Source: an uncultured bacterium
GTDB lineage: Bacteria; UBP6; UBA1177
Assembly (NCBI GenBank): GCA_905235605.1
Contig: CAJOMF010000013.1
Span: 1-47,716 of the forward strand
DNA: 47,716 nt
Direction: 5' to 3'
A program made the translations under genes and the position numbers. The notes below the pieces were generated by a model that was given only the letters and a program-made list of their open reading frames with translations, had not been told where the DNA came from and made no database searches. This document shows positions 1 to 47,716 of the stretch, piece by piece; position 1 is the first letter of the stretch, and every line of letters starts with the position of its first letter.

Positions 1-1035
1 AATGAACCGGTAAAAACCGCGCAGACAAAACGGACCGACACCGGTTTTCAGAATATTCCTGAAGAAACAGGGATCGTGGCACAAAGCCCTCAGATGAAAA
101 AAATCCTCGAACTTGCGCTCCGCATCGCCCCGACAGACAGCACAGTCCTTATAACCGGCGACAGCGGAACGGGAAAAGAAGTCCTTGCCGACTTCATCCA
201 CAAACACAGCGGCAGAGGCGATCTTCCGTGGTATCCGATAAACTGCGGCGCGATCCCCGAAAACCTTCTTGAAAGCGAGCTCTTCGGTCACGAAAAAGGC
301 TCTTTCACCGGCGCATACCAGACAAAAAAAGGTTACTTTGAAGTTGCCGGAAACGGTACTCTTTTTCTTGATGAAATCGGCGAACTCGGAGAAAACATGC
401 AGGTAAAACTGCTCAGAGTTCTTCAGGAACGCGTTTTCACACGTGTCGGCGGAACAGAAAAAATACCGACCGGAGTACGCCTTATCGCGGCAACCAACAA
501 AAATCTTCAGGAACAGATCAAAAAAGGAAAGTTCCGAGAAGACCTCTATTTCCGCCTGAACGTAATCGAGCTTTACATCCCGCCGCTTGCCGAAAGACGC
601 GCCGACATAATGCCGCTTGCCGATATGTTTTTGGAACAGTTTTCAAAGAAAACGGGAACAAATTTCAGATTTTCCGAAGAAACTCTTGATTTTCTTAATC
701 ACTACACCTTCCCCGGCAATGTCAGAGAGCTCAAAAACATCGTCGAGCGCGGCACGATTTTCGCGAAAGACGGTCTTGTAACCGAAACTCACTTTGAAAA
801 GAGAATGCCTTCAATGCCTAAACAGCAGGCAGCGGAACCGAATCCTTTCGAAGTTGACCTTTCACACAACATCGACCTTGACGAAATTTTGGCTGATATC
901 GAAAAACGCTACATAATCCAGGCACTTAAAAAGACGAACTACAACCGCCACGACACCTGTGTCCTTCTCAATCTCACAGAAAGGATGCTCAGATACCGTA
1001 TGAGCAAACTCGGCATCCGGGATGATAAGGAATAA
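1..1035 (+). CDS. Sigma-54-dependent NtrC-family activator, 3' part
   Basis: The reading frame is open from base 1, so the gene begins before the window; the GTG at 76 is internal. It encodes the AAA+ central domain and C-terminal DNA-binding domain of a bacterial enhancer-binding protein, which uses ATP to remodel sigma-54 RNA polymerase. Visible motifs: Walker A GDSGTGKE (157-180), the sigma-54 contact loop as GSFTGA (298-315; family consensus GAFTGA), Walker B-type LFLDEIGE, the AATN sensor, FREDLYFRLN and PGNVREL. The last 45 residues form a Fis-type helix-turn-helix (NYNRHDTCVLLNLTERMLRYRM). The N-terminal sensory or receiver domain lies outside the window, so the signal is unknown. Its stop codon is 3 bases from the convergent prenyltransferase gene. 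Confidence 0.93.
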   Translation, partial: NEPVKTAQTKRTDTGFQNIPEETGIVAQSPQMKKILELALRIAPTDSTVLITGDSGTGKEVLADFIHKHSGRGDLPWYPINCGAIPENLLESELFGHEKGSFTGAYQTKKGYFEVAGNGTLFLDEIGELGENMQVKLLRVLQERVFTRVGGTEKIPTGVRLIAATNKNLQEQIKKGKFREDLYFRLNVIELYIPPLAERRADIMPLADMFLEQFSKKTGTNFRFSEETLDFLNHYTFPGNVRELKNIVERGTIFAKDGLVTETHFEKRMPSMPKQQAAEPNPFEVDLSHNIDLDEILADIEKRYIIQALKKTNYNRHDTCVLLNLTERMLRYRMSKLGIRDDKE

Positions 1036-1038
1036 GCA

Positions 1039-1908
1039 TCAATAAGCAAAAATCCAGAATGACACCGCCCACGCAACCAGCGTGATCTGCAGAAATCTGT
1101 CCTTGTAGACTATCTCTGTAGGACTTCCGCTCTTTTTTTCGACAAAAGTTATCTGCATGTATCTGAGAAGACCGAGAATCACGAAGAATGTCGTCGCATA
1201 GACGTTTTTCGAGCCGTAATGCGCCTGAACCACTGGATCAAGCGTGTAAAGAAGATATGAAACGATGATTACGGCCGACATTATGCTCATTACACCGTTG
1301 ATGAATTCAAGCGAATATCCCGAGATCGACTTTCTTACGTCAAGTCCGCTCTCTGCAAGGACGAGGTCGTCACGCCTTTTAGCGATCGCAAGGAAAAGAC
1401 TGAGGAGGAAAGTCATGATTATTATCCAGTGCGAAGGCAGGATGCCGGCAACAGCGCCGTATTCGGTTCCCGAAAGAAGTCTAAGCAGAAATCCGGTCGA
1501 AACGGCAAAAATATCGAGGATCGCGATATTTTTCATGCCGAGCGAATAAAAAAGGTTGATCCCGAGATAAACTAAAATGATTATCCCCATCCTAAACCCG
1601 GTAAAAAATGCGACGGAAAGTGCGAGAACAAGAAAAATCACATCTGTGATCACCGCAGCCTTTATCGAAACGGCTCCGCTAGCGATCGGACGCAGCTTTT
1701 TTTTAGGGTGGACTTTATCTTTTTCTATATCGCGGATATCATTGAAGATATAGATAGTGCTTGCCGCGAAACAGAATGAAACGAAGGCCATTGCCGCGCT
1801 TTGAAGAAGCGTGACATCGGTTATCCTTTTAGCAAAAAAAAGCGGGAAAAACACCAGAAGATTCTTTATGTACTGATGCGGCCTGACCATTTTGAGAAAC
1901 GCTTTCAT
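1039..1908 (-). CDS. UbiA-family prenyltransferase, decaprenyl-phosphate phosphoribosyltransferase-like
   Basis: A polytopic membrane protein of about 289 residues. The start ATG at 1908 is chosen over an upstream in-frame extension because GGAG lies 7 bases before it and because the extension would run into the preceding mutT gene. The N-terminus (RPHQYIKNLLVFFPLF) and the first Asp-rich motif NDIRDIEKDKVHPKKKLRP match the UbiA branch that moves 5-phosphoribose from PRPP onto polyprenyl phosphate (Rv3806c/UbiA-like DPPR synthase). In actinobacteria the product feeds decaprenylphosphoryl-arabinose; in Gram-negatives the role is less clear. It is last in a minus-strand operon after the MATE and MutT genes, one base from the mutT stop. 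Family assignment is secure, the exact substrate is inferred. Confidence 0.82.
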   Translation of the reverse strand: MKAFLKMVRPHQYIKNLLVFFPLFFAKRITDVTLLQSAAMAFVSFCFAASTIYIFNDIRDIEKDKVHPKKKLRPIASGAVSIKAAVITDVIFLVLALSVAFFTGFRMGIIILVYLGINLFYSLGMKNIAILDIFAVSTGFLLRLLSGTEYGAVAGILPSHWIIIMTFLLSLFLAIAKRRDDLVLAESGLDVRKSISGYSLEFINGVMSIMSAVIIVSYLLYTLDPVVQAHYGSKNVYATTFFVILGLLRYMQITFVEKKSGSPTEIVYKDRFLQITLVAWAVSFWIFAY

Positions 1909-1909
1909 A

Positions 1910-2314
1910 TCAATCTCCATACAAAAAAACCGGCGCATTATAACACAGTTTTTCCACAAACGGAACATCTGCGGGCGAAAATTCAAAAAGATGCGCTTCT
2001 TCAGGCGTTATCCAGCGGATGTCGCGGTGTTCGAGAAGTTTCGGTTCTCCGCGGATGATACGGGCTTCCAAAAGGGTGAGATGCACCGAAATATCGGGAT
2101 AAACAAAGGTCGATTCGGCAAAAACAGCGCCGACTGAAAGCTCTATCGCAAGCTCTTCCCGGCACTCTCTGGCAAGCGCCGCCTCTTTAGTTTCCCCTGC
2201 TTCGACTTTTCCGCCGGGGAATTCCCACAAAAGCGCACGTGATTTGTTTTCAGACCGCTGGCAGATCATGAATTTTCCGTTATTCCGGATAAGTGCGGCA
2301 ACGACTTCTATCAT
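1910..2314 (-). CDS. mutT: MutT-type Nudix hydrolase (8-oxo-dGTP diphosphatase-like)
   Basis: A 134-residue single-domain Nudix protein, the usual size for MutT, which hydrolyses oxidised or stray nucleoside triphosphates. The Nudix box reads G-K-V-E-A-G-E-x7-R-E-C-R-E-E-L, followed by Ala where Gly is common. WEFPGGK just before the box is typical of MutT/8-oxo-dGTPase members. The ATG at 2314 overlaps the MATE stop by one base (TGATG); a GGAGG lies 5 bases upstream. An in-frame TTG one codon earlier is too close to that Shine-Dalgarno sequence. Translational coupling to the MATE gene is likely. Nudix substrate specificity cannot be fixed from sequence alone, so another nucleotide substrate is possible. 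Confidence 0.85.
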   Translation of the reverse strand: MIEVVAALIRNNGKFMICQRSENKSRALLWEFPGGKVEAGETKEAALARECREELAIELSVGAVFAESTFVYPDISVHLTLLEARIIRGEPKLLEHRDIRWITPEEAHLFEFSPADVPFVEKLCYNAPVFLYGD

Positions 2315-3660
2315 CAAACCCTCCTTTTATTCAGCGCGAATTTCATAAACCAGAAATAGTAGCCTAGCATTATCGCCGCAGTGATGCTCCAGCTTATCGG
2401 ATAGCACGCAAGAAGCCTGCTGTAAGTACGATCCATCGGGAAAAATGTGAAGACCCAGATGACGCGCGTCACGCAGATGCCGAGCAGCGCGATCAGAGCG
2501 GGTGCAAGCGAATTGCCGTAACCGCGCAGACTTCCCGACATGATCTCGACAGCAAGGTTCAGCAGCTGGAAAGATGTGATGTAGAGGATCCTCGTTCTTC
2601 CGTATTCGATGACTGCCGGATCTCCGTTGAAAAGGCTCAGAAGTTCACGCGAGAAAATTATTATCGGCAGAGCAACTGCGGCGGTAAAAACGCAGTCCAT
2701 CCAGAATGCGTGGAGCGTGACTTTTCTGCAGCGGTCGAGTTTTCCCGCGCCGTAATTCTGCCCGATGAAAGCGGTGCACGCCTGACCGAAAGCGTTCACT
2801 ATAAAGTAAGCGAAAATTTCGGTATTGAAAGCAGCGGCTGATGCAGCCATGACATCGGCGCCCAGAGAGTTTATCGCAGACTGGATTATGATGTTCGAAA
2901 GGGCGAAGACCATGCTCTGAACGCCGGCAGGAACACCGATACGCAGGATCTCGAGAAGGGATGCGTGATCGGCTCTGATCCTGTGGAACTCTATCCCGAC
3001 ATCGCTTTTTGAACGCAGAAGGACGATGAACATCGCACCCGAACTCAGGATATTCGAAATGACCGTGGCTATAGCGACTCCCGAAGCCCCCATTTTCAGA
3101 CCTAGGACGAAAAAGAGGTTGAGCAGGACGTTCACGATCCCCGCTGCAACAAGGCAGACAAGCGGCGTATTGGTGTCTCCGCGGGAACGGAAGATAGCCG
3201 CCTCGAAGTTGTAGAGCAGTATTGCCGGGAGCCCCGAAATGTAGATCCGGAAATAGGAAAGCGCCATCGGAAGGACTTCATCCGGCACCGAAAGAAGCGA
3301 CATGATGCGGCTCGATACTGCCAGAGAGACCAGTGCCATCGCACTTCCGCAGACAAGACTCAAAAAAACTGCAGTGTGGACAGCCTTTTTCACGCCGTCG
3401 CTATCTCCCTTCCCTATGCATTTGGCGATAACGACAGTCGCACCGGTCGAGATCCCGACGAAAAGATTGACGACGATACCGATAACAGGCGTGTTGCACC
3501 CTACTGCCGCCATAGCGATCTTGCTTGCAAAACGTCCGACCACCATGACGTCAGCCGCATTGAAAAACTGCTGAAGAATGCCGGTCAGAGCGAGAGGGAT
3601 CGCAAACTGGAGAAGTTTTTTGGCAAAACCGCCGTTAAGCATGTCTATTTCATGTCTCAT
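2314..3660 (-). CDS. MATE family efflux transporter
   Basis: A 448-residue inner-membrane protein with about twelve hydrophobic segments. It begins with the MATE signature region (IPLALTGILQQFFNAADVMVVGRF) and repeats a related pattern in its second half (RIGVPAGVQSMVFALSNIIIQSAINSLG), as expected for the two pseudo-symmetric bundles. MATE proteins export cationic drugs or metabolites using a sodium or proton gradient; the substrate cannot be read here. The ATG at 3660 is preferred over one five codons upstream because AAGGGG lies 6 bases before it. First gene of the MATE-mutT-UbiA operon. Confidence 0.92.
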   Translation of the reverse strand: MRHEIDMLNGGFAKKLLQFAIPLALTGILQQFFNAADVMVVGRFASKIAMAAVGCNTPVIGIVVNLFVGISTGATVVIAKCIGKGDSDGVKKAVHTAVFLSLVCGSAMALVSLAVSSRIMSLLSVPDEVLPMALSYFRIYISGLPAILLYNFEAAIFRSRGDTNTPLVCLVAAGIVNVLLNLFFVLGLKMGASGVAIATVISNILSSGAMFIVLLRSKSDVGIEFHRIRADHASLLEILRIGVPAGVQSMVFALSNIIIQSAINSLGADVMAASAAAFNTEIFAYFIVNAFGQACTAFIGQNYGAGKLDRCRKVTLHAFWMDCVFTAAVALPIIIFSRELLSLFNGDPAVIEYGRTRILYITSFQLLNLAVEIMSGSLRGYGNSLAPALIALLGICVTRVIWVFTFFPMDRTYSRLLACYPISWSITAAIMLGYYFWFMKFALNKRRV

Positions 3661-3704
3661 CGAAACCCCTTGCATCTCTGCCGAAACGGCACAAAAAGCG
3701 TCGC

Positions 3705-3732
3705 ATTATCCTGTCGGAAGAAAGAAAGTCAA
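3705..3732 (-). promoter_or_regulatory. Sigma-70-type promoter of the MATE-mutT-UbiA operon
   Basis: On the minus strand a TTGACT (3732-3727) is followed after 16 bases by GATAAT (3710-3705). It lies about 45 bases upstream of the MATE ATG in the divergent gap before radA. Confidence 0.6.
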
Positions 3733-3863
3733 CAAAATCGATTTTCCGTAAGCGACCTGCATGCATAAGGAAAAGTGACTCATTTTTTATTACTTTTCCT
3801 TGACTAGCTCCTCCGTTTATATGATGCTCTTCCGTAAAAAGCTGATTTGAAACCGAGGTCAAA

Positions 3864-5261
3864 ATGGTAAAAAAACGCACTTCCTATGTCTGCTCAAACT
3901 GCTCCTACACGACTCCGAAATGGATGGGGAGATGCCCCGAATGCGGAGAGTGGAACACTTTGGAGGAAAAGGACGAAACTGTCGTAACAGAGCAGAATCA
4001 CAGGCTTTTCCAGTCTTCGCCCGATGCAGTCTACACTCACATTTCAGAGGTCGAGACTACCGACAGCGAAAGGGTAAAAACGGGTTACAAGGAGTTTGAC
4101 AGGATCTTAGGCGGAGGCGTCGTCAAAGGAAGCTACAACCTTATCAGCGGACATCCCGGCATCGGAAAATCGACACTCATGCTTCAGATCGCGCTAGAAC
4201 TTTCAAAGCAGTGCAAAGTGCTTTATCTTTCGGCAGAAGAGAGCATCACGCAGGTCAAAATAAGGTTTGAAAGGCTCGCAGGAAAGCAGGGCTGCGGCAG
4301 ACTTTTCCTTTCGAATGAAAGCAACCTCGATAAATTGCGGGCAAAACTCGAGGAAGAGGATTTCGACATCCTTTTCTGCGATTCGATCCAGTCGGTCTAC
4401 TCCCCTTCCGTCCTCGGGATTCCGGGCTCGGTGAGCCAGATAAAGGAGTGCGCCGTCAGACTTCTGGAAACTGCGAAAAGAAAAGATATCACGGTTTTCG
4501 TAGTCGGCCACGTCACCAAAAACGGCGAGATCGCAGGCCCCATGCTGCTTGAACACATGGTCGATTCGGTGCTCATTTTCGAAGGCGACTCTTCACTCGG
4601 ATACCGCGTTCTGCGCTGCTCGAAAAACCGCTTCGGCGCAACGGACGAGATAGGGATCTTCACGATGACTTCAAACGGTCTGCATGAAGTCGAAAACCCG
4701 AGCCAGTTTTTCCTTTCGGATAATCTGGGAACGATCTCAGGTTCGGCAAGAGCGCTCGTTCTTGAAGGAACGCGCCCGTTTTTAGTCGAAGTCCAGTCGC
4801 TCGTCACAAGTTCGAATCTGCCGCAGCCTAGACGCGTCGTAACAGGCATCGACAGCGGAAGGCTCGCCATGATCTGCGCTATTTTGGAAAAAAGATGCGA
4901 CATCTATTTTTCGAATTTCGATATCTTCGTAAACATCGCCGGCGGACTCAAAATCAAGACTCCGAGCATCGACATGCCGCTTGCAGCCTCACTCTTCTCC
5001 TCTGTTTTCAACCTTCCGCTGCCAGTTGACTGGGCTTTCGTGGGCGAGATCGGCCTCGGCGGCGAAGTGCGTGAAGTTCCGGGGCTCGACATCATGCTGA
5101 AGGAAGGTGCGCGCCTCGGTTTGAGCAAAATTTTCGCTCCCCACGAAAGAAGCAGCAGCGGCAAAGAGAAGAAATATCCCGGCAAAACCGAGATTATCAG
5201 AATCTCCCACATCGATGAGATCAGGGAACACACCGCGTCAACCAATATCTTTGACAGATAG
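3864..5261 (+). CDS. radA: DNA repair protein RadA (Sms)
   Basis: A 465-residue RadA, full length for the family: a RecA-like ATPase that helps process recombination intermediates by driving branch migration. An N-terminal zinc finger has Cys10, Cys13, Cys24 and Cys27. Walker A is GHPGIGKS near residue 98, the RadA-specific KNRFG motif is near residue 254, and the last third is the Lon-protease-like domain (FVGEIGLGGEVREV). The ATG at 3864 follows GAGG at 6-7 bases. It is monocistronic, diverging from the MATE operon and followed by a 260-base gap. Confidence 0.97.
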   Translation: MVKKRTSYVCSNCSYTTPKWMGRCPECGEWNTLEEKDETVVTEQNHRLFQSSPDAVYTHISEVETTDSERVKTGYKEFDRILGGGVVKGSYNLISGHPGIGKSTLMLQIALELSKQCKVLYLSAEESITQVKIRFERLAGKQGCGRLFLSNESNLDKLRAKLEEEDFDILFCDSIQSVYSPSVLGIPGSVSQIKECAVRLLETAKRKDITVFVVGHVTKNGEIAGPMLLEHMVDSVLIFEGDSSLGYRVLRCSKNRFGATDEIGIFTMTSNGLHEVENPSQFFLSDNLGTISGSARALVLEGTRPFLVEVQSLVTSSNLPQPRRVVTGIDSGRLAMICAILEKRCDIYFSNFDIFVNIAGGLKIKTPSIDMPLAASLFSSVFNLPLPVDWAFVGEIGLGGEVREVPGLDIMLKEGARLGLSKIFAPHERSSSGKEKKYPGKTEIIRISHIDEIREHTASTNIFDR

Positions 5262-5357
5262 GCGCAAAAACTTGCCTTTCTTTCCACATTCCGTATCATA
5301 ACGCGTTTTAGATTTTTTGAGGAGTTGATTTTGTTAACAGAAAATATAAATTTTGCG

Positions 5358-5417
5358 AATCAGGAATCAGGAATCAGGAATCAGGAATCAGGAATCAGGA
5401 ATCAGGAATCAGGAATC
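5358..5417. repeat. Heptanucleotide tandem repeat (AATCAGG, about 8.6 copies)
   Basis: Eight perfect copies of AATCAGG and a 4-base partial copy occupy 60 bases in the radA-to-5524 gap, about 107 bases before the next start codon. The array is bordered by GCG on the left and CGCG on the right. A TATAAT box (5432-5437) starts 15 bases after the array, so the -35 position falls within the last copy and copy-number change would shift the sequence upstream of this box. The rest of the gap (5418-5523) is AT-rich with a GGAGAG ribosome site before 5524. Confidence 0.97.
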
Positions 5418-5523
5418 CGCGTTCAATTATATATAATTCGACATTAAAGTCAAGTTTTTTAGCCGAAAAATTTCAGATTTTTTTAATAAATTTAGGAACT
5501 TTTTTTGTTTTTGGAGAGATTCT

Positions 5524-7413
5524 ATGAAAAAAATCTTCATTGTTTTAGCTTTGCTTTGTGTTTTTTCTCTTCATGCAGCCCCTGCGGCAAACCAGAACGC
5601 ACAACCTGCCAAAACAGCAGTCGCAAAATCCTACTCTTTTGCAGAAGAACCTGTCGATTTGCCGATCAAACCTTTTGTTGCTGGACAGCTCAGCAACGCT
5701 GACCTGATGAACACTTCTCCGCAACTGCTGAAACTTTATGAAACGGCTGTAAACGCCGAAAAGCAGAAAAATGTTTTCAAGAATCCTGCATCCGTAATCA
5801 AAGCATGGACTGAAGTTGCAAAAATCACTCAGAAGAATCCGTTTTTTTATACTGCAAACGCAAGACTCAACGAGTGGAAAACCTGCATCGAGCTTTTAAA
5901 CAAACATCAGGAGAATATGGACAAAATAAAAATGCTGCTCCCGAGCACGCTTCTTTCCGAAGAACAGAAAACAAACATTATCATTCAGCACTTGACTGAT
6001 TTCGGACTTAATTTCGGAACCCAGGAAGTTGTTGATTTAATCAGCAAGACCAGCATTCCGAACAATGCCGTTTTTCAGGCTAAAGTAAAAGAAACCAAGC
6101 AGAAACGCTGCGAAAAAAATTCAGGAAAAGACTGCTTTGAATGCGCGAAAGCAACAGCTGCAGAAGCTGAACAGTTTGCTCTTTTTGAAAAATCATGCGG
6201 ACTCAGATTTCAGCCGGGATGTGAGGAAGTCAACAAAATAAAAGCAGCCAAAGAAGCTGAAAAAGCAAAACTCGCTGCTGAAGAAAAACGCAAGGCTGAT
6301 GAATTCGCGAGAAGAAGTTTCTCATTTCAGGATGACCCTGTCAATGTGATCAAGCCTTTTGTTTTAGGTCAGGTCAGCGAACAGGATATTCTTTCAGCAG
6401 ACCCGAAAGTGCTCAAAATGTTCGAAGACACCGTAAACAAGGAAAAGCAGCCTGAAATCATAAAAACACCTGGTGCAATGATCGTCGCATGGGAAGAAAT
6501 AACAAAAATTACTGAGAAAAATCCCTTTATGCAAACTGCAACTCAAAGACTTGCGGAATGGAAAGCTGCTCTCGAAAAGTTAGAAAAGCATGAAGCAAAA
6601 TCGGCTGAAATGCAGAAAATCGAGGCAGATCAATCGCTTCCGGTAAATTACAGAACAGCTTTTGCGGTAAATTATCTGAACGAATTCGGAGTAAACTTCG
6701 GCACGACCGAAGTTGTCAAAGCGACCGTCTACAACAACGAAATAGCATACAGCGAATCTCTGACGACAAAAATCAAAGAGGTGAGAAAACAACGCTGTGA
6801 CCTTAATTCCGCTATCGACTGCCAGACTTACGGCCTGAAACATTCTGCAAACGACGAGGAAAAAGCAGCATATCTCAAAAAAGCGTGCGACCTCGGGCGC
6901 AAAGCTGCATGTTCAGGTGAGCAGCCGCAAAATACCGCTGCTCCTGCTCCTGTTGAAACTCAGCCCAAAGTTGCGGAACAGCCGAAAAAAGAACCTACTA
7001 ATGAAGATAAATTCAAAGAAGAACTCAACAGCGCAGGAAGAAAAACACGTCTCACAATCGCTACAACAACACTTGTTGCAGGTGCAGTTGTCGGAGCACT
7101 CGGCGGAGTCTCGCTTTACGCCATGAACGAGGCAAAAAAAGACCGCGACAAATATCTTGATTCTTATAGGCAAAGCGCGACTCAGGAAAGCATGAACTAC
7201 TTCCGCAAAAAAACGAACGATGCAGACAAAAAGCGGAAAACCTACATGGCTTTGGGCGGAGTCGGAATCGGTGTCGGAGTTGCACTTATCGCGACTGGAA
7301 TCACATTCTACAGCATCGAATTCGAGGGCGAAAAAGATGTTAAGAAAAAATACAACGTCTCCTTCGGCACAAGCCCGATGGACGGAACCTTGCAATTTGC
7401 ATTGAGGTGGTAA
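5524..7413 (+). CDS. Exported protein with two duplicated ~200-residue domains, function unknown
   Basis: 629 residues. An N-terminal signal peptide (MKKIFIVLALLCVFSLHA) ends in AxA-like cleavage sites and has no lipobox. Residues about 36-243 and 264-463 are two copies of one domain, sharing SFxxxPVxxIKPFVxGQ, LKxxExxVNxEKQ, NPFxxTAxxRLxEWK and FGxNFGTxEVV. Each ends in a Cys-containing stretch (KKACDLGRKAACSG in the second) that resembles Sel1-type repeats. A Glu/Lys/Pro linker follows, then two glycine-rich hydrophobic segments (around 520 and 580), so the C-terminus may be membrane-anchored. Start supported by GGAGAG. The next gene begins 2 bases after the stop, suggesting co-expression. 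I recognise no catalytic motif. Confidence 0.8.
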   Translation: MKKIFIVLALLCVFSLHAAPAANQNAQPAKTAVAKSYSFAEEPVDLPIKPFVAGQLSNADLMNTSPQLLKLYETAVNAEKQKNVFKNPASVIKAWTEVAKITQKNPFFYTANARLNEWKTCIELLNKHQENMDKIKMLLPSTLLSEEQKTNIIIQHLTDFGLNFGTQEVVDLISKTSIPNNAVFQAKVKETKQKRCEKNSGKDCFECAKATAAEAEQFALFEKSCGLRFQPGCEEVNKIKAAKEAEKAKLAAEEKRKADEFARRSFSFQDDPVNVIKPFVLGQVSEQDILSADPKVLKMFEDTVNKEKQPEIIKTPGAMIVAWEEITKITEKNPFMQTATQRLAEWKAALEKLEKHEAKSAEMQKIEADQSLPVNYRTAFAVNYLNEFGVNFGTTEVVKATVYNNEIAYSESLTTKIKEVRKQRCDLNSAIDCQTYGLKHSANDEEKAAYLKKACDLGRKAACSGEQPQNTAAPAPVETQPKVAEQPKKEPTNEDKFKEELNSAGRKTRLTIATTTLVAGAVVGALGGVSLYAMNEAKKDRDKYLDSYRQSATQESMNYFRKKTNDADKKRKTYMALGGVGIGVGVALIATGITFYSIEFEGEKDVKKKYNVSFGTSPMDGTLQFALRW

Positions 7414-7415
7414 TC

Positions 7416-8688
7416 ATGAAATTCAAATCATTAATCCTATTGCTCGTTTCATTGTTCATCCTGTTTTCCTGCGACGACGGGATCAAATTCGACAATCCGC
7501 TTGACGAGCGCAACAGGACTTCCGATTCAAACGATACAGAAGCAGAAACAGAGAGCGACGATGATAAAACTGACATTGCGTCAACTAACGACGAGGAAAA
7601 CCAGAATCGGGATGATTCTGATTCAGGCGACACAATGCCGGATGATGCAGATTCCGTCAATGATTCAGGCGATTCCATGCCCGACGAAAGTGATTCCGAT
7701 GACGATTCAGCTGATTCCGTTTCGGATGATGATTCCGATTCTGCTCCTGAAAATGACGATGATACCGATAGCGAACCGGATGAAGATGAAGACGAACCTG
7801 TCGTGGTATCGGTAACAACAAAATGCAGCAATATCCCAGAAAACGCTGTCTACAACACTGTCGATGAAATTACGCAGACTTGGAACGGTGAAGAGTGGAT
7901 CCCAACAAACGAAAGTTATTTCAGCGAGACTTCAAGCACGACAGAATGCAGATACAAATGCAGCACTAATTACAGTTGGAACAATTCGAATTCGACCTGC
8001 GTCTTAACAACACAGCAGGGAACCTGTTCGGCAAAACCTGCCAACACCGTCTGGAACGATAACGGCAAAAACGGAAAATTTGATCAGACTTGGAACGGTT
8101 CGACCTATACTCCAGAGAGTTACACATCAACTTACAGCGAAACTGCCGGAGTTTGCAGGTTCAAATGCGCATCGGCAGAATACACATGGAACGGCAGCAC
8201 ATGCGCAAGCAACGGCTCATCAACAGACTCCGTGCAAGGATTCATCAAGCGGCCTCATCTGGTCAGCGAGGACATCATCAACCTACACATGGCAGAATGC
8301 AGGCACATATTGTAATAATTTGACAGAAGGCGGCTATTCGGATTGGCATCTGCCGACGATTGATGAACTCAGGACGCTTCTGATAGCAGACAGAGTGAAA
8401 AACAACTGTCAGGTAAGTGAAACAAACGGTTGTTTGTCTCGTTCAAGTTGCTGGAGTTGTTCGACCTGCACGCAGACAGGTACACAGTCATCAAGCGGAA
8501 CTGGTTGTGATTCTTGGGGCACCTCATACAGCGACGGGCGTTACAGCAAATTTGGGGAAACCGGATATTTCTGGTCCTCTTCTACTAGGTCAGATAATAC
8601 AGTTCTCGCATGGCGCGTGGGTTTCGGCAGTGGGTTTGTGTACGACTACATTAAGTCGTACAATATCTATGTTCGTTGTGTGAGGTAG
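7416..8688 (+). pseudogene. DUF1566 (Lcl C-terminal domain) lipoprotein gene with one frameshift
   Basis: Starts at ATG 7416 after GAGGTGG, 2 bases behind the upstream gene. The first frame has a lipoprotein signal (LFILFSC), an Asp/Ser-rich linker of about 100 residues, then two ~60-residue Cys repeats, each with QTWNG and CR(Y/F)KC. This frame ends at 8315. The conserved C-terminal domain continues one frame over, from about 8230 to 8688: CKDSSSGLIWS, GGYSDWHLPTIDELRTL, GYFWSSST and the terminal YVRCVR, which is DUF1566. A single-base change near 8222-8232 would rejoin the frames. There is no homopolymer there, so it could be a real recent mutation or an assembly error. Surface-exposed lipoprotein; biochemical role unknown. 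Confidence 0.8.
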
Positions 8689-8726
8689 GTCGTGACCGCA
8701 TTTTACGAGCGCAGCGAGTTATTTTT

Positions 8727-8751
8727 GCCCGCCCTTTTGAAGGGGGCGGGC
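8727..8751. repeat. GC-rich perfect hairpin
   Basis: GCCCGCCC (8727-8734) and GGGCGGGC (8744-8751) form an 8-base stem around a 9-base loop, about 40 bases after the DUF1566 gene. The T-run lies before rather than after it on the plus strand, so it is not a classical terminator for that gene. Confidence 0.7.
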
Positions 8752-8770
8752 TCTTGGCTCCCACTTTGGG

Positions 8771-8795
8771 GTCGAGTTGCCAGTGGCAAGTCGAC
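8771..8795. repeat. 25-base palindrome, family member 1
   Basis: GTCGA and TCGAC arms, each separated by a G from the 13-base core TTGCCAGTGGCAA. The same architecture recurs at 24432-24456. Confidence 0.75.
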
Positions 8796-8837
8796 TCGCT
8801 GACGCGAAGCGGCCGTTAGGCGAGTCGAAATTTTTTT
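8791..8837 (+). terminator. Likely rho-independent terminator after the DUF1566 gene
   Basis: TCGACTCGC (8791-8799) pairs with GCGAGTCGA (8820-8828) across a 20-base loop, followed at once by a run of seven T (8831-8837). It is 103 bases after the DUF1566 stop and overlaps the edge of the 25-base palindrome. Confidence 0.6.
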
Positions 8838-8848
8838 GCCCTCTCCGG

Positions 8849-8990
8849 TTATTCTGAGCGTTTCTTCCCCGTCATTCTGAGCTTTAGCGAAGAATCTCAG
8901 AGATCTTTCACATTCGTTCAAGATGACGGAAGATGTTTCGCTGTTGCTCAACATGACAAGAGATCTTTCGCGTTGCTCAAGATGACGGAG
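8849..8990. repeat. Dispersed CATTCTGAGC-type repeat, copy 1 (compound)
   Basis: A complete unit at 8869-8929 is bounded by CCGTCAT and ATGACGG in inverted orientation and carries an internal TCTGAG/CTCAGA inverted repeat. Partial units flank it (ATTCTGAGCG at 8851; AACATGAC and AAGATGACGG up to 8990). Related copies lie at 26347-26435 and 39031-39105. Confidence 0.85.
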
Positions 8991-9020
8991 AGGGCAAACC
9001 ACGGTATCAGGCGGCGGAAA

Positions 9021-9064
9021 CGCTAATTAGCGCCCGCTTTCACAAAACAAGGGGTTGATTTTTT
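9021..9064. repeat. Accessory-patch boundary repeat, copy A
   Basis: Contains the core TTTCACAAAACAAGGGGTTG preceded by GCTAATTAGCGC, in place of the GATCAGCGCA seen in the other copies. It lies 126 bases before the ORF6N gene at 9191. Read on the minus strand, the core would encode K-N-Q-P-L-V-L-stop, like the end of the intact ORF6N gene at 11118. Confidence 0.7.
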
Positions 9065-9190
9065 AATATCACTGTAGACTTTTCAAAATAAATTTATATA
9101 ATAGGCAAGTTTTGGTTTGGCAAAGATGAAAATGTGGTATTTTTTGTCCACGGAGAAATGTATGACTAACAATAAACAGGATGGTTTGCC

Positions 9191-9965
9191 ATGCCAAAAC
9201 AACTGGAAATCATTGACAAAAAGGAAATCATTCTCTTAGACCGGATCGACAGGGAAAAAGTAAAATCACAGATTTACGAGGTTCGCGGTCTTCGCGTCAT
9301 GCTTGACAGAGATATCGCCGCCTATTTCGGGGTCGAAACAGGTGCTCTCAACAGGGCGATGAAGCGAAATATCAGGCGATTTCCACCCAAATTCTGCTTT
9401 CAAATTTCAAGAGAGGAGTATCACGAAATTCTAAGATGCCAATTTGGCATCTTAGAATTGGAGCAGGGCAAGTATTCAAAATATTTGCCTTATGTCTACA
9501 CCGAACACGGGCTTTCGATGCTGACATCCGTGCTGCATACAGACAGAGCGATAGAGGCCAGCATTTTGATAATGGAAGTTTTTGTTGAAGTCGCTCATTA
9601 TATCTCACAAAACACACTGCTTTTGCCCTATGAAGAATTGAAACTGCTTCAAAGCAGGCAGGAAAAACTGTCAGACAAAATTCAGGATATAGAAGAAAAT
9701 ATGGTTAAAAAGGATGAATTATCGGATTTTATTAAACTTTTTGACATAGGATGTAAAAATGAATTGTATCGCTTCTCTTGACCGAATCCACGAAAGATAT
9801 ATCGCTATTGATTTCGAGACAGAAAACGAAAAGCTCTACCACTGCGGTGCATCCAGCAAAGATGCAGGGCGCAGGATCACGACAATAACTGAAATCAAAG
9901 GGATTGCAGATTATAAAAACACCTTAGAATCGCTGCTTTTGAATAGAGAACTGAAATTGAATTAA
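9191..9965 (+). pseudogene. ORF6N-domain protein gene with internal deletion and frameshift
   Basis: The first frame (9191-9781, 196 residues) has the ORF6N DNA-binding domain found in phage antirepressor-like and RhuM-like proteins: IYEVRGLRVMLDRDIAAYFGV, NRRFPPKF-type and LPYVYTEHGLSMLTSVL stretches, then a coiled-coil-like segment. A second frame (9759-9965) carries the conserved tail RIHERYIAIDF...YHCGASSKDAG. The intact relative at 11118-12122 has both parts in one frame, with about 100 residues between them (FVIDNYIGLKTLVLL...). Here that middle is missing and the frame shifts, so the C-terminal domain is lost from the product. The N-terminal DNA-binding part may still be made. AGGA lies 9 bases before the ATG. 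Confidence 0.82.
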
Positions 9966-9981
9966 GTTGCACCAGAAAAAT

Positions 9982-10031
9982 CCGATCAGCGCACGGTTTC
10001 ACAAAATAAGGGGTTGATTTTTGCAGGCGAG
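9982..10031. repeat. Accessory-patch boundary repeat, copy B
   Basis: Begins CCGATCAGCGCACG, then the TTTCACAAAATAAGGGGTTG core and GCAGGCGAG. It matches copy C (11046-11093) over about 35 bases with two differences, then again at GCRGGCGAG. It separates the broken ORF6N gene from the broken Abi gene. A short echo, GATCAGCGCACC, recurs at 10153-10164 in the Abi leader. Confidence 0.8.
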
Positions 10032-10092
10032 CCGCCCGCGCTCCGGCACAACCGCGTGTTAAACAAAATTTAAAATTTTTTCAAAATTAATA

Positions 10093-10120
10093 TTGACAAA
10101 AAAAGAAAAACCAGTATCTT
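10093..10120 (+). promoter_or_regulatory. Promoter of the Abi-family gene
   Basis: TTGACA (10093-10098), a 16-base spacer and TATCTT (10115-10120), in AT-rich DNA 65 bases before the Abi start codon. Confidence 0.55.
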
Positions 10121-10131
10121 TCTGCCGATAT

Positions 10132-10174
10132 GACCTCCCACGCTTCCCGTAAGATCAGCGCACCATGGGAGGTC
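10132..10174 (+). promoter_or_regulatory. Leader hairpin that would bury the Shine-Dalgarno sequence
   Basis: GACCTCCCA (10132-10140) is the exact complement of TGGGAGGTC (10166-10174). The right arm contains GGGAGG, the only good ribosome binding site before ATG 10185. The pairing would hide it, so translation of the Abi gene may be kept low or made conditional. The 25-base loop contains the GATCAGCGCACC motif of the boundary repeats. The structure is seen in sequence; the regulation is inferred. Confidence 0.5.
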
Positions 10175-10184
10175 TTCGAGCTTT

Positions 10185-11014
10185 ATGAAGCAAATTTTCA
10201 AGATGGAATACACAAAATCCCCCATTTCAGTCGAAGAACAAATCAAAAAACTTGAAAGACGCGGTCTGGTTTTTTCTGACAAAAAATCTGCTGCAGAATA
10301 CTTGGAAAACATGTGTTCGACCAAAGATTGAGAAATATCATTTTCAACGAGCTGGAAAAAATCGAAATTGCCGTCCGCACTAAATTGTCACTTGTTTATT
10401 CAGTTGCTGCCAACGATTCGTGGTGGTTCAAATCGGAAGAAATATACAAGAAAGGTATAGAATCTTACGAAAAACTTATGGAAAACATCAAAACTGATGT
10501 GAAAAGAAGCAACGAAGACTTTCTTAAGCATTACAAAAAGAAATATTCGTCGCCTGAAACACCTCCGTCGTGGATGACTTTGGAAGTCGTTTCATTCGGA
10601 ACACTCAGCCATTTGTATGAAATGCTGAAAAACACCAAGGAAAAGCGGCAGATTGCGAGGGCTTTCGGCATAGGAGACGAAGATGTTTTCGCCAACTGGC
10701 TTCATGCTTTTTCTAATTTGCGGAACAATTGCGCTCACCATAACAGAATTTGGAACAGACGCTTCATTATCAATATGCAGCTGCCGTACAACACCACAAA
10801 TCCTTTTATTGCAAAAAACGATCTCAAACAGTTAAAACGCAATAAAATTTTCGTTCTGCTCTCCGCTATAAAATATATTGCCGATATTCTGAGCCCCGGA
10901 AATTCGTTCAAAAAGAATTTGATTTTACTGCTGAATGACAAACATCGGCTCCTGACCCTCAAAGAGATGGGATTTCCCGCAGATTGGCAAAAATTGCCCG
11001 TATGGGAAAATTAG
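10185..11014 (+). pseudogene. Abi_2 (AbiD/AbiF-type) abortive-infection gene with internal deletion
   Basis: Two fragments of one family gene in different frames. The first (10185-10331, 48 codons) has the usual Abi_2 start: SPISVEEQIKKLERRGLVFSDKKSAAEYL. The second (10313-11014) resumes at FDQRLRNIIFNELEKIEIAVRTKL-type sequence and carries the HEPN-like RNNCAHHNRIWNR motif near residue 140. The conserved region normally linking them (around YYRLSGYWYPF to LYxFD, some tens of residues) is missing and the frame changes at 10311-10316. The family blocks phage propagation, with HEPN domains often acting as ribonucleases. This copy is probably inactive, although the HEPN-bearing fragment could be translated from GTG 10313. 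Confidence 0.8.
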
Positions 11015-11037
11015 TAATTCCAAAAAGTTCACCACAT

Positions 11038-11093
11038 CCGCAACGCCGATCAGCGCACGTTTTCGCAAAATAAGGGGTTGAGGTTGCGGGCGA
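11038..11093. repeat. Accessory-patch boundary repeat, copy C
   Basis: Starts with CCGCAACGCCGATCAGCGCA (11038-11057), repeated exactly at 12252-12271, so the intact ORF6N gene is flanked by 20-base direct repeats. It continues with TTTTCGCAAAATAAGGGGTT and GCGGGCGAG, matching copy B. A decayed echo of the core (GGTTTCACAAAACAACTTCT) lies at 11113-11132 and overlaps the last codons of the ORF6N gene. Confidence 0.85.
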
Positions 11094-11117
11094 GCAGACC
11101 TAAGCTCCCAGAGGGTT

Positions 11118-12122
11118 TCACAAAACAACTTCTTGATTTTTCAAAAGGTTTTCAATCAGCGGCTTATAAATTGCATTCTCAGAAAGAGTCGAAATTGTGC
11201 TGATTCTGCTTCCGGCATCTTTTGAGGATGCTCCGCAATGGTAAACAATCTCGTTTTCATTGCCGAAATCAATAATAATGTATCTGTCGTGAAAAATACC
11301 GTTCGTACGCTTGAAAGAAATCACAACATTCGGATATTCCTTGCAGAAATCATCATACTCCTTTTTATGCAGTCCCTTTTTCAAATTGTCGGTAAAGATT
11401 GTGGTTTTTACATCTTTAGGCACAGATTTAAGCAGCACGAGCGTTTTCAAGCCGATATAATTGTCAATCACAAAAATCGTCTCTTTTGCCTGGGAATAAA
11501 TTTTCTGATATGCAAGATCGGCTTCAACAGACCTGCCGTTAAGGAACAGAAAATCTTTTTTTATTTCTGTATTGCTGAAATCATCAATGATTGTCGCCAT
11601 TTCCAGCATTTTTTGATCTATTCTCGCAATATCTTTGGAGTGTTCCAAAATATTTTCAGTATTTTGAGCTGTTTGAACAGCAATTTTGGCGACTTCATCA
11701 TATCCGACCAAATGTTCGCGCTCAATAATGAAATCCTTCATTCCCTTGAAAAGCCGAACCAGTATTTTACTCTGTCTTATTGCCAAATCACCGCGTAAAA
11801 CTGTCATCAGCATATAAATTCCTTGCTCGGTAAAGGCGTAAGGAAGATAAGCTCTACCACCCTTAACGCCCTTTACCTGTATCGAGGTCAAAATTTTTGA
11901 CCTCGATAATTCCAAAACTTCGTAAGCATTAAGCTGGAATCTGAAGTCGCTGTCAAATTTCTCAATGTTATTCTTTACTTGCTGATTGAAAGCCTTGACT
12001 GAATAACCGTAAATTTCAGCCAGATCAAAGTCGAGCATAACCTGCACTCCACGAATCGTGTAAATTTTCGACCTCAAATCTGTTTCGCTGTGAATAACTA
12101 TTTCATTTTCCATTTCTAACAT
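11118..12122 (-). CDS. ORF6N-domain protein with PLD-like C-terminal domain
   Basis: Intact, about 334 residues. N-terminal ORF6N DNA-binding domain (KIYTIRGVQVMLDFDLAEIYG, then LPYAFTEQGIYMLMTVLRGDLA), a coiled-coil-like centre (residues about 150-195), and a C-terminal domain with FVIDNYIG, TIFTDN and FHDRYIIIDF...YHCGASSKDAG that resembles the half-HKD/phospholipase-D-like domain often fused to ORF6N. Such proteins occur on phages and mobile islands and are inferred to act as regulators or DNA-associated effectors. Start uncertain: ATG 12122 or ATG 12113, neither with a strong ribosome site. The gene lies between 20-base direct repeats, opposite in orientation to its neighbours. Confidence 0.82.
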   Translation of the reverse strand: MLEMENEIVIHSETDLRSKIYTIRGVQVMLDFDLAEIYGYSVKAFNQQVKNNIEKFDSDFRFQLNAYEVLELSRSKILTSIQVKGVKGGRAYLPYAFTEQGIYMLMTVLRGDLAIRQSKILVRLFKGMKDFIIEREHLVGYDEVAKIAVQTAQNTENILEHSKDIARIDQKMLEMATIIDDFSNTEIKKDFLFLNGRSVEADLAYQKIYSQAKETIFVIDNYIGLKTLVLLKSVPKDVKTTIFTDNLKKGLHKKEYDDFCKEYPNVVISFKRTNGIFHDRYIIIDFGNENEIVYHCGASSKDAGSRISTISTLSENAIYKPLIENLLKNQEVVL

Positions 12123-12251
12123 CAAAGAAAAATTTTCTGGGAAATAAAATAAAAATTTAGATAAAAAATCAAGTTTTATTTTTATAATTTACAAAATTTT
12201 TAGAAATAAATTTAGAAAAAACTGAGTCTTTAAATAAAAAACCGTATGTCT

Positions 12252-12271
12252 CCGCAACGCCGATCAGCGCA
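12252..12271. repeat. Accessory-patch boundary repeat, copy D (20-base direct repeat)
   Basis: CCGCAACGCCGATCAGCGCA, identical to 11038-11057. The TTTCACAAAATAAGGGG part of the longer repeat is absent here. The surrounding DNA 12123-12357 is AT-rich and otherwise empty, ending in the U32 gene's ribosome site. Confidence 0.85.
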
Positions 12272-12357
12272 ATTCAAAAACAACAAAGTAACGCAAAAAC
12301 TTGACTTAAAGCACTTTTGCCGCGTTAATTCGCAGAATTTTTGTATTGAGGTGTTTT

Positions 12358-13557
12358 ATGGCTGAACTTCTTGCCCCTGCAGGCAACCCTGAAAAACTCG
12401 TCTGGGCCGATATTTACGGCGCAGATGCGATATATTTTGGTGTTGACAGGTTTTCACTGCGCTCTTTTGCGGGAAATTTCTCTCTTGACGATGCCGCAAA
12501 AGCTCTCGAAAGGCTTCATAAAAACGGCAAAAAAGGCTACATAACTTTAAACATTTACCCATATTCGGGCGAATACAAAGATCTGGTCGAAACAGCCGGT
12601 CAGCTTGCCGAATGCAATGCCGACGCATTCATCGTGAGCGATTTCGGCGTCATCACGGCACTCAAAAAAGCTGGGCTCAAAGTGCCGCTCCACATTTCGA
12701 CTCAGGCAAACACTGTTTCTTGGCAGACAATAAACGCATACTACGACTACGGCGCAAAAAGAGTGAATCTGGCGCGCGAACTCTCATTTGAAAAAATAAA
12801 AGAGATCGCAGAAAACAAATACAAAGAAGCCGAGATCGAAGTTTTCATACACGGCGCAGTCTGCTTCAGCATGTCGGGAAGGTGCGCGATAAGCGACTGG
12901 CTCACCGGCAGGAAGGCAAACCGCGGCGAATGCACCCACCCCTGCCGCTGGAAATACGCTGTCGTCGAAGAAAAGCGCGAAGGCGAATATATGCCTGTAG
13001 GAGAAGACGGACGCGGGACTTACATCTTCAACCCGAAGGAACTCGCCCTTTTCGACTATGTAAAACCGCTCAAGGAACTCGGCGTTGACTCTTTCAAAAT
13101 CGAAGGAAGAATGAAATCCATCCACTATGTCGCATCGGTCGTTTCGCTCTACAGAAGGATTCTCGACGGCGAAAATATCCCGCATGAAGAAATAGTTCGC
13201 CTTCTCAACCGCATCAAAAACAGAGGATACTCCACAGGTTTCATGAAAGGCGGCGTCACTCCCGACGACTACCAGTTAGGCGGCGACGGCTCCAACTCCG
13301 AAGCCGAATTCATCGCGAATATCACAGAAGAAAAGCTCAGCGGAAAATGTGTTGCCGAGATCAGGAACCACACAGAAGCTGGCGAAACAGTCGAAATCCT
13401 TGAACCCAACGGCCGCACCAGAAACTACAAACTTCCGGAACTACTCACCTTCACTGACGGAACGCAGGCTTTGACGGCAAACCACTCGAAATTCATCCTG
13501 CTCGAAGGCAATTTCAAACCCTGTTCAATTCTCAGAAGAATAGAACAAAACGATTGA
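12358..13557 (+). CDS. U32-family protein, TrhP/YegQ-like tRNA hydroxylation factor
   Basis: 399 residues. Annotated as peptidase U32, but the family members closest in style (TrhP/YegQ) support prephenate-dependent hydroxylation of tRNA uridine 34. Seen here: LLAPAGNPEKL start, FGVDRFSLR, HISTQANT, and the four conserved cysteines Cys169, Cys176, Cys192 and Cys196 (CFSMSGRCAISDWL, RGECTHPCRW) expected to hold an iron-sulfur cluster, then DSFKIEGRMKS. The C-terminal barrel-like region follows residue 310. ATG 12358 is chosen over a TTG four codons upstream because GAGGTG precedes it. Convergent with hisC. A rRNA-modifying U32 role (RlhA-like) cannot be excluded. Confidence 0.85.
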   Translation: MAELLAPAGNPEKLVWADIYGADAIYFGVDRFSLRSFAGNFSLDDAAKALERLHKNGKKGYITLNIYPYSGEYKDLVETAGQLAECNADAFIVSDFGVITALKKAGLKVPLHISTQANTVSWQTINAYYDYGAKRVNLARELSFEKIKEIAENKYKEAEIEVFIHGAVCFSMSGRCAISDWLTGRKANRGECTHPCRWKYAVVEEKREGEYMPVGEDGRGTYIFNPKELALFDYVKPLKELGVDSFKIEGRMKSIHYVASVVSLYRRILDGENIPHEEIVRLLNRIKNRGYSTGFMKGGVTPDDYQLGGDGSNSEAEFIANITEEKLSGKCVAEIRNHTEAGETVEILEPNGRTRNYKLPELLTFTDGTQALTANHSKFILLEGNFKPCSILRRIEQND

Positions 13558-13600
13558 ATTCGTAGAGACTTAATACAGATTGGCAAATTTTCAGATAATT

Positions 13601-14731
13601 TTAAACTCTGTCGAGAACTTTCGCCATTCTCGAAAGGAAGTCTTCGGTCTGGAGATGGTCACCGAGAGTGACTCTGAAGAAACCGGGGAGCATTTTGAAG
13701 GAGCTTCTGTCGCGGACGAAAATATTCTCTCGCTCCATTTCTTCAAGGAGTTTCGGAAGGCGCGGATGCTGCACCATGATGTAGTTTGCCTTGCTGTCGA
13801 AAGCGGTAAGACCATGGCTGCGGAAAAAATCGAGCATTGCTATTTTGCTGTTTCTGACGTCGGTGACGTATTTTTCCATATACTGCTTGTCGTCAAGTGC
13901 CGCAGTAGCCGCGATCTGAGCCAGAACGCTGACGCTTTTCGGGTTGAGGACTTTCGAAAGCTGCGCGATGAGCGAAAGGTTTGTGAGAAGATACCCTACT
14001 CTTAAACCAGCCAAAGCCCACGCTTTCGAGAAAGTTCTCGTTACGATGAGGTTCGGATAGGTATCGATGAGGTCGAGGACCGTTTCGCCCGCAAATTCGT
14101 AGTAAGCCTCGTCAACGATAACGACGCAGTGGCTAGCGATCGAACAGAGCGTCGCGATCTGCTGTTTCGAAAGAAGGACACCCGTCGGATTGTTGGGGTT
14201 GACAACGTAGATCATCTTGGTTGACGGAGTCACGTTTTCAAGGACTGAAGCAATGTCCGGCTTGAAAGGATCGGGCGTTTCGACTTTTTTAACGACCGCG
14301 CCGCGGGTGTGGATGTATGTCAGAAAGTGGGTGTAAGTCGGATAAGGAACGACTACTTCGTCTTTCGGATCGAGGAAGACTTTGCAGATAAGGTCAAGTG
14401 CGTCGTCGCTTCCGTTCGTGACAAGGATCTCTTCCATCGCTCTGCCGGAATATGCTGCAAGTTTACGGCGGAGTTCCTTGCTCGAAAGCTCGGGATACCA
14501 GTTTAGCAGATTGTCGTTGCAGGCTAAAGCGTTTATTATTGCGTTTTTAACGGCGACCGAGGGCGGCAGAGTCGATTCGTTCCAGTCGAGTTTGAGCGGC
14601 GGAAGATCGCAGTTTGCAAGCCCCGAAACTATTTTGTCGCGGCTAGAGATCGGCGAATAAGGTTCTAAATTTTCTATAAAATCGGAAGCAAAATTTCTTT
14701 CTGTTCTACCGTAACAAGCATTTCCTTTCAT
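13601..14731 (-). CDS. hisC: Histidinol-phosphate aminotransferase (class I/II aminotransferase)
   Basis: 376 residues from ATG 14731, which has GGGA upstream; a longer reading would add an implausible hydrophobic leader. A pyridoxal-phosphate enzyme catalysing the transamination step of histidine synthesis. Visible: KLDWNES near the start, NPNNPTG, DEAYYEF, and the cofactor lysine Lys236 in TFSKAWALAGLRVGY, the HisC arrangement; GFFRVTLG near the end carries the substrate-binding Arg. No other his biosynthesis gene is adjacent, so a related aminotransferase with broader specificity remains possible. The upstream gap 14732-14908 contains an ATGTAAA/TTTACAT hairpin (14829-14847). Confidence 0.83.
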   Translation of the reverse strand: MKGNACYGRTERNFASDFIENLEPYSPISSRDKIVSGLANCDLPPLKLDWNESTLPPSVAVKNAIINALACNDNLLNWYPELSSKELRRKLAAYSGRAMEEILVTNGSDDALDLICKVFLDPKDEVVVPYPTYTHFLTYIHTRGAVVKKVETPDPFKPDIASVLENVTPSTKMIYVVNPNNPTGVLLSKQQIATLCSIASHCVVIVDEAYYEFAGETVLDLIDTYPNLIVTRTFSKAWALAGLRVGYLLTNLSLIAQLSKVLNPKSVSVLAQIAATAALDDKQYMEKYVTDVRNSKIAMLDFFRSHGLTAFDSKANYIMVQHPRLPKLLEEMERENIFVRDRSSFKMLPGFFRVTLGDHLQTEDFLSRMAKVLDRV

Positions 14732-14908
14732 CTTTTTTCCCAAAATTAAAAAACAAAAAATCGGCAGAAACAAGCAAAAATTGTGCCAAGGCAAATATTT
14801 GATTTAACTGGTTTTTTCACCCAGAAAAATGTAAAGAACTTTTACATTGATCCTCGGTGTTAAAAAGTTTTTAAAGTGGATTTTGATACTTGAAAAATTT
14901 AATGAGGA

Positions 14909-16711
14909 CTAATCTTTAGTGCAGACAATGTCGTCAACGATTACATAGGTACCGCTGGTATCTTTCGTGGTCACATAAACAAGAAGCTGAAAATCTGTAA
15001 CATCGGAAGAGAGTGTGATGGTATGCGTAAACTCTTTCCAAGAATCGTCCACGGCTTTCCAGTCGATAGTGCTTCCTTTATATTCACCGTTATAATAAGC
15101 TCTTAAAGCAACCTTCGCATCTCCTTTTGCATAAAATACGCATGTGTAATCTCCCTGAGAAAGAGATATTGCTTCCGCAGTGGCAATCCTTTTATTAGCT
15201 GTGGTTCCCTTCATTCTGAGTGCAGAAGAGCCGCCGTGAACATCCGATGTTTCACGGGTAACATTCGAAGCAGTAATTTCAGCCGGTTTTACACTGGTAG
15301 CCCAACCGGCAGGAACACTTTCCGTCCACTCTTCAAAACCGCCGTTTTGGATAAGGTTGGAAACTTCCATGCATTCATGCGCTTCGGGGCTGCATTCCGT
15401 GCCTGCTCCGCAGTCGGAATTATCCATGCATTTTCCGTCGAGAGCAACGCAAGTGCCTGTAACGCCGGAGCATTGCGAATATGTGCTGTCACAGTCAGCA
15501 TCGGCACACGGATCGCCGTCGATACAGGTGTGCGTTCCGGTCGTGTCACAGATTTTGTCTTCTGCCGGACATTCCGCCTTTGAAGCGCAGAAACCGTCTT
15601 TCGGAAGGCATTTGCCCGTTGCCGCCTCGCACTGGGACCAAGTTTCGTCACAGTTTGAAGCAGCACAGTTGTCGACTCCGAAATCTTCAGCCGATCTCGG
15701 AAGGATCTTCGAGTGGTTGAAGGTATAGGTCAGAACGCCGCTCAGAGAGTTGAAGAATGTGCCGACTGCCGGATTCGTATAGCTGTAGAAATCGTCATCG
15801 ACCTTGAGTCCGTCCGCGACTCCGAAGACGTTGTAGCTGTCCGCCGCCTCGGTTACGGTGACGTTCTCGACCTTTACCAGAACACCGTTATAGACCTTTT
15901 CAAGATCTCCGCCGTCTTTGATTTTTGCAGGATCGACTGTGACAAAATCGGGAAGAGTGCTGCCGCCGGCTTTTACTGTGACAGCAGCGTAGGTGATCTC
16001 AAGAAGCCCGTAGTAGTCGGCAAGATTTCCCTCGACTGTAACAAGGTCACCGAGTTTGGGAGAAGAGTCTGCGCTGTAGACGTAAATCCCGCTGTAACGC
16101 TCCTTCAGCTCAGGATCCCATGCATTTTTCGGGACCTGGATGTAGAAGTTTTTCTCCTTGACCGCTGTAACGATACCCTCGACTTTAACTGTGTTTCCGG
16201 TTGCGACATTGCCCTGCTTGATATCATAAATCGTGACCGCGCAGGCTGCGCCGAAGTAGTTCGCAGTCTCCCGGCAGACATCACATGCATCACCGAGACC
16301 GTCGCCGTCACTGTCATAATCAAGATAATTCGGAATCCCGTCGCCGTCGTCATCAACAGGAACACCGCGCGGTGCTTCTACCGAATCGGGAATACCGTCG
16401 TTGTCACTGTCATCGTCAAGATAGTTGGGAATCCCGTCACCGTCATCATCGCCTTTTCCTTCGATCCCGTTGGGAATCCCGTCGCCGTCATCATCCTGCT
16501 GAGCCCATTCGGAATCGACAGGTTCTTCCGCACCGGAATCATCTTCTGTTTCGCCGCTTGAATTGTCCGGCAATTCGTCATCGGAAATTTCTGAAGAATC
16601 GTTTCCGCCTTTTCCGCCGTCACCGTACTGGTCATAAGGATTTTCGCTGCCCGAACCGCATGCAGCAGCAAAAATCAGCGTCGTAAAAACAAGTAAAATT
16701 TTTATTTTCAT
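14909..16711 (-). CDS. Large lipoprotein: calcium-loop repeats, OB-fold-like domain, Cys-rich repeats, C-terminal jelly-roll-like domain
   Basis: About 600 residues. Lipobox IFAAAC, then a Ser/Asp/Glu linker, then thrombospondin type-3-like calcium loops ([27 protein letters not shown]) over residues about 75-145. A domain with [18 protein letters not shown] and [10 protein letters not shown] (about 165-250) resembles the OB-fold-like modules of the lipoprotein at 32757. Two or more Cys repeats of the form NC...[15 protein letters not shown] follow (about 350-445), then a domain with [10 protein letters not shown] and [15 protein letters not shown], as in carbohydrate-binding CBM4/9-like modules. 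Probably surface-exposed and adhesive or polymer-binding. Start supported by GGAGG 6 bases upstream. Confidence 0.82.
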
Positions 16712-16738
16712 GTATACCTCCGTCAAAAAAACCGGATT

Positions 16739-16766
16739 ATTATACTCAAAAAAATTCCCCGGACAA
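16739..16766 (-). promoter_or_regulatory. Promoter of the calcium-loop lipoprotein gene
   Basis: Minus strand TTGTCC (16766-16761), a 16-base spacer and a perfect TATAAT (16744-16739), ending 27 bases before the ATG at 16711. Confidence 0.6.
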
Positions 16767-16786
16767 TAGCCGCAACCCTAAAGACC

Positions 16787-17599
16787 TTAAAGACCAGCCG
16801 CCATCTTCAGCATTACAACAGCCGCGACCGCCGTTATTCCGGTGATAAAAATGATTCTGCCATAGATTTTTTCCTTGAAATCCTTTTTTGCGAAGAAGAA
16901 ATTCAACAAAAGAAGAATGATTGATGAAAGAGGCAGGATCACCGCGATTTTCTGCGGACTCAACAGGAATCCGACTGCTGAAAGAAGCATGAAAAACACC
17001 GATACTGCACAGGTTTTTCCAAGACCGATCCTGTTTTTCCTTCCGGCAAGCGCATCACCTTCCGTATCTGACAGATCTTTCAGCGCTGTAACTCCCAGAA
17101 CATGGAGCAGAAGGCTCAGGGAACACGGAAGGAAACTCTTTCCGCCGGCCACGATCATCGGATAGGATATCCCGAATCCCGTGACAAAACATGCCAGGAT
17201 CCCGCGTTTTTTTAACACAAACGGCGGCAGAGAATAGAAAACACCGAAAATCAAAATGAAAAAAACGAGAAATTTTTCCATACTTTCAAAAAGGATGACT
17301 GTGCCGAAAATAGAACCTAAAGTTAGGAAAATCAGCCACAACACAGCATCACGCCGCGATATTACGCCGCTTGGCAGAGGACGCCACGGCTTGTTTGCAG
17401 AATCTTCGACAACATCGGTTATCGAATTGAGCGTGTAAACGAAATTGTACGGGAAAAGTGCAATAAAAACAGCCTGAACTACAAAAATCCATGAAAAATC
17501 ACTGTTTCCGAGCAGTCTTCCGGCAAAAAATGCAAGAAACGAAAGCAGAAGAACATCTGCGCGGTAAAGTCTGAAAAATGCCGGAAATTTGCAGAACAT
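16787..17599 (-). CDS. UbiA-family prenyltransferase
   Basis: 270 residues with about eight hydrophobic segments. The two Asp-rich motifs of UbiA enzymes are present: NSITDVVEDSANKPWRPLPSG and DLSDTEGDALAG. These bind magnesium and the prenyl diphosphate. It differs from the DPPR synthase-like protein at 1039, so this is a second, separate UbiA enzyme. The acceptor (a quinone ring, a lipid or a sugar phosphate) cannot be told. It starts 3 bases after the subtilase stop with no good ribosome site of its own, suggesting translational coupling. The terminal stop is 75 bases from the next start. Confidence 0.8.
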   Translation of the reverse strand: MFCKFPAFFRLYRADVLLLSFLAFFAGRLLGNSDFSWIFVVQAVFIALFPYNFVYTLNSITDVVEDSANKPWRPLPSGVISRRDAVLWLIFLTLGSIFGTVILFESMEKFLVFFILIFGVFYSLPPFVLKKRGILACFVTGFGISYPMIVAGGKSFLPCSLSLLLHVLGVTALKDLSDTEGDALAGRKNRIGLGKTCAVSVFFMLLSAVGFLLSPQKIAVILPLSSIILLLLNFFFAKKDFKEKIYGRIIFITGITAVAAVVMLKMAAGL

Positions 17600-17602
17600 C
17601 GG

Positions 17603-19396
17603 TTAAATCATGGTAAGAGAGCAGCCTGAGCCTTTAGATTTTACTTCCGGAACCTGATTTTCAGAATCATTGTCAGGAGTTTCAACCGGAGCTGCGTCTT
17701 CGTCCGCATCAGTTGATTCATCCGGTTCTTCCGGTTCGGGTTCGGGCTCCGGTTCAGGTTCTGGTACGACAGGAGTTTCGCCGCAGACAACACCCGTCAT
17801 ATCGGTCCCCGCCGTTTCGAAAGCCTTTTTGACAGCTTCGCATGCATTTATCCTGCCGTAGCCGTAATTCATGTTGAAACCGTTGGCATCGTAGGCATCG
17901 AAACCGTTTTTATCGGATGTTTCCTTGAAAATTTCATAAACCTGATCTTTGGTAAGATTAGGATTAGCCGTGAGAACAAGGCCTGTGACACCGGCTGCCA
18001 GCGGACATGCCGAAGAAGTTCCGCCGAAACTGTTTGTGTAGTTGCCGAGCGCGTCGCCGTCATTCGTGCTGCCTGCGTTGTAACCGGCACTTCCCATGTT
18101 GTCGGTCGTCCATATCCCGTCGATGTAGCTGCCGCCTGCCCAGCCGTCACCGCCCGAAGAATCGATGTCGCAGCTTGAAGCCATGAAGTCAAGAGAATTT
18201 CCGAAATCGGAGTACGAAGCCCTGTTGCCGGAAGCGTTTGTAGCACCTATCGCAAAAACATTCGGGTTGCTTGCATATCCGTCTGTTTCGATGCTCTCCC
18301 CGCCGTTTCCTGCCGCAAAAAGAATAATCGTTCCGAGACCGTTTCTGCCCGTTGTCGTGATATTTGCAACAAGATCCTTCAAAGTCTGGTTCATGTCGAC
18401 AGTCTGACCGCTGTTGTCAGCAGGACCCCAGCTGTTTGAAATTATGTCTGCGCCTGCATCTGCAGCCCATTCGAAAGCCTCTATCGCGGAAGAATCGAGC
18501 GAATAGGTATTCATGTTCATTCTTATCGGGATAAGCTGACAGTTGGGGCACGCCCCTGCGATACCTGTTGCGTTGTCAGTCGCACCGCCTGCAACTCCGG
18601 CAACCGACGTTCCGTGCATATCCTGCGCTCCCGGATTCGGCATATCGTCTCCGTCAGCAAAATCGTGACCGGGGAGGAAACGTCCCTGAAAATCTTCGTG
18701 CGTAAGGTCGAAACCGTCATCTATTATCGCCAGTTTTACATTAGAACCGCCGAGTTCGCCTTTGAATGCAAGCATCAGATCCCATGCATCGGCAACGTGA
18801 GTGTGGTCGGTTCCGGTAAGCGAAGGATCTCCGAAATTGTGAAGATGCCACTGGTTGAAAAACAAAGGATCGTCAGGGATATAGGTCCTCTTCTCTAAAT
18901 TCATGAAAAAGCTGGGCTCAGCCTGTCCGGCGCTCTTTTTTTCGACAAGTTCGACCGATTTTCTGACCGGATCCTCGTTTGTTGAAACAAGATACCAGTC
19001 AGACGCATACTTAAACTTTTTAACGAGGCTCAAACCTTGGGATCCGCACCACTTTTCAACATTGTCAACGCCGCTGATCTTTACGAAAATCATGCCGCTG
19101 GCATAGACTTTCTCACCGCCGTTTCTCTTGTAAGCAGGAAGAATTTTTCCGTGTTTTTCAAGTTCAAGGATGTTTTCAGAAGAGAGTTTTTCAAAAAGAA
19201 AAATGTTTTCGTGCCTGAGCATGAACTTGAGATTTTTCGGGAGATTTCCGGCATTTTTAGTCACCCTGCCGTCAATAAACGTGTAACCCGAAGTCTCGGT
19301 CACAGGAATTTTTTTACCGTTCGAATAGTAGTAAAGATTTTCCGCAAAAATAAAAAGCGGAAGCAGAACAACCAGAAGCAACGTGATTTTTTTCAT
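17603..19396 (-). CDS. Exported subtilisin-like serine protease (S8) with GCSLTMI C-terminus
   Basis: 597 residues. Signal peptide MKKITLLLVVLLPLFIFA with cleavage before ENL. Prodomain-like region to about 160, then the S8 catalytic domain: Asp226 in LAIIDDGFD, His261 in MHGTSVAG, oxyanion Asn321 in SNSWG, and Ser461 in GGTSSACPLAAG. The C-terminal tail after about 545 is a Pro-Glu repeat, then Asp/Glu-rich linker, ending KSKGSGCSLTMI. This ending recurs in the Cys-rich protein at 38076. AAGGAG lies 6 bases before the ATG. Likely matured at the cell surface or secreted. The downstream UbiA gene is closely coupled. Confidence 0.93.
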   Translation of the reverse strand: MKKITLLLVVLLPLFIFAENLYYYSNGKKIPVTETSGYTFIDGRVTKNAGNLPKNLKFMLRHENIFLFEKLSSENILELEKHGKILPAYKRNGGEKVYASGMIFVKISGVDNVEKWCGSQGLSLVKKFKYASDWYLVSTNEDPVRKSVELVEKKSAGQAEPSFFMNLEKRTYIPDDPLFFNQWHLHNFGDPSLTGTDHTHVADAWDLMLAFKGELGGSNVKLAIIDDGFDLTHEDFQGRFLPGHDFADGDDMPNPGAQDMHGTSVAGVAGGATDNATGIAGACPNCQLIPIRMNMNTYSLDSSAIEAFEWAADAGADIISNSWGPADNSGQTVDMNQTLKDLVANITTTGRNGLGTIILFAAGNGGESIETDGYASNPNVFAIGATNASGNRASYSDFGNSLDFMASSCDIDSSGGDGWAGGSYIDGIWTTDNMGSAGYNAGSTNDGDALGNYTNSFGGTSSACPLAAGVTGLVLTANPNLTKDQVYEIFKETSDKNGFDAYDANGFNMNYGYGRINACEAVKKAFETAGTDMTGVVCGETPVVPEPEPEPEPEPEEPDESTDADEDAAPVETPDNDSENQVPEVKSKGSGCSLTMI

Positions 19397-19504
19397 TTAT
19401 AACTCCTTAAAAAACAGTCTGCAGCCTAAAGCTGAAACAAACTAAAATCGCAGTATTATACTTAAACATAAGGGAAAATCCACGTGTTTTTTAGTGATAA
19501 AATA

Positions 19505-19532
19505 TTGCCACTACCTGCAAAAAAGATAATAT
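19505..19532 (+). promoter_or_regulatory. Promoter of argS
   Basis: TTGCCA (19505-19510), a 16-base spacer and TAATAT (19527-19532), 35 bases before the argS ATG. On the opposite strand TATAAT (19460-19455) probably serves the divergent subtilase gene, with no clear -35 box. Confidence 0.5.
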
Positions 19533-19567
19533 TCCGCGTTTTTTGACCTTTCTTTTGGGAGTAAATC

Positions 19568-21283
19568 ATGGAACTTTTGAGAATCAGACTCGAAAAACTT
19601 TTTAAAGAGGCAATAAAGAATATCCGTCCCGATTTCGAAGACTGGGGAAAACTCGTCCTGCAGCCTGCAACAGACGAAAAGTTCGGCGACTACCAGACCA
19701 ATTTCGCGATGACGGCATCGAAAATTTTCAGACAACCGCCTAAAATGATTGCCGAAAGTCTCATTGCTGCGATCCCGGGAAACGACCTCACCGAAAAGAT
19801 CGAAGTTGCAGGACCAGGCTTCATAAACATTTTTCTCAAGAAAGAGGCACTTGCTGAAACGGTCAGAAAAACATTCACTGAAAACTGGGATTTTTCGCAC
19901 ATAAATACCGACGGAACGGTCGTAATCGACTACTCTTCACCCAATATCGCAAAACCGATGCACGTCGGTCACTTAAGGACCACGATAATCGGCGACAGCA
20001 TAAAAAGAATAATGAAATTCGTTGGTTACAATATGATAGCCGACAACCATCTGGGGGATTGGGGAACGCAGTTCGGCAAACTTATTGTCGGCTGGGAAAG
20101 ATGGCTCGACAAGGAAAATTTCGAGAAAGATCCGATTTCGGAACTTGAAAGGATCTACATCAAATTCGGCGACGAGGCTGAAAAAGATCCCGAACTTGAA
20201 GAACTTGCGAGAACGGAACTCAAAAAAGTGCAGGACGGCGACGAAAAAAATATGGCGCTTTGGAAAAAATTCGTCGATATAACGCTCACCGAGTGCAAAA
20301 AAATCTACGAATATTTGGGAGTAAAATTCGATACTTACTATGGGGAATCGTTCTATCATCCGCTTATGCCGAAAGTTATCGACGAGCTTATTGAAAAAGG
20401 GCTTGCGGTCGAAAGCGAAGGGGCCCTCGTCGTATTTTTTGATGAAAAAGAAAACCTTCATCCCTGCATCGTTCGCAAAAAAGACGGAGCTTTTCTCTAT
20501 GCAACGAGCGATCTCGCCACGATAAAATACAAGTACGAAAACTACAGAATGAACAAGGCGCTCTATGTCACCGACGACAGACAGGCAGTCCATTTCAAGC
20601 AGATCTTCAACATCGCGGAGCGTGCAGGCTGGAAAATGGAATTCGTCCACATCCCGTTCGGCGTACTCTCTTTCAACGGAGAGATCCTGAAGACCCGCGC
20701 CGGCAACACGATAAAGCTTGCAGACCTCTTCAAAGAGGCTGAAAGCAAAGGCTTGAGCGTTGTCGAAGAGAAAAATCCCGAACTTCCGGCTGAGGAAAAG
20801 AGAAAAATCGCAAAAGCGGTCGGCATCGGCGCACTGAAATACTCCGATCTTTCGCAGAACAGAACGAGCAACATCGACTTTTCGTGGGAAAAAGCTCTCA
20901 GTTTTGAAGGAAATACCGCGCCTTACCTGCAGTATTCCTACGCAAGGGTACAGTCGATCAAGCGCAAGGCCGCAGAAAAAGTGATAACCCTCGATTTTAA
21001 CTGCAGAATTTCTTTGGAAAGCGAGATAGAAAGAAGCATCGCCGCAAGTGTCGCAAGATTCCCGGAATGTGTCGAAAAGGCGGCTGAACTCTACAAACCC
21101 AACTTCATCGCAGACCATATTTTCGACCTCGTTCAGAAATTCGGAACATTCTACAACTCGACTCCGATCCTCAAAGCGGAACCGGAACAGATGCAGTCGC
21201 GCCTTCTGCTTGCCGAAGCTGTCGCAAGAACTATCAAAACCGGGCTTGACCTTTTAGGCATCGAAGCACCGGAGAAAATGTGA
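19568..21283 (+). CDS. argS: Arginyl-tRNA synthetase
   Basis: 571 residues, normal for bacterial ArgRS. It charges tRNA-Arg. N-terminal Add-1-type domain (FGDYQTNFAM, GPGFINIF), class I HIGH motif as HVGH in SSPNIAKPMHVGHLRTTIIGD, the GDWGTQFG segment, and the ArgRS region GVLSFNGEILKTRAGNTI that stands in for KMSKS. The DALR anticodon-binding domain closes the protein. GGGAG precedes the ATG. Monocistronic; a tRNA-Arg gene lies just downstream at 21561. Confidence 0.97.
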   Translation: MELLRIRLEKLFKEAIKNIRPDFEDWGKLVLQPATDEKFGDYQTNFAMTASKIFRQPPKMIAESLIAAIPGNDLTEKIEVAGPGFINIFLKKEALAETVRKTFTENWDFSHINTDGTVVIDYSSPNIAKPMHVGHLRTTIIGDSIKRIMKFVGYNMIADNHLGDWGTQFGKLIVGWERWLDKENFEKDPISELERIYIKFGDEAEKDPELEELARTELKKVQDGDEKNMALWKKFVDITLTECKKIYEYLGVKFDTYYGESFYHPLMPKVIDELIEKGLAVESEGALVVFFDEKENLHPCIVRKKDGAFLYATSDLATIKYKYENYRMNKALYVTDDRQAVHFKQIFNIAERAGWKMEFVHIPFGVLSFNGEILKTRAGNTIKLADLFKEAESKGLSVVEEKNPELPAEEKRKIAKAVGIGALKYSDLSQNRTSNIDFSWEKALSFEGNTAPYLQYSYARVQSIKRKAAEKVITLDFNCRISLESEIERSIAASVARFPECVEKAAELYKPNFIADHIFDLVQKFGTFYNSTPILKAEPEQMQSRLLLAEAVARTIKTGLDLLGIEAPEKM

Positions 21284-21288
21284 TTTTT

Positions 21289-21347
21289 CGCGCCGCAAAT
21301 CATGCCGAGATCTCGAAATCCCGTGATCCCGTGATCCCGGCGGCGCG
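21289..21347. repeat. GC-armed intergenic element with 8-base tandem repeat
   Basis: Arms CGCGCCGC (21289-21296) and GCGGCGCG (21340-21347) enclose AAATCATGCCGAGATCTCGA and a tandem CCCGTGAT CCCGTGAT CCCG (from 21320). Six A follow the right arm. A related element starts at 38961 (shared CGCAAATCNTGCCGRGATNT). It may end argS transcription. Confidence 0.7.
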
Positions 21348-21362
21348 CCAAAAAAGCCAAAG

Positions 21363-21389
21363 ATTTTGGCAAGTTACACTTGCCAAAAT
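21363..21389. repeat. Perfect 12-base-stem hairpin between argS and the tRNA cluster
   Basis: ATTTTGGCAAGT and its exact complement ACTTGCCAAAAT surround a 3-base loop. There is no T-run after it. The TTGGCAA arm recalls the TTGCCA core of the 25-base palindromes. The stem may act as an RNA structure or protein site. Confidence 0.7.
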
Positions 21390-21409
21390 TCCTGAATCAA
21401 ACAAAAAAC

Positions 21410-21437
21410 TTGATTTTTCAAAAAATGTTCGTAGTAT
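21410..21437 (+). promoter_or_regulatory. Promoter of the five-tRNA cluster
   Basis: TTGATT (21410-21415), a 16-base spacer and TAGTAT (21432-21437), 12 bases before tRNA-Pro. Confidence 0.5.
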
Positions 21438-21449
21438 GCGTCCGCCTTT

Positions 21450-21528
<79 letters not shown>

Positions 21529-21560
21529 TCAGGTCTTTGGCAGCCGGATGCTTTGAGTGT

Positions 21561-21637
<77 letters not shown>

Positions 21638-21669
21638 TTTTTGATGTTCTTTTTAATTTGAAGATACGT

Positions 21670-21745
21670 GGTGGGTGTAGTTCAATGGTAGAGCACCGGA
21701 TTGTGGATCCGGGCGTTGTGGGTTCGAGCCCCACCTCCCACCCCA
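21670..21745 (+). tRNA. tRNA-His (GUG)
   Basis: Anticodon loop TTGTGGA. The extra G at position -1 faces discriminator C73, as HisRS requires. CCA is encoded. The acceptor GTGGGTG/CTCCCAC has one T-T mismatch at the sixth pair. T-arm GTGGGTTCGAGCCCCAC. Confidence 0.95.
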
Positions 21746-21756
21746 TTACGCAATGT

Positions 21757-21832
21757 GGGCCCTTAGCTCAGCTGGTAGAGCAACTGACTCTTAATCAGTG
21801 GGTCGAAGGTTCGAATCCTTTAGGGCCTACCA
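21757..21832 (+). tRNA. tRNA-Lys (CUU)
   Basis: Acceptor GGGCCCT/AGGGCCT (first pair G-T), anticodon loop CTCTTAA giving CTT, T-arm GGTTCGAATCC, encoded CCA. A T-run follows at 21835. Confidence 0.95.
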
Positions 21833-21899
21833 TCTTTTTTCTACTTTTGATCACCTCACATATTTTTTAGCTTTTCAAAATGAGGGAAAGTTGTATTTT

Positions 21900-21982
21900 G
21901 CGAAAGTGGCGGAATTGGCAGACGCACCAGACTTAGGATCTGGCGGGCAACCGTGGGGGTTCGAGTCCCCCCCTTCGCACCA
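21900..21982 (+). tRNA. tRNA-Leu (UAG)
   Basis: Class II tRNA with a long variable arm. Acceptor GCGAAAG/CCTTCGC (one A-C mismatch), anticodon loop CTTAGGA giving TAG, encoded CCA. It sits 67 bases after tRNA-Lys and 56 before trigger factor. Confidence 0.95.
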
Positions 21983-22038
21983 GAATCGCTTGTAATAACG
22001 ACGGTTTTTTGACAATAACAATTTAAACGGAGAAAAAC

Positions 22039-23388
22039 ATGGATTACAAAATCAATCATCTCAGCACAGTTGAAAAAGAGCTCGAAATCAGCTTTTCCGC
22101 TGAAGAAGTTCGGGCTCAGTTCAAGCAGGAATATTCACAGCTTTCACACACGGTAAACATCAAAGGTTTCAGACCGGGCAAAGCTCCTCTCAACGTTTTG
22201 AAGCAGTTCTACGGCAAAAATGTTAAAGCGGACGTTGAACATCACTTCATTTCAGAAGGCATGCAGGATGCAGTTCTCAAAGAAAAGCTCAGACTCGCTA
22301 CGAATCCAGAGATTTTCGATGAGACCGAACTTTCAGAAACGGCTGCTTTCAGCTTCAAACTCCGCGCTGAAGTCTTCCCTGAAATAGATGCCGAACTCAA
22401 ACCTTTTGAGAGCGAATTTACTCCGATCAAATACGACGAAACTATGCTTGAGAACGAACTTGAGGCTATCAAGGCAAGATTCATCGAATACAAAGAGAGC
22501 GACGAAGAACTTTCGGCTGAAAAAGACAGACTTGTCATTTCCTTTGTCGGCAGAATCGACGGCAAAGAAGTTGAGAACACCGCAGGAAAAGACGTTACGG
22601 TCATTGTCGGCGACGGCAAATTCGTTCCCGATTTTGAAAAAGCTCTTCCGGGACACAAAAAAGGCGACTCCTTCACGGCTGACGTCAAATTCCCCGAAGA
22701 TTACAGGTCGGCAGAGCTTGCAGGAAAGACAGTTCAGTTCACGATCGACGTGACGAAAGTCGAAAAATGCGAAAACGCACCTGAACTTACCGATGAATTC
22801 CTCGCTGGCAAAGAAGGTTATCCGGACACTGTCGCAGAACTCAAAGAGCAGATCAAAAAGAACATCGAAAGTTACCTTGACGATATTTCGATGCAGGGCA
22901 AAAAGAACATCGCGATCGAAACCTACGTCAAAGAATACGAATTCGAAGTTCCGCCGTCATTCCTTATGAACGAAAAGAACGCCCGCATCGACGATTATAA
23001 AAAAGAATTCAAGGTCGAAGAAGTTCCTGCTGAAGAACTTGCAAAGATCGAAGATGATGCGAAATTCGCGATCAAGAGATACATAATCCTCAATACTTTC
23101 GCTGACAAACTCAATATCACCGTAACAGACAAGGATGTTGACATCGCTTTCGCTCAGGAAGCTGCTCAGTACGGTCTTCCGGCAGAATTTGCGACAAAAC
23201 TCCGCGAATATGCAGGTGAAGAAAGGATCAACGCAAAGAAATACGAGATAAAGGAGCAGAAAGTCCTCGACAAGATGGTAGAAAAGATGGTTTTCACCGA
23301 AAAGGCTCCTGATACCGCCGAAGAGAAAACCGAGAAGAAAACCATCAGAAAAACAGCAAAGAAAGCTGCTGAAAAAGAAGCCGAATAA
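22039..23388 (+). CDS. tig: Trigger factor, ribosome-associated chaperone
   Basis: 449 residues, full length. It binds the ribosomal exit tunnel and shields nascent chains. N-terminal ribosome-binding domain with the signature GFRPGKAP at about 44-51, a central FKBP-type prolyl isomerase domain (about 155-245: DRLVISFVGRIDGKEV, VGDGKFVPDFEKAL), then the long helical C-terminal chaperone domain and a Lys/Glu-rich tail. GGAG precedes the ATG. clpP, clpX and lon, which often follow tig, are not adjacent; the next gene is convergent. Confidence 0.96.
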   Translation: MDYKINHLSTVEKELEISFSAEEVRAQFKQEYSQLSHTVNIKGFRPGKAPLNVLKQFYGKNVKADVEHHFISEGMQDAVLKEKLRLATNPEIFDETELSETAAFSFKLRAEVFPEIDAELKPFESEFTPIKYDETMLENELEAIKARFIEYKESDEELSAEKDRLVISFVGRIDGKEVENTAGKDVTVIVGDGKFVPDFEKALPGHKKGDSFTADVKFPEDYRSAELAGKTVQFTIDVTKVEKCENAPELTDEFLAGKEGYPDTVAELKEQIKKNIESYLDDISMQGKKNIAIETYVKEYEFEVPPSFLMNEKNARIDDYKKEFKVEEVPAEELAKIEDDAKFAIKRYIILNTFADKLNITVTDKDVDIAFAQEAAQYGLPAEFATKLREYAGEERINAKKYEIKEQKVLDKMVEKMVFTEKAPDTAEEKTEKKTIRKTAKKAAEKEAE

Positions 23389-23463
23389 GCTGATCGCCCA
23401 AAAATTCCCAAATAACTCCTTAATTTAAAAAAGTTTTCAGAAAATATATATTAATTAAGATTT

Positions 23464-24318
23464 CTATCCTTTCACACCGCCGGCTGTGAGACCGCCGATA
23501 AGGCTTTTCTGGAGAATGAAGAAAAGGATCATAACGGGAAGTGAAACGATTATCGCGCCTGCTGCAAAGTGTCCCCACTCGGTCGAATAGCTTCCGACGT
23601 AGTGTTGAAGCGTGACAGGCAGCGTGAAAGCTCTTTCGTCGCCTAAGAAAGTTGCCGCAAGAATGAATTCGTTCCATGCCGTCATGAAGCTGAAAAGCGC
23701 GGTAACGACTATCGCCGGTTTTGCAAGCGGCATAACTATTTTAACGAAAATCGTCCACTGAGAAGCGCCGTCCATGAGAGCAGCTTCTTCAAGATCCTTC
23801 GGGATCGTGTCGAAATATCCTTTGAGCATCCAGACGCAGAAAGGGATCGCCGTCGTCGAATAAACGAGGACAAGCCCTGCCATGCTGTTGAGAAGACCGA
23901 GTTTGTCAAGCAGGATGTAAAGCGGGATCGCCATGACGACACCAGGGAACATCTGGCTTACGAGGAACATCTTCATGCCGAAATTCTTGCCCGGAAATTC
24001 AAAGCGCGAAAACGCGTAACCCGCCGTAGTTGCAAGTGTTATGCCGAGCAGAGTCGTCGCTGCCGAAATGACTACGCTGTTTAAGAACTGTCTGCCGAAA
24101 AGCCAGCTTCCGTTTGAATCGGTCGTGAAAATGACGTCTTTGAAGTTGCTCAGAGTGAACTCAGTCGGGATCGGATTCGCCGAAAGCGAAAAGCCCTGAC
24201 CGCTCGAAAGAGCCATTTTTATGACCCAGAGCACTGGATAGATAACGATCGCGCATATAACTATCAGGGAAAGATGCATAAGCACCGCTTTTCCGAGACT
24301 AACTTCTCTTTTTGCCAT
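23464..24318 (-). CDS. MalG-like ABC sugar transporter permease, orphan
   Basis: 284 residues with six predicted membrane spans. The C-terminal half carries the EAA loop that docks on the ATPase (LEEAALMDGASQWTIFVKIVMPLAKP) and the MalG-like TAWNEFILAATFL segment. The ending GLTAGGVKG is typical of MalG. GGAGG before the ATG. Permeases of this type work with a MalF partner, a binding protein and an ATPase, but none is encoded next to it: upstream is a repeat-bearing gap and tRNA genes, downstream a convergent tig. Partner genes presumably lie elsewhere. Substrate likely a maltose-type oligosaccharide by family only. Confidence 0.9.
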   Translation of the reverse strand: MAKREVSLGKAVLMHLSLIVICAIVIYPVLWVIKMALSSGQGFSLSANPIPTEFTLSNFKDVIFTTDSNGSWLFGRQFLNSVVISAATTLLGITLATTAGYAFSRFEFPGKNFGMKMFLVSQMFPGVVMAIPLYILLDKLGLLNSMAGLVLVYSTTAIPFCVWMLKGYFDTIPKDLEEAALMDGASQWTIFVKIVMPLAKPAIVVTALFSFMTAWNEFILAATFLGDERAFTLPVTLQHYVGSYSTEWGHFAAGAIIVSLPVMILFFILQKSLIGGLTAGGVKG

Positions 24319-24431
24319 GGTACACCTCCAAAAAACGCGGAATTTTATTCAAAAAATAAAAAATAGACAGATTTTCGTGAAAAAATATTAACATAAACAT
24401 GACACACACCCTCGTCACTCCGTACCACCGG

Positions 24432-24456
24432 ATCAACTTGCCACTGGCAACTTGAT
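24432..24456. repeat. 25-base palindrome, family member 2
   Basis: ATCAA and TTGAT arms, each separated by a C from the 13-base core TTGCCACTGGCAA: the same plan as 8771-8795 with compensating arm changes. It lies in the 296-base gap between malG and tRNA-Lys, which otherwise holds AT-rich DNA and the tRNA promoter. Confidence 0.75.
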
Positions 24457-24539
24457 TCTACCTTAGAGGAAGATTAAAGTTTTACCAACGCAAAAATATA
24501 AATAAAATTGGATATTTACACATTTAAACCTTTAAAAGT

Positions 24540-24567
24540 TTGACATTCAAAGACTTTTCACTATTAT
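24540..24567 (+). promoter_or_regulatory. Promoter of the tRNA-Lys/tRNA-Glu pair
   Basis: A consensus TTGACA (24540-24545), a 16-base spacer and TATTAT (24562-24567), about 47 bases before tRNA-Lys. Confidence 0.7.
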
Positions 24568-24614
24568 ACCGCCGTTTTTCTGGTTCGTTGAAGAATCGAT
24601 TTCTTGAGTTGAAT

Positions 24615-24690
24615 GGGTCGGTAGCTCAGATGGAAGAGCATCTGACTTTTAATCAGGGGGTCGCGGGTCCGAGTCCCGCCCGACCCACCA
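24615..24690 (+). tRNA. tRNA-Lys (UUU)
   Basis: Acceptor GGGTCGG/CCGACCC, anticodon loop CTTTTAA, encoded CCA. The T-loop reads TCCGAGT, with C at position 55 where nearly all elongator tRNAs have T (pseudouridine 55). Confidence 0.94.
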
Positions 24691-24710
24691 TTCGCTCTCA
24701 CTTTTTTGGT

Positions 24711-24785
24711 GACCTTTTCGTCTAGTGGTTAGGACATCGGCCTTTCACGCCGGTAACGGGGGTTCGAGTCCCCCAAAGGTCGCCA
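24711..24785 (+). tRNA. tRNA-Glu (UUC)
   Basis: Acceptor GACCTTT/AAAGGTC, discriminator G, anticodon loop CTTTCAC giving TTC, T-arm GGTTCGAGTCC, encoded CCA. Twenty bases after tRNA-Lys and probably co-transcribed. Confidence 0.96.
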
Positions 24786-24887
24786 TTTTTTTTGCCATTC
24801 AGCGGCGCTTCAACAAATAAATTTGACAAGAAAAATCCAATGATTTAAAGTTTTTAGGTTATTTTACTGTTTTTTAGGAGAAATGTT

Positions 24888-26138
24888 ATGAAAAAATTTT
24901 TGTGGCTTTTGACACTTGCTCTGGTGCTTTTCTTCGCTGTTGCATGCGGAGATTCCAAAAAAGATGACAAAGAAAAAGAACCCGAAGAGATTTCGGACGG
25001 TGATGAGGTTTCCGATGAAGAACCTGCTGAAACCGACGGCGATGCAGAAGAACCGTCGTCTGACGATTCCGACAAGGAACCTGCTGAAGAACCTGAAGTC
25101 GATCCGCTTAAATGCGAGGATTTTGCTGAAGGTCTCAACGAGAATCTTATGGTAGGCGAAGGAAGCGGCGAACTTGCGCGTTCTTTCTACCTGAGACTTC
25201 CTGAAAATGTCGATTCACTGGAAAAAGTTCCCGTAATTTTCCTTTACCACGGCTACGGCGACACGGCGAAAAATTTTGACAACTTACTCTCAGGTTATGT
25301 CAACAACGAAACAATGCCCTTTATCCTTGTCACTCCTGAATCGAGAGGCGACATTTACGGATTCAACAACATCCCGCCGGCAGGTCTTGACTGGGATATG
25401 ATGAACCTCAATGACGGAAGCGCGGAAGCAGACATGTTTGACACTGTTATGTCATGCCTTGAAAAACGCTGGAAAATCGACGAAAAACACATCCACATTT
25501 CGGGATTCTCAGCGGGCGCGATCACGGCAAACAGCATGGGTGTCCAGAGACCAGAAAAAATCGCAAGCATCCTCTCCTATTCGGGTGCATACTTCTCAGA
25601 TGCAGCGAGCCGCGATGCTCTCGGCGATATCATGGGAATGAAAGTCGGCGACTTTTTCAGCTGGCCTGATTTTGCCGAAGAACACAACAAATATCCGCAG
25701 GTTTTTGTCTACGGCGATGAAGAGAACGATTCCTGGGGAATGGCCGGAATGTTCATGATATACTTCAATAAAATGGCGCGTTTCGGAGCTGCTTATCTCA
25801 CCGGAATGGGACACGATGCGATCCTCTGCAACCACGGCAAAGATCACACTATCGCAGGAATAATGGAAGAAGATCTGATCAAATTCTTCGCAGACCATCC
25901 TTTCGGAACAGTCGAATCGCCTTACAGAGATGCTCTGCCCGGAAACTTTGCCGAGATCTGCCACTTCTTCACCGAAGATGATATCATCAAAGAAGAACCA
26001 GAAAATCCGGACAACGAACCCGGAGAAAATGACGATGATCCGGCTGAAAACGATGACGACGAGCCAGAAGAAAACGACGATGATACTCCGGATGAAACTG
26101 AAGATATAGGTCCGTGCCTTCTGCGCAGCTGCGATTAA
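24888..26138 (+). CDS. Lipoprotein alpha/beta hydrolase (esterase, PHB-depolymerase/LpqC-like)
   Basis: 416 residues. Lipobox FFAVAC, then an Asp/Glu/Pro-rich linker to about 75. The hydrolase domain has VPVIFLYHGYGDTAKNF (oxyanion region), the nucleophile Ser208 in GFSAGA, and a likely catalytic His in GMGHD. The acidic tail (repeats of ENDDD) ends in IGPCLLRSCD. The fold resembles secreted polyhydroxybutyrate depolymerase and feruloyl-esterase-like enzymes, so an outer-surface esterase is likely; the substrate is unknown. AGGAG precedes the ATG. Single gene between tRNAs. Confidence 0.87.
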   Translation: MKKFLWLLTLALVLFFAVACGDSKKDDKEKEPEEISDGDEVSDEEPAETDGDAEEPSSDDSDKEPAEEPEVDPLKCEDFAEGLNENLMVGEGSGELARSFYLRLPENVDSLEKVPVIFLYHGYGDTAKNFDNLLSGYVNNETMPFILVTPESRGDIYGFNNIPPAGLDWDMMNLNDGSAEADMFDTVMSCLEKRWKIDEKHIHISGFSAGAITANSMGVQRPEKIASILSYSGAYFSDAASRDALGDIMGMKVGDFFSWPDFAEEHNKYPQVFVYGDEENDSWGMAGMFMIYFNKMARFGAAYLTGMGHDAILCNHGKDHTIAGIMEEDLIKFFADHPFGTVESPYRDALPGNFAEICHFFTEDDIIKEEPENPDNEPGENDDDPAENDDDEPEENDDDTPDETEDIGPCLLRSCD

Positions 26139-26210
26139 TCAAAATCTCAAATATATCCTAATTTTTCTTATTTAAGAATCTTTAAATTTGCGGGAAATTC
26201 TGAAAAGAAA

Positions 26211-26297
26211 TGGTGCCGGAGACCGGAATCGAACCGGTATGGGGTCGCCCCCGCTGGATTTTGAGTCCAGTGCGTCTACCTATTTCACCACTCCGGC
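26211..26297 (-). tRNA. tRNA-Leu (CAA)
   Basis: Minus strand. Acceptor GCCGGAG/CTCCGGC, anticodon loop CTCAAAA giving CAA, long variable arm, T-arm CCGGTTCGATTCCGG, encoded CCA. Confidence 0.96.
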
Positions 26298-26346
26298 AAA
26301 ATCGGGCGGTATATTACGGAAAAACGGCTGAAAGTCAAATTTAAAT

Positions 26347-26435
26347 CCGTCATTCTGAGCTTTAGCGAAGAATCTCAGAGATGTTCCGCATTGCTCAACA
26401 TGACAAGAGATCTTTCACATTCGTTCAAGATGACG
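26347..26435. repeat. Dispersed CATTCTGAGC-type repeat, copy 2
   Basis: Starts CCGTCATTCTGAGCTTTAGC, nearly identical to copy 1, with an inserted AACATGACAAGAGATCTTTC segment, and ends in AAGATGACG. It lies between tRNA-Leu and the end of adk. Confidence 0.88.
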
Positions 26436-26468
26436 ACAGATGTTTTGGCTGTGCATCGATGAGGCAAA

Positions 26469-27041
26469 TTAACGCAGTGTTTCGATGATCTCAACTATCT
26501 TTTTCTGGATGTCCTCGATCTTTCCGAAACCGTCTACGCTCTTGTAGAGACCGAGTTTTTTGTAGTGGTCTGCGATCGGAGCTGTTTTGCCGCGGTATTC
26601 CTCGAAACGTGCTTTGACGGTCTCGGGGTTGTCGTCGGATCTTCCTTCGATCTCTGCTCTTTTGAGGATCCTTTTCGTCGATTCCTCTTCCGAAAGAAGG
26701 ATCTCTACCATGCAGTCGAGCTTAAGACCGAGTTCTTTCAGCATATTGTCAAAAATTTCAGCCTGTTTCAGCGTTCTCGGATAACCGTCGAACAAAAATC
26801 CGTTGCCGCCGATATTTTTTTTGAGTTCGCTTTTGAACATGTCGGAAATTATCGCGTCGTCAAGAAGTTCTCCTCTGTCGATGATGGCTTTCGCCTTTTT
26901 GCCGAGCTCGGTGCCGCCGCGGATCTCCTGACGGATAAGCTCGCCTGTCGAAATGTGGCAAAGGTTGAAATGTTCTTTAAGCAGCTGTGCCTGCGTTCCT
27001 TTTCCTGCTCCTGGAACTCCGAAAAGAGCGATATTGATCAT
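26469..27041 (-). CDS. adk: Adenylate kinase, short form
   Basis: 190 residues. Interconverts ATP, ADP and AMP. P-loop GVPGAGKGT at 7-15, the AMP-binding segment STGELIRQEI, FLFDGYPRT with its catalytic Arg, and the Arg-rich region RAEIEGRSDDN. It lacks the 27-residue LID of long adenylate kinases and so belongs to the short type. ATG 27041 follows GGAGGGG; an upstream in-frame start has no ribosome site. Divergent from the glycosylase gene 122 bases away. Confidence 0.95.
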   Translation of the reverse strand: MINIALFGVPGAGKGTQAQLLKEHFNLCHISTGELIRQEIRGGTELGKKAKAIIDRGELLDDAIISDMFKSELKKNIGGNGFLFDGYPRTLKQAEIFDNMLKELGLKLDCMVEILLSEEESTKRILKRAEIEGRSDDNPETVKARFEEYRGKTAPIADHYKKLGLYKSVDGFGKIEDIQKKIVEIIETLR

Positions 27042-27163
27042 TTTCCCCTCCATAAAAAAATAAAAAACAAAAACGGGCAACTATACAACATAGAAAAAAT
27101 TAGGAAATTTTTTTGTTTCGCCGTAAATTCCGGCGGTTTGAACTGCTGTTTGACGGAGTTTTC

Positions 27164-27757
27164 ATGCGTTTTCCGGCATCTTTTTTCATGCGTGGCGCAC
27201 TGGTTGTCGCCGAAGACCTTCTCGGTCACTATCTTGTGCGGGAAACTGAACGCGGCAGGATCGTCACAAAAATAGTTGAGACCGAAGCCTACTGCGGAGT
27301 TACCGACAAAGGCTGCCACACCTTCGGCGGCAGACGAACCGAAAGGACCGAAGCGATGTTCCTTCCCGGCGGACACGCCTACGTCTACATGATCTACGGG
27401 ATGAATTTCTGTCTGAATGTCGTCACGGCTCCGAAAGACGATCCGCAGGCTGTGCTTATCCGCGCGGTCGAACCCGTTAAAGGACTCCAACTCATTCGAG
27501 AAAACCGCAAAGGAATCGTCAAAGAGACCGATCTCACGAACGGTCCGGGCAAACTCGCAAAAGCACTTCTTATCGACAAGTGTCTCAACGGATGCGACCT
27601 TGTCAAAGGAAAAGAACTTTTTCTCGAAAAGAATCCGAACTTAGGTGATTTTTCCATCGTTTCGACTGCCCGCGTAAACATTGACTACGCCGGCGAATTT
27701 AAGGACAAACCATGGCGCAAATACATCGAAGGAAACAGATTCGTCTCCAAAGGCTAG
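27164..27757 (+). CDS. mpg: DNA-3-methyladenine glycosylase, AAG/MPG family
   Basis: 197 residues. Base-excision repair enzyme that removes alkylated purines. The AAG signature is clear: VETEAYCGVTDKGCHTFGG with the catalytic Glu, then MFLPGGHAYVYMIYGMNFCLNVVT and LTNGPGKLAKAL. The ATG at 27164 has GGAG 6 bases upstream; the longer open frame from 27113 has none. The 3' end meets the convergent outer-membrane gene cluster with 2 bases between the stops. Confidence 0.93.
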   Translation: MRFPASFFMRGALVVAEDLLGHYLVRETERGRIVTKIVETEAYCGVTDKGCHTFGGRRTERTEAMFLPGGHAYVYMIYGMNFCLNVVTAPKDDPQAVLIRAVEPVKGLQLIRENRKGIVKETDLTNGPGKLAKALLIDKCLNGCDLVKGKELFLEKNPNLGDFSIVSTARVNIDYAGEFKDKPWRKYIEGNRFVSKG

Positions 27758-27759
27758 GT

Positions 27760-28356
27760 TTAGAAGCGGTAACCGACGGCAAAAGTCAAATCAGGATAGT
27801 AACCTAAAAAATTGTCTATTCCGAGTTTCAGAACAACAGAGGGTTTAAACACCAAATCGACACCTGTTGCCCAACCGACCATATAAAACAAAGTCGCTTC
27901 TCTTTTTTCGCCGTCGTTTATTTCTCTGCCGTAAAACATTTCAAGTCCCAACGATATCCATAGACTTACAGATCTGATATGAGGGTTTGTTCCAGTCTTT
28001 ACATCAAAGACTCCGTTCACCAGAAAAGCCGAATCTACTATCGGATCCAAAAGTTCATAATCTATCATCGGCCATCTAAGATCAAGATCCAAGCCGATAT
28101 AATAGTTGACTATCGCAGTGTGTGCCAAGAGAAAATCGATATCCAAAGCCAGAGTCGGTCTGAATGCAGACATTCCCGTGCCAAACCCGACAGCAGGCTG
28201 GATGTAAAAAATTTTCGGTTTTTCACTATTTTCCTGCTGTGTTTCGGATTCGGTTTTGATTTCAGTTTCTGCCGGCGCAGATTCTTTATGCACTTCTTCC
28301 GCACTCACAAAACCGAAAAAGAGAAAAACTGTGAGGAAAAGAATCGTTTTTTTCAT
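27760..28356 (-). CDS. Small outer-membrane beta-barrel protein, paralogue 3
   Basis: 198 residues. Signal peptide MKKTILFLTVFLFFGFVSA, a Glu-rich segment of about 30 residues, then a barrel-like domain beginning FYIQPAVGFG and ending PDLTFAVGYRF. The final Phe with alternating hydrophobics is the usual recognition signal for outer-membrane insertion. Third in a tandem of paralogues. Its ribosome site AGGTGAT overlaps the preceding stop codon (TAG). ATG 28356 is preferred over a TTG one codon earlier. Function unknown. Confidence 0.78.
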   Translation of the reverse strand: MKKTILFLTVFLFFGFVSAEEVHKESAPAETEIKTESETQQENSEKPKIFYIQPAVGFGTGMSAFRPTLALDIDFLLAHTAIVNYYIGLDLDLRWPMIDYELLDPIVDSAFLVNGVFDVKTGTNPHIRSVSLWISLGLEMFYGREINDGEKREATLFYMVGWATGVDLVFKPSVVLKLGIDNFLGYYPDLTFAVGYRF

Positions 28357-28363
28357 CAATCAC

Positions 28364-28975
28364 CTAAAAGCGGTAACCGAGAGCCATTGAGAAAGTCGGA
28401 AGAATCAATTCGCCGTTTTCTAATGTAATTCTGAGAACGACGTTATGTTTGAAAAGAAGATCCGTACTTATGCCGAATATAAACCAGTAAAACTGAGTAT
28501 CTTTCACTTCAAATCCCAGAATACTTTTGTGAGCCTGCCAGTAAAGCATAAGACAACCGGCTTCTATTCTGAGACCGACCGATTTAAGAACTTTGCTGCG
28601 TCTCGTTGCAAAATCGACAACAAAGTTTCCGTAAACCGGATATTCGAAAAAATTTTCCCAAAGAGGGGCGAAATACAATCCGGCACCGAACCCGAGATAG
28701 ATATTATAGTCGCGAGGCGTATTCTTGAGATTAAAATAAAAATCCAGATTCGTGTTTACCCTGAGCATGCTCAAAATACCGAAACCGATCCCGGCCGTGG
28801 GCTGAAAATAAAAAATATCCTTATCTTTTTTCTTCTGCTTCAGTTTGGTATCAGCGGCTGTTTCCTGCACATTTTCAGGCCGCAGCCGCGGCTCGGAAGA
28901 GTCATTTTTTACTTCTTCCGCACTCAAAAAAATAGAAAAGAGAAAAACTGTGAGAAAAAAAGCTGTTTTTTTCAT
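28364..28975 (-). CDS. Small outer-membrane beta-barrel protein, paralogue 2
   Basis: 203 residues. Signal peptide MKKTAFFLTVFLFSIFLSA, an acidic/Lys stretch, then FYFQPTAGIGFG, matching the barrel start of its neighbours, and the ending PTFSMALGYRF. The central part is more divergent (NTPRDYNIYLGFGAGLYF). Its ribosome site AGGTGAT again overlaps the upstream gene's TAG, a junction duplicated with the gene. Confidence 0.78.
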   Translation of the reverse strand: MKKTAFFLTVFLFSIFLSAEEVKNDSSEPRLRPENVQETAADTKLKQKKKDKDIFYFQPTAGIGFGILSMLRVNTNLDFYFNLKNTPRDYNIYLGFGAGLYFAPLWENFFEYPVYGNFVVDFATRRSKVLKSVGLRIEAGCLMLYWQAHKSILGFEVKDTQFYWFIFGISTDLLFKHNVVLRITLENGELILPTFSMALGYRF

Positions 28976-28983
28976 AAAATCAC

Positions 28984-29793
28984 CTAAAAGCGATAGCCTG
29001 CAGCACAGATCAGGTCAGGATATTTGCCGTAAAAACTGTCGAAACCGAGTTTCAGAGTTACATCGTTGTGAAAAAGCAGATTCACGCCGAATCCCCATGC
29101 CGCCATGAGTTTGAACATTGAGTCGCGGCTTTTACCGTCATCCCAGTTGTCATCGTGATAGTCGTAGTAGTAAAGGTAGCCGAAAGCAAGATCGATCCCG
29201 GCTGAAAACCACAAAGAGAGACGCTTGACATTGTGGTGTCTCACCGGAAAATCAAACATCATATTAAGCTGTATCGGGATTTCGTAAACGGAATGATCGT
29301 TGAGATAAGGGCTGTATCTGAAATCGACCTCAAGCCCCATGTAAACATTGGTGCCGCCGGGCGTATGCTTCAACAGAAAATCAAAATCGTTGTTGACTCT
29401 GAGGCTGAAAAGCGAAGCGCCTATTCCTAAACCGGCTGAAGGCTGATAGAACATTTTTGAAGGTTTCTCTTCTTCCTGAACGGTTTTCGTCTCAGGACAC
29501 GTTGGGCAGTCACAGACGCACTTTTCAGGTTCCGGCTCCTCAGTTTTTTCTTCCTGAGCAACTGCCTCCTGCTTTTCCGGTTCTGCCGCGACCGTTTCAG
29601 GCCGGGACTGAGCCTCACTTTCCTTATTTTCCTCAGCGGGAACTTCCGCCGGAACAGCTTCCTCACTCTGCACAGCCTCTCCGGCAGCCGCTGCAGACCT
29701 GTTCTCTTCTGCAGTCTGTTCACCAGCTTCTTCCTGCGCCGTCAAAACGCCGAAAAACATAAAAATCACAAAAAACAAAAAGAATTTTTTCAT
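28984..29793 (-). CDS. Outer-membrane beta-barrel protein, paralogue 1, with long acidic linker
   Basis: 269 residues. Signal peptide ending in GVLTA, followed by an Ala/Glu-rich linker of about 90 residues and a short Cys motif (CVCDCPTCPE). The barrel-like part starts FYQPSAGLGIG and ends YPDLICAAGYRF, like the two downstream paralogues. It heads the three-gene minus-strand operon, with GGAGG before the ATG. The linker may cross the periplasm or bind peptidoglycan or cations; no known domain is recognised. Confidence 0.8.
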   Translation of the reverse strand: MKKFFLFFVIFMFFGVLTAQEEAGEQTAEENRSAAAAGEAVQSEEAVPAEVPAEENKESEAQSRPETVAAEPEKQEAVAQEEKTEEPEPEKCVCDCPTCPETKTVQEEEKPSKMFYQPSAGLGIGASLFSLRVNNDFDFLLKHTPGGTNVYMGLEVDFRYSPYLNDHSVYEIPIQLNMMFDFPVRHHNVKRLSLWFSAGIDLAFGYLYYYDYHDDNWDDGKSRDSMFKLMAAWGFGVNLLFHNDVTLKLGFDSFYGKYPDLICAAGYRF

Positions 29794-29877
29794 GACAACC
29801 TCCGGATTTCTCTTTATCCAACAATCTCAACGGCACAGTTTTTATACACGAACCGCATGAAAATTCAAGTCGGTTAT

Positions 29878-29905
29878 TTTACATATTCCGGATTTCGGGT
29901 ATCAT
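29878..29905 (+). promoter_or_regulatory. Promoter of the 5'-nucleotidase lipoprotein gene
   Basis: TTTACA (29878-29883), a 16-base spacer and TATCAT (29900-29905), 32 bases before the ATG. Confidence 0.5.
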
Positions 29906-29937
29906 CTCCTGCTTTGAGTTTTTATAAGGAGTTTCAG

Positions 29938-31356
29938 ATGGTTAAAAAATACTGGTTTTTATTTCTTGTTCTCGTTTTTGCCGGCTGCGCACAGATCGAA
30001 GGATTCTTTCAGGAAGAGGAAACTTCGAAGATCCTTCTTCTCTACACCAACGACGAACACGGTCACATCTACGAAAACGACGGCTGGTACAAAGGTGTCG
30101 CGCTTTACGAAATGTGGGAGGAAGAGGAAAAAAACTGCACAAACTGCACGGTCGTCAAACTTTCGGGCGGTGACAACTACACGGGAACCGCCGTTTCGAC
30201 CTTTTTCAAAGGGGCTTCGATGGCTGAAGTCATGGGACTTTTAGGCTACAGAGTCTCGGCACTCGGAAACCACGAATTCGATTTCGGAGAGCGCGAACTC
30301 AAAAACAACGCCAAAACGGCAAACATTCAGTACATCAGCTCCAATCTGGTTTCAAAGGATATGAAAAATCTCTTTGAGCCTGCTACAGTTATCTACGCCG
30401 GAAACGAGAAAATCCTTTTTGCTTCGGCAATAACAGAAGATGTAAAACGGATAAGCATGTCAAAACCTTTCGTCGAATCGATGATCGCAAAACCGGGGAA
30501 CACCGTTCTTCGCGCTATTTTAAAAGAAAACACCGATCTCAACATCATTGTCGTTCACGAATCGCACAACGAAGCGAGAAAATGGGTTCCGGCGCTTGCG
30601 AAAAAACCTTTAGTAGTCTTCACGGCTCACGACCATAAAGAGGCGCTCGTTGAAGAAAACGGCGTACTTTTCATCCAGAATGCAGGTTATCTTCCGAGTT
30701 ATGCGAAAGTTATAATCGAAAAAAAAGGGAAAAATTCAAAAGTTGTTGATGCCGAAATCGTTCCTTTGAAAAAAGAAATCTCGCTTGCGTCAACAGGAGC
30801 CCAGGAAGTTAAGAAAACTATCGACAAATATCTGACGCAGCTTGAGAAAAAGGCCGGTAAAAAGATCATCTCTGCCGGAAAACCGCTTGAGACAGAGGCT
30901 TTGCAGAAACTTTTCACCTGCTCTATGCTCAGAGCTTTCCCGGGATACGATGCCGCATTCAGCAATCCGGGCGGATTCAGGGATTCGATAAAAGCGGGAG
31001 ACATCAAAAAAAGCGATATTCTTTCGGTCTTTCCTTTCGATAACTTCATAGTCAAGGCTGCAGTTCAGGGAGAAGATCTGATCTACGATATCGAAAAATC
31101 GGGAAACGCATACTGCGGCGCAACAAAAAAAGATGAAAAATGGTTTATCGGGAACAAAGAAATCGACAAGTCGAAAACCTACAAAATCATTACGACCGAT
31201 TTCGTCTATCAGGGCGGCGACGGCTACAGATTCACAAATTCGCAGGGCGTAACAACAAACGTAAGCTGGAGAACTCCGCTTGAAAACTATCTCATCGAAT
31301 CATCCAAAAAAGGGCTGAATCTGGAAAAAGCCTGCGAAAACCTTCTTAAAGATTGA
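29938..31356 (+). CDS. 5'-nucleotidase-family lipoprotein
   Basis: 472 residues from ATG 29938 (AAGGAG upstream); a longer frame from 29857 lacks a ribosome site and would hide the signal peptide. Lipobox VFAGC. The metallophosphoesterase domain has TNDEHGHI, SGGDNYTG, ALGNHEFDFG, VVHESHNEA and TAHDHKEA for the dinuclear metal centre. The C-terminal 5'-nucleotidase substrate domain shows NPGGFRDSIKAGDI and VFPFDNFIVKA. The enzyme should dephosphorylate extracellular or periplasmic nucleotides. It is a compact relative of the enlarged enzyme at 34332. Confidence 0.92.
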   Translation: MVKKYWFLFLVLVFAGCAQIEGFFQEEETSKILLLYTNDEHGHIYENDGWYKGVALYEMWEEEEKNCTNCTVVKLSGGDNYTGTAVSTFFKGASMAEVMGLLGYRVSALGNHEFDFGERELKNNAKTANIQYISSNLVSKDMKNLFEPATVIYAGNEKILFASAITEDVKRISMSKPFVESMIAKPGNTVLRAILKENTDLNIIVVHESHNEARKWVPALAKKPLVVFTAHDHKEALVEENGVLFIQNAGYLPSYAKVIIEKKGKNSKVVDAEIVPLKKEISLASTGAQEVKKTIDKYLTQLEKKAGKKIISAGKPLETEALQKLFTCSMLRAFPGYDAAFSNPGGFRDSIKAGDIKKSDILSVFPFDNFIVKAAVQGEDLIYDIEKSGNAYCGATKKDEKWFIGNKEIDKSKTYKIITTDFVYQGGDGYRFTNSQGVTTNVSWRTPLENYLIESSKKGLNLEKACENLLKD

Positions 31357-31413
31357 AAAATCCGGTTTTTGTGCTAGCATCGCCCGTTTTTGTTGTTTAA
31401 TTGGAGAAACACA

Positions 31414-32664
31414 ATGATTTCGGCAATCAAAGGAATGAACGACCTCTTCGGAGAAAAGGCTTTCCGCTGGGGAAAAATGGAAGAGGATATAAAAAAGATG
31501 ATGGCTGCGGCTGATTTCGGCGAATTCAGAACGCCGATCCTTGAAGAGATCGCCCTTTTCAAGCGCGGTGTCGGTGAGACCACAGACGTCGTCAAAAAGG
31601 AGATGTACGACTTTCTCGACAAGAAGGGAAGACACGTCGCGATGAGGCCTGAAGGGACTGCAAGCGTCGTCAGAGCTTTCGTCGAACACGGGATCGGGAT
31701 CAACTATCCAACGCCTTTCAAAGCGTTCTACATTGCGCCGTTTTTCAGATACGAGCGTCCGCAGAAAGGGCGTTTCCGCCAGTTCCACCAGTTCGGAGTA
31801 GAAATTTTCGGCGATGAAACTCCGCAGATGGATGCCGAAATGATCTTCACCGCGTCCAGAGTGCTCGAACACTTCGGGATCGACTATGAGATCCACCTCA
31901 ATTCGATCGGCTGCAAAAAGTGCCGCGCCGCTTACCGCGAAAAACTGATCGAATACTTCTCGGCGCGCAAAGATGAGCTCTGCGAAGACTGCCGGACGAG
32001 GCTCGAACTCAACCCGCTGCGACTGCTTGACTGCAAGGCGTGCGACCCCAAGGCGAGATATGCCGATGTTCCGAAGATGACAGACTATCTCTGCGACGAC
32101 TGCAGAAACCACTTTGAAGAACTGCAGAAGGCGCTTCATGCTTTCGGAGTTCCTTTTGTTCTCGATCCATTCATCGTCCGCGGGCTTGACTATTACACCA
32201 AAACCGCGTTCGAGATCGTCGCAAAAACGGGCGGCTCGCAGAATGCTGTGGCAGGCGGCGGAAGATACGACAATTTAGTCAGTGATATCGGCGGAAGCGA
32301 CACACCGGCAACAGGTTTTGCAATGGGTCTGGAAAGACTTTTCGACCTCATCCCCGAAGATTTCTACAAAGAAGCACCACTTTCTGCAGGGTATGCGCTC
32401 TGCGATGAGGCCGTTCTGCAGCTTGTTGAATTTACTAAAAAAATGTCGAAGGAAAATGTCCGTTTCCTTGCTGACTACAAACCTAAAAAACTGAAAAAAG
32501 CGTTGCAGAAAGCGGAAAAGACCAACGCTTCATTCGTTTTCGTGATCGGTGAAGACGAAGCGGCGAACGGAAAAATCCTCATGAAAAACATGGCTACCCG
32601 CGAGCAGACTCTTTTTGACAAAAACGACATTTCTGGAATAATTTCAGCCATCAGCGAAAAGTAA
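31414..32664 (+). CDS. hisS: Histidyl-tRNA synthetase
   Basis: 416 residues. Class II synthetase that charges tRNA-His. Motif 1 region PILEEIALFKRGVGETTD, motif 2 FYIAPFFRYERPQKGRFRQF, the histidine-specific LDPFIVRGLDYYTKTAFEI, motif 3 GFAMGLERL and a C-terminal anticodon-binding domain. A four-Cys stretch (CKKCRAAYREKL...CEDCRTRLELNPLRLLDCKAC) in the insertion region is seen in many bacterial HisRS. GGAG precedes ATG 31414. A weak TTGAAA/TAGCAT promoter lies at 31354-31380. Confidence 0.97.
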   Translation: MISAIKGMNDLFGEKAFRWGKMEEDIKKMMAAADFGEFRTPILEEIALFKRGVGETTDVVKKEMYDFLDKKGRHVAMRPEGTASVVRAFVEHGIGINYPTPFKAFYIAPFFRYERPQKGRFRQFHQFGVEIFGDETPQMDAEMIFTASRVLEHFGIDYEIHLNSIGCKKCRAAYREKLIEYFSARKDELCEDCRTRLELNPLRLLDCKACDPKARYADVPKMTDYLCDDCRNHFEELQKALHAFGVPFVLDPFIVRGLDYYTKTAFEIVAKTGGSQNAVAGGGRYDNLVSDIGGSDTPATGFAMGLERLFDLIPEDFYKEAPLSAGYALCDEAVLQLVEFTKKMSKENVRFLADYKPKKLKKALQKAEKTNASFVFVIGEDEAANGKILMKNMATREQTLFDKNDISGIISAISEK

Positions 32665-32693
32665 ATTTTCCTTTTAAAAATTCTGATTTTGTG

Positions 32694-32699
32694 TATAAT
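32694..32699 (+). promoter_or_regulatory. -10 box of the OB-lipoprotein/nucleotidase operon
   Basis: A perfect TATAAT 58 bases before the ATG at 32757, just after hisS. The -35 position is only TTTTAA-like, so activation by another factor is possible. Confidence 0.4.
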
Positions 32700-32756
32700 C
32701 GTCCGTTTGCTGTTTTGAGGTTTTAAACTTCTTAATAATTTTTTATGGAGAGAAAA

Positions 32757-34316
32757 ATGAAAAAATTCATGGTTCCATTGATCGTTTTGGCTTTGTGCCT
32801 TTTCACGGTCGCTTGCGGATCAACAACAAGCAAGGGCGACACGGACTGCGATCCCGATGAAGAAGATTGCAGCAACACGACTGACGAGCCGACTGACTCG
32901 ACAACCGAACCTACGACTGAGCCGACTGACTCGACAACCGACCCAACGACTGAGCCGTCTGACGAACCGACAAACCCGACTGATGACCCTGAAGAACCTG
33001 CTTCAACCGGCGTGATCACGCAGATCCAGAAAGGCGAGATCGCTGAAGGGACCGAAGTTACGACTGAATGCGTTGTCACAGGCATCTACTATGCTCAGGA
33101 TGATGATTTCAACAACACTGCAATCAAAGGGATCTATGTTTCCGAGCTCATCAAAAAGGCTCAGCCCTACTCCGGGATTTATGTTTTCATCAAAGAGACA
33201 GCGGCGGTTGACGAATACAAAATCGGCGACAAACTTGAAGTAAAAGGAACTTACAAGGAATACTACGAAAATTCGCAGATCGAAGCAGAAGCAGCAGAAA
33301 TCAAAAAACTCGGAACAGCAGATGTTCCGGAAGCGGCTGAAATCGCAGATCCGGCATCGATCGCAACTCCGTTTGAAGTTTCGGGACAGGATGAAAACGG
33401 CTACGACACTTACGATCCTACTGCAAACCACGGTCCGGATGCAGAAAAATATGAGGGCGTTCTCGTAAAAGTAACTGATGTTGAAATCACGAACAAATAC
33501 ATCGGACACGGCAATTTCGAACTTGACAACAGCCTCGTTGTCACAAAGACCCTTTATTACTATGACGGAGACCGTTCGAAAGGCATAAAATTCGAATCCG
33601 TCGAAGGTATTCTGGTTTATGAATACGACGCATTCAGACTTGCTCCGAGAGCTAAAACAGATTTCGTTGAAGGTGATAACAATACCACAGATCCGACTGA
33701 TCCCACTGCCGAGCCGACTGAGCCTGCTGAAGTCGAAACCACTACGATCAAAGCTATCCAGAGCGGTACAAAAGCAAAAGGTGACCTTGTAAAAATCGAA
33801 AACGCGATCGTCATCAGCCCGGTTGTTTCCAAAAATTTCGATGACGGCGGAACAGGTTACACTTTCTATGTTTCAGACGGAAAAACCGGCGACTACAGCG
33901 GAATTTACATTTACAACGTAACTGCTGAAACTGCTCCTGCAAAAGGCGACAAAGTAACGATCGAAGGTCAGGTAGATTTCTACGGCAGCCAGTGGGAAAT
34001 CAAAAACGCGAAAAACGCAGGTTCGATCACGAAAACCGGAACAGGAACAGTCCCTGCTGCTGTTGAAAAGGCTTCTGCAGACCTCGCAGAAAAGGACAAA
34101 GGTACCTACTTTGACATCACTACAGAGCTTACTGTTCAGGAAATCGACTCCCACAACAATGTTACCTTCACAAACGGCTTTGTAATCAAACCTTTCTCGG
34201 GTGTATCTTTCTCGCTTGCAAACGGTGACACCTGCTTTGTAAAGGGTATTTATGACACGACTTACGGTGTTGCAGGACTTGTTATCATCGACGCAAACGA
34301 CATCGTAAAGCAATAA
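32757..34316 (+). CDS. Lipoprotein with duplicated OB-fold-like domains
   Basis: 519 residues. Lipobox LFTVAC, then a Thr/Pro/Asp/Glu linker (units such as EPTDSTT and DPTTEPS) to about 80. Two related modules follow, about 85-300 and 335-519, separated by another DPTDPTAEPTEP linker. Both contain a G-x-V-K/T-x-x-x-I/V opening, YSGIYVFI or YSGIYIYN, and GDKLEVKGTYKEYY or GDKVTIEGQVDFYG, the pattern of OB-fold-like modules found beside secreted nucleases and nucleotidases (YhcR-type). GGAG with 7 bases before ATG 32757; the earlier in-frame ATG encloses that ribosome site. It is 15 bases upstream of the nucleotidase gene. Confidence 0.83.
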   Translation: MKKFMVPLIVLALCLFTVACGSTTSKGDTDCDPDEEDCSNTTDEPTDSTTEPTTEPTDSTTDPTTEPSDEPTNPTDDPEEPASTGVITQIQKGEIAEGTEVTTECVVTGIYYAQDDDFNNTAIKGIYVSELIKKAQPYSGIYVFIKETAAVDEYKIGDKLEVKGTYKEYYENSQIEAEAAEIKKLGTADVPEAAEIADPASIATPFEVSGQDENGYDTYDPTANHGPDAEKYEGVLVKVTDVEITNKYIGHGNFELDNSLVVTKTLYYYDGDRSKGIKFESVEGILVYEYDAFRLAPRAKTDFVEGDNNTTDPTDPTAEPTEPAEVETTTIKAIQSGTKAKGDLVKIENAIVISPVVSKNFDDGGTGYTFYVSDGKTGDYSGIYIYNVTAETAPAKGDKVTIEGQVDFYGSQWEIKNAKNAGSITKTGTGTVPAAVEKASADLAEKDKGTYFDITTELTVQEIDSHNNVTFTNGFVIKPFSGVSFSLANGDTCFVKGIYDTTYGVAGLVIIDANDIVKQ

Positions 34317-34331
34317 CTTTTCGGAGATTTT

Positions 34332-36659
34332 ATGAAATCTTTCAAAATCTTAGTCCCCCTTTTTTTTTCGTGTTTCTTCCTGACTTCATGCTTTGACAAC
34401 AGCTACGGCGGTGCGCCGGTAGACGAAGGTCTTCCGCAGAAACTGGTGTTTATCCACACTACCGATACTCACGGAAAGTATCTTCCGTTCTGGATGGAAC
34501 CAAACATGTTCGACCGCAACATGGGGCTTACATCCGGCAATCCGCCGTGCTGGGATCTTGACTACAGCGGCGGCAGCTCATACTGCAACGGCGCATACAA
34601 CGCAGTTACAGGAAAGTATCAGGTCTACGAAAACAGCCAGTACGTCTACTACACGAAAGAAGAACTCATCGCAAAAGGCTACTATGCCGCAGACTCGATC
34701 GAAAAAGGGCTCGTCATTGAAGACATAAACGAGGACGGCAGATGCGACGTGCTCGACTGCCAGAGATGCTGGGACAAAAACCACAACAACATCTGCGACC
34801 CGGACGAAGATGTCGACGGCACAAGCGGATGCGATTCCCGCGACTGCTTTGAATCAGGCACAGACCGCACATGCTGGGATACGAACAAGAACGGCAAATG
34901 CGATAAAAACGAGGATATAAACTTCGACAACTGGTGCAACGTTGACGACTGCGCGCTTGTGTATGACCGCAATCACAACGGAAAGTGCGATTATCCTTAC
35001 GATTCGCTGAAAAGAACGTGGCGCGACGGGAACGGGAAACTCATTCTCCGCAAAAATTTCGATGACGACAGCTCTTACAATCAGGCGATGATAACTGCTG
35101 AAAAGGAAAGCGAAGACATCAACCGCGACGGAAAGTGCGATTACAGCGACTACCGGCCGGGCCTTGTCAACACAGGCGGCATTGCGAGAGCGAAAACTCT
35201 GATCGACGAAATCAGGGCTCGTCACGAGCGCGACGGCATACCGGTTCTTTTCCTCGACAGCGGCGACACTTTCCAGGGCGCACCTGAGTTCAACCTTTAC
35301 AAAGGTGAGGTCGAAATGCTTTCGATGCAGAAACTGGGCGTTGACGCGATGGTCATCGGAAACCACGAATTCGATAACGGCACCGGCGGGCTCGTCTCGG
35401 CTTACAAAAAGTCGGGCGGATTCCCCCTCCTTGCATCGAACTACCTTTTCGATCCGGACGGTCACAAAGGGCTCATGGATATTTCCTCGCCTTACCTCAT
35501 CGCTTTTGCGGGAGGTCTGACTGTCGGCATCGTCGGCGTTGCAAACGACAGCTCGATAAATTCAGGCTACCAGATTGGCGGCAGCACGGGATTCAACTTC
35601 CTTGACCCGATAGAAACGACTCAGACCTACGTCAACAGTTTACGACCGCTGGTCGATATCGTCGTCGTTCTTTCGCATCAGGGGCTTGACGGAGACTACA
35701 AAATCGCGGAAAACGTCAAGGGCGTTGACCTGATTTTAGGCGGTCATCACCATGTCATCCTCGATCCGCCGAAAGTCCTCAAAGGGCCCGACGGAAGGGA
35801 CGTCATCGTCGTCCACAGCGGTGTCAACCTGAAATCAGTAGGCGAACTCGAAGTCGCGGTGCAGGACAAACGGATCGTATGGCACAAATACATGACCCGC
35901 GCGATCACCGAAAAAATCGAGGAAAACGGCGACTTTGTGAATATGCTGAAACCTTACGTTCAGGGGCTTGACTATTCGCAGTATCTCCAGAAAAAGGTCG
36001 GATACGCAACTTCGACGATCGTGAGAAACGATCCGGCAAACGGCGACAGTCCGCTCGGAAATATCGTTACAGACGCGATGATGAACCACGAACTTGCAAA
36101 GGCGCAGCTCTGCGTCACGAACTCGATGGGCATCAGAGCCGACATTCCGACCGGTGAGATAACCCTTGAAAAACTCTACGAAGTTTTCCCGTTTGAAAAC
36201 TCGATCACGACGATGTATTTGAGCGGAAACGAGCTGAAAACGCTCTTTGACTTCGTTGCGAGAAAATCGGCGACACGCGGCTGCAAAACACAGGTTCAGG
36301 TTGCCGGAATCGGCGTTGAACTCGACTGCAACCCGAGCGAAGAGCTGCAGAAAAAGCACAATTCCTACGCTTTGACAAAGTGCCTGCAGATCGGCGACAC
36401 CGTAGTCATTGACAACTACGAAGTACTGCAGCCCAATCTGCTTTTCAAGATGGCAACAAACGACTACATGGGCCGCGGCGGCAGCGGTTTCTACATGCTC
36501 GAAGCCAACACGACACGCCTTGACACATCGGTTTCGCTCCGTGATGCAGTCGTAGATTTCTTTGACCAGGTGGTCGAACTCGATCCGCTCCTCTGGTCTC
36601 AGAATCAGACAAAACCCGATGAATGCGGGCGCGGCAAACGCATTTTGATGCTCAACTAA
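34332..36659 (+). CDS. 5'-nucleotidase lipoprotein with calcium-loop insertion in the phosphoesterase domain
   Basis: 775 residues. Lipobox FFLTSC. The first metal motif, TTDTHGKY (Asp45, His47), is separated from the second, DSGDTFQG (Asp312), by about 265 residues instead of the usual 40 or so. The insert (about 60-275) holds five DxNxDGxCD-type calcium-binding loops (DINEDGRCD, DKNHNNICD, DTNKNGKCD, DRNHNGKCD, DINRDGKCD) with additional Cys. After it come GNHEFDNG (Asn344, His345), LSHQGLDGD, LGGHHHV and the 5'-nucleotidase C-terminal domain (NSMGIRADIPTGEI, VFPFENSITT, NDYMGRGGSGF). It shares a transcript with the OB-fold lipoprotein and overlaps the next start by one base. Confidence 0.92.
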   Translation: MKSFKILVPLFFSCFFLTSCFDNSYGGAPVDEGLPQKLVFIHTTDTHGKYLPFWMEPNMFDRNMGLTSGNPPCWDLDYSGGSSYCNGAYNAVTGKYQVYENSQYVYYTKEELIAKGYYAADSIEKGLVIEDINEDGRCDVLDCQRCWDKNHNNICDPDEDVDGTSGCDSRDCFESGTDRTCWDTNKNGKCDKNEDINFDNWCNVDDCALVYDRNHNGKCDYPYDSLKRTWRDGNGKLILRKNFDDDSSYNQAMITAEKESEDINRDGKCDYSDYRPGLVNTGGIARAKTLIDEIRARHERDGIPVLFLDSGDTFQGAPEFNLYKGEVEMLSMQKLGVDAMVIGNHEFDNGTGGLVSAYKKSGGFPLLASNYLFDPDGHKGLMDISSPYLIAFAGGLTVGIVGVANDSSINSGYQIGGSTGFNFLDPIETTQTYVNSLRPLVDIVVVLSHQGLDGDYKIAENVKGVDLILGGHHHVILDPPKVLKGPDGRDVIVVHSGVNLKSVGELEVAVQDKRIVWHKYMTRAITEKIEENGDFVNMLKPYVQGLDYSQYLQKKVGYATSTIVRNDPANGDSPLGNIVTDAMMNHELAKAQLCVTNSMGIRADIPTGEITLEKLYEVFPFENSITTMYLSGNELKTLFDFVARKSATRGCKTQVQVAGIGVELDCNPSEELQKKHNSYALTKCLQIGDTVVIDNYEVLQPNLLFKMATNDYMGRGGSGFYMLEANTTRLDTSVSLRDAVVDFFDQVVELDPLLWSQNQTKPDECGRGKRILMLN

Positions 36660-37945
36660 TGAAAGAAAAAGCTTCTGCAATAAACATAATCTGGTTTTCG
36701 ATAATCCTGATTTCCATAGCCTCAGCGGCATGGCTCGGCAAAATGAGCGAACTTACTCTCGCCCTTTTCGAAGAGTCGAAAGCGGCGGTCATGCTCGCAA
36801 TAGGGCTCATCGGTTCGATGGCTTTCTGGCTCGGCATGATGAAAGTCCTCGAAGCGGCAGGAGCTTTAAAAGTCCTTGCAAAAATCGTCCGCCCTGTGAT
36901 GTCGAAACTTTTTCCGGAAATTCCGAAAGATCATCCCGCGATCGGTGCCATGGTCATGAACATGTCGGCAAACATGCTCGGCATGGGGAACGCAGCGACT
37001 CCTTTCGGCATAAACGCGATGCAGGAACTCGACAAACTCAACGGCGAGAAAGGGCGCGCAACGAATGCGATGTGCCTTTTTCTGGCAATAAACACTTCAA
37101 GCGTGACGCTTCTTCCGCTCGGAGTCATCACGATCCGAGCTGCGGCAGGAGCCAAAGACCCCGCTTCGATACTTATCCCGTCACTTTTAGCGACGATCGT
37201 TTCGACGACAGTTGCAATAATAGCGACAAAGCTCATGCAGAGAGGCACTCCCGACTGCGTACAAAGTGAAGATCCGGCTGAAATCGAAGAAAAAGAGCCC
37301 GAAGTCAGAGAAAAAAAGGCTTCAGTCGGCAAAAAGATCACAGCTTCTCTCTTTATGCTCCTTATTTTTGCCGGAATGATCTACCAGATAGCATCGTCAG
37401 ACATGAGCGGCATTTCTTTCACAAGCGTGACGAAGGCCGTTTCCGACTGGCTCGTTCCGATGATAATCGTCGTGATCCTCATTTTCGGATACTTGAAAAA
37501 CGTAAAAATCTACGAGACCTTGTGCAGCGGCGCGAAAGAAGGCTTCAATACAGCGGTGAGGATCATTCCTTTCATGGTGGCTATTTTTGCGGCAGTAGGC
37601 ATGTTCAAGGCAAGCGGCGCAATGGATATCATGATCCGCGCCCTCAATCCTGTCACCAGTTTGGTCGGTCTTCCTGCTGAAGCTCTTCCGATGGCGCTGA
37701 TGCGGCCTCTTTCGGGTAGCGGAGCATTCGGAATAATGAGCCAGATCGTGGGAAACGAGCCCGACTCCTTCCTTTCGTTCTTAGTTTCGGTAATGCAGGG
37801 ATCTACCGAAACGACATTTTACGTACTGGCGCTTTACTTCGGCGCGGTCAGCATCAAAAACAGCCGTCACGCTCTTCCTGCGGCACTTTGCGCCGATTTT
37901 GCGGGCATTATGGCGGCGGTATTTTTCTGCCGGTTGTTCTGGTAA
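36659..37945 (+). CDS. Double nucleoside-gate membrane protein (SpmA-SpmB-type fusion)
   Basis: 428 residues, polytopic. Two Gate (nucleoside recognition) domains: residues about 45-185 resemble SpmA (MNMSANMLGMGNAATPFGINAM) and about 285-425 resemble SpmB (GAKEGFNTAVRIIPFMVAIFAAVGMF, MRPLSGSGAFGIM, QGSTETTFYVLALYFGAV), joined by a charged linker. In spore formers the two halves are separate genes; fused forms occur in many non-sporulating bacteria. ATG 36659 shares its A with the stop codon of the 5'-nucleotidase gene, so the two are translationally coupled. Transport or sensing of the nucleosides that the nucleotidase releases is a reasonable inference. Confidence 0.87.
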   Translation: MKEKASAINIIWFSIILISIASAAWLGKMSELTLALFEESKAAVMLAIGLIGSMAFWLGMMKVLEAAGALKVLAKIVRPVMSKLFPEIPKDHPAIGAMVMNMSANMLGMGNAATPFGINAMQELDKLNGEKGRATNAMCLFLAINTSSVTLLPLGVITIRAAAGAKDPASILIPSLLATIVSTTVAIIATKLMQRGTPDCVQSEDPAEIEEKEPEVREKKASVGKKITASLFMLLIFAGMIYQIASSDMSGISFTSVTKAVSDWLVPMIIVVILIFGYLKNVKIYETLCSGAKEGFNTAVRIIPFMVAIFAAVGMFKASGAMDIMIRALNPVTSLVGLPAEALPMALMRPLSGSGAFGIMSQIVGNEPDSFLSFLVSVMQGSTETTFYVLALYFGAVSIKNSRHALPAALCADFAGIMAAVFFCRLFW

Positions 37946-38075
37946 AATCTATTAGTAAAATCAATAAAAATGTCATTTTCTTCAAATTTTTGTCAGAAAA
38001 ATCGGTCATTCATGGAACTAAACAAGAGTGCGGCAGATGTTCTGCCTGATTATTTTTAAAATTATGGAGGACAAA

Positions 38076-38960
38076 ATGAAAAAGTTATTGATTTTTATCG
38101 CGATGCTTGCGGTTGCAACTACACTTTTCGCTGAAAACAACACGATTTCATGCGAATCCGACCTTGGGAAATGCACCTACACTCTTACAGATTCATTCAG
38201 CAGAGAGTGCACATGCCGCGACAACACGGGAGTTTCAGAAGCGGAAATCCCGCCGGAAGGAGGAACTGTGGAAGCGACTCTCCCGACAGAAGAAGAGTGC
38301 CTTGCCGAGCTTGCAGATATCTGCGGGAATGCCGATATCCTGTGTGAAAACGAAGCCGGCGAATGCAGCATGGAACCGAACGGCGAATACAACTGCGGAT
38401 GTTACGGCATCGTTAACGGCTACCATTCAGGCACAGCTGATTCTGCCTCTGAAGAAAGCTGCAGTGCAGTTCTCGTAGAACACTGCGGAACAGCAGCAGC
38501 AACGGCAAGAACGCTCTGCACCGATTCCGAAATTTTCAACGTATGCCTTACATACGCGAAGAGTTTTACGAACACATGCTACGAGCCGATGACAGATGAA
38601 GAAATTGAAGCCGCTCTCGACCTTCCGGCAGAAACGAACGACACGACTGCTGCACTTGCAGTATGCTGCCAGGATGAAGAAATGAGAGAAGGCTGGTTCA
38701 AAGATTCTTTTGAATGTCTCGAAGCTGTAGAAAGCTGCGACAACAAAGAGTGCTGCGAAACCTGCGATGTTTTCGTTCTTGAAGAGTCCACTGAAACTTA
38801 CGCTCCGGAAGACGGTGCTGAAGATGCAGGCAACACCGAAACTCCGACCGATGATGCAGTTGACAACGGCGACGGCTCTGCAGCTCCGACTGACGGTGCT
38901 GATGCTCCAGCTGAAAAGGAAGAAAGCAAATCCGACGGCTGTTCGATGCTGTTCATCTAA
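38076..38960 (+). CDS. Exported Cys-rich repeat protein with GCSMLFI C-terminus
   Basis: 294 residues. Signal peptide MKKLLIFIAMLAVATTLFA with cleavage before ENN and no lipobox. The mature part has about 23 cysteines. Two early repeats match: ISCESDLGKCTY...ECTCRDNTG...EEECLAELADICG and ILCENEAGECSM...NCGCYGIVNG...EESCSAVLVEHCG. A Pro/Thr/Asp/Ala-rich linker follows residue 230, then the ending SKSDGCSMLFI, as in the subtilase at 17603. GGAGG precedes ATG 38076. Many disulphides suggest an extracellular protein. No known family recognised. Confidence 0.82.
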   Translation: MKKLLIFIAMLAVATTLFAENNTISCESDLGKCTYTLTDSFSRECTCRDNTGVSEAEIPPEGGTVEATLPTEEECLAELADICGNADILCENEAGECSMEPNGEYNCGCYGIVNGYHSGTADSASEESCSAVLVEHCGTAAATARTLCTDSEIFNVCLTYAKSFTNTCYEPMTDEEIEAALDLPAETNDTTAALAVCCQDEEMREGWFKDSFECLEAVESCDNKECCETCDVFVLEESTETYAPEDGAEDAGNTETPTDDAVDNGDGSAAPTDGADAPAEKEESKSDGCSMLFI

Positions 38961-39000
38961 GCGGCGCAAATCCTGCCGGGATATCGATATATCGATATTT
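38961..39000. repeat. GC-armed intergenic element 2, with palindromic 8-base tandem
   Basis: GCGGCGCAAATCCTGCCGGG then ATATCGATATATCGATAT (38981-38998), itself a perfect 18-base palindrome, then TTCG. It shares CGCAAATCNTGCCGRGATNT with 21290-21310. CCGCCGCCG at 39012-39020 may be the degenerate right arm. It begins on the base after the Cys-rich protein's stop. Confidence 0.65.
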
Positions 39001-39030
39001 CGAAATAACGACCGCCGCCGAAAATAATCT

Positions 39031-39105
39031 TTAGATGTTTCGCATTCGCTCAACATGACGGGAAAACTTGTCATTCTGAGCACAGCGAAGAATCTCTCAG
39101 AATTT
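39031..39105. repeat. Dispersed CATTCTGAGC-type repeat, copy 3
   Basis: AGATGTTTCGCATTCGCTCA, AACATGACGGG, then GTCATTCTGAGCACAGCGAA and GAATCTCTCAGAA. The right half overlaps the 3' end of coaE and supplies its last residues and stop codon. Confidence 0.83.
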
Positions 39106-39694
39106 CCTTTGCGATTTTTTCAAGAGTGAATCTCGTCACTTCTATCCCGTAGGAAGTGTCGATTATGTGCGTTGCGAAAGGCTTTTTCGCTTCAAAGCTC
39201 ATCTGGCTCGCGATCCTTATTTTTGCCTCTTCTTCGCTGATATTGTCGCGCGTCATCAGGCGGTTAAGCTGGATCTCCGGCTTGCACCAGGTGAGCATGA
39301 CTGTATCGAAATATTTGTGCCAGCCAGCTTCGATAAGGATCGCGGCTTCTAAAATCACGGGCGAAGTCTGCGAAATTTCATCAATGATTTCGAATGTTTT
39401 TTTCAAAATTGCAGGATGGGTGATCTCGTTAAGTTTTAAAAGCTGCGCTTTATCGGAAAAAACGATTTTTCCCAAAGTTCTGCGGTCTACGCAGCCGTTT
39501 TTTATGACTTCCGTGCCGAAAGTTTCACCTATTTTTTCGATGATTTCTGCATTTTTAAGAATTTCGTGCCCGACTGAATCGGCTGAAACGACTTTAAAAC
39601 CGAGATTGTCGCGGAAATAGTCGAGAACGACCGTTTTCCCGGTAGCGATAGAACCCGTCAGCGCGGCAACGACCTTATTTTTTGTTTTCAGCAT
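39071..39694 (-). CDS. coaE: Dephospho-CoA kinase
   Basis: 207 residues. Final step of coenzyme A synthesis: phosphorylation of dephospho-CoA. P-loop GSIATGKT at about 14-21, DSVGHEIL, and LTWCKPEIQLNRLMTRDNISEEEAKIRIASQ, the CoaE lid region. The ATG at 39694 lies inside the end of the upstream lipoprotein gene (20-base overlap), with AAGGA before it. The last residues (DSSLCSE) and the stop come from a dispersed repeat, so the native C-terminus may have been altered; the catalytic part is complete. Confidence 0.92.
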   Translation of the reverse strand: MLKTKNKVVAALTGSIATGKTVVLDYFRDNLGFKVVSADSVGHEILKNAEIIEKIGETFGTEVIKNGCVDRRTLGKIVFSDKAQLLKLNEITHPAILKKTFEIIDEISQTSPVILEAAILIEAGWHKYFDTVMLTWCKPEIQLNRLMTRDNISEEEAKIRIASQMSFEAKKPFATHIIDTSYGIEVTRFTLEKIAKEILRDSSLCSE

Positions 39695-39968
39695 CGCGTT
39701 CCTTCAGAAAAACACGGATGTAATACGGCGGCTCGCCTTTAACTTCACGGATTTTGATAAGCTGCTTATCCTTGATTTTCATAGGCATTTTGTAGGTGAC
39801 GACTTTTCCGTTCGGCATCTGCACCGTCTGCGGAACTCCTTCCTTAACTTCGTCAACATAGATCACCTGATCAAGCACGAGCGCGTTTTCGGGAAGTTTC
39901 GGCTCGACCTCGCAACTTGAGAGCATCATCAGAAACAAAACTGAAAAAACGGTAAAAAACCAACGCAT
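39675..39968 (-). CDS. Small lipoprotein of unknown function
   Basis: 97 residues from ATG 39968, which follows GGAGG. Signal sequence with lipobox MLSSC, then a short beta-rich domain (ALVLDQVIYVDEVKEG, VVTYKMPMKIKDKQLI, PPYYIRVFL). No family recognised. Its 3' end overlaps coaE by 20 bases, so the two are expressed together. The repeated valine/lysine strands suggest a small all-beta fold; that is a guess. Confidence 0.75.
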   Translation of the reverse strand: MRWFFTVFSVLFLMMLSSCEVEPKLPENALVLDQVIYVDEVKEGVPQTVQMPNGKVVTYKMPMKIKDKQLIKIREVKGEPPYYIRVFLKERDAENKK

Positions 39969-40043
39969 TTTCTCCTCCACAGCAAAAAATGACGCAGCAT
40001 TATAATCCTGCAGACAAAACTGGCAAATCCGTCTTTGTTCATT

Positions 40044-40079
40044 AAACTCCCTAAACTCCTTAGACTCCTTAAACTCCCT
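40044..40079. repeat. 9-base tandem repeat (AAACTCCYT, 4 copies)
   Basis: Four units: AAACTCCCT, AAACTCCTT, AGACTCCTT, AAACTCCCT. It lies in the 234-base gap between the small lipoprotein (minus) and the porin gene (plus), 49 bases before the porin promoter. Confidence 0.9.
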
Positions 40080-40127
40080 AACGAGCGGCGGTATTTCAGC
40101 CTGAGACGTGTCAGGTCGTGTCTCTAC

Positions 40128-40156
40128 TTGACTTTATAGGCAATTTTTAATAAATT
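40128..40156 (+). promoter_or_regulatory. Promoter of the FadL-like porin operon
   Basis: TTGACT (40128-40133), a 17-base spacer and TAAATT (40151-40156), 47 bases before the ATG. Confidence 0.5.
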
Positions 40157-40202
40157 CGCGCGTTTTAATCCTGTTTATTGTGAATTTAATTGGAGGAGAT
40201 AT

Positions 40203-41807
40203 ATGAAACTTGGAAGCAAGCTATTGTTTTTACTGGCGTTTTTTGCTTTTAGCGGACTTTATGCATCAACTGTTACCGACACTTTGGGCGCAACAAGCAC
40301 AGTCAATCCCTTCAGTGCGAGAATGTTTGCCGGCGGCGCGGAGACGACTTATTTCAACCCCGCTCTTCTGCCGAAAACGAAAAGAAGTTTCACTCTCAAT
40401 ATTTTTTACAGCTATCAGAATCTTGACATAACCCTTTTCGACCGTCCCGATTCGCTGAATATCGTGGGAAGCGTTAATGAAAACTCGGGAATTTACGGTG
40501 CTGATCAGATAAACAACGACAAGTTTGAGACAAACCTGCCCTACAAAACACGTCCGACAGCCGATCTTGACAAGAGAGGCAACGACGGCACGAAAGAAGG
40601 CAACCTTTACGGTGCTGTAGGTCTCGTGCTCCCGATCTGGAAAGACTACATTGCGCTCGGTTTCTACGGCATGCTCCCTCTCACTTCACTGATGAAAGAA
40701 CAGTCGTTTTTTGCCGACGAGAGAGAAGCAAACTTCTCGAATTCGCTCCATTACGAGCTTTACGACGACAGAATGACGACTTTCAACCTTTCTCTCGCTC
40801 TTGCAGGCGGGTACAAATGGGTCTATGCCGGAGTCGGAGTAAATATCGCGGCTGAAGCGAATGTCAAAGCTCCGATCTTCACTCCCGATGCAGGTAAAAA
40901 CGAAAATAAAATCGGCACTTTTGCAGAGATCAAGCCGAAACTCGTTCCCCATTTCGGACTTATTATCAGACCATGGGGGCCGATCCAGCTCGGTTTCACG
41001 GCGCATCTTCCTGTAAAAACCGACATAGATGTCGATACGACGATAACTTTCTGGTATATCGACAGAGAACAGGAAGCGGAAATCAACAAAAATTCCGTTC
41101 ATGTAGCCTACGCTTTCAAACCGCTCGCACTTTCGCCTTCGATCGCACTCGTTGACTGGAAATTCAAGAACGATCTGGAACTCAATATCGGTTTCACCGC
41201 GATTTGGCGTCAGTGGTCGAAATATAAAAACCGCTACAACGAAAGCCCTGAATACAACGTTTATTGGGACAGCTCGATTCAGGAAACGGACAAAAACGGC
41301 ACCGTCACTAAAGTCGGAGGCTGGAATTCCGAATATGTCAAAAAATACAAATGGAAAGACAGCTGGGAATTCACTCTCGGCACCAATTTCAAATATCATG
41401 CGATCAAAACCGGTCTCGATTTAGGTTACTTCATGTCACCGGTTCCGAAGCAGGACGGCAGGACAAACTATGTCGACAACGACAGATTCAGCATTGCGGC
41501 AGGTTTCAGCTACACCTGGGATCTTCCCGAAAATTTCCAGCTTGAGCTCGGCGGCAACTTTCAGGCACACATAATGCTCGAAAGGACCACGACTAAAGCA
41601 GAAGGTGAGGCGAACTCGGTCGGAAAGGACGGAAAAACAGTTGATGAATTTCCCGATTCCGAATGCGACGGCTTTGATGCCAACTGTCCTGCAGGAACTC
41701 CTATCGCCGAATCAGAAGGTTTTCAGACAAACAACCCGGGCTATCCCGGATATAAAAGCAGCGGTCAGATTTTTACCGGCGGTTTATGGCTCACCCTTTA
41801 TTTTTAG
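40203..41807 (+). CDS. FadL/OmpP1-family outer-membrane protein
   Basis: 534 residues. Signal peptide ending in GLYAS. The N-terminal plug-like sequence includes GATSTVNPFSARMFAGGAETTYFNPALLPK, the NPA-type hatch motif of the FadL/TodX family, and GAVGLVLPIWKDYIALGFYG. The rest alternates as barrel strands and ends in LTLYF. Members import long-chain fatty acids or aromatic hydrocarbons across the outer membrane. GGAGGAG precedes the ATG. A lipoprotein gene starts 9 bases after the stop, so they form an operon. Confidence 0.88.
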   Translation: MKLGSKLLFLLAFFAFSGLYASTVTDTLGATSTVNPFSARMFAGGAETTYFNPALLPKTKRSFTLNIFYSYQNLDITLFDRPDSLNIVGSVNENSGIYGADQINNDKFETNLPYKTRPTADLDKRGNDGTKEGNLYGAVGLVLPIWKDYIALGFYGMLPLTSLMKEQSFFADEREANFSNSLHYELYDDRMTTFNLSLALAGGYKWVYAGVGVNIAAEANVKAPIFTPDAGKNENKIGTFAEIKPKLVPHFGLIIRPWGPIQLGFTAHLPVKTDIDVDTTITFWYIDREQEAEINKNSVHVAYAFKPLALSPSIALVDWKFKNDLELNIGFTAIWRQWSKYKNRYNESPEYNVYWDSSIQETDKNGTVTKVGGWNSEYVKKYKWKDSWEFTLGTNFKYHAIKTGLDLGYFMSPVPKQDGRTNYVDNDRFSIAAGFSYTWDLPENFQLELGGNFQAHIMLERTTTKAEGEANSVGKDGKTVDEFPDSECDGFDANCPAGTPIAESEGFQTNNPGYPGYKSSGQIFTGGLWLTLYF

Positions 41808-41816
41808 GAGGATATT

Positions 41817-42953
41817 ATGAAGAAAGCATTGATTTCACTGACTATTTTTGTTTTTTGTGTACTGATGGTCTCATGCGGCAGCGGTTCAAGTGACAACGGA
41901 GATACCGATACCTCAACAGATACCGACACGGACACTACCGACAATCCTGATACGGCAACTGATACCGATCCTACTGATGAACCGGTAAATCCTACCGATC
42001 CGACGACTGACGAACCGACAGATCCGACCGATCCGACCGACAATCCTACGGACGAACCGACCGATACGCCGGCAGACAACTGCACAGAAGGCGAAACGAG
42101 ACTCGGCGAAACGGTCTGCGGCTCGACACAGCACGGAAAACTTTATCAGGTATGCAAAGACGGCGACTGGGAAGACACCGAAAAGTGCACCTGCGATCCC
42201 GGCGAATATCCCGAAGTCTGCGGGACTTACGCACAGAAAATGTGGTTCACTTCGACTTCGAAAGTTGCCACGATAGACCTTGCAGAAGGCTGGACGAGAA
42301 CATACTTCCTTATTGAACAGGAACAGGAGCAGGACAAAATCCATGCAAAAGCGACCTACTGCAACATCAAAATCGACAACTCCGTCAGCTATATGCTTCA
42401 GATCGTAATGCCGCAATCCTTTGCCGATGCGTTGGGAACAGCCTTGAAAGAATCTTACATCACCAAAAACGATGACAGCACTTTCGGATTCAATCAGGAT
42501 GTTTTCTGGGAGATCCGCGGGATCGATCCGGCATGCTACGGCGACAATCCTGAAGGATACAACCTTCCGACAAATTCGGCTGACCCGTGCGTTCAGGACT
42601 GGGACAATGACGGAATGCCCGGCCTTACAGTCAATGCAAAAGGAACTGTAGGAGGAAACAGCATCATGAATATGGTTGAAAAATCTTCTTCCATAATCCA
42701 CGACGGTCTGATTTCGGAAGACGGTCTGAAAATCGACGCTTTAGTCTCCTGGACTGATGAACAGAAAATACTTTATGCAGAAAACAATGCTCTCAAAAAC
42801 GGTTCCGACAACAAAATCAAAGACAGCTCTAAAGAATTTGACGGTCCTGCGAACTTTATCGAGCAGTTCAAAATCGAAGACGGAAGCGACTGCGCGTTTA
42901 TCGTAAACAACGCGGCAACGATTTTCTCACCGGATCCGGTAACACTGAAATAA
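41817..42953 (+). CDS. Lipoprotein with Thr/Asp/Pro-rich linker, function unknown
   Basis: 378 residues. Lipobox VLMVSC, then about 70 residues of low-complexity TDTDT and DPTDEP units. Cys-containing module CTEGETRLGETVCGSTQHGKLYQVC...CTC (about 85-130), like Notch-type or WD-like Cys modules of other lipoproteins here. The C-terminal half is globular and beta-rich (RTYFLIEQEQEQDKIHAKAT, WDNDGMPGLTVNAKG). Ribosome site AGGAGG. Co-transcribed with the FadL-like porin, so a role in the same outer-membrane process is possible. I recognise no family. Confidence 0.78.
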   Translation: MKKALISLTIFVFCVLMVSCGSGSSDNGDTDTSTDTDTDTTDNPDTATDTDPTDEPVNPTDPTTDEPTDPTDPTDNPTDEPTDTPADNCTEGETRLGETVCGSTQHGKLYQVCKDGDWEDTEKCTCDPGEYPEVCGTYAQKMWFTSTSKVATIDLAEGWTRTYFLIEQEQEQDKIHAKATYCNIKIDNSVSYMLQIVMPQSFADALGTALKESYITKNDDSTFGFNQDVFWEIRGIDPACYGDNPEGYNLPTNSADPCVQDWDNDGMPGLTVNAKGTVGGNSIMNMVEKSSSIIHDGLISEDGLKIDALVSWTDEQKILYAENNALKNGSDNKIKDSSKEFDGPANFIEQFKIEDGSDCAFIVNNAATIFSPDPVTLK

Positions 42954-42972
42954 AAGCGGTGAAAAAAATCAT

Positions 42973-43000
42973 TTGACAAACAGCAAATTATTTATACAAT
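42973..43000 (+). promoter_or_regulatory. Promoter abutting the HD-domain gene
   Basis: Consensus TTGACA (42973-42978), a 16-base spacer and TACAAT (42995-43000). Transcription would start near 43007, within two bases of ATG 43009. Confidence 0.65.
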
Positions 43001-43008
43001 ATTGAGCC

Positions 43009-43932
43009 ATGAGTGATTTTACGATCAATAAATCAGTTTCTCCCATGCAGCTCGCAAGGCTGGCAGATACACGGAATGTTGAAGAATGCAGAGGTGTATT
43101 CTCCCGGTTGATGAAGGTGACCGGTCTTGACGAAGGGCTCATAAAAAAGGCTCTTGACATTTTTGACGATGTCTACTGCCTTTACACCGGCAAATACGAA
43201 GGATACAAATCGTGCGACACCGAATACCACGATTTCAGGCATGTCATAGACGTGACCCTGGCTTCGCTCCGCATTGCCGATTCGCTGATGCTGAACGGGG
43301 AAAAGTTCTCGAAAAACAATATTTTTCTCGTAGGGATCGCCGCTGTTTTCCATGATACCGGCTATATTCCTGAAATCAGCGATCCTGTCGAAAACGGAGC
43401 AGTTTATACTTCGACTCATGTAAGACGCAGCATGGTTTTTGCGGAAAAATATATGTCGGAAAAGGGATATTCCGCTGATGATATCGAAAAAACCAAACAG
43501 ATGATACTGCTTACCGATCTCAGCGTAAAACTTGCCGACATCAGATTCATTGACGCCGAGACCGAAAGATTCGCGAAAATCCTCGCTTCGGCAGACCTTA
43601 TCGGACAGATGGCCGACAGGATTTATCTCGAAAAACTTCTTTTCCTCTACCGCGAATTCGAAATGGGAAAAATCCCGTTCTATTCGTCTGAAGCAGATCT
43701 TCTTACCAAGACGATAGGTTTTTTCAAAATCATGGAAAACCGTCTCATAACCGATCTCGAAGGCGTGAATGCTCGTCTTATCCTTCATTTTCAGAAAAGA
43801 TACGACATCAATGAAGACCTTTACCGCAAAGGAATGGACGGCAATCTCGCATATTTGACCAGGATCCTTGCTGAGCATCCCGGTCACCACAGAGAGTTTC
43901 TGAGACGCGACAAAATTGTCGAAAAACTTTGA
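43009..43932 (+). CDS. HD-domain (metal-dependent phosphohydrolase) protein
   Basis: 307 residues. The metal ligands of the HD superfamily are visible: His-rich YHDFRHVIDV near 75, FHDTGYIPE near 120 (the His-Asp doublet), TSTHVRRS near 140, and ASADLIGQMADRIYL near 205. Such proteins act on cyclic nucleotides or nucleotides; the spacing resembles the PDEase-like HDc class. No sensory domain is fused. No Shine-Dalgarno sequence precedes ATG 43009; the promoter position suggests a leaderless transcript or a later start such as ATG 43045. Substrate unknown. Confidence 0.78.
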   Translation: MSDFTINKSVSPMQLARLADTRNVEECRGVFSRLMKVTGLDEGLIKKALDIFDDVYCLYTGKYEGYKSCDTEYHDFRHVIDVTLASLRIADSLMLNGEKFSKNNIFLVGIAAVFHDTGYIPEISDPVENGAVYTSTHVRRSMVFAEKYMSEKGYSADDIEKTKQMILLTDLSVKLADIRFIDAETERFAKILASADLIGQMADRIYLEKLLFLYREFEMGKIPFYSSEADLLTKTIGFFKIMENRLITDLEGVNARLILHFQKRYDINEDLYRKGMDGNLAYLTRILAEHPGHHREFLRRDKIVEKL

Positions 43933-43966
43933 CACGACCTTTAATCACCTCATTTTCGGAGTTGTT

Positions 43967-45829
43967 ATGAAAAAAATCATCTTTATTTCCCTTACGATTC
44001 TGTTCTGCATCGTTTCCTGCTCGTCAAAAACCGACAAACCGTCCGCTGAAACCCCAAAAGAGGTATCACAACCGCCGGAAAAGGCGAAAACGATACTCGA
44101 TTACACAGGGATCGAGACTTCCCATTCGGGTTTCATGATGAAAGACGGCAGAAAACTCTATCTCGCTAGAATTGAAAACGCCGCCCAGCTCTACCTTGAA
44201 TCTGCCGACGGTAAAGAGACGAAGCAGCTCACTTTTTTAAGTGACGCGGTTGACGGCTACAAAGTAAGCCCCGAAGAATCTAAACTCATTTTCGTCACTT
44301 CAAAAGGGGGAAACGAGCAGTATGACTTCTATCTTTACTCTTTTGAAACGGGCAAATACGAACCGCTTCTTGCAGACGACGCTGTCCGCTACGAAGATCC
44401 GACCTGGATCAATGAAAACGAGTTTCTCTTTGCTTCAAACGAGGCCAACGGCAAGGATTTTTACATCTATCACTTTGATATTGCTGCGAAAAAGCGGACA
44501 CTACTCGTCGAAAAGAAAGGTTACAACTCCATAAGCGACGCTTTGTCGAAAGACGAGTTCCTTTTCTACACCTACGAAAGCAACTACAAAACCGTTCCAT
44601 ATCACTTTTACAACGGAAAAGCACACAAAATCAAAGTCAGCGACGAAAACAAAAAATATATTCCGACAGCATTTTTCGATGGCGGGATTTTGATGCGCAC
44701 CAACGAAACAAACGACATGGAATATCTTGAAATCATTAAAGGAAACTCCAAGAAAACCATTTTCGGGGACAAGTGGGGAGTCGAAACTGCCGCAGTTGAC
44801 AGAACGAACCGCAGTTCCGCGATTTTCTGCACGAATGAAGAGGGCTACAGCCGCTGTTTCTACTATCACGACACTCAAACCGAGCCGCTCGATTTCGGCA
44901 AATCGCTCGTTTCGGTAAGCGCTTTCAAAAACGGGAAAGCAGTCGTAAAAATTTCAAAGGACAGTGAACTTCCCAAGTTGCAAGTCATTGATTTAACTAC
45001 AAAAAAATCGGAAGTTTTCGGATATTCCAAGGACAACGGGATCAATGTAACGCTATTTGCAGCTCCCGAACTCAGAAAAGTCAAAAGTTTCGACGGCGAG
45101 GAGATCCCCTACTTCCTCTATCTTCCGAAAACAGGCAAAGCGCCGTTTCCGACGATCGTCTACTTCCACGGCGGGCCGGAAGGTCAGTTCAGACCGGGAT
45201 TCGCAGCGCAGTTCCAGTACTATCTTTCAAAAGGGATCGCCGTTGTCGCTCCGAATGTCCGCGGATCATCGGGCTACGGCAAAAGATACATGGATTTGGA
45301 CAACTACAAACTCCGCATGAATGCAGTGCGTGACGGCGGCGCGGTACTTGCAGACCTGGTCAAAATCGGCATTTCAAAACCGAACAGATTCATCGCAAGC
45401 GGCGGAAGTTACGGCGGATTCATGACAGTCGCATCAATGGCGCAGTTTGCCGACGACTACATCTGCGGGATCGACAACGTCGGAGTCGTCGACCTCATCA
45501 ACTTCCTTGAAAACACTTCGAGTTACCGCAGGCATCTGCGTGAAGCCGAATACGGCCCGCTTACCGACAGAGAGTTTTTAGCTTCGATTTCGCCCACGAA
45601 TATGGCTGAAAAAATAAACGGCGAACTTTTTGTTTTCCACGGCGCGAACGATCCGAGAGTTCCCGTCAGCGACGCATACATCCTCATCGACAAGCTCAAA
45701 AAAGCGGGCAAAAAAGTGCAGAAGCATGTTTTTGAAGACGAAGGGCACGGCTACCGCAAAAAGGAAAACAGAAATCTTTATTTCCTCAAAAGCGCAGACT
45801 TCATTGAACACTGCGTAAAGGACAACTGA
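43967..45829 (+). CDS. Lipoprotein prolyl oligopeptidase-family peptidase (S9)
   Basis: 620 residues. Lipobox LFCIVSC. Residues about 60-370 form the beta-propeller (KLYLARIENAAQLYLES, VSPEESKLIFVTSKGG, YEDPTWINENEFLF). The alpha/beta-hydrolase domain follows with the catalytic triad Ser481 (GGSYGGF), Asp562 (GANDPRVP) and His594 (DEGHGY). Such enzymes cleave short peptides. Start ATG 43967 is chosen because the signal peptide begins there and GGAG lies upstream; the longer frame from 43916 overlaps the HD gene. The stop overlaps the XerC/D start by one base. Confidence 0.93.
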   Translation: MKKIIFISLTILFCIVSCSSKTDKPSAETPKEVSQPPEKAKTILDYTGIETSHSGFMMKDGRKLYLARIENAAQLYLESADGKETKQLTFLSDAVDGYKVSPEESKLIFVTSKGGNEQYDFYLYSFETGKYEPLLADDAVRYEDPTWINENEFLFASNEANGKDFYIYHFDIAAKKRTLLVEKKGYNSISDALSKDEFLFYTYESNYKTVPYHFYNGKAHKIKVSDENKKYIPTAFFDGGILMRTNETNDMEYLEIIKGNSKKTIFGDKWGVETAAVDRTNRSSAIFCTNEEGYSRCFYYHDTQTEPLDFGKSLVSVSAFKNGKAVVKISKDSELPKLQVIDLTTKKSEVFGYSKDNGINVTLFAAPELRKVKSFDGEEIPYFLYLPKTGKAPFPTIVYFHGGPEGQFRPGFAAQFQYYLSKGIAVVAPNVRGSSGYGKRYMDLDNYKLRMNAVRDGGAVLADLVKIGISKPNRFIASGGSYGGFMTVASMAQFADDYICGIDNVGVVDLINFLENTSSYRRHLREAEYGPLTDREFLASISPTNMAEKINGELFVFHGANDPRVPVSDAYILIDKLKKAGKKVQKHVFEDEGHGYRKKENRNLYFLKSADFIEHCVKDN

Positions 45830-46704
45830 TGGATACCATTAAGATTTTCAGGGATTATCTGCTTCACGAAAAACGCTATTCTGTTCACACGGCCGATTCT
45901 TACTGCCTTGATATCGAACTTATGCAGCGCTATTTTTCAGAGCTCGACCTCGATCTGACAGAACTGGCGAAAGATGATCTGAAAGACTATCTCGGTTCTA
46001 TTTATTCCGAAGTCAAGGCCTCGTCGCTACGGCGCAAAATCGTAGCAATAAGGCAGTTTTACCTTCTTCTGCATAAACGCAGAATTATTGAAGACAATCC
46101 GGCACTTACGCTCACAGGTCCGAAAAAGGACGGCGTTCTTCCGGGAGCTTTGACCCGCGAAGAAATGACAAAACTCATTGAATACAACTATCCGCAGAAT
46201 CTCAAAGGTCTGCGCGACAGGGCGATAATAGAAATGCTTTACAGCAGCGGAGTCCGTGTCGGAGAGCTCATTTCACTCAAAATAAAAGACATGGATTTCA
46301 AAGGAAAAACCGTCAATGTTTTAGGAAAAGGCAAAAAGGAAAGACTGCTTCCGGTAACTGCTCAAGCTATTGATTCCATTGAGAATTATCTCCTTAAACG
46401 TCCTACCGGAAAAGAGAAGGATTCTATCATTTTCTGCAATCTCAAAGGGGAACAGCTGACAGAGCGCGGCGTGCAGTACATCATCGACACACTGGCAAAA
46501 AACTGCGGGATCTACCGCAAAATCACTCCCCACATGCTGCGTCACAGCTTTGCGACCCATTTTTTGGAAAACGGCATGAATCTCAGGTACTTGCAGGCTC
46601 TTTTGGGGCACAGCAACCTTTCCACCACCGAAATTTACACCCACCTTTCGATAGAAGAACTCACAAAAGTTTACCGCAAGGCTCATCCCGGTTCGAAAAA
46701 CTGA
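45829..46704 (+). CDS. xerD: Tyrosine recombinase XerC/XerD type
   Basis: 291 residues, the normal Xer length. Resolves chromosome dimers at dif by strand exchange. N-terminal SAM-like core-binding domain (YSVHTADSYCLDIELM), then the catalytic domain with the full set Arg143 (SGVRVGEL), Lys167 (GKGKKER), His235 and Arg238 (HMLRHSFATH), His261 (LGHSN) and Tyr270 (TTEIYTH). ATG 45829 overlaps the S9 peptidase stop (TGATG), so translation is coupled. XerC and XerD cannot be separated with certainty; no phage or island boundary is visible, so a housekeeping role is likely. Confidence 0.9.
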   Translation: MDTIKIFRDYLLHEKRYSVHTADSYCLDIELMQRYFSELDLDLTELAKDDLKDYLGSIYSEVKASSLRRKIVAIRQFYLLLHKRRIIEDNPALTLTGPKKDGVLPGALTREEMTKLIEYNYPQNLKGLRDRAIIEMLYSSGVRVGELISLKIKDMDFKGKTVNVLGKGKKERLLPVTAQAIDSIENYLLKRPTGKEKDSIIFCNLKGEQLTERGVQYIIDTLAKNCGIYRKITPHMLRHSFATHFLENGMNLRYLQALLGHSNLSTTEIYTHLSIEELTKVYRKAHPGSKN

Positions 46705-46713
46705 AAATTTCAC

Positions 46714-47616
46714 TTATTTTATGAGACTGAATTCAAAATCGGCAAAAAATGTCGGCACGAATTTACCGTCGGTAAAACCCGAATCTTTGAGAACGCTGTA
46801 GTTCATTCCGATCCCTGCGCCTAGAGCAAACCAGCTGAAAATACTGTAACTTCCGCCTGCTTCGATGCCAACTGACCAGTCGTTGAAGTTTGAATGTTCG
46901 GAATTGTCCCAGATTTTTTTGTAACCCAGGCCTGATTTCAGGGCGAAATCGCTTATTTTGTAAAATCCGCCGGCAGTAATTCCCAGCGAATAAGCACGCT
47001 GCGAGGAAGTGCTGTAGTCTGTTCCGACTGAAAGAGTCGAATAAATGTTCGCGAAATTTACCCTGACGCCTGTGCTCAACATCGGATCAAATTCGGTATC
47101 GTGCTGAGTCTGTAAAATGAGATCGAGCGAAAGTGATGATGAATCATCTTCTTTAATGATTTCAGGCTCTTTTTCGACCTTAGCAGCTTTTACAGCCGCC
47201 TTTTTATCCTCTTTTCCGTATATCGGATAGTCATACCTGGGAGTCGTTCCGTAGTATTCGCCCCAGTTTTTTGAAGAGGGTGTATATTCTTCTTTAGACA
47301 CTTTTTCTTCCTTTTTTTCACTTTCCGCAACTTCGGTTTCGGCTTCTTCTGCTTCGCCTGCGCCACTTATTTCATGCTTTTTTTCGCTCTCCTTTTTCTT
47401 TTCTTCTTTGTTTTCAACCTCTTTTTCTTCAGTTCCGGCAGATTTTCCCTCTTTTCTCTCTTCTTTTTCAAGATCGGCAAAAACAGTGCTTTCCCAGCCC
47501 GGCGCATTTGCCCCTTCAGTTATCTCGACAGTAAACTCAAAAGGCTTTTCCCCATCCTGGGCAAAAATATTTTGAATTAAAAAAAGACTAATAAAAACAA
47601 ATAGTTGAAAACGCAC
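46714..47616 (-). CDS. Outer-membrane beta-barrel-like protein with Lys/Glu-rich linker
   Basis: 300 residues from GTG 47616, preceded by AGAGG; the upstream gene stops 7 bases before. Signal peptide MRFQLFVFISLFLIQNIFA. Residues about 48-110 are a highly charged Glu/Lys stretch likely to be extended or coiled coil. The C-terminal part (about 165-300) alternates hydrophobic residues as barrel strands (LSLDLILQTQHDTEFDPMLSTGVRVNFA, GITAGGFYKISDFALKSGLGYK), ending in FADFEFSLIK without a terminal Phe. Architecture is like the tandem barrels at 27760-29793. Convergent with xerD, 9 bases apart. Confidence 0.75.
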   Translation of the reverse strand: MRFQLFVFISLFLIQNIFAQDGEKPFEFTVEITEGANAPGWESTVFADLEKEERKEGKSAGTEEKEVENKEEKKKESEKKHEISGAGEAEEAETEVAESEKKEEKVSKEEYTPSSKNWGEYYGTTPRYDYPIYGKEDKKAAVKAAKVEKEPEIIKEDDSSSLSLDLILQTQHDTEFDPMLSTGVRVNFANIYSTLSVGTDYSTSSQRAYSLGITAGGFYKISDFALKSGLGYKKIWDNSEHSNFNDWSVGIEAGGSYSIFSWFALGAGIGMNYSVLKDSGFTDGKFVPTFFADFEFSLIK

Positions 47617-47623
47617 AAGCCTC

Positions 47624-47716
47624 TTAGTTCAAAGGTGACGGAGCAAAAACGAACATCGAAACTTTAATGTCATTTTTCTGCGCGTCAAGAACTATTTTGT
47701 GCTTGTGTGAATAATT
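47624..47716 (-). CDS. C-terminal end of an unidentified gene (partial)
   Basis: The minus strand is open from the window edge for 30 codons (NYSHKHKIVLDAQK...VFAPSPLN) to a TAA at 47626-47624. The gap of 7 bases to the next start and its own ribosome site fit an operon with the barrel protein gene. Too short to identify; could be the end of another surface or metabolic protein. Confidence 0.55.
   Translation of the reverse strand, partial: NYSHKHKIVLDAQKNDIKVSMFVFAPSPLN

Follow-up and report, generated by a model that had tools for sequence, protein, structure and literature searches.

A short, helix-free Gly-Cys tag at the C-termini of exported proteins in uncultured UBP6 bacteria, best read as a reduced MYXO-CTERM-type sorting signal

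Unrelated exported proteins encoded by an order of uncultured bacteria in the phylum UBP6 share a short C-terminal ending that is best read, from its homology to longer tags in the same phylum, as a sorting signal of the MYXO-CTERM type stripped of its helix and basic tail. Two such proteins, a subtilase and a Cys-rich protein, are encoded in the window (the whole stretch of 47,716 nucleotides that was analyzed). The original prediction had assigned to both a common G-C-S-[L/M]-x-x-I terminus, a signal peptidase I (SPI)-type signal without a lipobox, an acidic/Pro-rich linker and no membrane segment after the Cys, and each of these traits is seen in both translations. The relevant features are as follows.

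17603..19396, minus strand: exported subtilase (S8 family) with the short tag (Pfam PF00082, E=3.9e-45, and translation)
19343..19396, minus strand: SPI-type signal peptide of the subtilase, MKKITLLLVVLLPLFIFA (residues 1-18), without a lipobox
17627..17782, minus strand: subtilase linker (residues 539-590), acidic and Pro/Glu-rich, then a Lys/Ser/Gly patch, VKSKGS, just before the tag
17603..17626, minus strand: short C-terminal tag of the subtilase, G-C-S-L-T-M-I, and stop codon TAA (sequence)
38076..38960, plus strand: exported Cys-rich protein with the short tag, member of a genus-specific expanded family (sequence and alignment)
38076..38132, plus strand: SPI-type signal peptide of the Cys-rich protein, MKKLLIFIAMLAVATTLFA (residues 1-19)
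38784..38936, plus strand: linker of the Cys-rich protein, predicted disordered and acidic, ending in a near-invariant KEESKSD (pLDDT and alignment)
38937..38960, plus strand: short C-terminal tag of the Cys-rich protein, G-C-S-M-L-F-I, and stop codon TAA (sequence)

In translation the subtilase ends in EVKSKGSGCSLTMI-stop (i.e., GSGCSLTMI) and the Cys-rich protein in EESKSDGCSMLFI-stop (i.e., SDGCSMLFI). The predicted SPI cleavage sites are ..LFIFA/EN and ..TLFA/EN, respectively, and in neither protein does a membrane segment follow the Cys. In the AF2 model of the Cys-rich protein, linker residues 237-285 have a pLDDT below 50, i.e., the linker is predicted to be disordered, and its length is highly variable among paralogues in the alignment. 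The C-terminal end of this family is almost frozen (KEESKSDGCSMLFI), and its members often occur two to three per locus (loci L109, L122, L126, L141, L146, L157, L158, L173 and L179). No Pfam or NCBIfam family matched the Cys-rich protein, and a fold search with its AF2 core gave no PDB match, with nothing under E=0.08.

The shared ending is far from a chance occurrence. A DNA pattern for G-C-S-h-x-h-h-stop, run with a reversed control on 61 genomes, gave 279 matches as compared to 9 for the control in 25 genomes of the window's order (phylum UBP6: UBA1177, UBA1196 and UBA1209, mostly bins from ruminant guts), and 14 as compared to 15 in the other 36 genomes. The window's own genome contributes 13 matches (1 for the control), and its in-frame tagged ORFs share a common build: an exported protein, an acidic or Ser/Lys-rich stretch, GCS, about four further residues and a stop. 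The original prediction had proposed enrichment among signal-peptide proteins as a check, and such enrichment was found: in 685 ORFs drawn from 846 kb of the 2.67-Mb own genome without regard to tags, the short tag ends 6 of the 224 that begin with a signal peptide and 1 of the 461 that do not (Fisher p = 0.006), signal peptides having been called by a simple home-made heuristic rule and inspection by eye. Among the genomes searched, the enrichment is limited to the 25 of the order, and in 33 myxosortase-bearing genomes of other phyla no real gene was found among the pattern matches.

The claim that unrelated exported proteins share a C-terminal signal, first made for two proteins, now extends to at least eight unrelated carrier families; the 81 tagged ORFs that were collected fall into 12 groups, and this minimum remains after cut and spurious ORFs are set aside. 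The carriers include subtilases, M36/M4-like metallopeptidases, a C25 peptidase, a likely amidase, a purple acid phosphatase and the Cys-rich family, together with some other groups without a domain match. A 73-residue open frame at locus L406 (G023:C1) may encode a tiny secreted protein made up of little else than a signal peptide, an acidic stretch and the tag GCALTLL. Nearly all 81 tagged ORFs begin with an SPI-type signal, the exceptions being cut, mis-started or spurious ORFs and one that is unexplained. On inspection, true lipoboxes are absent from the cleavage sites of all tagged ORFs, whereas 171 of 481 untagged signal-peptide ORFs were called SPII; the tagged-ORF count does not represent independent events because many of these ORFs are orthologues. 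A preponderance of hydrolases is also known for MYXO-CTERM proteins of Myxococcus xanthus, which are hydrolases and adhesins (PMC11980579), and the similar make-up of the UBP6 carriers (hydrolases plus the Cys-rich family) counts for kinship with that system. With the tag as a guide, numerous surface hydrolases can be annotated in this phylum, which is uncultured and known mostly from ruminant guts. With a Cys-rich family among the carriers, the terminal Cys might be imagined to join these proteins to one another or to a wall component through disulphide bonds; however, the carriers are mostly soluble hydrolases, and such bonds would leave the hydrophobic stub and the link to a myxosortase (see below) without explanation, such that disulphide cross-linking appears very improbable and this half of what the original prediction inferred finds no support.

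The anatomy of the tag can be read most clearly from the subtilase homologues, which were found by their catalytic part regardless of their C-terminal ends, the ends being read afterwards. A short, helix-free GC tag is present on 61 of 62 homologues of the order; the only subtilase without a Cys tag (L273, in G020:C2) ends in GSNGSVTM, a natural loss. Gly precedes the first Cys in 60/61 tags, the residue after the last Cys is Ser, Ala or Thr in 57/61, and the later residues are mainly Leu, Ile, Val and Phe. Counted from the C-terminus, the last Cys occupies position six in 42/61 tags (range 4-9). GCGC and GCSC variants also occur, the former matching the generic MYXO-CTERM motif, GCGC (PMC11980579). 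None of the NCBIfam tag models (TIGR03901 included) matched the short or full UBP6 tags at E<=10. The alternating hydrophobic residues and the mostly fixed distance to the C-terminus would also suit a lipid-free recognition element, i.e., a C-terminal beta-strand or a terminus bound by a chaperone, by the type II secretion system (T2SS) or by an outer-membrane receptor, and the T2SS secretin GspD was indeed detected at E<=0.001 in all but one of the 28 UBP6 genomes (27, of which 25 score over the cut-off). Recognition of this kind leaves unexplained, however, both the Gly-Cys found in 60/61 tags and the homology to tags made of Cys, a helix and Arg, and we consider it decidedly unlikely.

That homology is evident from relatives of the tagged proteins within the phylum. 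In family f4, the sister group in UBP6, 7/7 subtilase homologues end in Cys plus a helix plus Lys/Arg (e.g., SSCSYGNNNNDNTFLIFLIFLILAFRKKLSTLNF), and a homologue from family f3 ends in GCGCSVVPVEQHLSDAIIALFALLGLIIVRRRMAA (in outline, GCGCSVVP..RRR). The window's own genome encodes two related proteins of about 1,000 residues with full tags, GCAVTAIDDRNTGVSAVFAMLLFVLGFAFFARKISI and GCAISAVSDSDNTLYLVFAAFAALLALAGVKLSGFRK, which in outline read GCAISAVSDSDN..FRK (GCAISAV-...-helix-FRK) and GCAVTAIDD..ARK. These paralogues are DUF11/DUF7619 proteins (L414:11958-15071, plus strand, and L429:6129-9185, minus strand, on own-genome contigs C6 and C18), and they retain the Cys, helix and basic tag, whereas the remaining tagged proteins of this genome are of the short form, which hints at how the helix was lost. 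A membrane helix follows the Cys on L414, L429 and L451 and on the f4 homologues. Elsewhere in the genus, partial homologues adjacent to the subtilase terminate in EDDDSGCTLTLI-stop and similar sequences, the short form (DDSGCTLTLI-stop). Because proteins of the same family thus occur with and without the helix, the short tag can be equated with residues one to seven of the full tag, and the simplest history would be one in which the helix was lost within the order, a direction preferred because the full form also occurs in Myxococcota. Stop-codon readthrough or a frameshift into a hidden helix was considered and rejected, a helix and basic stretch being found after the stop in only 4 of 81 tagged genes (none in 77/81). 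The resemblance to MYXO-CTERM without its helix and Arg cluster, as originally proposed, is therefore apparent in the retained GC signature and in the absence of both other parts from the short tags. The suggestion of an undescribed signal fared less evenly: a shared sorting-type tag it is, but not a free-standing, wholly undescribed system, since phylum homologues and two own-genome proteins carry GC plus helix plus basic residues and a myxosortase-like protease is present. Nor is the short tag a member of MYXO-CTERM, because the helix and the Arg cluster, two of the defining parts, are missing.

The protease belongs to the CPBP glutamic proteases. A PF02517 protease was found in 28/28 UBP6 genomes, and a match to NF040914 (Mrt_core) at 78-104 bits in 27 of the 28, one per genome, the missing one being a 65% complete bin; one of these UBP6 proteases is encoded at L246:1168-1809. 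The curated cut-off of this model is 100 bits, which one genome reaches (103.7) and 26 miss at 78-99; ordinary CPBPs score 57 bits or less across 386 genomes, which leaves a clear gap. The best CPBP models for the UBP6 protease are MrtP, MrtC and Mrt_core, at 81-91 bits and below all equivalog cut-offs. EExxxR, FxxxH and HxxxN are invariant in 17 orthologues (E122, E123, R127, F157, H161, H198 and N202). By sequence, then, the protease is myxosortase-like, below the curated cut-off; a PDB sequence search with its profile gave no match. In the tree the order's proteases group in a separate clade with a long stem branch, distinct from those of f4 and from the remaining myxosortases, with modest support at the deep forks. 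The notion that f4 lacks a myxosortase was rejected, as the Pfam-derived hits there are other CPBPs and the NF040914 search finds a myxosortase; the protease, being shared with f4, thus tracks the phylum rather than the short tag alone. In the loci seen, the protease gene adjoins no tagged gene.

The similarity to the MYXO-CTERM/MrtX system (TIGR03901, NF040593; M. xanthus TraA, PMC11980579) thus extends from the Gly-Cys signature (GCGC included), N-terminal signal peptide and disordered linker to the dozens of mostly hydrolase carriers, a CPBP glutamic protease with EExxxR and HxxxN, and a T2SS. The UBP6 system differs in that most carriers lack a membrane helix or Arg cluster, in its occurrence outside Myxococcota, in the lack of an NCBIfam tag-model match and in a protease that is best matched by MrtP/MrtC below the equivalog cut-offs. 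JDVT-CTERM/MrtJ and Synerg-CTERM/MrtS (NF033192, NF040589) also have a CPBP protease related to MrtX, and their models match the UBP6 proteases with lower scores than do those of MrtP/MrtC. The JDVT-CTERM and Synerg-CTERM tags have a helix as well. The former is reported to have an invariant Cys in common with MYXO-CTERM (PMC11980579).

In M. xanthus a two-step model has been put forward in which the Cys is lipidated and the tag is then cut by MrtX, followed by passage through the T2SS, the acyltransferase of the model being as yet unidentified (PMC11980579). For UBP6, the observations comprise the tag and its distribution, the homology that links it to the full form, and genomes that encode the protease, a T2SS and Lgt-family proteins; as a whole they are probably best explained by a helix-less tag of the MYXO-CTERM kind that is lipidated, trimmed by the myxosortase and anchored at the surface via the T2SS. 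The carriers would cross the inner membrane by Sec and lose their SPI signal peptide. An inner-membrane enzyme, most likely one of several Lgt-family proteins, would then lipidate the tag Cys, after which the single myxosortase-like CPBP protease would cut behind the lipidated Cys and remove the short hydrophobic stub, as Rce1 does with -aaX. By analogy with the myxobacterial pathway, the T2SS would bring the protein to the surface of the cell, with the C-terminal lipid as its likely anchor there. What speaks against this explanation is that, without a helix, nothing keeps the protein at the membrane before lipidation, a retention on which the myxobacterial model relies. The protease scores under the curated cut-off, the long branch of the order's clade and the location of the protease gene away from tagged genes also count against it. 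One might instead suppose that the Cys is lipidated and never cut, the stub staying in place and the myxosortase serving only the few proteins with a full helix tag. Such proteins in the own genome and in f3 do give the protease other work, and a five-residue stub would be no obstacle to anchoring; the stub nonetheless shows constraint, being hydrophobic and placing the Cys, in most tags, at a set distance from the terminus; this suits recognition of the terminus itself and makes an uncut tag unlikely.

Lipidation of the tag Cys, the step common to the trimmed and uncut readings, is plausible. We know of no acyltransferase that performs it. The G-C-S of the tag resembles the -1/+1/+2 positions of the lipobox of N-terminal lipoproteins (Lgt/LspA), and the Lgt family is expanded in UBP6; the UBP6 proteins differ in that their Cys is C-terminal and the carriers are SPI rather than SPII substrates. 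Each of the 28 UBP6 genomes has 3-7 Lgt-family (PF01790) genes, namely a canonical copy bearing RxGNFxNSE alongside several copies that bear RxGCxxxGCCxG and often have Tyr for the His of HGG; in the own genome they lie on contigs C100, C26, C110, C27, C65, C102 and C29. The RxGCxxxGCCxG paralogues were rejected as a dedicated lipidating enzyme, given that 223 of 386 genomes have them (23/33 with a myxosortase vs 177/329 without). They remain mere candidates because they are widespread in bacteria and show no clear link to the myxosortase, and assigning them a part in the tag pathway would be a guess. A 1,252-residue frame at L349 (G021:C12), with ORFs of similar length in G020, G022 and G023, has an N-terminal Lgt-like domain and an end like that of AraC-type regulators.

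The eukaryotic CaaX/Rce1 system likewise combines a near-terminal Cys, followed by a few residues that are mostly aliphatic, with a protease of the same superfamily. The UBP6 tags differ in that usually five rather than three residues follow the Cys, which is mostly sixth rather than exactly fourth from the end; their carriers are exported, and nothing points to a prenyl group. A UbiA-family prenyltransferase-like gene (16787-17599) shares the reading frame of the subtilase and starts only a few bases past its stop codon; its product could be thought to prenylate the Cys as in a CaaX box. The pairing recurs at 14 loci, all within the genus, and no such neighbour was seen in the stretches read around homologues from other genera, a restriction for which UbiA was rejected as a partner of the tag. 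CaaX prenylation is moreover cytosolic and the carriers are exported, and to our knowledge UbiA enzymes do not prenylate proteins; prenylation is thus extremely improbable. If the preferred reading (lipidation, then trimming by the myxosortase) is right, the short tag would work like both MYXO-CTERM and CaaX/Rce1. The chances seem evenly balanced that in the UBP6 order a CaaX-like tag of Gly-Cys plus about five residues, with no helix, suffices for lipidation, myxosortase trimming and surface anchoring by a C-terminal lipid.

In the prokaryotic C-terminal sorting tags known to us (LPXTG, PEP-CTERM, GlyGly-CTERM and MYXO-CTERM), a membrane helix serves to present the site to the enzyme. The coexistence of helix-free tags with a few full ones in one clade amounts to a natural experiment on the features that the enzyme reads. 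It argues for the view that the signature plus a modified Cys may suffice and that lipidation would precede cutting, an open step in the myxosortase model. If the mechanism holds, the helix would be dispensable, and bacteria may use a lipid-anchoring signal of only a few residues, comparable to the CaaX box of eukaryotic cells. No description of a helix-free myxosortase tag was found in the literature searched, a body of journals covered in part such that an earlier mention is possible. Elsewhere in the window, at 7407-8688, a lipoprotein-like ORF overlaps the next frame, which has an Lcl_C/DUF1566-like end; the apparent frameshift at ~8250-8310 could be a sequencing error or real.
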